Positions 1 through 36,199 of a DNA stretch of 36,199 bases are shown piece after piece. Source of the DNA: Paracoccaceae bacterium (GTDB taxonomy: Bacteria > Pseudomonadota > Alphaproteobacteria > Rhodobacterales > Rhodobacteraceae); contig SKMI01000240.1 in the NCBI GenBank assembly GCA_007121115.1, positions 1 to 36,199 on the forward strand, read 5' to 3'. The notes under the pieces were generated by a model. That model was not told the origin of the DNA. It did no database searches and saw nothing but the letters and a program-made list of their open reading frames with translations. The position numbers were made by a program, and so were the translations under genes. Position 1 is the first letter of the stretch. Every line of letters starts with the position of its first letter.

Positions 1-639
1 CGATCTGCCATCCGGCCAGCGTGATCGTCCCGGCGCTGAACTCATGCGTCAGCAGCGTGGGGATATCGGTGGTGCCCGCGTCCACATACATGGCGATCAT
101 CGCCACCAGCATCAGCACCGAGCCGAGGAAGGTGTAGAGGAAGAACTTGAAGGCCGCGTAGATGCGCTCCTTGCCGCCCCAGATGCCGATGATCAGGAAC
201 ATCGGGATCAGACCGGCCTCGAAGAACAGGTAGAACAGCACCAGGTCCAGCGCCGTGAAGACGCCGATCATCAGCGTTTCCAGCACCAGGAATGCGATCA
301 TGTATTCCTTGACGCGGGTGGTGACGTTCCAGCACGCGGCAATGGTGATCGGCATCAGGAAGGTCGTGAGCATCACGAACAGGATCGAGATGCCGTCCAC
401 CCCCATCTTGTAGGTGAGCCCGAGGATCCACTCGCGCTCCTCGACGAACTGGAACCCGGTGTCCTGCGGATCAAACCCGAAGAGCAGGATCAGCGAGAAC
501 AGGAAGGTCGCCACCGTGGCGATGAAGGCCAGCCACTTGGCGTTGTTGTCCGTGGCTTCGTCATTCCCGCGCAGGAAAAACGCCATGATGGCGGCGGCAA
601 GCAGCGGCGTGAAGGTGATGATGGACAGCAGGTTCAGCA

Positions 640-640
<1 letters not shown>
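1..640 (-). CDS. nuoM: NADH-quinone oxidoreductase subunit M (5' part only)
   Basis: Antiporter-like proton-pumping membrane subunit of respiratory complex I. The window holds only the first 213 codons, and the frame runs off the left edge, which is why the ORF track lacks it. The protein begins [20 protein letters not shown] and shows several hydrophobic helices, including the NuoM-like stretch [22 protein letters not shown] full NuoM is about 500 residues, so more than half lies outside the window. The start is set by a stop-start overlap with nuoL: the sequence reads TGATG, sharing one A. This coupling and the same strand place it as the next gene of the nuo operon. Identity is clear from sequence and position. 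Confidence 0.95.
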
Positions 641-2616
<1,976 letters not shown>

Positions 2617-2620
2617 GTCC

Positions 2621-2926
2621 TCAGCCCCTCATCACGTTTACGTCTTCGACGTCGATGGTGCCCCGGGTGCGGAAGAAACAGACCAGGATCGCCAGCCCGA
2701 TCGCGGCCTCGGCCGCTGCGACGGTCAGGACGAACATGGTGAACACCTGCCCCACCAGATCACCGAGGAAGGACGAGAACGCCACCAGGTTGATGTTGAC
2801 CGACAGCAGCATCAACTCGATCGACATCAGGATGACGATGATGTTCTTGCGGTTCAGGAAGATCCCGAAGATGCCGATGACGAACAGCGCCGCCGCCACC
2901 GTCAGGTAGTGTTCAAGTCCAACCAT
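2621..2926 (-). CDS. nuoK: NADH-quinone oxidoreductase subunit K
   Basis: Small membrane subunit of complex I, homologous to MrpC and mitochondrial ND4L, part of the proton path between NuoJ and NuoN. The 101-residue product is the usual length and has three membrane helices. The second carries the conserved acidic motif [15 protein letters not shown], and the third carries [16 protein letters not shown] with its conserved glutamate. The start MVGLEHYL is preceded by GGAGG six bases upstream. It sits 4 nt before nuoL and 78 nt after nuoJ. The 78-nt gap is one of the larger gaps in the operon and shows no gene. Confidence 0.97.
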
Positions 2927-3004
2927 CTGGTCCCTCCGGGTTCTGACGACCCGTCCCTTGTCTTTGCATTTGGCGAAGCGGATGCGCCCGCGTCGCCATA
3001 CCCC

Positions 3005-3619
3005 TCACAGCCCCTGGCCGGGCTTCACGTCCTTCAGTTCCATCGCCTTGGCCGGGTCGCGGTGCATCTGGGCCACCACGTCCTGGCGCTTGACGTTCTC
3101 GCGCTTGCGCAGCGTCAGCAGGATCGCGCCGATCATCGCCACCAGCAGGATCAGACCGGAAAGCTGGAACAGGATGAAATACTGATCATACAGGATCAGA
3201 CCCAGCGCCTTGGTGTTGTGCACCTCGTCCAGGTCCGGGGTGACCGCCTGGCGCAGCCCCAGCGCACCCTCGGCCTGCGCCCAGCTTCCGTAAAGCAGCG
3301 CAAGCTGCATCAGCAGCACCAGCCCCACAAGGCTGGCGATGGGGAAATACCGCGCCATCTCGCCCTTCAGCGCGGCGAAATCGATGTCCAGCATCATCAC
3401 CACGAACAGGAACAGCACCGCCACCGCGCCGACATAGACGATGATCAAGAGCATCGCCATGAACTCGGCGCCCAGCAGCACGAACATCCCCGCCGCCGAC
3501 AGGAAGCACAGGATCAGCCACAGCACCGAATGTACCGGGTTGCGCGCCGTGACCACCAGAAGCGCCGCCGTCACGATGACGATGGCAAAGGCATAGAATG
3601 TGAAATCGGCGATGCCCAT
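3005..3619 (-). CDS. nuoJ: NADH-quinone oxidoreductase subunit J
   Basis: Membrane subunit J (ND6 homologue) of complex I. The ORF track frame begins at 3853, but its first 78 residues overlap nuoI and look like out-of-frame translation. The family start is [23 protein letters not shown], so I place the start at 3619, behind GGAG. That gives 204 residues with five predicted membrane helices. The conserved third helix reads [22 protein letters not shown], the region that becomes a pi-bulge in known structures. The C-terminus is polar (REKVKRQ-like, ending PGQGL). It lies 47 nt after nuoI and in the standard order I-J-K. Confidence 0.95.
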
Positions 3620-3666
3620 TGTGCTCCGATGTCCTTCCTGTCGCTTGCATGCGCGGTCCTGACCGC

Positions 3667-4161
<495 letters not shown>

Positions 4162-4389
4162 TCAAACCTCCAGTTTCGCTTCCAGATGCTCGACGCGTTT
4201 GTCGATCTGTCCGATGACCGAACTCAGGCCGAAGATCATCATTCGGTGGCCCTGCAATTCGGTTTCGATATCGTCGAAGCGTGTCTCCATGCGTGTTTCC
4301 AGCGATTTCAAACTGCCGCGCACCTCACCAAGGTCCTCGCGGATCAGCCGCAGTTGCTCCAACACGATGTTGTCCACGCTCTCGCCCAT
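4162..4389 (-). CDS. Small coiled-coil protein encoded between nuoH and nuoI
   Basis: A 75-residue soluble protein that I cannot assign to a characterised family. It begins MGESVDNIVLEQLRLIREDLGEV and is almost entirely amphipathic helix with hydrophobic residues in heptad-like spacing (LRLIREDLGEVRGSLKSLETRM, then IGQIDKRVEHLEAKLEV). This predicts a coiled coil, probably a homo-oligomer. There is no signal peptide and no clear membrane helix, though MMIFGLSSVIG in the middle is moderately hydrophobic. Its ATG lies 1 nt after the nuoH stop and its stop lies 3 nt before nuoI, so translation is tightly coupled to complex I subunits. Unidentified frames are known in Rhodobacter capsulatus and Paracoccus complex I clusters. 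A role in complex I is inference from position only. Confidence 0.8.
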   Translation of the reverse strand: MGESVDNIVLEQLRLIREDLGEVRGSLKSLETRMETRFDDIETELQGHRMMIFGLSSVIGQIDKRVEHLEAKLEV

Positions 4390-4390
4390 C

Positions 4391-5428
4391 TCAGCCCCCC
4401 ACGGCCCAGCGGGCCCAGAAGCCGCCCGCGACCTCGAACTTGGCGAGGAAGGCCACCACCACCACCCAGGCCAGCGACAGCGGCAGGAACACCTTCCAGC
4501 CGATCCGCATCAACTGGTCGTAGCGGTAGCGCGGCGTGATCGCCTTGATCATGGCGAAGAGGAAGAAGAAGAACGCCATCTTCGCCACCATCCAGAAGGC
4601 GCCATCGGGCAGCCCCGGGATGGGCGACAGCCAGCCGCCGAAGAACAGCAGCGAAATCAGCGCGCACATCAGGAAGATGGCGATGTATTCCCCCGCCATG
4701 AACAGCAGGTAGGGCGTCGATGAATACTCCACCATGAACCCGGCCACGAGTTCGGATTCGGCCTCGGGCAGGTCGAAGGGCGGTCGGTTGGTTTCCGCCA
4801 GACAACTGACGAAGAACAGCACCACCATGGGCAGATGCGGCAGCCAGTACCAGCCCAGCACGCCCCAGCCCGTGTCCTGCGAGGCGACGATCTGGCCCAG
4901 GTTCATGCTGCCGGCCGAGATGATCACACCGATGATGATCAGGCCGAGCGAGACCTCGTAGCTGATCATCTGCGCGGCGGACCGGAGCGAGCCGAGGAAC
5001 GCATATTTTGAATTCGACGCCCAGCCGCCCATGATCACGCCGTAGACCTCGAGCGAGGAGACGGCAAAGACGAACAGGATCGCCACGTTGATGTCGGTCA
5101 GCACCCAGCGCTCGTTGAACGGGATCACCGACCAGGCCAGCATCGCCAGCACGAAGGACAGAAGCGGCGCCAGGAAGAACACCGGCCGGTCTACCCCTGC
5201 CGGGATCACCACTTCCTTGACCACGAATTTCAGCGCATCCGCCACGGTCTGCAACAGCCCCCAGGGGCCGACCACATTGGGCCCGCGCCGCATCTGGACC
5301 GCCGCCCAGACCTTGCGGTCGCCATAGACGAGGAACAGGAGCGAAATCATCACGAAACCGACCACCAGCAGCGATTGCGCCACGATCAGGAGCGTGATGC
5401 CGAGGCCCGTTTCCAGAAATGCGTCCAT
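4391..5428 (-). CDS. nuoH: NADH-quinone oxidoreductase subunit H
   Basis: Membrane subunit H (ND1 homologue), which helps form the quinone-binding chamber and links the peripheral arm to the proton-pumping arm. The 345-residue product is typical in length and has about eight membrane helices. It shows the family motifs [27 protein letters not shown] near residue 35 and [29 protein letters not shown] near residue 210; the second is the acidic E-channel loop. The start [14 protein letters not shown] lies 27 nt after the lipoprotein gene, with GGGA seven bases upstream. The stop is followed after 1 nt by the coiled-coil gene. Confidence 0.97.
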
Positions 5429-5455
5429 CTTCGTGTCCCGTCGCTCAGACCGCCC

Positions 5456-5863
5456 TCAGACGGTCGGTATGTTCTGTTCCTCGCAATCCGCGACGACCAC
5501 CTCGGAATCGATGGTGCGCAGGCCGCGCGGCAAAGCAGGCGAAATGGTGTAAACAGCATCCGCGCGCGAGATTCCACCCTCACGCGTCACATTCGTGCGC
5601 AAATGCCGGGCAAACCCGTAGCCGCGGATCAGCGCATACTGGGCCGCCGCACAGCGGGCATAGGCGATCACGTCCGCCTCATCGCGCGCGCCGCGCATGG
5701 CAACGCGGAAATTGACCAGGTCACTGTCCATCATGCGGGTCTCCACCCCCAGATACTCCGGCGCAAAGCGCCGCTCGCTGGCGTCCTGCGTGCCTGCACA
5801 GCCCATCAGACCGACCAGCCCGGCCAGGCCAGCGGCGCGCAGGCCGGACATGATGACCGCCAT
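5456..5863 (-). CDS. Putative lipoprotein encoded between nuoG and nuoH
   Basis: A small protein of 135 residues (131 from the second ATG at 5851) with no family I can name securely. The N-terminus MSGLRAAGLAGLVGLMGCAG is a lipoprotein signal with lipobox LMGC, so the mature protein should be lipid-anchored on the periplasmic side. The mature part has a conserved-looking core, YALIRGYGFARHLRTN, and two further cysteines (one in ARCAAAQ, one in VADCEEQ) that could form a disulfide. The first ATG follows the nuoG stop directly (TGAATG) with GGAG just upstream. The second ATG, four codons later, gives a cleaner signal peptide. Its place in the operon suggests a link to complex I or its membrane environment, which is inference. 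Confidence 0.82.
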   Translation of the reverse strand: MAVIMSGLRAAGLAGLVGLMGCAGTQDASERRFAPEYLGVETRMMDSDLVNFRVAMRGARDEADVIAYARCAAAQYALIRGYGFARHLRTNVTREGGISRADAVYTISPALPRGLRTIDSEVVVADCEEQNIPTV

Positions 5864-7873
5864 TCACTCCGCCGCCAGCGGCGCGTTGCGCCGTGCCTTG
5901 GCCTGCGCGGCCAGTTCCCCCATCAGCTTCGAAGCGCGCGCGATCGGGTTCGTCAGGTAGAAATCCGTGACCGCATAACCGAAATCCCCTGACTCGGGGC
6001 GCTTGAGCGGCAGGGGCTGCCAGCCATTCTCTGGCAAGAGGTCGATATCGCCCAGGTGCGGCACCGCCTCGGCCATGGCGCGGCGCAGTTGCGGGACGCT
6101 GTCGAAGGGCAGCGTGGCGCCCAGTTCGGCCGAGAGCGCGCGCAGGATGGCCCAGTTTTCGCGCGCATCGCCCGGCGGGAAACCGGCGCGCAGCGCAACC
6201 TGCGGGCGCCCTTCGGTGTTGACGAAGATGCCCGGCTCCTCGGTCCAGGCGGCGGCGGGCAGGATCACATCGGCCCGGTGCGCGCCCCGGTCGCCATGGC
6301 TGCCCTGATAGATCACGAACGGTCCGGCGGGGATGTCGATCTCGTCGGCGCCGAGGTTGTAGATCACCTTGGCCCCCAGCGCGGCATCGATCCCGCCCTC
6401 GGTCACGCAGCCCAGATCCATCGCGCCCACGCGCGCAATCGCCGTGTGCAGGACCAGAAGCCCCGCGCCGGTCTTTTCGGCCAGCGCCATGGCCTGGGCG
6501 AGCACCGCCTCGCCATCCGCGCCCGTCAGCGCACCCTGCCCCACGATCACCACGCCCGGCGCGTCCGAGGCTTCGGCCTTCTTCACCAGGCCGAACAGCG
6601 CATCTGCGCCGGTTCCGGCCTCGATCACGTCATAGGTCAGGTCCACCGGCGCGCCGACGCGGGTCACATCGGCCCCCGCCAGCCACGCCTTGCGGATGCG
6701 CGCGTTCAGCACCGGCGCCTCGGCGCGCGGGTTGGTGCCGATCAGCCAGACGTGGCGGGCGTGGTCGATATCCTCGATCGCTGCGGTGCCGACATAGGCG
6801 GAACGGTTGCCCGCAGGCAGCTTCGCACCATCGGTGCGGCATTCCACCGTCCCGCCCTGCCCTTCGATCAGGGTTTTCAGCGCGAACGCGGCCTCGGCCG
6901 GGGCCAGATCGCCCACCAGCCCGCTGACCTTCTTGCCCGCCATGGCATCCTTGACGGCGGCAAAGGCTTCGCCCCAGGTCGCTGGCGTCAACTTCCCGTC
7001 CTTGCGCACATACGGCCGGTCCAGCCGCTGGCGGCGCAGCCCGTCCCAGACAAAGCGGGTCTTGTCGCTTATCCACTCCTCGTTCACGCCGTGATTCTCG
7101 CGCGGCAGGATGCGCATCACCTCGCGCCCCTTGGTGTCCACGCGGATGTTGGAGCCGAGCGCGTCCATCACGTCCACGGTCTCGGTCTTGGTCAGCTCCC
7201 ACGGGCGGGCGGTGAAGGCATAGGGTTTGGAGACCAGCGCCCCCACCGGGCACAGGTCGATGATGTTGCCCTGCAACTCGCTGTCGATCAGCGCGCCCAG
7301 ATAGGTGGTGATCTCGGCATCTTCGCCGCGCCCGGTCTGGCCCATCACGCTGACGCCCGAGACCTCGGTGGTGAAGCGCACGCAGCGGGTGCAGGAAATG
7401 CAGCGCGTCATGTGGGTTTCGACCAGCGGGCCCAGGTCCAGATCCTCCACCGCGCGCTTGGGCTCGCGGTAGCGCGAGAAATCCACGCCATAAGCCATGG
7501 CCTGATCCTGCAGGTCGCATTCGCCGCCCTGATCGCAGATCGGGCAGTCGAGGGGATGGTTGATCAGCAGGAACTCCATCACGCCCTCGCGGGCCTTGCG
7601 GACCATGGGGCTGTTGGTGCGGATCACCGGCGGCGCGCCTTCAGGGCCGGGGCGCAGGTCCTTGACCTGCATCGCACACGAGGCGGCGGGTTTCGGCGGG
7701 CCGCCGACAACCTCGACCAGGCACATCCGGCAATTGCCCGCGATCGACAGGCGCTCATGATAGCAGAAGCGCGGAATCTCGATCCCCACCTCCTCGCAGG
7801 CCTGAATCAGCGTCATCGCCGGCGGGACCTCGATCTCGCGGTCGTCGATGATGATCTTGCGCAATTCGGACAT
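5864..7873 (-). CDS. nuoG: NADH-quinone oxidoreductase subunit G
   Basis: Largest peripheral-arm subunit of complex I, carrying several iron-sulfur clusters on a molybdopterin-oxidoreductase-like scaffold that no longer binds molybdenum. In the 669-residue product I see the [2Fe-2S] N1b ligands Cys37, Cys48, Cys51 and Cys66, the His-ligated N5 motif [14 protein letters not shown] (His106, Cys110, 113, 119), and N4 with CISCTRC plus CPVG (Cys158, 161, 164, 208). The extra N7 cysteines of E. coli-type NuoG are not apparent, as is usual in alphaproteobacteria and mitochondria. The rest is the degenerate oxidoreductase domain. AAGG precedes the start [11 protein letters not shown]. It lies 3 nt after the DUF5333-like gene. 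Confidence 0.97.
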
Positions 7874-7876
7874 GGT

Positions 7877-8314
7877 TTACCTTTCGCTCAGACGCCGCCC
7901 GATGGGCGTGCGTTCCTCGATCTGTTGACGGCCATAGGCGCAGACGGCGCTCGCCTCGTTGGGGGCCACGCCCTCGCGTTCCAGATGGCGATAGACCAGT
8001 TGGCGCATACGGTCCTGCTCGGCCTCGTCATCCACGAAGGCCTCGATCTGGGCGCGCGAAAAGCCCATGGACCGCGCCTGCCGATAAAGCGGCAGGAAGA
8101 AGGCCACACGCTCCAGCCGCCCCGGCCCGCCAAGCGTATCGCATGTTTCGGCCACGTGATGGATGATCGCTGCGGTGAACAGCGCGTTGTAGATGCTGCT
8201 ATTGCCGCGCAGGGCATCGTTGACCTCGGCCTGGGTCATGGCGGCGCTGGCCATGGGGGCGGTCAGAAGGGCGGCGGCAAGCGCCAGCGAGCGGATCAGG
8301 GCACGCGAGACCAT
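7877..8314 (-). CDS. DUF5333-like secreted small protein in the nuo operon
   Basis: The ORF track frame starts at 8443, but a clean signal peptide begins at the internal ATG at 8314 (MVSRALIRSLALAAALLTAPMASA) behind GGAG seven bases upstream, so I use that start (145 residues). The mature protein is about 120 residues, mostly helical, with two cysteines (in AETCDTLGG and in AVCAYGRQ) that could form a disulfide in the periplasm. The sequence fits my recollection of DUF5333, a Rhodobacterales family next to nuoG; that needs a database check. It ends 3 nt before nuoG. Function is unknown. Position suggests a periplasmic helper of complex I, as inference only. Confidence 0.82.
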   Translation of the reverse strand: MVSRALIRSLALAAALLTAPMASAAMTQAEVNDALRGNSSIYNALFTAAIIHHVAETCDTLGGPGRLERVAFFLPLYRQARSMGFSRAQIEAFVDDEAEQDRMRQLVYRHLEREGVAPNEASAVCAYGRQQIEERTPIGRRLSER

Positions 8315-8450
8315 GGGGATACTCCGGATACAGGAATGGTGGAAAAGTGCCCACACCCTGCCACCCGCCCCCGGCAGCGTCACATGACGATTGCGTGCCC
8401 GCTGCGGACGCCTCGCCTGCCTTATGCGCGCCACATCCGGCATCTGCCCC

Positions 8451-9749
8451 TCACTCGGCCGCGACAGCCGGGGCGCGCCCGGCCTTCTGGGCCTTGATGC
8501 GGTCCTCGATCTCGTCGCGGAAGTTGCGGATCAGGCCCTGGATCGGCCAGGCGGCGGCGTCGCCCAGGGCGCAGATGGTGTGGCCCTCGACCTGCTTGGA
8601 CACGTCCCAGAGCATGTCGATTTCCTCAAGCTCCGCCTCGCCGCGCACCAGCCGGTCCATGACCCGCATCATCCAGCCGGTGCCTTCACGGCAGGGCGTG
8701 CACTGGCCGCAGCTTTCGTGCTTGTAGAACTTGGCCAGCCGCCAGATCGCCTTGATGATGTCGGTGGACTGGTCCATGACGATTACCGCCGCCGTGCCCA
8801 GCCCCGATTTCAGGTCCTTCTGCAGATAGTCGAAATCCATGATCGCGCTGCGCATGCTCTCGCCGCGCACGCAGGGCACCGAAGAGCCACCGGGGATCAC
8901 CGCCTTGAGGTTGCCCCAGCCGCCGCGCACCCCGCCGCAATGCCGCTCGATCAGTTCCTCGAAGCTGATCGACATGGCTTCCTCGACCACGCAGGGGCGG
9001 TGCACATGCCCCGAGATGGCGAAGATCTTGGTGCCCGCGTTGTTCTGCCGCCCGAAGCCCGCGAACCAGGAAGCCCCGCGCCGCAGGATCGTCGGCACCA
9101 CGGCGATGGATTCCACGTTGTTGACCGTGGTCGGGCAACCATAGAGCCCCGCGCCCGCCGGAAACGGCGGCTTCATGCGCGGCATGCCCTTCTTGCCCTC
9201 CAGGCTTTCCAGCAGCGCCGTTTCCTCGCCGCAGATATAGGCCCCGGCGCCATGGGCCATGAACAGGTCGAAGTCCCAGCCCGACCCGCAGGCATTCTTG
9301 CCGATCAGCCCGGCCTCATAGGCCTCGTCGATGGCGGCCTGCAGCGCCTCGCGCTCGCGGATGTATTCGCCGCGGATGTAGATGTAGCAGGTGTGCGCGT
9401 TCATGGCGAAGGACGCGATCAGGCACCCTTCGATCAGCGTGTGCGGATCATGGCGCATGATCTCGCGGTCCTTGCAGGTCCCGGGCTCGGATTCATCCGC
9501 GTTTATGACCAGATAGGCCGGGCGTCCGTCGCTTTCCTTGGGCATGAAGGACCATTTCAGCCCGGTGGGAAAGCCCGCGCCCCCGCGCCCGCGCAACCCG
9601 GACTGCTTCATCTCGTCGACGATCCAGTCGCGCCCCTTCTCCAGGATCGCCTTGGTCCCGTCCCAGTGGCCGCGCGCCTGCGCGCCCTTCAGCGACCGGT
9701 CGTGCATCCCGTAGAGATTGGTGAAGATGCGGTCCTTGTCGTCCAGCAT
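8451..9749 (-). CDS. nuoF: NADH-quinone oxidoreductase subunit F (FMN, NADH-binding)
   Basis: Electron-entry subunit of complex I: it binds NADH and FMN and holds cluster N3. The 432-residue product contains the glycine-rich NADH-binding loop [16 protein letters not shown] (about residues 51-66), the FMN region [37 protein letters not shown], and the N3 ligands [12 protein letters not shown] with a later HTICALGD cysteine. Length is normal. The start [14 protein letters not shown] has GAGG seven bases upstream. It lies 9 nt after the small membrane-protein gene. On its other side, 136 nt separate it from the DUF5333-like gene; in that gap I see no gene and no convincing promoter. Confidence 0.98.
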
Positions 9750-9758
9750 GTCAGATCC

Positions 9759-9983
9759 TCAGTTGTTCCGGCGGTGCCGCCAGATGCGCCAGGTGACCAC
9801 CAGCGCCCAGAAAAACGCGGCCAGCGCGGCAAAGTCGAACAGGAAGACGTAGCGCGCTTCCCAGTTCAGGTGTCCACCCAGCCATTGCAGCCCCATCCAC
9901 GCCAGCATCGCCCCCGCCATGACCATGGCGGCCAGCCGGGCCTGCCATGCCATGCGCCGTTCTTCGGGGTCCTGCTTGCGCAT
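9759..9983 (-). CDS. DUF5337-like small two-helix membrane protein in the nuo operon
   Basis: A 74-residue protein starting MRKQDPEERRMAWQARLAAM. The ORF track starts it at a TTG at 10010, but the ATG at 9983 lies directly behind AAAGAGGAG, although with a very short 2-nt spacer. Two membrane helices are clear: roughly residues 16-36 (MVMAGAMLAWMGLQWL) and 46-66 (VFLFDFAALAAFFWALVV). The C-terminus is basic (RIWRHRRNN), so both ends probably face the cytoplasm. I recall a Rhodobacteraceae family, DUF5337, with this form and place, but I cannot confirm it here. It sits between nuoE and nuoF and may be an extra membrane component or assembly aid of complex I, by inference. Confidence 0.8.
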   Translation of the reverse strand: MRKQDPEERRMAWQARLAAMVMAGAMLAWMGLQWLGGHLNWEARYVFLFDFAALAAFFWALVVTWRIWRHRRNN

Positions 9984-10017
9984 CACTCCTCTTTCGCTCG
10001 CAGGCGGCAAGGCCCGC

Positions 10018-11103
10018 TCAGTCCGCTTCGGCCAGCGTCTTGGCCTGACCGATCCAGTCGTCGCGCGCGATCCGGCCCTTGAAGTTCAGCTGGTCATCGA
10101 CCCAGGTGATTTCTTCTTCGGTCCACGCCGCGATCTGCCAGTAGTGGAACACCCCCATGGCGTTCAGCTTCTGCTCCAGCACCGGGCCGACCCCGCCGAT
10201 CTTCTGCAGGTCATCCGCCGCACCCTTGGCTTCGGTCAGCATCTCGGGCTTGCGGCCTTCGGGGGCGGCCTTGGCGGTGGCCTCGGGCTTTGCGGCGGGT
10301 TTGGCGGGGGCCTCATCCTTGGTGGAGCCGGTTTCGTCGATCACCGAAGCCAGGCCGGGCTTCGGCTTGACCTTGCGCGCGGGTTCGCGCTTGCCGGCGG
10401 GCTTGTCCTGCCAGGGCGTGACCAGTTCCAGTTCGGTGCCGTCGATACGCTTGATAGTGTCCTGTTGCGCCGCCGCAAGGGCGACCGAGGCATTCTGCGC
10501 CTCGCCCGTGAACTCGGTCAGCGAGGTCAGGTTGTCCTTGGGCTCCGAGGCAAAGCGCCCGTTCTGCGGCCCCGGCGCGGGGACCTTGCCCGCGGCCAGA
10601 TCGTCGATGATCTGCGCCAGCCGCTCGGCGGTCAGATCCTCGTAATAGTCCTTGCCGATCTGGGCCATGGGCGCGTTGGCGCAGGCGCCAAGGCATTCGA
10701 CCTCTTCCCAGGAAAACCGGCCATCGTTGGACAGCATGTGCGGGCGCTTGGCGATCTTGTCCTTGCAGACGGCCACCAGATCCTCGGCCCCGCAGATCAT
10801 GCAGGACGTGGTCCCGCAGACCTGGATATGCGCAACAGACCCAACGGGTTGCAGCTGGAACATGAAGTAGAAGGTCGCCACCTCCAGCACGCGGATATAG
10901 GCCATGTCCAGCATGTCGGCGATGTGTTCGATCGCCGGGCGGGTCAGCCAGCCCTCCTGCTCCTGCGCGCGCCACAAAAGCGCGATCACCGCGCTGGCCT
11001 GACGGCCCTCGGGGTATTTCGTCATCTCCGCTTCCGCCCAGGCCTGGTTGGCGGGGGTGAAGGCGAAGCTTTCGGGTTGGTCCGGGTGCAGGCGGCGTAG
11101 CAT
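10018..11103 (-). CDS. nuoE: NADH-quinone oxidoreductase subunit E with HhH extension
   Basis: Thioredoxin-fold [2Fe-2S] subunit (cluster N1a) of the NADH module. The catalytic part is residues 1 to about 175, with ligands Cys96, Cys101, Cys137 and Cys141 (in VCGTTSC and CLGAC). The protein is 361 residues, about twice E. coli NuoE (166). The added part is an Ala/Pro/Lys-rich linker (about 176-296) followed by a compact helix-hairpin-helix-like domain at 297-361 ([21 protein letters not shown]). From memory a similar tail occurs on alphaproteobacterial NuoE proteins and on some ribosomal protein L21. The function of the tail is unknown to me. The start overlaps the nuoD stop as TGATG. Confidence 0.95.
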
Positions 11104-12326
11104 CAGCGATCAATCTCCCCGAACACCACGTCCATCGTGCCGATGATGGCGGCCACATCGGCCAGCATGTGACCCTTGCAGACGTGGTCCATGCTCTGCA
11201 GGTGCAGATACCCCGGCGCGCGGATCTTGGCGCGATAGGGCTGGTTGGTGCCGTCGGCGACCAGATAGACGCCGAATTCGCCCTTCGGCGCCTCCACGGC
11301 GGCATAGACCTCGCCCGCCGGGACGTGGAAGCCTTCGGTGTAGAGCTTGAAGTGATGGATCAGCGCTTCCATGCTGGTCTTCATCTCGGCGCGGTCGGGC
11401 GGGCCGATCTTGCCGCGCGCCAGCACATCGCCCTGCCCTTCGGGCGCGCGCAGCTTTTCAATGGCTTGCAGCATGATCTTCGTGCTTTCGCGCATCTCGG
11501 CCATACGGCACAGGTAGCGGTCGTAGCAGTCGCCGTTCTTGCCCACGGGGATCTTGAAGTCGAACTCGTCATAGCATTCGTAAGGCTGCGCGCGCCGCAG
11601 GTCCCAGGCAAGGCCCGAGCCACGCACCATCACCCCCGAATAGCCCCAGTCCAGGATCTCCTGTTCGGAAATCACCCCGATATCGGCGTTACGCTGCTTG
11701 AAGATGCGGTTTTCCGTCAGCAGCGTGTCGATATCGTCCAGCAGTTTCGGGAAGGCGTGGCACCATTCCTCGATATCGTCCAGCAACGCGGGCGGCAGGT
11801 CCTGATGCACGCCGCCGGGCCGGAAATAGGCCGCATGGAGCCGCGCCCCGCAGGCGCGCTCGTAGAAGATCATCAGCTTCTCGCGCTCCTCGAACCCCCA
11901 GAGCGGCGGGGTCAGGGCGCCCACGTCCATCGCCTGCGTGGTCACGTTCAGCAGGTGGCTGAGAATGCGCCCGATCTCGGAATAGAGCACCCGGATCAGC
12001 GAGCCCCGGCGCGGCACCTCCACCCCGGTCAGCTTCTCGATGGCCAGGCACCAGGCGTGCTCCTGGTTCATCGGCGCCACATAATCCAGCCGGTCGAAAT
12101 AGGGCAGGTTCTGCAGGTAGGTGCGGCTTTCCATCAGCTTCTCGGTGCCGCGATGCAACAGCCCGATATGCGGGTCGCAGCGCTCCACGATCTCGCCGTC
12201 AAGCTCCAGCACCAGCCGCAAAACCCCATGCGCGGCAGGGTGTTGCGGGCCGAAGTTCAGGTTGAAGTTGCGGATCTGCTGCTCGCCCGTCTGGACGTCC
12301 TCGAACCCTTTGGCGCCGTCCATCAT
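11103..12326 (-). CDS. nuoD: NADH-quinone oxidoreductase subunit D
   Basis: Peripheral-arm 49-kDa-type subunit that forms the quinone site with NuoB. The 407-residue product shows [24 protein letters not shown] near the N-terminus, with the quinone-site His of the HPAAHG loop, [10 protein letters not shown], and [14 protein letters not shown]. The C-terminus FGEIDR is characteristic. It is a separate gene here, not fused to nuoC as in E. coli. Two ATG codons stand in tandem; the first overlaps the nuoC stop by 4 nt (ATGA), and I keep it. Length is normal. Confidence 0.97.
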
Positions 12327-12958
12327 TTCGAAGCCTCCTTCGGCTTTTCATCCCCCGGGAGCACGTAGTTCGCGCCCTCCCAGGGAGACATGAAATCGAA
12401 CTGGCGGTATTCCTGCACCAGCTTCACCGGCTCATAGACCACGCGCTTGAGGGCCTCGTCATAGCGGACCTCGGTATAGCCGGTGGTAGGGAAATCCTTG
12501 CGCAGCGGGAAGCCGCGGAACCCGTAGTCGGTCAGGATGCGCCGCAGGTCCGGGTGCCCCGAAAACAGGATGCCGAACATATCGAAGACCTCGCGCTCGA
12601 ACCAGTTGGCCGAGGGGTGCAGCGGCGTGATCGAGGGCACCATGGCGTCCTCGGCCACCGGCACCTTCACGCGGACGCGGTGGTTCTGATACATCGACAG
12701 CAAGTGATAGACGACATCGAACCGGTTGCGCCGCTCGGGGTAGTCTACGGCGGTGATGTCCACTAGCGTGGAAAACCGGCAATTCGGGTCCATCTGCAAG
12801 AACCGGATGAAGCCGAAAAGGTCCCCCAGCCCCACGGTCACGGTCAGTTCGCCATGGGTCATCACGTGGTCGCGCAGGACTTCGGGCTGACGCTGCGCCA
12901 GATGCTCTGCAAGCTCGGCCAGCGCCTCGGTCATGGCTTCGGTGTGGGCTTCGGTCAT
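12323..12958 (-). CDS. nuoC: NADH-quinone oxidoreductase subunit C
   Basis: 30-kDa-type structural subunit of the peripheral arm. The 211-residue product contains the family signature around [26 protein letters not shown] and [41 protein letters not shown], which includes the classic NuoC motif. The C-terminal tail is polar and charged ([10 protein letters not shown]). The start [16 protein letters not shown] is behind AAGGAG with a short 3-nt spacer; an in-frame ATG eight codons later is an alternative. It lies 12 nt after nuoB and overlaps nuoD by 4 nt. Confidence 0.97.
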
Positions 12959-12970
12959 GCCATGCTCTCC

Positions 12971-13860
<890 letters not shown>

Positions 13861-13912
13861 GGCGGCCTCCTTCGGCGCTTCGCCGCAGTACGGCATGGCT
13901 TCGTCTGTGACT

Positions 13913-13941
13913 GATCTACTCTCACCCCTCGGTCCGGTCAA
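13913..13941 (-). promoter_or_regulatory. Candidate sigma70-type promoter of the nuo operon
   Basis: On the minus strand, TTGACC (13941-13936) and TAGATC (13918-13913) are separated by exactly 17 nt. This would start transcription near 13906, about 45 nt before the nuoA TTG codon. The -35 is good (5 of 6); the -10 is weak (3 of 6). It is the best match I found in the roughly 200-nt gap upstream of nuoA. No Fnr-type TTGAT-N4-ATCAA site was seen. Confidence 0.45.
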
Positions 13942-14023
13942 CTCGGACAGGGGGGGAATCGGCGCAATCCAGGGGATTGTGTTCCGTGGTATACCGTCGC
14001 AGCCCGCGCGCTGCCCGACGAAA

Positions 14024-14052
14024 CGGCAGCCTGCCTGCCCCTGCAGGCTCCG
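14024..14052 (-). terminator. Candidate terminator after hisD
   Basis: A hairpin with the 6-bp core GCCTGC/GCAGGC, 8-nt loop, extended by CGG/CCG across a small bulge. It lies 7 nt beyond the hisD stop on the minus strand and is followed there by TTTCGT. The U-tract is short, so this may be a weak terminator separating hisD from nuo. Confidence 0.4.
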
Positions 14053-14058
14053 CTGCGC

Positions 14059-15363
14059 TCAGCCCCGGTTCAGCCGATCCAGACGCGCGCGGATGCTCAG
14101 CCCGTGCGCTTCCAGGCTTTCGGATTGCGCCAGCCGCTCGCCCGCGGGGCCGATGGCGGCCAGCGCTTCGGGGGTCATGCGGGCGATGGTGGTGCGTTTG
14201 AGGAAATCCAGCACCGACAGCCCGCTGGAAAACCGCGCCGAACGCGCCGTGGGCAGCACATGGTTCGGCCCGCCGATGTAGTCGCCCACCGCCTCGGGCG
14301 TCAAGGGGCCCAGGAAAACGGCGCCCGCGTGGCGGATGCGGGTCAGCAGCGCCTCGGGGTCGGCGACGCAAAGCTCCAGGTGCTCGGGCGCGATCCGGTC
14401 GGAAAGTGCCGCCGCCTGCGTCAGCGTGTCCACCACGATCACCGCGCCGAAGTCGCGCCAGCTTGCCCCGGCGATGGCGCGACGCTCCAGCGTTTCCAGC
14501 CGTTTTTCGACCGCCGCCGCAACCTTTTGACCGAAACCGGCATCGGTGGTGATCAACAGCGCCTGCGCGCTTTCGTCATGCTCGGCCTGGGACAAAAGGT
14601 CCAGCGCGATCCAGTCGGGGTCATTGTCGGCATCGGCAATGATCAGAATCTCGGACGGCCCGGCGATCATGTCGATGCCCACGCGCCCGAACACCCGGCG
14701 CTTGGCGGCGGCGACATAGGCGTTGCCCGGCCCTGTGATCTTGTCCACCGGGGGGATGGTTTCGGTTCCATAGGCCAGCGCCGCAATCGCCTGCGCGCCG
14801 CCGATGCGCCAGACGGTGTCAACGCCCGCAAGCCGTGCGGCCAGCAGCACCAGCGGATTCACCACGCCCTCCGGCGTGGGACAGGCGATTTCCAGCCGCT
14901 CCACCCCGGCCACGCGCGCCGGGATGGCATTCATCAACACCGAGGACGGGTAGCTGGCCAGCCCGCCGGGCACATAGAGCCCCGCCGCCCCGACCGCCGA
15001 CCAGCGCCAGCCCAGATCGGCGCCGGTGGCGTCGGTCCAGCGGGCGTCGGCGGGCATCTGGCGCTCATGATAGGCACGGATGCGCTCGGCCGCCAGTTCC
15101 AGCGCGGCGCGATCCTCGGGCGGGACGCGGGCGCAATGCTCCTCGATCTCCTCGACGGAAAATGCCAGCGTCTCGGGCGTCAGGTCCAGCCGGTCGAAGC
15201 GCGCGGTCAGTTCGATCAGCGCCGCATCGCCGCGCGCACGCACATCGGCGATGATCGCGGCCACCGCGTCATCCACATCCGGCGCATCCTCGCGCTTGGC
15301 GGACAGCAGCGCTGCGAAATTGGCCTCGAACCCCGGGCCGGCGGCGTTCAGGAATTGCGGCAT
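14059..15363 (-). CDS. hisD: Histidinol dehydrogenase
   Basis: Zinc enzyme that catalyses the last two steps of histidine synthesis, L-histidinol to L-histidine with two NAD+. The 434-residue product matches the family in length. It shows GGLASYPSSVLMNAIPARVAGV, WRIGGAQAIAALAYGTETIPPVDKITGPGNAYVAAAKR, the zinc-ligand region LLSQAEHDESAQALLIT, and the catalytic IAPEHLELC motif. The C-terminus carries TIARMTPEAL. It is the last gene of a murA-DUF2948-hisD unit; the start follows the DUF2948 stop with no gap. No other his gene is in the window. Confidence 0.97.
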   Translation of the reverse strand: MPQFLNAAGPGFEANFAALLSAKREDAPDVDDAVAAIIADVRARGDAALIELTARFDRLDLTPETLAFSVEEIEEHCARVPPEDRAALELAAERIRAYHERQMPADARWTDATGADLGWRWSAVGAAGLYVPGGLASYPSSVLMNAIPARVAGVERLEIACPTPEGVVNPLVLLAARLAGVDTVWRIGGAQAIAALAYGTETIPPVDKITGPGNAYVAAAKRRVFGRVGIDMIAGPSEILIIADADNDPDWIALDLLSQAEHDESAQALLITTDAGFGQKVAAAVEKRLETLERRAIAGASWRDFGAVIVVDTLTQAAALSDRIAPEHLELCVADPEALLTRIRHAGAVFLGPLTPEAVGDYIGGPNHVLPTARSARFSSGLSVLDFLKRTTIARMTPEALAAIGPAGERLAQSESLEAHGLSIRARLDRLNRG

Positions 15364-15837
15364 TCAGGTGTCTCCGTCATCGAGCGGGTGCGAAGGCACC
15401 TTCCCCGAGGGCGCCACATAGGGCCGCGTCACGTCGCGCAAGGCCAGGTCCACGCATTCCACCGACAGCCGCACCGCCCCGTCGCCCGCCAGCAGCAGGT
15501 CCAGCGTGCCAGTACCATCCTCGCCGGGCGTGAATTCCAGCGACAGGAGCGACAGCACCGTGTCCCGCTCCGACAGGTCCAGGCCCTGCGTGGCCGCGGC
15601 CATCACATCATTGACGATCAAGAGACTCTGCACCCGCTCCGGCGGGCGGGCGGTGCGCTCCCAGCGGAAACGGTTCAAGAGCACCGCGAAGCGGCGGCGG
15701 CGGCGGTCGAATGTCATCTCGGTCACCGGGAACACCGAATCCTGCACCAGCGCGGCGATCACCTTCAGATCCTCGGCATCCAGCGCGCGCAGGCGCACGG
15801 GGGCCTCACCGGCGTCTTCAAACCGTGCATCCGCCAT
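15364..15837 (-). CDS. DUF2948 family protein
   Basis: A 157-residue soluble protein of unknown function. Sequence and place between murA and hisD fit DUF2948, a family I know from alphaproteobacterial murA-hisD neighbourhoods. It begins MADARFEDAGEAPVRLRALDAEDLKVIAALVQDSVFPVTEM and has a central basic stretch FDRRRRRFAVLLNRFRWE. The C-terminal region LSVECVDLALRDVTRPYVAPSGKVPSHP looks conserved. No signal peptide, membrane helix or metal motif is seen. It lies 3 nt after murA and abuts hisD, so it is almost certainly co-transcribed. Confidence 0.85.
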   Translation of the reverse strand: MADARFEDAGEAPVRLRALDAEDLKVIAALVQDSVFPVTEMTFDRRRRRFAVLLNRFRWERTARPPERVQSLLIVNDVMAAATQGLDLSERDTVLSLLSLEFTPGEDGTGTLDLLLAGDGAVRLSVECVDLALRDVTRPYVAPSGKVPSHPLDDGDT

Positions 15838-15840
15838 GGC

Positions 15841-17106
15841 CTAGCCCCTCACCCGTTCGACCCGCGCGCCACAGCCGCGCAGCTTTTCCTCGATCCGCTC
15901 ATAGCCCCGGTCCAGGTGATAGACACGGCTGAGCAAGGTTTCGCCCTCGGCCGCGAGGCCAGCCAGGATCAACGAGACCGAGGCGCGCAGATCCGTCGCC
16001 ATCACCGGCGCGCCGCGCAGCCGCTCGACCCCGGTGACCGTGGCGGTGCCGCCGTGCACCTCTATCTGCGCGCCCATGCGCAGGAGTTCGGGCGCGTGCA
16101 TGAAGCGGTTCTCGAATATGCGTTCCTCCAGCACCGCCGTCCCGTCGGCGATGCACATCAGCGCCATGAACTGCGCCTGCAGGTCGGTGGGAAAGCCGGG
16201 GAAGGGTTCGGTCACCACATTGGCGGCGCGCACCCGGTCATTGGTGCGGGTGACACGCAGGCCGCGCTCGGTCTCGGTCACTTCGACCCCGGTTTCCGCC
16301 AGCTTGTCCACGAAGGCCTGCACCAGATCCAGCCGCCCGCCCAGGCATTCCACCGACCCGCCCGCGATGGCGGGGGCCAGCATGAAGGTGCCGAGTTCGA
16401 TCCGGTCGGCGACCACCGGATGCGTCGCGCTGTCCAGCGCGTCCACCCCCTCGATGGTGATGGTCGAGGTCCCCTCGCCTTCGATCCGCGCGCCCATCCG
16501 GCGCAGGCAGTGCGCAAGGTCCACGATCTCGGGCTCGCGCGCGGCGTTCTTCAGCACCGTTGTCCCGCGCGCGAGCGTCGCCGCCATGAGCGCGTTTTCC
16601 GTGGCGCCGACCGAAACCAGCGGGAATTCGAACGTGGCGCCTCTCAGCCCGCCCGGCGCGCGGGCGTGGACATAGCCGTCGCGCAGGTCCAGTTCCGCAC
16701 CCATCGCCTCCAGCGCACGCAGATGCAGGTCCACGGGCCGCGCGCCGATGGCGCAGCCTCCCGGAAGCGACACCTCGGCCCGCCCGTGCCGCGCCAGCAA
16801 GGGCCCCAGCACCAGGATCGAGGCGCGCATCTTGCGCACGATGTCGTAATCGGCGCGCTCGCTGTCCAGCGCGTGACTGGACAGCGCCAGCACCTGCCCG
16901 CCCTGCAACGCGGCCACTTCAACCCCCAGCGATTCCAGCAGCGCGGTCATGGTGCGGATATCCGACAGCCGCGGCGCGTTGGTCAGCGTCAGCGGCGCGT
17001 CGGTCAGAAGTGTGGCCGGCATCAGCGCAAGGCACGCGTTCTTGGCCCCGGCAATGGGGATTTCCCCCTCCAGCGGCCCGTTGCCGGTGACGACGATCGA
17101 GTCCAT
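15841..17106 (-). CDS. murA: UDP-N-acetylglucosamine 1-carboxyvinyltransferase
   Basis: First committed enzyme of peptidoglycan synthesis, transferring enolpyruvate from PEP to UDP-GlcNAc in the cytoplasm. The 421-residue product has the N-terminal [14 protein letters not shown] (Lys22-Asn23 of the family), and the active-site loop [16 protein letters not shown] with catalytic Cys118. A cysteine here predicts sensitivity to fosfomycin, as opposed to the Asp-type enzymes. C-terminal motifs include [20 protein letters not shown] and [18 protein letters not shown]. The start [16 protein letters not shown] lies behind AAGG. It follows the 58-residue basic protein gene by 12 nt and leads into DUF2948. 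Confidence 0.97.
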
Positions 17107-17118
17107 GGGCGCGCCTTT

Positions 17119-17295
17119 CTAGTCCGTATCGGGGCCGTCTTTTCGGTTCGTATCAGGGGTGCCGCGCGCGGCGGCCTGCGCCTTGCGGCGCGCGATATTG
17201 GCCTTCAGCGCCGCCTTCAGCCGCGCCTTGCGCGGGTCTTCGGGCGGGCGTTTGGCTGGCGGCGCGGGCCGGTCCGGGAAGCGAGGTCCTGACAT
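17119..17295 (-). CDS. Small basic hypothetical protein upstream of murA
   Basis: A 58-residue ORF too short for the supplied track. It reads MSGPRFPDRPAPPAKRPPED, then PRKARLKAALKANIARRKAQ, ending in an acidic tail DTNRKDGPDTD. AGGAAGG lies about five bases before the ATG. The middle is a strongly basic, alanine-rich helix, compatible with RNA or nucleic-acid binding; the N-terminus is proline-rich and probably disordered. It is the first gene of the murA unit, 12 nt upstream of murA. I recall similar short proteins beside murA in Rhodobacteraceae but know no function. Coding status rests on the ribosome site, operon fit and protein-like composition. Confidence 0.7.
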   Translation of the reverse strand: MSGPRFPDRPAPPAKRPPEDPRKARLKAALKANIARRKAQAAARGTPDTNRKDGPDTD

Positions 17296-17339
17296 GGCGC
17301 CCTTCCTAGCGCAAGCCGGAAAAACCGTCCAGATTGCGC

Positions 17340-17368
17340 TTGCATGCCCTCCGGTTTCCGACTAATCC
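17340..17368 (+). promoter_or_regulatory. Candidate promoter for tRNA-Thr
   Basis: TTGCAT and TAATCC separated by 17 nt, ending 16 nt before the tRNA 5' end. Placement is right for a tRNA gene, but both hexamers are imperfect and the -10 in particular is weak. Confidence 0.35.
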
Positions 17369-17384
17369 CACGCCCGGAACCGAT

Positions 17385-17459
17385 GCTGCGGTAGCTCAGT
17401 GGTAGAGCACACCCTTGGTAAGGGTGAGGCCGAGAGTTCGATCCTCTCTCGCAGCACCA
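17385..17459 (+). tRNA. tRNA-Thr (anticodon GGT)
   Basis: A complete 75-nt cloverleaf with encoded CCA. The acceptor stem is GCTGCGG/TCGCAGC with one G-T pair at its base. The D arm is GCTC-AGTGGTA-GAGC, the anticodon arm CACCC-TTGGTAA-GGGTG with anticodon GGT (reads ACC and ACT), and the T arm GAGAG-TTCGATC-CTCTC, followed by discriminator A and CCA. All stems are paired. It stands alone, divergent from the murA unit. The minus-strand ORFs across it are antisense translations. Confidence 0.97.
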
Positions 17460-17655
17460 TCCTTTCCCCGCCCTCGCTGATCGACGCGCGTCCCCCCTCT
17501 CCGCTACGCGTCGCGCGGCCTGACCAAGCGCATCGTGCGCGCACAGGATAATGAAACCACCGCGCCGGGCCACGCCTGCATCTTGGCTTCAACCTTTCCG
17601 GCGAACCCTCTAGGGTCGGCGCAAACGCCACTCCAAGACCCGAAAGGCCCCGCGC

Positions 17656-19116
17656 ATGACCGCATTCGACGACCTGATGGCCCACGCCCGCGAAACGGCG
17701 GCGCTGGACAATGTGATGACGCGGCTGGGCTGGGACCAGCGCACGATGATGCCCCACGGCGCGGCGCACCTGCGGTCCGAGGAACTGGCCGCCCTGGAAA
17801 CCGTCCTGCACGACCGCCGCACCGACCCGCGCATCGGCGACTGGCTGGAAGCGGCCGAGGCGCCGGACGCGGCCGGACAAGCCGCCCTGCGCGAACTCCG
17901 TCGCAGCTATGCCCGCAACACCCGCGTGCCCGCGCGGCTGGCGGCGGAACTCGCCCGCGTCACCGCCATGGGGCAGGAAATCTGGTCCCAGGCGCGGCGC
18001 GATGACGATGTGGCGGCCTTTCTGCCGGTGCTGCGCCAGGTGGTGGCGCTGCGGCGCGAGGAAGCGGCGGCGCTCGCGAACGGGGGCGACCTTTATGACG
18101 CGCTGATGCAGGACTACGAACCCGGCGCCTCGGGTGCGGAAACGGCCGCCATGTTCGACCGGATGCGCCCGCGGCTGGTGGCGCTGCGCGAGGCGACCCT
18201 CGCCCGCCCGGCGCCGGAACCCCTGCGCGGCACTTTCCCTCAGGACGCGCAGTTGCGCATCGCCCGCAAGCTGGCCGAGACCTTTGGCTATGACTTCGCC
18301 CACGGGCGGCTGGACCTGACTGTTCACCCGTTCTGCGCCGGCCACGGCGAGGATGTGCGCATCACCACCCGCGTGGTCGAGACAGAGCCCTTCAACTGCT
18401 TCTACTCCACCGTGCACGAGGTCGGCCACGCCGCCTATGAGCAAGGGGTGGATGCCGCGCACGCGCTCTCGCCGCTGGGGCGCGGGGTGTCCATGGGGGT
18501 GCATGAAAGCCAGAGCCGGATCTATGAAAACCAGCTCGGCCGCTCGCGCGCCTTCACCGGCTGGCTGTTCGATCAGATGCACGCCGAGTTCGGGCCGCTG
18601 AACCTGCATGACGCGGACGCCTTTTACCGCGCGGTGAACCGGGTGCATGCGGGCTACATCCGGACCGAGGCCGACGAGATACACTACAACCTGCACATCA
18701 TGTTGCGCTTCGATCTGGAACGCGACCTGCTGCGCGGGGAGTTGGAGGCCGACGATCTGGAGGACGCCTGGAACACCCGGTTCGAGGCGGATTTCGGCAC
18801 CCCCGTGGACCGGCCCGCCAACGGCATCCTGCAGGACGTGCACTGGTCGGCAGGGCTTTTCGGGTACTTCCCGACCTACACGCTGGGCAATGTCTACGCC
18901 GGTTGTCTGTTCAAGGCGATGCAGGCCGATCTGCCGGAGCTGGACGCGGACCTCGCGCGCGGCGATCTGAGCGCGCCCACCGGCTGGCTGCGCGAACGCC
19001 TGCAGCGCTTCGGCGCCCTGCGCGAGCCGCGTGCCACAATCGAAGCTGCTTGCGGCTTCACCCCGGACGAAGGGCCGCTGCTGGACTATCTGGAGGCGAA
19101 ATTCGGGGCGCTCTGA
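17656..19116 (+). CDS. M32 family (Taq-type) metallocarboxypeptidase
   Basis: Cytoplasmic zinc carboxypeptidase that removes C-terminal residues from peptides. The 486-residue product matches the M32 family in length (about 500). All family motifs are visible: HPF at 224-226, DVRITT at 233-238 (the DXRXT motif), the zinc-binding and catalytic HEVGH at 254-258, HESQSR at 283-288, IRTEADE at 335-341, and the late GILQDVHWSAGLFGYFPTY. No signal peptide is present. AAAGG lies eight bases before the ATG. It lies about 200 nt after the tRNA and is convergent with the next gene. The 196-nt gap before it (17460-17655) contains no gene I can support. Confidence 0.95.
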   Translation: MTAFDDLMAHARETAALDNVMTRLGWDQRTMMPHGAAHLRSEELAALETVLHDRRTDPRIGDWLEAAEAPDAAGQAALRELRRSYARNTRVPARLAAELARVTAMGQEIWSQARRDDDVAAFLPVLRQVVALRREEAAALANGGDLYDALMQDYEPGASGAETAAMFDRMRPRLVALREATLARPAPEPLRGTFPQDAQLRIARKLAETFGYDFAHGRLDLTVHPFCAGHGEDVRITTRVVETEPFNCFYSTVHEVGHAAYEQGVDAAHALSPLGRGVSMGVHESQSRIYENQLGRSRAFTGWLFDQMHAEFGPLNLHDADAFYRAVNRVHAGYIRTEADEIHYNLHIMLRFDLERDLLRGELEADDLEDAWNTRFEADFGTPVDRPANGILQDVHWSAGLFGYFPTYTLGNVYAGCLFKAMQADLPELDADLARGDLSAPTGWLRERLQRFGALREPRATIEAACGFTPDEGPLLDYLEAKFGAL

Positions 19117-19176
19117 GCGCGCGGCGGGGGCCGAACGCCGTCAGGCTGCGCCCCGCATGGCAGGGCGCCACAGGAA

Positions 19177-19205
19177 ACCCCCGCGCCGAGGGGCAGCGCG
19201 GGGGT
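19177..19205 (-). terminator. Strong hairpin between convergent genes
   Basis: A perfect 10-bp stem ACCCCCGCGC/GCGCGGGGGT with a 9-nt loop in the 116-nt gap between the M32 peptidase gene (plus) and the ketopantoate-reductase-like gene (minus). On the minus strand the stem runs into TTTCC, so it best serves the minus-strand gene, 28 nt after its stop. On the plus strand there is no U-tract, so bidirectional action is possible but weaker. Confidence 0.65.
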
Positions 19206-19232
19206 CCATGGTCGAACGGGTGGAATGCCGGG

Positions 19233-20285
19233 TCAGGCGGCCTCGCGCTGGTTTTCGGCAAGGCGCGCGTTGACGCGCGCCACGGTCTCGTCCAGCAGCG
19301 GCGAACCCATGCCGATCTGGTCGGCGATCAGCTTCACCAGCAGGTCCACACGTTCGATCTGCGCCGAACCGGCGTCGATGGCGCGCGCCGCCGACGACGG
19401 CTTCAGCAGCCCTTCGGCGGCCTTGGCGTATTTCTCGAACGGCACCAGATCGCTCTCGGCCGCGCCCAGTTTCACCACGATCTGGTTGACCAGTTCATAG
19501 ATCCTGCGCGACAGGTCCAGATCGCCGTGCACGGCCTCGCGGATCGGCTGCGAGCCAACGGGCAGCACCGCGCGGTAGTTCCCGGTCAGCAGCATCGCCC
19601 ATTTGGCGAAGGGCACGAAGAGCGAATCGTGCACGCGCAGCTTTACCGGCACGTCCTGGCCATCCACGCGCAGCGCCTCGATCCCCTCGGCCATTTCGCG
19701 CAGCATGGCGTTATGCGCGTCATCGGCAAAGGGCGCGGCCTTGAAGTTCGTGGGCAGGCCCACGTGCAGAACATTGTTCTTCTCCTCCGGCGGGCGGAAG
19801 GCCTGCGGGTCCGGGCTGCACAGCGACACCAGCCCCGGCTTGAACTGCGCCCAGATCTCGGGCGCGGCGAAGCAGGGCTCCAGAAGCTTGGCGTCCAGCC
19901 CCTCGATCCGCGCCAGGAAGGGCAGCGGCGGCATGTTCATGATCGACAGGCAGGGCAGTTCGGCGGCCGCGACCCGACGCAGGAGCGCACGAATATCCTC
20001 GGACCCATACTGCGGCTCGGACATGGCCAGCGCGACCATGTCGTAGTCGTCGACCTTCACCGAACCGGGGGCGGCGGCATCCAGACGACCCGGCAGGTCA
20101 CCCGACCGGAACGCGCGATGCTCCGCCTCGCCGCGCAGCTTGATGCGGACCTCGGTCCCGTCGGCATTGATCACATCGGCGGTGGATTGGCGACACACAA
20201 GCGTCACGTCATGACCGGCCATCAGCAGCTTTGTGCCCAGCAGCGATCCGTAAGACGCGCCCAAAATCAAAACGTTGTATGCCAT
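19233..20285 (-). CDS. Ketopantoate-reductase-like NAD(P)-dependent oxidoreductase
   Basis: A 350-residue protein with an N-terminal Rossmann motif, MAYNVLILGASYGSLLGTKLLMAGHDVTLVCR, and the two-domain layout of the PanE/ApbA (ketopantoate reductase) family. The helical second domain has VPFAKWAMLLTGNYRAVL, where K and N resemble the catalytic Lys-Asn pair, and a C-terminal PSSAARAIDAGSAQIERVDLLVKLIADQIGMGSP that parallels the substrate-domain signature of the family. The dinucleotide loop is GASYGS in place of the usual GAGAIG, and overall divergence makes ketopantoate an uncertain substrate. AAGGAGG precedes the start by seven bases. It is a single-gene unit with its own candidate promoter and a downstream hairpin. 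Confidence 0.75.
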   Translation of the reverse strand: MAYNVLILGASYGSLLGTKLLMAGHDVTLVCRQSTADVINADGTEVRIKLRGEAEHRAFRSGDLPGRLDAAAPGSVKVDDYDMVALAMSEPQYGSEDIRALLRRVAAAELPCLSIMNMPPLPFLARIEGLDAKLLEPCFAAPEIWAQFKPGLVSLCSPDPQAFRPPEEKNNVLHVGLPTNFKAAPFADDAHNAMLREMAEGIEALRVDGQDVPVKLRVHDSLFVPFAKWAMLLTGNYRAVLPVGSQPIREAVHGDLDLSRRIYELVNQIVVKLGAAESDLVPFEKYAKAAEGLLKPSSAARAIDAGSAQIERVDLLVKLIADQIGMGSPLLDETVARVNARLAENQREAA

Positions 20286-20375
20286 TGTTCACCCTCCTTG
20301 CATAACGCGACATGCGTTGCTGAGGACAGACGTAGGCGTCATCGCGCGCGAATGCACGGAAATTCAGGTCACGGC

Positions 20376-20439
20376 GTAAAGCGCCGGATTTACACCTGCC
20401 AGGACTGTAAATTTGTAAACGCTTCGCCTTGTGTGGCAA
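20376..20439 (-). promoter_or_regulatory. Candidate promoter with GTAAA/TTTAC half-site cluster
   Basis: In the 241-nt gap upstream of the ketopantoate-reductase-like gene, the minus strand has TTGCCA (20439-20434), a 16-nt spacer and TACAAA (20417-20412). On top of it lie repeated half-sites on the plus strand: GTAAA (20376), TTTACA (20389), TGTAAA (20406) and TGTAAA (20414). TTTACA and the first TGTAAA form an inverted repeat with an 11-nt spacer, which looks like a repressor operator. The remaining part of the gap shows no gene. Confidence 0.4.
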
Positions 20440-20526
20440 TCTTGTTGCGTACAGTGGCATACGGGCGACATATCCAAACGCCCGCCGACCGCCCGCACCG
20501 ATGCATCAACCCGCTGCGCGCAAGGC

Positions 20527-21048
20527 TCAGCGCGCCCCATCCCCGCGCAGGGCGCGGGCCATATGGTCCAGAACCGCGTTCACGAATGACGTCTCGCGCC
20601 CCTCGGGGAAGAACGCCGCCGCGATATCCACGTATTCGGTGATCACCACGCGCGCGGGCGTGCTGGCGTTCAGCATCTCGGCCCCCGCGGCCCGGAACAG
20701 CGCCCGCAACGTGGGGTCGATCCGGGCAATGGGCCACTTCGCCACCAGCGCGCGGTCGGTCAACTGGTCGATCTGGGCCTGTCGATCCACGGCCGTGTCC
20801 ACCAGCTTGCGGAACAGGGTGCGGTTGGCCTCGACCCAGTTTTCCTCGGGCGTCTCGGCGCCGATCCGGTGCGCCTCGAACTCGGCGGTGACGGCGTCGA
20901 TGGTCTGGCCCGAGGTCTCCATCTGAAAGAGCGCCTGCACGGCGTAGAACCGCGCGGCCCCGTTGAGCGAGCGGCGCGCCGCGGCATCCGGGCGCGGCTT
21001 GCCCCCGCGCGAATTACCCCCTGAAGCCTTGCCTTCTGGCGCGCTCAT
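20527..21048 (-). CDS. nusB: Transcription antitermination factor NusB
   Basis: RNA-binding helical protein that works with NusE (S10) on boxA RNA, chiefly in rRNA transcription. The 173-residue product has the NusB core starting at RRSLNGAARFYAVQALFQME, and ends with the conserved VVITEYVDIAAAFFPEGRETSFVNAVLDHMAR. An N-terminal tail of about 25 basic and glycine-rich residues (MSAPEGKASGGNSRGGKPRPDAA) precedes the core and is common in alphaproteobacteria. The ATG overlaps the ribH stop by 4 nt (ATGA). The ribH-nusB pairing is widely conserved. Confidence 0.95.
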   Translation of the reverse strand: MSAPEGKASGGNSRGGKPRPDAAARRSLNGAARFYAVQALFQMETSGQTIDAVTAEFEAHRIGAETPEENWVEANRTLFRKLVDTAVDRQAQIDQLTDRALVAKWPIARIDPTLRALFRAAGAEMLNASTPARVVITEYVDIAAAFFPEGRETSFVNAVLDHMARALRGDGAR

Positions 21049-21602
21049 GCCGTGCCCCCGCTGCCATCACCCTTGCCATCCCCGGCAAGCTGGATGTTCT
21101 CGGATGCCGGGCGAAAGCCCACGCTCCCCTTCGGCCGCCCCCAGCGGCGGTCCAGCGCCACCAGATGCAGCGCCGCCGCCGCTGCGCCGCCGCCCTTGTC
21201 CTGATGGTCCGGGTCTGCACGCACCAGCGCCTGCGTGTGGTTTTCCACCGTCAGGATACCATTACCCACGCAGGCGCCCTGCAGACCCAGCAGCATCAGC
21301 CCGCGCGAACTATCGTTGCACACGGTTTCGTAATGCGTGGTCTCGCCCCGGATCACGCAGCCCAACGCCACAAACCCGTCGAAGTTCGAACGCCGGTAGG
21401 CCTGCGCGATGGCGACGGGCAGCTCCAGCGCGCCCGGCACCTCGATCAGGTCGTGCGTGGCCCCGGCCCGCTCCAGTGTCGCGCGTGCCCCGGCGATCAG
21501 GTGGTCGGCAATGTCGCGGTAGAACGGCGCCACGGCGATCAGCACCTTCACCGGCGCGTCGAACTCCGGCAGCGGCAGGGAATAGTGACTGGGTCCGGCC
21601 AT
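21045..21602 (-). CDS. ribH: 6,7-dimethyl-8-ribityllumazine synthase
   Basis: Condenses 5-amino-6-ribitylaminouracil with 3,4-dihydroxy-2-butanone 4-phosphate in riboflavin synthesis. The 185-residue product shows the motifs APFYRDIADHLIAGA, EVPGALELPVAI, GCVIRGETTHYETVCNDSSRGLM and GNGILTVENHTQAL. His89-type catalysis is represented by the H in TTHYE. The C-terminus is longer than the E. coli enzyme, with a glycine-rich tail (GDGKGDGSGGTA). GGAGG stands eight bases before the ATG, which lies 2 nt after the ribB-type gene; the enzyme thus directly follows its substrate supplier. Confidence 0.96.
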   Translation of the reverse strand: MAGPSHYSLPLPEFDAPVKVLIAVAPFYRDIADHLIAGARATLERAGATHDLIEVPGALELPVAIAQAYRRSNFDGFVALGCVIRGETTHYETVCNDSSRGLMLLGLQGACVGNGILTVENHTQALVRADPDHQDKGGGAAAAALHLVALDRRWGRPKGSVGFRPASENIQLAGDGKGDGSGGTA

Positions 21603-21604
21603 GT

Positions 21605-22732
21605 TCAGGCCCTCCGTGAGGGGATCTTGCGGGTGCCGACGATGGACAGGCCATAGCCGTCCAGCCCCACCACCTTCGGTGTGGCCGAGTTGGTCAGCAG
21701 GATCAACTCCTGCAGCCCCAGCGACGACAGGATCTGCGCGCCCAGCCCGTATTGCCGCAGGGTCTGGGGCGAGGCGCTCTCGCCGCTCGTCATCTTCATC
21801 GCCGTATCGCGCAGGAGCACCAGCACGCCGCGCCCTTCCTCGGCGATCAGCTCCATGGCGTCGGTGAATTCATTTGCACGCCCCGGCCCGCCGATCCCCA
21901 CCATGTCCAGCAGCGGATCGAAGGCGTGCATCCGGACCGGCACCGGCGCCTCGCCCGCCACATCGCCCTTGATCAGCACAACATGCTCGGCGCCATGGGT
22001 GGTGTCGGCATAGATGCGCAGGGTCCAGTCGCCGCCGAATTCGGACGTGATCTGCCGCTCCTCGATCACCCGGACAAGGTTGTCATGGCGGCGGCGATAG
22101 GCGATGAGGTCGCTGATGGTGCCGATCTTCAGCCCGTGTTTCTGGGCAAAGGCCACCAGATCCGGCAGCCGCGCCATGGAGCCGTCCTCGTTCATGATCT
22201 CGCAGATCACGCCGGATGCGTTCAGCCCCGCCAGCCGGGCAACGTCCACCGCCGCCTCGGTATGGCCCGCGCGGACCAGCACGCCGCCCTCGCGCGCGCG
22301 CAGGGGAAAGACATGGCCCGGCGTGGCGATATCCTCGGCCCCCTTGCCCGGGTCGATGGCCACGGCCACCGTGCGCGCCCGGTCATGGGCGGAAATGCCG
22401 GTGGAGACACCTTCGCGCGCCTCGATTGACACCGTGAAGGCGGTTTCATGGCGCGAAGAGTTGCTGGACGCCATCAGCGGCAGGCCCAGCGCATCGATCC
22501 GCTCGCCGGGGAGTGCCAGACAGATCAACCCACGCCCATGAGCGGCCATGAAGTTGATCGCCTCGGGCGTGGCCATCTGCGCGGGGATGACCAGATCGCC
22601 CTCGTTCTCGCGGTCCTCGTGATCGACAAGGATGAACATCCGCCCGTTGCGGGCATCCTCGATGATCTCCTCCAGCGGCGAGATGGCATCGCGCCAATCA
22701 TCCTCGACCGGGCCGGGTGTTTCGAAACGCAT
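21605..22732 (-). CDS. ribB: RibB-X: DHBP synthase fused to degenerate GTP cyclohydrolase II domain
   Basis: Makes 3,4-dihydroxy-2-butanone 4-phosphate from ribulose 5-phosphate for riboflavin. The ORF track starts at 22915; the family start is MRFETPGPVEDDW at 22732, behind GGAGG six bases upstream, giving 375 residues. The N-terminal domain (about 15-215) is intact: VDHEDRENEGDLVIPAQ, STGISAHDRA, TPGHVFPLRA and RAGHTEAAVD. The C-terminal domain resembles GTP cyclohydrolase II, but the three zinc cysteines are absent: the region reads VRMHAFDPLLDMVGIG. It is thus probably inactive for GTP cleavage, as known for the RibBX class of alphaproteobacteria, so a separate RibA must exist. It is first of ribBX-ribH-nusB. 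Confidence 0.92.
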   Translation of the reverse strand: MRFETPGPVEDDWRDAISPLEEIIEDARNGRMFILVDHEDRENEGDLVIPAQMATPEAINFMAAHGRGLICLALPGERIDALGLPLMASSNSSRHETAFTVSIEAREGVSTGISAHDRARTVAVAIDPGKGAEDIATPGHVFPLRAREGGVLVRAGHTEAAVDVARLAGLNASGVICEIMNEDGSMARLPDLVAFAQKHGLKIGTISDLIAYRRRHDNLVRVIEERQITSEFGGDWTLRIYADTTHGAEHVVLIKGDVAGEAPVPVRMHAFDPLLDMVGIGGPGRANEFTDAMELIAEEGRGVLVLLRDTAMKMTSGESASPQTLRQYGLGAQILSSLGLQELILLTNSATPKVVGLDGYGLSIVGTRKIPSRRA

Positions 22733-22836
22733 GGCGCACCTCCGGGGCTTCGCGTGCCAGATAGACCATCGCGCGGGCGGGGGAAAGGGTGCGGACGCGC
22801 CGCACAGACCCTGTGCGCGCAGCCCGGGGTCGCGCC

Positions 22837-23613
22837 TCAGCGCCCCTCGAATTCCGCCGGGCGCTTTTCCAGAAACGCCATCACGCCTTCGCGAAAATCG
22901 CGCGACCGACCGCAATCGCCCTGCGCCTCGGCCTCGCGGGCAAGCTGGCCGTCCAGATCGCTGGACATGGAGGCCCGCAGAAGCTTGCGGACACGGCCAT
23001 AGGCCACGGTCGGCCCCTCGGCCAGCGTGCGTGCCCGCGCGCGCCAGACCGCGTCGAATGCGTCGTCGGCCACCGCCTCCCAGATCATGCCCCAGTCAGC
23101 GGCGCGGCGCGCCTCGATCCGCTCGGCGAACAGCATGGCCCCCATGGCGCGGGCAAACCCCACCTGCCGGGGCAGCCAGTAGGTGCCACCCGCATCGGGG
23201 ACCAGCCCGATCCGGCTGAAGGCCTGCACGAAGGCCGCGCTCTCGGCGGCGATCACCACATCCGCCGCCAGCGCCAGATTCGCCCCCGCCCCGGCGGCCG
23301 CACCGTTGACCGCGGCCAGCACCGGCGCCGGGCAGTCCCAGATCGCGCGCAATAGCGGCTCGTATTCCTCGCGCAGGACACGCTCCAGATCGAGGTCGGT
23401 CACATCCGCCTCCTGGCCCAGATCCTGCCCCGAACAGAACGCCCGCCCCGCCCCGGTCAGCACCACACAGCGCGCCCGCGCGCCCTCTTCGCGCAGTGCG
23501 GCGCGCAACTCGGCCCGCATCTGCGCGTCAAGCGCATTCATCACCTCGGGGCGGTGCAGCGTGATCACCACCACGTCGCCGTCCCAGTCGACCCGCAGGG
23601 TCACATACTCCAT
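22837..23613 (-). CDS. PaaG-like enoyl-CoA hydratase/isomerase
   Basis: Crotonase-fold acyl-CoA enzyme of 258 residues from the ATG at 23613 (MEYVTLRVDWDGDVV); the ORF track adds 25 upstream codons with no family similarity. Oxyanion-hole segments are GRAFCSGQDLG near 57-66 and AAVNGAAAGAGANLALAADVV near 100-120. Asp140 in GLVPDAGGTYWLPRQ matches the PaaG catalytic aspartate, and glutamate is missing from the hydratase position, so isomerase (ring-1,2-epoxyphenylacetyl-CoA type) fits better than hydratase. No other phenylacetate gene is in the window, so the substrate is open. It ends 104 nt before ribBX; no terminator was obvious between them. Confidence 0.85.
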   Translation of the reverse strand: MEYVTLRVDWDGDVVVITLHRPEVMNALDAQMRAELRAALREEGARARCVVLTGAGRAFCSGQDLGQEADVTDLDLERVLREEYEPLLRAIWDCPAPVLAAVNGAAAGAGANLALAADVVIAAESAAFVQAFSRIGLVPDAGGTYWLPRQVGFARAMGAMLFAERIEARRAADWGMIWEAVADDAFDAVWRARARTLAEGPTVAYGRVRKLLRASMSSDLDGQLAREAEAQGDCGRSRDFREGVMAFLEKRPAEFEGR

Positions 23614-23716
23614 GCCAACGCCCTTTCCCGCTGCCGCCTGCATCCGGCGACACCATAACCACGCCCAAGGCCGAGGCGAAAGCCGCACCCTGCGTCACAC
23701 CGTCCCCTGCCATCAT

Positions 23717-23733
23717 CATCTGTGCAAAAATAT
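23717..23733 (-). repeat. 17-nt gene-end motif, copy A
   Basis: On the minus strand this reads TATTTTTGCACAGATGA, downstream of the ccmH stop and two hairpins. It matches TATTTTCAGCAAGATGA near 33380 at the ends (TATTTT, five variable bases, AGATGA). I recall closely similar sequences at many gene ends in Rhodobacteraceae. Confidence 0.5.
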
Positions 23734-23748
23734 CCTCGGGGGGTGAAT

Positions 23749-23785
23749 GGCCCGGAACGGGCCAGAGGGGGGCAGACAGCCCCCC
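23749..23785 (-). terminator. Double hairpin after the ccmF-ccmH unit
   Basis: Two perfect stems in series just after ccmH: GGGGGGC-AGACA-GCCCCCC (23767-23785, 7 bp, 5-nt loop) and GGCCCG-GAA-CGGGCC (23749-23763, 6 bp, 3-nt loop). On the minus strand they are followed after about 15 nt by GATATTTTTGC. The U-run is detached from the stems, so classical Rho-independent action is plausible but not textbook. The remaining sequence to 23614 shows no gene. Confidence 0.6.
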
Positions 23786-23801
23786 TTACCCGGTCTCGGC
23801 T

Positions 23802-24284
23802 TCAGCCACGCTCCCGCAGGAGCGCGTCGAGCCGAGCGCGCTCTTCCTCGGACAGATCATCCGCGCCGATCTCGGGCGCGCCTTCACGGCGGCGCAGGTA
23901 GACACCGGCGGCAATCAGCGCCAGCATCAGCATGGCCGGCGCGCTGATCCACAGGATCAAGTTGGCGCCGTCAGTGGTGGGGCGCAGCAACACGAACTCG
24001 CCGTAGCGCTCGACCACGAAAGCCAGCACCTCCGCGTCGGTATCCCCTTCCTCGATCCGTTCGCGCACCAGCAGCCGCATGTCACGGGCCAGATCGGCGT
24101 TCGATTCGTCGATGCTCTCGTTGCGGCAGACCATGCAGCGCAGATCGGCCGACAGCGCCCGCGCCCGCGCTTCCAGCGCCGGGTCGTCCAGGATCTCGTC
24201 CGGCTGCGGCCCCGCCACCGCCGGAGCCCCGGTCAGTGCAAGCGCCAGCATCAGCGCCGCGCCCCATGCCCGCAGCCCGCTCAT
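23802..24284 (-). CDS. ccmH: Cytochrome c-type biogenesis protein CcmH
   Basis: Membrane-anchored thiol-disulfide protein that reduces or presents apocytochrome c haem-binding cysteines to the CcmF lyase. The 160-residue product has a signal peptide ([24 protein letters not shown]), the active motif [11 protein letters not shown] with Cys50 and Cys53, and one membrane helix at about 108-128. A short charged cytoplasmic tail follows ([15 protein letters not shown]). The length and the single LRCxxC domain match the short CcmH (CycL/Ccl2) type; the TPR part found fused in E. coli CcmH is absent here. The ATG overlaps the ccmF stop by 4 nt. Confidence 0.95.
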
Positions 24285-26308
24285 TCCGCCGGCACCGTGT
24301 CACTGCGCGGCCTGTCACTGGGCGGCCTGTCACTGGGCGGGCCGTCACCGCGCCGTCCACCGCTCTTGGCCGCCCCCGCCGCCACACGGTAGCGCCGATC
24401 CGTCAGGCTCAGGAGCCCCCCCAGCGCCATCAGCGCGCAGCCGAACCACAACCAGTTGGCAAAGGGCTTCAAGTGCGTGCGGATCGCCCAGCCACCGCCG
24501 TCCTGCGGATCGCCCATGACGACATAAAGGTCATGCGTCAGCCCGTAGCGCAGCCCCACCTGCGTCGTCGGCATCCCGGCGGCGGGATAGATCCGCTTTT
24601 CGGGGCGCACCTGCCCGCTCACGCCATCGTCGCGCTCGAAATCTACGAGCGCCATGGTCGAGGTGAAATTCGGCCCCTGAACCTGCTGCACATCCGTAAG
24701 GGTCAGCTCATAGGCGCCCACACGCCAGGTCTCACCATCACGGACCACGCGGATATCCTCGGTTTCCCAGCCCATGAGGGCCGCCACCGCGAACACCGCG
24801 ACACCCAATCCGGAATGCGCCGTCGCCTTGCCCCAGTCGGCGCGCGGCAGCCGTCCCAGCCGCCGCAACCGCCCCGCAAAGGCGCCGCGCCCGGTGCGCG
24901 ACCACAGGTCCGCGCCCGCGCCCAGCACCACCCAGACCGCCAGCGCCACGCCCACGGGCACCAGCATCGACATGCCGGTCTGCAGGCTCCAGACCAGCGC
25001 ACCCATGGCGACCGAAAACACCGCCAGCCCGGCAAGCGGCCGCGCCGTGCGCGTCAGGTTGCCGCGCTTCCACGGCAGCATGGCGCCGATGGGAAGCACC
25101 ATCGCCAGCGCGACCATGAAGGGCGTGAAGGCCATGTTGAAGAACGGCGGGCCGACCGAGAGCACCCGGTCGAACAGCATCTCGGCGATGAGCGGCCACA
25201 TGGTGCCGACAAAGACCACGAAGGACGACACCGCCAGCAGCACGTTGTTGACCACCAGTGCCGATTCGCGGCTGACGGTGGAGAAGACGCCCTTCGCCTC
25301 CATCACGTTCGCCCGGGCGGCGAACAACGTCAGCGCGCCGCCCATGAACACGCCCAGGATCATCAGGATGAACACCCCGCGCTCCGGGTCCATGGCGAAC
25401 GCATGGACCGAGGTCAGCAGCCCCGAGCGCACGATGAACGTGCCGATGAGCGAGAACCCGAAGGCCAGGATCGCCAGCAGGATGGTCCAGCTTTTGAGCG
25501 CCTCGCGCTTTTCCACCACGATGGCTGAGTGCAGCAGCGCTGCGGCAAACAGCCATGGCATGAGCGAGGCGTTCTCCACCGGGTCCCAGAACCAGAAGCC
25601 CCCCCAGCCGAGTTCATAATAAGCCCACCACGAGCCCAGCGCGATGCCGATGGTCAGGAACACCCAGGCCGCCAGCGTCCAGGGCCGCACCCAGCGGCCC
25701 CAGGCGGCATCCACCCGCCCCTCGATCAGCGCCGCCACGGCAAAGCTGAACGCCATGCTCAGACCCACATAGCCCAGATAGAGGAACGGCGGGTGGAGGG
25801 CCAATGCCGGGTCCTGCAACAACGGGTTCAGATCGCGCCCGTCAAACGGCGGAAAGGCCATCCGGTCGAACGGGTTCGAGGTGAAGATGGTAAAGGCCAT
25901 GAAGGCCGCGGTGATCGAGGATTGCACCGCCAGCACGCGGGCCTGCAACGTGGCCGGCAGATTCGACCCGAACCACGCCGCCGAGGCCCCGAACAGCGTC
26001 AGGATCAGGATCCACAGCAGCATGGACCCTTCGTGATTCCCCCACACACCCGAAATCTTGTAGATCAGCGGCTTCGCGGTGTGCGAATTCGCCACCACCA
26101 GTTGCACCGAAAAATCCGAGGTCACGAAGGCCCAGGTCAGCGCCAGGAAACTGATGGCGACCAGGAAAAACTGCGCCGAGGCCATGGGCCGCCCCACCGC
26201 CATCCAGTCCGACCAGCCCTTGTGAGCGCCCACCAGCGGCACCAGGGATTGCGCGAGCGCCACCGCGAAGGCGAGGATCAGCGCGAAATGTCCGATTTCC
26301 ACGATCAT
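24281..26308 (-). CDS. ccmF: Haem lyase CcmF
   Basis: Multi-spanning inner-membrane protein that attaches haem to apocytochrome c. The 675-residue product starts [20 protein letters not shown] and has the tryptophan-rich [19 protein letters not shown] motif of the haem-handling superfamily near residue 235. Conserved periplasmic His regions are visible ([27 protein letters not shown] and [12 protein letters not shown]). About 15 membrane helices are predicted. The C-terminal 20 residues are a repetitive polar tail ([15 protein letters not shown]) encoded by a 15-nt tandem repeat. No Shine-Dalgarno is seen; a good promoter directly abuts the ATG. ccmE, often next to ccmF, is not here. Confidence 0.96.
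24298..24342. repeat. 15-nt tandem repeat in the 3' end of ccmF
   Basis: Three units close to TGTCACTGGGCGGCC in a row (24298-24312, 24313-24327, 24328-24342), the first and third with one or two differences, followed by a degenerate fourth unit to 24357. In ccmF they encode SDRPP-type pentapeptides at the extreme C-terminus. The unit length is a multiple of three, so copy-number change would keep the frame. Confidence 0.85.
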
Positions 26309-26314
26309 GGCGGA

Positions 26315-26342
26315 GTTATATGCCAGTTTCTCCCAGTGGCAA
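26315..26342 (-). promoter_or_regulatory. Promoter abutting the ccmF start codon
   Basis: On the minus strand TTGCCA (26342-26337), a 16-nt spacer and TATAAC (26320-26315) lie so that transcription would begin at or next to the A of the ccmF ATG (26308). It is among the best sigma70-like matches in the window. With no ribosome-binding site before the ATG, this predicts a leaderless transcript. Confidence 0.55.
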
Positions 26343-26436
26343 ACTGCATCATGCGGTCGCAGTCACCGGCGGCGCTCACAGTTCGGTCAGCAGCAGGCCG
26401 CCGGGCGGATCAGCCCGTTCCGGCGCAATGCGCAGG

Positions 26437-26485
26437 AAAAGCGCCCCCGAGGCGCGCAGGGTGGGTGGGCGCGGCTTGGGGGCGC
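26437..26485 (-). terminator. Rho-independent terminator after the GntR gene
   Basis: On the minus strand, GCGCCCCC pairs perfectly with GGGGGCGC around a long GC-rich loop that can form further pairs, followed at once by TTTTCC. It lies 14 nt after the GntR stop and about 130 nt before ccmF, which isolates ccmF from this regulator. The remaining part of the 191-nt gap has no supported gene. Confidence 0.7.
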
Positions 26486-26499
26486 TTCTGGCGATCCCG

Positions 26500-27153
26500 C
26501 TACAGCCCCGCGCGCTGCGCGCTCATGCTGTCAAGCTTCAGCCGCGTCTCGAAGGCGCGCGAGATGTGGTCCTTCAGCGCCTGATACGCGGCTTCGCCAT
26601 CGCCTGCGGCAATCGCCTCGGTGATGGCGCTGTGTTCGGCCACGGTCTCGCTCGGCCGTCCCTCTGCGGCGATCGAGGTGCTGGCCAGCAGCGCCATGGA
26701 GCGGTGCACCAGATCCAGTTGCTGGACCAGATAGCGGTTGTGCGAGGCCAGGTGGATCTGCTTGTGAAACCGGCGGTTGGCGCGGCTCATGGCCTCGGGG
26801 TCGTCCAGCAGGCGGCGATCCTCCTCGACCATCCCGCGCAGCACGCGCACCTCCTCGGCCGTGGCATGCCGCGCCGCCAGCCGCGCCGCCAACCCTTCCA
26901 GTTCCGCACGCACCACATAAAGCTCCGCCAACTGGTTGTGATCCAGCGAGGCGACAATCAGCGACCGCCCGTCCCGGGTCAGCAGCGACTGCGTTTCCAG
27001 CCGCTGCAACGCCTCGCGGATCGGCGTGCGCGACACGCCGAAGCGTTCCGCAAGTTCCGATTCCACCAGCCGCGCGCCGGGCTTGTAGATGCCCACGTCA
27101 ATGGCATCGAGGATCAGCGAATAGGCGTCGGTCTGGGTCTTGATGTCGCTCAT
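26500..27153 (-). CDS. GntR family regulator, FCD subfamily (first copy)
   Basis: DNA-binding transcription regulator. The ORF track frame adds 19 codons; I start at MSDIKTQTDAYSLILDAIDVG (27153), behind AGGGG, giving 217 residues. The winged helix-turn-helix lies at about 10-75, with the recognition part VESELAERFGVSRTPIREALQRLETQ. The C-terminal FCD ligand domain carries its usual metal-binding-type residues in NRRFHKQIHLASHN, EHSAITEAI and DHISRAFE. FCD regulators mostly sense small organic acids. The effector here is unknown. It is divergent from the nucleotidase gene across 113 nt, and followed by a terminator, so it is a single-gene unit. Confidence 0.92.
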   Translation of the reverse strand: MSDIKTQTDAYSLILDAIDVGIYKPGARLVESELAERFGVSRTPIREALQRLETQSLLTRDGRSLIVASLDHNQLAELYVVRAELEGLAARLAARHATAEEVRVLRGMVEEDRRLLDDPEAMSRANRRFHKQIHLASHNRYLVQQLDLVHRSMALLASTSIAAEGRPSETVAEHSAITEAIAAGDGEAAYQALKDHISRAFETRLKLDSMSAQRAGL

Positions 27154-27230
27154 GGCACCCCTGCGGCTGACTTCAGCGCCACAATGCCCCGCGCAGCCGC
27201 ACAGGTGCAAGCATCAAGATGCGCGCGCGG

Positions 27231-27259
27231 TTGCGCGCCGCCCACCCCCGCGCTACATC
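27231..27259 (+). promoter_or_regulatory. Candidate promoter next to the nucleotidase start
   Basis: TTGCGC, a 17-nt spacer and TACATC, followed by 7 nt and then the ATG at 27267. No Shine-Dalgarno lies between, so a leaderless mRNA is predicted. The -10 is a modest match (3 of 6). A small inverted repeat GCATC-AA-GATGC stands just upstream at 27211-27222. Confidence 0.4.
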
Positions 27260-27266
27260 GCCCACC

Positions 27267-27914
27267 ATGCCCGCAGACCGCTTCACACACGTGCAGACCT
27301 GGGTGTTCGACCTGGACAACACCCTTTACTCGCCGGAAACCCGCCTGTTCGACCAGATCGATCGGCGAATGACCCTCTTCATCATGGAAGCCCTGCGCGT
27401 GGACCGAGGCACCGCCAGCCGCCTGCGCCATCAATACTGGATGGAGCACGGCACCACGCTGGCCGGGCTGATGCGCGAGCATGACATGGCGCCCGGGCAC
27501 TACCTGGAAATGGTTCATGACATAGATTTCTCGGCCCTGACCCCCGACCCGGACCTGCGCGCCCGGATCGGCGCCCTGCCCGGTCGGCGCGTCGTCTACA
27601 CGAACGGCTCCGGCCCATACGCCGAGCGGGTGCTGGAAGGGCGCGGGCTTTCGGGCCTGTTCGATGCGGTCTATGGCGTCGAGCACGCGGGCTATCGCCC
27701 CAAGCCCGAGCGCGCGGCGTTCGAGGCGGTCTTTGCGATCGACGCCATCGACCCCGGCGCCGCGGCGATGTTCGAGGACGACCCGCGCAACCTGGCCGCG
27801 CCCCATGCCATGGGGATGCGCACCGTCCATGTGGCGCCCGAACCCCACGCCGCCCCGCATATCGAGCACCACACTGACGATCTGGGCGGCTTTCTGTCGC
27901 AACTGCTGCGCTGA
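27267..27914 (+). CDS. HAD-family pyrimidine 5'-nucleotidase
   Basis: Cytoplasmic phosphatase of the haloacid dehalogenase superfamily. From the ATG at 27267 it is 215 residues (MPADRFTHVQTWVFDLDNTLY). Motif I is FDLDNTLY with nucleophile Asp15 and Asp17. Motif II is VVYTNGSGPYA, motif III lies in YRPKPE, and motif IV is MFEDDPRNLAAPHAMGM. This arrangement matches the bacterial/yeast pyrimidine 5'-nucleotidase group (SDT1-like), which removes phosphate from nucleoside monophosphates; the substrate is inference. The ORF track begins 16 codons earlier without family support. There is no Shine-Dalgarno before the chosen ATG. It is divergent from the GntR gene. Confidence 0.85.
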   Translation: MPADRFTHVQTWVFDLDNTLYSPETRLFDQIDRRMTLFIMEALRVDRGTASRLRHQYWMEHGTTLAGLMREHDMAPGHYLEMVHDIDFSALTPDPDLRARIGALPGRRVVYTNGSGPYAERVLEGRGLSGLFDAVYGVEHAGYRPKPERAAFEAVFAIDAIDPGAAAMFEDDPRNLAAPHAMGMRTVHVAPEPHAAPHIEHHTDDLGGFLSQLLR

Positions 27915-27991
27915 GGGGCATATTGCCGCAGCCCCCGCCGCCGTGGCATAAGAGCCGGGACGCGCGCGATATGGATGCAAAGGAGCCTGCC

Positions 27992-28183
27992 ATGGCCAAG
28001 ACCACCCCCCGCCCCGCCCCGCAACGCGAGCCCGAACCCTGGGGCATCTGGATCGCCGTTCTGGTCGCTGTCCTGCTGATCGTCGGAAGCCTGGCCTTCG
28101 GTGGGCTGGCCGGGCTGACGATTCTGGGGCTGGTTCTGACTTTCGTTGTGCTGGCGGTGATGACGCGCGTGGTGCTGGGCTGA
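27992..28183 (+). CDS. Small two-helix membrane protein, first of a tandem pair
   Basis: The ORF track frame starts at 27926 region upstream, but the ATG at 27992 has AAAGGAG six bases before it, so I start there: 63 residues, MAKTTPRPAPQREPEPWGIW. A short basic, proline-rich head is followed by two hydrophobic helices (about 20-40, IWIAVLVAVLLIVGSLAF, and 43-62, LTILGLVLTFVVLAVMT). It resembles the next gene in layout: EPWGIW here and EPWPIW there, then LV, GLxGL and a second helix ending near MT or MI. No function is known to me. It lies 77 nt after the nucleotidase gene. Confidence 0.75.
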   Translation: MAKTTPRPAPQREPEPWGIWIAVLVAVLLIVGSLAFGGLAGLTILGLVLTFVVLAVMTRVVLG

Positions 28184-28230
28184 CGCACCGCGGCGGCCTG
28201 CGACCTGCGGGCCGCACCCTGCGGCAAACT

Positions 28231-28253
28231 GCCATGCTGCCCCGCAGCATGGC
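28231..28253 (+). terminator. Perfect hairpin between the tandem membrane-protein genes
   Basis: GCCATGCTGC-CCC-GCAGCATGGC, a perfect 10-bp stem with a 3-nt loop, lies in the 109-nt gap between the two small membrane-protein genes. There is no U-tract (GCCTCC follows), so it may act as an RNA stability or partial termination element and not as a full terminator. Confidence 0.45.
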
Positions 28254-28292
28254 GCCTCCTAGGTCCGGGACATGTCCAGAAACGGAGATGCC

Positions 28293-28511
28293 ATGACCGA
28301 CACAACCGAAACCCGCACCGAGACCGCACGCAACCCCCGGCACTGGCGCAACGCCGAAGAGCCCTGGCCGATCTGGGCCGCGTTGCTGGTGTTTCTCAAC
28401 GCCGTGGTGATCGCCTCCATGAACTATGGTCTGCCAGGACTGGTGGCCGTTATGCTGCCCGCCACGGTGATCATGCTCATCCTGGTGCTGATGATCGCCA
28501 CGGGTCGTTAG
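28293..28511 (+). CDS. Small two-helix membrane protein, second of a tandem pair
   Basis: A 72-residue protein from the ATG at 28293, which has GGAG five bases upstream (the ORF track starts seven codons earlier). It begins MTDTTETRTETARNPRHW, a hydrophilic head, then EEPWPIWAALLVFLNAVVIASM and a second helix LPATVIMLILVLMIATG. The layout and the EPWxIWxAxLV segment match the preceding small gene, so the two are probably paralogues by tandem duplication followed by divergence. Function unknown. It lies 36 nt before the UbiH-like gene and may be co-transcribed with it. Confidence 0.75.
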   Translation: MTDTTETRTETARNPRHWRNAEEPWPIWAALLVFLNAVVIASMNYGLPGLVAVMLPATVIMLILVLMIATGR

Positions 28512-28547
28512 AGCTTGGGCGCTGACCACTTGAAAGAAAGCCGGACA

Positions 28548-29738
28548 ATGCGCGCAACCCATGACATCGTGATCTCGGGCGGCGGCATCGCCGGGCTCAG
28601 CGCCGCGGCGGCCTTTGGCAGCGCCGGTTTCAGCGTGCTTTGCGTCGACCCTGCCCCGCCGGTCACGGATGCCGCGTCGACGGGCGCCGACCTGCGCACC
28701 ACCGCGTTTCTGCAGCCGTCGATCCCGGTGCTGGAACGTGCCGGGGTCTGGGACCGGTTGGCACCCCACGCCATGCCGTTGCAGGTCATGCGGATCGTCG
28801 ATGCCGGAGGGGTGGAACCGATAGCACGCGTCAGCCACGACTTCGACGCCGCCGATGTCTCGGACCAGCCCTTTGGCTGGAACCTGCCCAACTGGCTGCT
28901 CAGCCGCGAATTGCTGGCGCGGCTGACGGAACTGCCGAACGTGGATTTTCGCCCCGGGGTCGGTTCGGCAGGCATCACCACGCGCGAAACCAAGGGACTG
29001 GTGCGGCTGAGCGATGGCACCAGCGCGGCGGCCCGGCTGGTGGTCGCTGCAGATGGACGCAACTCGCCGCTTCGCAACGCGCTGGGGATCAACGTGCGCA
29101 CCATGCGCTACGGGCAGAAGGCGCTGGCCTTTGCCGTGACCCACCCGGTGCCGCACGAAAACGTCTCGACCGAGATTCACCGCTCCGGCGGGCCCTTCAC
29201 CCTCGTCCCCCTGCCCGACCGCGATGGCCAGCCCTGTTCGGCCGTCGTCTGGATGGAGCGCGGCCCCGAGGTGGCGCGGCTGCAGGCGCTCCCCGTCCCG
29301 GCGTTCGAGGCCGAGATGACGGCGCGTTCGGGCGGGCTCTTCGGGCCGCTGAAACTGGCCTCGGCGCTGACCGCCTGGCCGATCATCAGCCAGATCGCCG
29401 AACGCTTCGACGCCGAGCGCGTGGCCTTGATGGCCGAAGCCGCGCATGTCGTCCCGCCCATCGGCGCGCAGGGGCTGAACATGTCGCTGGCCGATCTGCG
29501 CGTGCTGCTGGAACTGGCCACGCCGGAAACCCTGGGCGACCGCACGATGCTGGCGCAGTATCATCGCCGCCGCTGGCCTGAGGTACAGGCCCGCGTGGCC
29601 GGGGTGGATGTGCTGAACCGCGCATCGATGGCCGGGGCGCAGCCGCTGCGCGACCTGCGCGCGCGGGTGCTGGACCTGATGTATGCCGCAGCACCCGTGC
29701 GGCACGGGCTGATGCATCTGGGCATGGGGATGCGCTGA
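28548..29738 (+). CDS. UbiH/UbiF-type FAD-dependent monooxygenase
   Basis: Flavin hydroxylase of the UbiH/UbiF/Coq6 group, expected to hydroxylate the ubiquinone precursor ring at the membrane. I start at the ATG at 28548 (MRATHDIVISGGGIAGLSAAAAFG), giving 396 residues; the ORF track start is a TTG 11 codons earlier. The N-terminal FAD-binding loop GGGIAGLS is intact. VVAADGRNSPLRNALGI is the middle DG motif. In the second FAD motif, usually GDAAH, this protein has LMAEAAHVVPPIGAQGLNMSLADLR, so AE replaces GD. Which ring position it acts on cannot be told. It converges with the next gene with only 10 nt between the stops. Confidence 0.88.
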   Translation: MRATHDIVISGGGIAGLSAAAAFGSAGFSVLCVDPAPPVTDAASTGADLRTTAFLQPSIPVLERAGVWDRLAPHAMPLQVMRIVDAGGVEPIARVSHDFDAADVSDQPFGWNLPNWLLSRELLARLTELPNVDFRPGVGSAGITTRETKGLVRLSDGTSAAARLVVAADGRNSPLRNALGINVRTMRYGQKALAFAVTHPVPHENVSTEIHRSGGPFTLVPLPDRDGQPCSAVVWMERGPEVARLQALPVPAFEAEMTARSGGLFGPLKLASALTAWPIISQIAERFDAERVALMAEAAHVVPPIGAQGLNMSLADLRVLLELATPETLGDRTMLAQYHRRRWPEVQARVAGVDVLNRASMAGAQPLRDLRARVLDLMYAAAPVRHGLMHLGMGMR

Positions 29739-29748
29739 CGCCCATTGG

Positions 29749-31029
29749 TCAGCCGATCAGGTCGGCCTCCTGCCGCTGGCTCTGATAATGCCGCCGCAGC
29801 CGTTGCAGGGCGATACGCAGCACGATCTTGCCCGACCGTGCCGACCAGCCCAGCCGCCGCTCGGCGGTTTCCAGCCCCTCGTGGTAGCAGCAGCAGCGCA
29901 GGGCCATGTCGGCCAGCCCGGGGCCAAGCTCGCGCAGTGCCTCGGCCAGTCGCAGCGCCGCCTGTGCGGCGCTGCCCTTTGCCCGGCCGGCGACGCTGCG
30001 ATCCGACAGCGCCGCATCCAGCCGGGCAGGAAACTCCTCGGGGCCGATTTCCGGGTCCACGACCCCGGTGCGCGCGATCTCGAAATCCTCGTGCAACCGG
30101 CTGGCGGCGGCCACCAGATCGGAGGACAGGAAGGGCGCACCGTCGCGGTCGCGCCGCCGGGCCAGCACCGCCACCGGGGTTTCAGTGCCAGCGTAGCGCG
30201 GTTTGCGGGCGGCCTCCTCCTCGTCCATGGCCGCGTCTTGCGCGGGCGCCTCGGCCTGCCCCATCGCCACCAGCCGTCCCAGTTCCGCCCGGCCCGCGCC
30301 GCTCAGCGCGTAGCTGGCCACGCGACCGGGGCGGTGGCAGGTGATCCAGTCCTTGAGCGCGAAGGCCTCGGCCACGTGCCGGTCCAGCACCGCCAGCCGC
30401 GTCGCCCTGCCCGCGGTGTCCTCGCGCAGCACCACGGCCTTCTCCATATCCGGGGCAATGGCCAGCAGCGCGCCGCTGCGCGCAAGGCAGGGCAGGATGC
30501 GCGCAGCTTCACGGGTGATCATGTCGGCATCGGCAAGAGGCGCCGCACCGCTGGGGCAGACGGCTGTCATGGCTGATGTGTCCTTGTCCTGGTCGGTACG
30601 TCCGACTTTGGGGCGCTGGTCGCCCGCAGGCGATGCATCGACGGGCGCGGCGGGCGATGGCGCAACCCGCGGAGCGTGCGTTGCCGAAGTCGCGCCTGCC
30701 CCCTGGCACCGCCCGCAACGGCAGCCGCAACCCCCCGCTGCGCCAACGCGCATCGTCGAATCCAGACGGCTCAGCGCCTCGTCCACCAGCGGGTCATCGC
30801 GCCGGTTCTCGAACCGCCGCACCTTGCGCAGGATGGTGGACGCGTGGCACCCCCGCTCGCGGGCCAGCGCGCGCAGTGACTGACCTTCGCTGGTGTGTGA
30901 CAGATACAGCCGCACCGCATCCGGTATCCATTCGGGCAGCTTGCGAACCTGCCGGATATTGGCGTTTTCAAGCTCCGCCACGCTTCGCTCCCGTCTTGTT
31001 GCTCGTGGGTATACAGAGGTACCGAGCAT
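29749..31029 (-). CDS. HTH protein with DUF6456-like C-terminal domain
   Basis: A 426-residue two-domain protein. Residues about 30-85 form a resolvase/sigma-type helix-turn-helix (RLYLSHTSEGQSLRALARERGCHASTILRKVRRFENRRDDPLV), so DNA binding is likely. A variable, low-complexity linker follows with a cysteine cluster GGCGCRCGRCQG near residue 100. The C-terminal part (about 280-426) ends in an all-helical domain that I recall as DUF6456, with RLHEDFEIARTG and LRCCCYHEGLETAERRLGWSARSGKIVLRIALQRLRRHY. Function is unknown; a regulator is likely. The start is uncertain: ATG at 31029 (AAGG upstream) or GTG at 30981 (GGGAG upstream). It is divergent from the DUF6477-like gene. Confidence 0.85.
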   Translation of the reverse strand: MLGTSVYPRATRRERSVAELENANIRQVRKLPEWIPDAVRLYLSHTSEGQSLRALARERGCHASTILRKVRRFENRRDDPLVDEALSRLDSTMRVGAAGGCGCRCGRCQGAGATSATHAPRVAPSPAAPVDASPAGDQRPKVGRTDQDKDTSAMTAVCPSGAAPLADADMITREAARILPCLARSGALLAIAPDMEKAVVLREDTAGRATRLAVLDRHVAEAFALKDWITCHRPGRVASYALSGAGRAELGRLVAMGQAEAPAQDAAMDEEEAARKPRYAGTETPVAVLARRRDRDGAPFLSSDLVAAASRLHEDFEIARTGVVDPEIGPEEFPARLDAALSDRSVAGRAKGSAAQAALRLAEALRELGPGLADMALRCCCYHEGLETAERRLGWSARSGKIVLRIALQRLRRHYQSQRQEADLIG

Positions 31030-31200
31030 TCAACCTTCAGTTGCTTTGGTTACGGCACAGTTAACGACAGCCGCCCCGGGGTTGATCATGGCTTTCAATA
31101 ATTAAACGCCATTAAGCATTGCGTTCGGTGGCGTTGGGGCCTGCGCAACACCGGCATGGTTCATGGCAGACTACTCTCTTCCAGGTTGAAGGAGAGACAG
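31030..31200. promoter_or_regulatory. Divergent control region of the DUF6456/DUF6477 pair
   Basis: A 171-nt gap between two outward-facing genes. It is the most AT-rich part of its surroundings (TTCAATAATTAAACGCCATTAAGC). It contains the direct repeat ATTAA-ACGCC-ATTAA and a separate GTTAACG; the repeat resembles a CtrA site but with 6 nt between TTAA words, not 7. Promoters must lie here, but I found no convincing -35/-10 pair for either gene. Confidence 0.4.
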
Positions 31201-31623
31201 ATGCACCACCCGGTTTCCGTCATTCACGCCCTGCGCCGCCCGCAGCTTCTGGTCACTGCGGCGCGGTTTGCCCTGGCTGAATACCGTCGCGAGGTGTCGC
31301 TTCGCCTGGCCCTGCGCGGTCACATTGACGGCGCGCTGCCCGGCCCGGCGGCGGCGCTGGACCTGCTGCTGGAGATCGAGGCCGGGCTGGAAGCGCTGCG
31401 CCAGCGCCGCGATGCCGCCTGGCGCCCGGCGCGGCATGTCATGGTGCTGGGCGCGGTCATGGCCGAAGCGCGGCTGGTCGATGCCGCCGCCCGTGCGGTG
31501 GCGTTGGCGCAGGTGGATACGGAACCCGGCGAAAGGCGTGTCACGGCGCGGGCGCATCCGGTCGTCACGCCGAGCGGCGCAGGCCCGGCTTGCCCGCAGA
31601 TCACCCCGGTTGCAGCACCGTGA
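31201..31623 (+). CDS. DUF6477-like small protein
   Basis: A 140-residue soluble protein starting MHHPVSVIHALRRPQLLVTAARFALAEYRREVSLRLAL; AAGGAGAG lies four bases before the ATG (the ORF track starts 15 codons earlier). The core is helical and arginine-rich, with LDLLLEIEAGLEALRQRRDAAWRPARHVMVLGAVMAEARL. The last 30 residues are proline/alanine-rich and probably disordered. It fits my recollection of DUF6477, a Rhodobacterales family found next to DUF6456 genes; function unknown. The divergent arrangement suggests that the two are functionally or regulatorily linked. Confidence 0.8.
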   Translation: MHHPVSVIHALRRPQLLVTAARFALAEYRREVSLRLALRGHIDGALPGPAAALDLLLEIEAGLEALRQRRDAAWRPARHVMVLGAVMAEARLVDAAARAVALAQVDTEPGERRVTARAHPVVTPSGAGPACPQITPVAAP

Positions 31624-31662
31624 GCAAGCGGATTTTGTCCATCCCCCGGCCAGATTGCGCCC

Positions 31663-31728
31663 ACACCAAACCGCCCCCGGGGCGTGCAGGGGTGGGTGGG
31701 TGGGCACGGCCCGGGGGCGGTTTGGTGT
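31663..31728. terminator. 25-bp inverted repeat with a G-quadruplex loop
   Basis: Left arm ACACCAAACCGCCCCCGGGGCGTGC (31663-31687) and right arm GCACGGCCCGGGGGCGGTTTGGTGT (31704-31728) pair over 25 bp with a single G-G mismatch. The 16-nt loop plus one arm base is GGGGTGGGTGGGTGGG on the plus strand. It sits between the convergent DUF6477-like and aminotransferase genes. The AAACC...GGTTT flanks around a GC-rich core resemble a bidirectional intrinsic terminator, although U-tracts are short. The rest of the 161-nt gap has no gene. Confidence 0.8.
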
Positions 31729-31784
31729 AGGCTCCGGACCGAACGGGTGCACGCCTACTCAGGCGCCAGGAACCCGACTCCCCG

Positions 31785-33194
31785 TCAGGCCGCCGCCTGC
31801 ATCAACCCGCGTTCGCTCAGGATGTCGTGCGTCTCGTCCAGCGCCTTGCGCGCGCGGGACACCACCTCATCCAGATCGGCGGGGGTGATCACCAGCGGCG
31901 GGGCGATGATCATGCGGTCGGCGACATGGCGCATGACCAGGTTGTTGGCAAAACACCGCTCGCGGCAGATATACCCCACCGTCCCGGGGTCCGAGGCAAA
32001 GCGCGCCCGCGCCGCCTTGTCCGGGGTCAGCGCGATCGAGGCCATGAGCCCGCGACTCACCGCCTCGCCCACCAGCGGATGATCGGCGAGCCCCGCCCAG
32101 ACCTGCGCCAGATAGGGCGCGGTATGGTCGCGCACCCGCTCGACGATTCCTTCTTCCTCGATGATACGCAGGTTTTCCAGCGCCACGGCGGCGGCTACCG
32201 GATGGCCGGAATAGGTGTATCCGTGGTTGAACTCGTCCCCGGCGATGACCTCGGCCACTTCGTCGCAGACGATGGAACCACCGATGGGTGCGTAGCCGGA
32301 ACTTAGACCCTTGGCGATGGTCATGATATGCGGCTGGATTCCGTAGGACTGGCTGCCGAACCAGTGGCCCAGCCGTCCGAAGCCGGTGATCACCTCGTCA
32401 GCGATCAGCAGGATGTCGTGCTCGGCGCAGATGCGCTTGATCTCGGGCCAGTAGCTTTCCGGCGGAATGATCACCCCGCCCGCGCCCTGCACCGGCTCGG
32501 CGATGAAGGCGGCGACCTTGTCCGCGCCCAGCTCCGCGATCTTCGCCTCCAGTTGCCGCGCGCGTTCGATGCCGAACGCCTCCGGCGTCATGTCGCCGCC
32601 CTCCAGGAACCAGTTCGGCTGGTCGATATGCACGATGCCCGGGATCGGCATTCCCCCTTGCGCGTGCATCGCCGCCATCCCGCCGAGCGAGGCGCTGCCC
32701 ATGCTGGAGCCGTGATAGGCGTTGCGCCGGGCGATGATGACCTGCTTTTCCGGCTGGCCCTTGCGCGCCCAGTAGTGGCGCACCATGCGGATGTTGGTGT
32801 CATTCGCCTCGGACCCGCCCGAGGCGAAGAAGACGTGGTTCAGATCCCCGGGCGCCAGCGCCGCCAGCTTCTCGGCCAGCGCGATGGCGGGAACGTGGCT
32901 GGTCTGGAAGAAGGTGTTGTAATAGGGCAATTCGCGCATCTGCCGGGCGGCCACATCGGCGAGTTCGTGGCGGCCGTAGCCGATGTTGACGCACCACAGC
33001 CCGGACATCCCGTCGATCAGTTCCACCCCGTCGCTGTCTGTCAGGCGCACGCCCTCGGCCCGCGTGATGATCCGCGCGCCCTTCTCGGCCAGTTCGCCGT
33101 TGGCGGTGAACGGGTGCATGTGATGCGCCGCGTCGCGGGCCTGCAACTCGGCGGTGGGCGGGTGGTTGGCGATGGGGGCGGCAAGGCTGGACAT
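31785..33194 (-). CDS. Class III omega-aminotransferase
   Basis: PLP enzyme that moves an amino group from an omega-amino acid or amine, often to pyruvate. The product is 469 residues from the ATG at 33194 (MSSLAAPIANHPPTAELQ) with GGAG eight bases upstream; the ORF track starts at a TTG two codons earlier. Seen are LIDGMSGLWCVNIGYGRHELADVA, FFASGGSEANDTNIRMVRHYW, RNAYHGSSMGSASLGG, the DEVITGFGRLGHWFG aspartate segment and the PLP lysine in TIAKGLSSGYAPIGG. This fits the putrescine/beta-alanine/taurine-pyruvate aminotransferase group; substrate cannot be fixed from sequence. The upstream palindrome and nearby GntR gene suggest regulated catabolism. Confidence 0.9.
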   Translation of the reverse strand: MSSLAAPIANHPPTAELQARDAAHHMHPFTANGELAEKGARIITRAEGVRLTDSDGVELIDGMSGLWCVNIGYGRHELADVAARQMRELPYYNTFFQTSHVPAIALAEKLAALAPGDLNHVFFASGGSEANDTNIRMVRHYWARKGQPEKQVIIARRNAYHGSSMGSASLGGMAAMHAQGGMPIPGIVHIDQPNWFLEGGDMTPEAFGIERARQLEAKIAELGADKVAAFIAEPVQGAGGVIIPPESYWPEIKRICAEHDILLIADEVITGFGRLGHWFGSQSYGIQPHIMTIAKGLSSGYAPIGGSIVCDEVAEVIAGDEFNHGYTYSGHPVAAAVALENLRIIEEEGIVERVRDHTAPYLAQVWAGLADHPLVGEAVSRGLMASIALTPDKAARARFASDPGTVGYICRERCFANNLVMRHVADRMIIAPPLVITPADLDEVVSRARKALDETHDILSERGLMQAAA

Positions 33195-33254
33195 GGGCAA
33201 GGCTCCGCAATTGGGATCAGGCAGCGAACCGGCGCGCGGATCACTTTGGCCCGA

Positions 33255-33283
33255 AGCATAGGATCAAACCCGACCGCGAACAA
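33255..33283 (-). promoter_or_regulatory. Candidate promoter of the aminotransferase gene
   Basis: On the minus strand TTGTTC (33283-33278), a 17-nt spacer and TATGCT (33260-33255) precede the aminotransferase start by about 60 nt. The spacer holds a GATCAAA half-site (33262-33268), also present in the palindrome just upstream. Confidence 0.45.
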
Positions 33284-33286
33284 TGT

Positions 33287-33300
33287 AATTTGATCAAATT
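33287..33300. promoter_or_regulatory. Perfect 14-bp palindrome AATTTGATCAAATT
   Basis: A perfect palindrome immediately upstream of the candidate -35 of the aminotransferase gene, in an otherwise GC-rich gap. Its AATT(T/G)G...(C/A)AAATT form is like FCD-type GntR operators such as those of PdhR and LldR. The neighbouring GntR gene is the natural candidate to bind it. Binding is inference. Confidence 0.6.
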
Positions 33301-33371
33301 CTCCCCGCGCGCCCCCTTTCGCCGCCCGCAGCCCATTCCCCGGCAAGACCCTATTGCCACGGCCCCGCTTC

Positions 33372-33388
33372 ATCTTGCTGAAAATACC
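33372..33388 (-). repeat. 17-nt gene-end motif, copy B
   Basis: On the minus strand TATTTTCAGCAAGATGA, about 30-50 nt past the stop of the second GntR gene. It shares TATTTT and AGATGA with the copy after ccmH, in the same orientation relative to the upstream gene. The rest of the 225-nt gap between the GntR and aminotransferase genes holds the promoter and palindrome and no gene. Confidence 0.5.
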
Positions 33389-33419
33389 CAAATGACCCGC
33401 CGCCCCAACGCGCGCGACC

Positions 33420-34097
33420 TCAGGACAAGGCTCCGCCGCCCGCGACCCCGAACAGCCCCGCATCAATCCCGGCGGCGATCTGGTCAACGCCCTGCTGTAC
33501 ATCGGCGCGCAGCGCGGCCTCCAGCGCCGCGCTGTCCCTCGCGTCCAGCGCCGCCAGCGCCAGCTTGTGGTTATCCGGCAGCACGATCCCCGACGGCCCG
33601 GTGCAGACCACCCGCAGCGACGGCCCCACCCGCAGCCAGAGCGAGCGCGCCAGCGCGTCGAGCACGGTGGACCCGGCGGCGGCGTAAAGCGTGAAGTGAA
33701 AGCGGTGGTTGGCGCGCAGATAGGCGGGCACGTCCCCGGCGGCGATGGCGGCATCCACCTGCGAATCGATCTCGCGCAACTGACTGGTCAGCGCGGGCGT
33801 TACGTTGGGCAGCGCCAGCGCGCCCAGCCGCGATTCGATGGCCGCGCGGGCAAAGCCCAGATCGGCCAGTTCGCGCCCGGAAAGCCGCGGCAGATGCACC
33901 CGGCGGTTGCCTTGAAGGGCCAGCGCGCCTTCGGCGATCAGGCGGCGCAGCGCCTCGCGCACCGGGGTCATGCCGAGGCCCAGCCGCGCCACCAGCCCCT
34001 CGATCGTCACCGCGTCCCCCGGTGCCAGTTGACCGAACAGCACCATGTCGCGCAGCCGTTCATAGGCGATCTGGTGGGCGGGCGCGCGACCGGGCAT
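33420..34097 (-). CDS. GntR family regulator, FCD subfamily (second copy)
   Basis: A 225-residue transcription regulator. The N-terminal winged helix (about 8-70) reads QIAYERLRDMVLFGQLAPGDAVTIEGLVARLGLGMTPVREALRRLIAEGAL, and the C-terminal FCD ligand domain has NHRFHFTLYAAAGS and DNHKLALAALDARD. It lies 9 nt after the quinone oxidoreductase gene in the matB-side operon and upstream of the aminotransferase gene, so it probably controls one or both. Rhizobial MatR, which controls malonate genes including matB, is also a GntR/FCD protein, but I see no specific evidence that this is its orthologue. The tail is glycine-rich (FGVAGGGALS). Confidence 0.9.
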   Translation of the reverse strand: MPGRAPAHQIAYERLRDMVLFGQLAPGDAVTIEGLVARLGLGMTPVREALRRLIAEGALALQGNRRVHLPRLSGRELADLGFARAAIESRLGALALPNVTPALTSQLREIDSQVDAAIAAGDVPAYLRANHRFHFTLYAAAGSTVLDALARSLWLRVGPSLRVVCTGPSGIVLPDNHKLALAALDARDSAALEAALRADVQQGVDQIAAGIDAGLFGVAGGGALS

Positions 34098-34106
34098 GGC
34101 GCGCGC

Positions 34107-35087
34107 TCAGGGGATCAGCACCGTGGCGCCGGTGGTGGCGCGGGCCTCGAGCGCGCGGTGCGCCTCGGCCACCTGATCGAGCGGCCGCCGCGCGCCGATG
34201 GTGATCTTCACCTTGCCGCTTTCCACCATATCGAACAGGTGCCGCGCCATCTCCTGACAGCGGGCATGGTCGGCGATATGGGTAAACAGAGTGGGCCGCG
34301 TGATCTGGAGCGAGCCCTTGCCCGCCAGCAGGGCCAGATCCACGGGCGGCACCGGCCCCGAGGCATTGCCGAAGCTGATCATCATGCCCACGGGCCGCAG
34401 CGAATCGAGCGAGCCTTCGAACGTATCCCTGCCCACCGAATCCATCACCGCATCGACCCCGCGCCCGTCCGTAATCTCCTTCACGCGGGCCGCGAAATCC
34501 TCGGTCCGGTAGTTGATGGCGTGGGCGGCGCCGTGGTCCAGCGCCAGCGCGCATTTTTCGTCTGTGCCAGCGGTGCCGATCAGCGTTATCCCCAGCGCCC
34601 GGGCCCATTGGCAGGCGATCAGCCCCACGCCCCCGGCGGCGGCATGGAACAGCACCGTATCGCCCGCCTTCAGCGGCACCGTGCGGTGGAACAGGTATTC
34701 GACCGTCAGCCCCTGCAGCATCATCGCGGCGCCAGTCTCGAAATCGATCCCGTCGGGCAGCGGGCAGACCTGCGCGGCGGGCATGACGCGGGCCTCGGCA
34801 TAGGCGCCCGGCGGGGCGGCGGCATAGGCCACGCGGTCGCCCGGTTTCAGGTGGGTGACGCCGTCGCCCACGGCTTCAACCACGCCTGCGGCCTCCATCC
34901 CCAGGGGGTGCGGGAGCGCCAGCGGATAGAGCCCGGTGCGCTGATAGACATCGATGTAGTTCAGCCCGCAGGCGTGCTGGCGCAGACGGACCTCGCCCTT
35001 CCCCGGCGCGCCAACCTCGCGGTCCACCAGTTTCAGCACCTCCGGCCCGCCGGTTTCCTGGATGATGACGGCTCTCACGGTGCTCAT
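34107..35087 (-). CDS. Quinone oxidoreductase (zeta-crystallin type, QOR)
   Basis: NADPH-dependent zinc-free medium-chain reductase of 326 residues. It begins MSTVRAVIIQETGGPEVLKLVD and shows CGLNYIDVYQRTGLYPLALPHPLGMEAAGVVEAVG, lacking the catalytic zinc ligands of alcohol dehydrogenases. The NADPH loop is VLFHAAAGGVGLIACQWARALG, characteristic of the QOR family. Physiological substrate may be quinones or enones and cannot be fixed here. The ATG overlaps the matB-like stop by 4 nt (ATGA), so the two genes are translationally coupled. It runs 9 nt ahead of the GntR gene. Confidence 0.9.
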   Translation of the reverse strand: MSTVRAVIIQETGGPEVLKLVDREVGAPGKGEVRLRQHACGLNYIDVYQRTGLYPLALPHPLGMEAAGVVEAVGDGVTHLKPGDRVAYAAAPPGAYAEARVMPAAQVCPLPDGIDFETGAAMMLQGLTVEYLFHRTVPLKAGDTVLFHAAAGGVGLIACQWARALGITLIGTAGTDEKCALALDHGAAHAINYRTEDFAARVKEITDGRGVDAVMDSVGRDTFEGSLDSLRPVGMMISFGNASGPVPPVDLALLAGKGSLQITRPTLFTHIADHARCQEMARHLFDMVESGKVKITIGARRPLDQVAEAHRALEARATTGATVLIP

Positions 35088-36199
35088 GCGGGTCCTCCGT
35101 TGGTGAAGCGCTGCGCAAAGCGCGCACGCAGTTCGGCCTTTTGCACCTTGCCCATGGTGTTGCGCGGCAGCGCGGGCAGGATTTCGTAGGCCTTTGGCTG
35201 TTTGTAGCGCGCAAGCCGGTCCTGCAACAAGGCCTCCAGAGTGGCGGCGTCGGGGGCGGCCCCCTCGGACGGGACCACCACGCCCAGAACCGCCTCGCCG
35301 AAATCGGGGTGCGGGACGCCGATCACGGCGGACTCCAGCACGCCGGGGGCCTCGTCCAGCAGCAGCTCCACCTCCTTGGGGTAAACGTTGTAGCCGCCCG
35401 AGATGATCAGGTCCTTGGCCCGGCCCACGATGTGCAGGTAGCCGTCACCATCGAAGCGGCCCAGATCGCCGGTGATGAAGTAGCCGTTGGCGCGCTTCTC
35501 CTCGGCGGTCTTGTCGGGCATGTTCCAGTAACCGGCGAAGACATTCGGGCCGCGCACCTCGATCATGCCGGTTTCGCCCTGTGGCAGTTCGGTGCCGGTT
35601 TCGGGGTCAGTGACGATCACCTCCACTCCGGCCAGCGGCAGGCCCACGGTGCCCGCCCGGCGGTCCCCGTCATAGGGGTTCGAGGTGTTCATGTTGGTTT
35701 CCGTCATCCCGTAGCGTTCGAGGATGCGGTGCCCGGTGCGGGTGTGGAAGGCCTCGTGCGTCTCGGCCAGCAGCGGCGCGGAGCCGGAGGTGAAAAGCCG
35801 CATGTGCGCGACCAGCTCGCGGGTGAAGCGCGGGTCGGCCAGCAGGCGGGTGTAGAAGGTCGGCACCCCCATCATCGCCGTGGCGCGGGGCAGATCGGCG
35901 ATGACTGCATCCAGATTGAAACCCGGATGCAGCAGCATCGCGCCGCCGGTCAGCAACACCGTGTTGGTGGCCACGAACAGCCCGTGGGTGTGGAACACCG
36001 GCAGCGCATGCAGCAGCACATCCCGATCCGCGAAGCGCCAGGCGCGGGCCAGCACTTCGGCGTTGGACAAGAGGTTGCCGTGCGTCAGCATCGCCCCCTT
36101 CGACCGCCCCGTGGTGCCCGAGGTGTAGAGCAGCCCGGCCAGGTCGTTCACGTCCCGCGCCACCGGGGCGGTTTCGGGGGCGGCGGTCATGGCCTCGGC
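35084..36199 (-). CDS. matB: Malonate-CoA ligase-like AMP-forming synthetase (C-terminal part)
   Basis: ATP-dependent acyl-CoA synthetase, closest in my reading to malonyl-CoA synthetase MatB. The frame stays open to the window edge, so the N-terminus (roughly 130 residues of about 500) is missing; the ATG at 36190 is internal. Motifs seen are LLYTSGTTGRSKGAMLTHGNL (P-loop), ALPVFHTHGLFVATNTVLL, RLFTSGSAPLLAETHEAF, ERYGMTETNMNTSNPYDGDRRAGTVGLPL, GYFITGDLGRFDGDGYLHIVGRAKDLIISGGYNVYPKEVE, and the C-terminal lysine in LPRNTMGKVQKAELR. The MTETNMNTSNPYDGDR string is very MatB-like. Malonate as substrate is inference. Confidence 0.88.
   Translation of the reverse strand, partial: AEAMTAAPETAPVARDVNDLAGLLYTSGTTGRSKGAMLTHGNLLSNAEVLARAWRFADRDVLLHALPVFHTHGLFVATNTVLLTGGAMLLHPGFNLDAVIADLPRATAMMGVPTFYTRLLADPRFTRELVAHMRLFTSGSAPLLAETHEAFHTRTGHRILERYGMTETNMNTSNPYDGDRRAGTVGLPLAGVEVIVTDPETGTELPQGETGMIEVRGPNVFAGYWNMPDKTAEEKRANGYFITGDLGRFDGDGYLHIVGRAKDLIISGGYNVYPKEVELLLDEAPGVLESAVIGVPHPDFGEAVLGVVVPSEGAAPDAATLEALLQDRLARYKQPKAYEILPALPRNTMGKVQKAELRARFAQRFTNGGPA

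What the first reader, a model, noticed from the sequence alone, without database searches (positions are those of the whole stretch)
31663..31728. Hairpin of 25 bp with a four-tract G-quadruplex loop
GGGGTGGGTGGGTGGG in the loop of a nearly perfect 25-bp inverted repeat is a striking composite. It may form a quadruplex on the plus strand (and an i-motif on the other), with a stable hairpin on both. Between convergent genes it could act as a bidirectional terminator with an added road-block, as a mutation hot spot, or as a binding site for a structure-recognising protein. The arms alone exceed what a terminator needs.
Basis: partly seen in the sequence, partly recalled or inferred. Interest (0 to 1): 0.6.

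Follow-up and report, generated by a model that had tools for sequence, protein, structure and literature searches.

The report
C-tract-loop hairpin at gene 3' ends
The hairpin is real and belongs to a so far undescribed class of gene-end hairpins in one bacterial family (Rhodobacteraceae), whose stems differ from genus to genus but whose loop nearly always keeps four runs of three C's in the messenger RNA (four runs of G on the opposite DNA strand), which suggests a special way of ending or protecting transcripts.

Summary
In detail: a 29-nt inverted repeat (27 pairs) encloses AGGGGTGGGTGGGTGG between two convergent genes. It is the strongest hairpin in the window. It is not a one-off. The genome has more than 25 copies, and all five genomes of the genus have them (one is Rhabdonatronobacter sediminivivens). 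It sits at the same site, between the same two genes, in two related species, with compensatory stem changes in one. An arm-only search returns the four-tract loop in 47 of 49 places in one complete genome. The loop recurs in about 20 other Rhodobacteraceae genera on unrelated arms. It was not found outside the family, apart from one chance-level match.

The new point is polarity. Hairpins lie just after stop codons with the C-rich strand as mRNA (tandem gene pairs 70:9), so the G-rich strand is the template. No U-tract follows in either direction. Most genus copies carry a second hairpin right after the first; the window copy has a longer stem instead.

Best reading: a Rhodobacteraceae-specific mRNA 3'-end element working in the C-rich sense. 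Whether the loop acts as template-strand quadruplex or as C-rich RNA is open. 'Bidirectional intrinsic terminator' is not supported.

The parts
31659..31687 (.). left arm of the hairpin (29 nt)
   Evidence: 27 of 29 pairs with 31704-31732
31688..31703 (.). loop AGGGGTGGGTGGGTGG on +; CCACCCACCCACCCCT on - (mRNA sense of the aminotransferase). With the closing G at 31704 the G array is GGGGTGGGTGGGTGGG, 31689-31704
   Evidence: sequence and fold; four-tract loop kept in 47 of 49 arm-only matches in G001
31704..31732 (.). right arm of the hairpin (29 nt)
26440..26487 (-). second, shorter member of the same family in the window (three C3 tracts in the loop), 12 nt from the end of the - strand gene 26500-27210; element given in the C-rich sense
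   Evidence: profile match 5.6e-8; gene context
31785..33200 (-). class-III aminotransferase; its stop is 52 nt from the hairpin and its mRNA would carry the C-rich loop
   Evidence: NCBIfam NF005682 and Pfam PF00202; distance
31156..31623 (+). DUF6477 gene, convergent neighbour; its stop is 35 nt from the hairpin and its mRNA would carry the G-rich loop
   Evidence: Pfam PF20083; distance

Best explanation
The hairpin is one member of a Rhodobacteraceae-specific class of mRNA 3'-end elements: a strong GC-rich hairpin close behind a stop codon whose loop, read in the mRNA sense, is (CCC R)3 CCC (R mostly A). In the window it would end the transcript of the - strand aminotransferase and, because the site is convergent, it also lies at the end of the DUF6477 transcript. 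Shown by sequence: the class, its position, stem conservation by compensation, loop conservation, strand polarity, absence of a U-tract, a second adjacent hairpin in most copies of the genus. Inferred: as RNA polymerase leaves the gene, the long RNA hairpin folds and the transcript end is formed or protected there without a U-tract. The strict four-tract loop adds a sequence- or structure-specific step: either the G-rich template strand folding into a parallel quadruplex that holds the polymerase (about 0.35), or the C-tract RNA loop being bound by a C-preferring factor such as Rho or a KH-type protein (about 0.3); neither is tested. In each lineage one or a few arm sequences have spread to many gene ends by an unknown copying process.
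For: Dispersed copies in all five genomes of the genus. Stem: 94.6% of cells paired, 11 of 16 pairs with double changes, 0 of 500 shuffles as high. Same site between the same two genes in G001 and G004, long stem with compensated changes in G004. Loop kept when only arms are searched: 47 of 49 places in G001; 56 of 72 genus copies with four tracts and 1-nt spacers, 8 more with four tracts otherwise spaced. Unrelated arms around the same loop in about 20 other genera: 66 of 92 (C3D)3C3 places are hairpin loops against 3.9% for shuffled flanks, 58 of 64 behind a gene read in the C sense, median 7 nt from stop codon to stem. Tandem polarity 17:3, 19:3, 34:3, combined 70:9, p 8e-13. Further set chosen by the general model: 16 of 20. 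Convergent sites enriched, 43 of 67 against 22 of 179 other gaps. Canonical short-loop U-tract terminators occur at other gene ends of the same genomes, so this is a separate kind.
Against: No transcript-end data exist here; no termination or protection is shown. Near-identical copies within a genome prove copying, so position could partly reflect where such repeats are tolerated. About one in ten tandem copies has the opposite polarity. Some copies have three tracts or fewer (8 of 72). The second hairpin is missing in the window copy.
Confidence: 0.55

Rival explanations
1. A selfish or neutral dispersed repeat (REP- or MITE-like) that inserts or survives best at gene 3' ends; the loop is kept because it is what the copying machinery recognises.
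For: Many near-identical copies within a genome; palindromic, extragenic, 50-60 bp; each genus tends to have its own arm family.
Against: No Y1/RAYT-type transposase (PF01797) in three genus genomes. The loop is shared by many genera while arms are unrelated, and hairpins lie in one polarity a few nt after stop codons. Compensated stem changes at an orthologous site.
Confidence: 0.25
2. A bidirectional intrinsic (Rho-independent) terminator whose G-rich loop is incidental.
For: Strong hairpin between convergent genes; A and T bases flank the core on the two sides in many copies.
Against: T-runs are 2-4 nt and often paired; only 2 of 66 family hairpins have 4 or more T in the 6 nt after the stem, in either sense. 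The one terminator-like match at the site is a 5-pair sub-hairpin. Across genera the loop is the conserved part and the arms are free. Tandem polarity 70:9.
Confidence: 0.1
3. A DNA-level structure (cruciform tipped by a G-quadruplex and an i-motif) that acts on replication, recombination or nucleoid proteins rather than on transcripts.
For: Four G3 tracts with 1-nt T or C spacers, a known stable parallel quadruplex design; (G3T)4 is a proven quadruplex former (PMC7023247). Assembly breaks at several copies show that the DNA is hard to sequence or assemble.
Against: Tight coupling to stop codons and to one transcription sense is not expected for a replication or recombination site. In the common orientation, transcription of (G3T) repeats did not form a quadruplex (PMC7023247). 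Positive supercoiling between convergent genes should disfavour extrusion (general knowledge).
Confidence: 0.1

Closest known systems
Clusters of hairpins proposed as intrinsic terminators without U-tract (PMC8355165)
   Same: One or two adjacent hairpins within about 80 nt of the stop codon, no poly-U needed
   Different: Those hairpins are predicted one by one and have no conserved loop; here a four-tract C loop is conserved across genera
Quadruplex-forming GGGNATC repeats of Xanthomonas and Nostoc (PMC4692102)
   Same: Many intergenic quadruplex-capable sites, preference for four G-tracts, close to gene ends with a strand preference
   Different: Tandem 7-nt units without a hairpin; downstream of ORFs they favour the coding (G-sense) strand, the opposite of what is seen here
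PIT / intrastrand triplex motifs of E. coli (PMC4666352)
   Same: Dispersed G/C-rich intergenic motif with non-B potential
   Different: Needs a homopurine stem and a third strand outside the hairpin; here the repeat is inside the loop. PIT motifs showed no terminator activity
REP elements / BIMEs
   Same: Palindromic, extragenic, many copies, enriched at gene 3' ends and convergent gaps
   Different: No RAYT (PF01797) gene found in three genomes; loop rather than stem foot conserved
Canonical intrinsic terminators of the same genomes
   Same: GC hairpin after the stop codon
   Different: Those have 3-6 nt loops and U-tracts

Membership tests
Intrinsic (Rho-independent) terminator | GC-rich hairpin shortly after a stop codon | tested here: met
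   52 nt and 35 nt from the two stops; median 7 nt to stem base in the family set
Intrinsic (Rho-independent) terminator | U-tract directly after the stem | tested here: not met
   2 of 66 family hairpins; genus T-runs of 2-4 nt only
Intrinsic (Rho-independent) terminator | causes transcript release | not testable with these tools
   needs Term-seq or in vitro transcription
G-quadruplex motif (G3N1-7)x4 | four G3 tracts with short spacers | tested here: met
   31689-31704, only such motif on + in the window
G-quadruplex motif (G3N1-7)x4 | folds into a quadruplex in this hairpin context | not testable with these tools
   needs CD, footprinting; (G3T)4 alone does (PMC7023247)
REP element / REPtron | extragenic palindrome in many copies | tested here: met
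REP element / REPtron | RAYT (Y1 transposase) in the genome | tested here: not met
   PF01797 absent in G000, G001, G004; control rings in 5 of 14 genomes
GGGNATC quadruplex repeats | tandem 7-nt units | tested here: not met
   spacing is 4 nt (GGGT)
Known Rfam family | match above gathering score | tested here: not met
   only a tRNA in the window; nothing credible at the site
Rho-dependent terminator (rut site) | C-rich, G-poor unstructured RNA of about 70-80 nt before the 3' end | not tested
   the C-rich loop is only about 16 nt; needs Rho assays

The most novel reading that the evidence does not exclude
A further route to transcript ends in Rhodobacteraceae: a hairpin whose loop is a near-obligate four-tract (CCCR)3CCC array, used in one direction, where a template-strand quadruplex or a C-tract-binding factor takes the place of the U-tract of intrinsic terminators.
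Probability: 0.3. Interest if true: 0.85.

Novelty: new variant of a known kind. Interest (0 to 1): 0.62.

Why it matters
Gene-end signals without U-tracts are poorly understood in GC-rich bacteria. Here is a natural, repeated, strand-polar element with many instances across one bacterial family, in which the stem is free to change but the loop is not. It gives a clean test of whether a quadruplex-capable or C-tract loop takes part in ending or protecting transcripts, and in which direction. It may also explain assembly breaks in these genomes.

Tried and rejected
Rfam match: none. RAYT/REP transposition: no PF01797. Plain intrinsic terminator: no U-tract. A purely genus-specific repeat: rejected, because the same loop occurs on unrelated arms in about 20 other genera. 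Wider spread: class-wide and phylum-wide searches with the general model found it only in Rhodobacteraceae apart from one chance-level match. Simple count of C3 arrays as a marker: spoiled by poly-C runs in some assemblies, so repeated with C excluded from the spacers. Literature searches found no description of this element.

Full report
Observation. The inverted repeat is real: arms 31659-31687 and 31704-31732, 27 of 29 pairs, 16 nt between them. The four-tract G array GGGGTGGGTGGGTGGG is at 31689-31704. Folding energies are far below shuffles on both strands. It is the best hairpin in the window, and the only other independent one above the same threshold is a second member of the same family at 26440-26487. 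Neighbours: a DUF6477 gene ending 35 nt to its left on + and a class-III aminotransferase ending 52 nt to its right on -, so the pair is convergent.

A dispersed family. A BLAST search of the own genome (361 contigs, 87% complete) found about 16 further places besides the site itself, and a consensus query and a covariance model added more, to over 25. All five genomes of the genus carry it, while BLAST found none in 36 genomes of other genera. Contig names show that one of the five is Rhabdonatronobacter sediminivivens IM2376 and that copies also occur in contigs labelled Natronohydrobacter, Roseibaca, Pararhodobacter and several unnamed Rhodobacteraceae assemblies. The core in the C-rich sense is AAGCGCC..CGRGCCGYG-CCCACCCACCCRCCC-(T)GYRCGCC..GGCGCT. 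Stem pairs change in a compensated way: 94.6% paired, 11 of 16 pairs with double changes, 0 of 500 shuffles as high.

The loop is part of the element. A pattern that fixed only the outer arms and left 14-40 free bases between them returned 49 listed palindromic places in G001 against 0-1 for the reversed control; by my count 47 have four C3 tracts and 2 have three. Of 72 genus copies 56 have four C3 tracts with 1-nt spacers and 8 more have four tracts otherwise spaced. Spacers in the C sense are A, then G, rarely T, that is T or C on the G strand, the spacers that suit parallel quadruplexes (general knowledge). A first-order random 4 Mb sequence of the same composition had 5 such arrays against 128 in G001.

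Same site in relatives. Between the same two genes, G001 has the short-stem form and G004 a long-stem form whose arms differ from the window's by compensated changes. The G004 loop reads as C10, but that assembly is full of poly-C runs, so the loop there cannot be trusted. G003 has only 78 nt between the genes and no element was found; in G002 the two genes are not neighbours. Other loci share flanking genes and element across species.

Position and polarity. In the genus set 43 of 67 copies are convergent against 22 of 179 other gaps; in the named-contig set, after removing duplicates, 45 of 71 against 42 of 346. In tandem gene pairs, where direction can be read, the upstream gene's mRNA carries the C-rich loop in 17 of 20 and 19 of 22 cases. 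In convergent pairs the C-sense gene is usually the nearer one (37:6 and 33:12). So the G-rich strand is the template of the gene the element belongs to. In the window distance does not decide (DUF6477 is slightly nearer), so assigning the element to the aminotransferase rests on the class polarity.

A second hairpin. In most genus copies a second hairpin of variable sequence starts at once after the first in the C sense: 60% against 5% for shuffled flanks and 7% on the other side; 38% in the named-contig set; 64 different sequences. The window copy lacks it and has a longer first stem instead. T-runs beside the stem are 2-4 nt on both sides; there is no real U-tract.

Family-wide class. A covariance model of the genus element also hit other Rhodobacteraceae genera. 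Reading those hits, and about 80 further (C3D)3C3 places chosen only for the C array, showed hairpins with unrelated, often perfect arms around the same loop. Of 92 such places 66 are hairpin loops, against 3.9% after shuffling the flanks; 58 of 64 with a known upstream gene have it in the C sense; tandem pairs 34:3; none lies inside a predicted gene; median 7 nt from stop codon to stem. A general model (13 bp stem, 15-nt loop; the 29 training sequences were picked for good stems, so its pair counts are not independent evidence) was run over 385 genomes drawn across the class and 399 drawn across the phylum. All clear matches are Rhodobacteraceae; one chance-level hit fell outside. Twenty of the family matches gave 16 upstream genes in the C sense and show that some genera have their own repeated arm family. 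The own genome also has such hairpins with other arms. Canonical short-loop terminators with U-tracts sit at other gene ends of the same genomes.

Mechanism. Shown: a gene-end hairpin, polar, with a constrained loop and free arms. Inferred: it forms or protects transcript ends in the C sense. Two readings of the loop remain. Template-strand quadruplex: explains exactly four tracts of three and the spacer choice, and fits the polarity if it stops the polymerase. C-tract RNA: explains why the array is in the mRNA and could suit Rho or a KH-type protein. In a published test (G3T)4 formed a quadruplex during transcription only when the RNA was G-rich, and (G3T)8 was about 350 times more unstable in that orientation (PMC7023247). 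The orientation seen here is the quiet one; that weighs against a transcription-driven quadruplex, and the bias could even arise because G-sense copies are lost. Hairpin clusters without U-tracts have been proposed as terminators elsewhere (PMC8355165).

Limits. Gene calls come from a simple codon-usage caller written here, not from a standard annotator. Genome searches score only about 16-22 candidates per genome, so copy numbers are lower bounds, and searches over many genomes used stricter filters. The (C3D)3C3 set excludes C spacers by design. Shared ancestry was not corrected for, but the polarity holds in most genera taken singly. Several assemblies are metagenome bins.

Noticed in passing
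G000 contigs C29, C97, C194, C332 (copies at contig ends); G004 loci L065, L067, L075: Several copies lie at contig ends, and in G004 some are flanked by long poly-G or poly-C runs, which suggests assembly breaks and sequencing artefacts at these hairpins.
   Followed up: partly
L280-L288 (genome G235): Nine (C3D)3C3 arrays are not enclosed in a hairpin but mostly lie in the mRNA sense after stop codons, several directly before another hairpin; the C array in the mRNA may matter more than the enclosing stem.
   Followed up: no
G253 contig C258 (L224, L225): All model hits of this genome are on one 71,974-base contig, the length of JAFIEC010000418.1; the contig may be a mis-binned piece of a relative of the window's genus.
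   Followed up: no
L337-L353 (genomes G943, G965, one genus): This genus has its own dispersed arm family (GCGTGGCGGAACG-loop-CGTTCCGCCACGC) around the same loop, a second independent repeat family of the same design.
   Followed up: partly
window 1-6000: GC content is about 6 points lower than in most of the window (about 0.63 versus 0.69); cause not examined.
   Followed up: no
window 17385-17456: A tRNA gene, the only Rfam match in the window.
   Followed up: no
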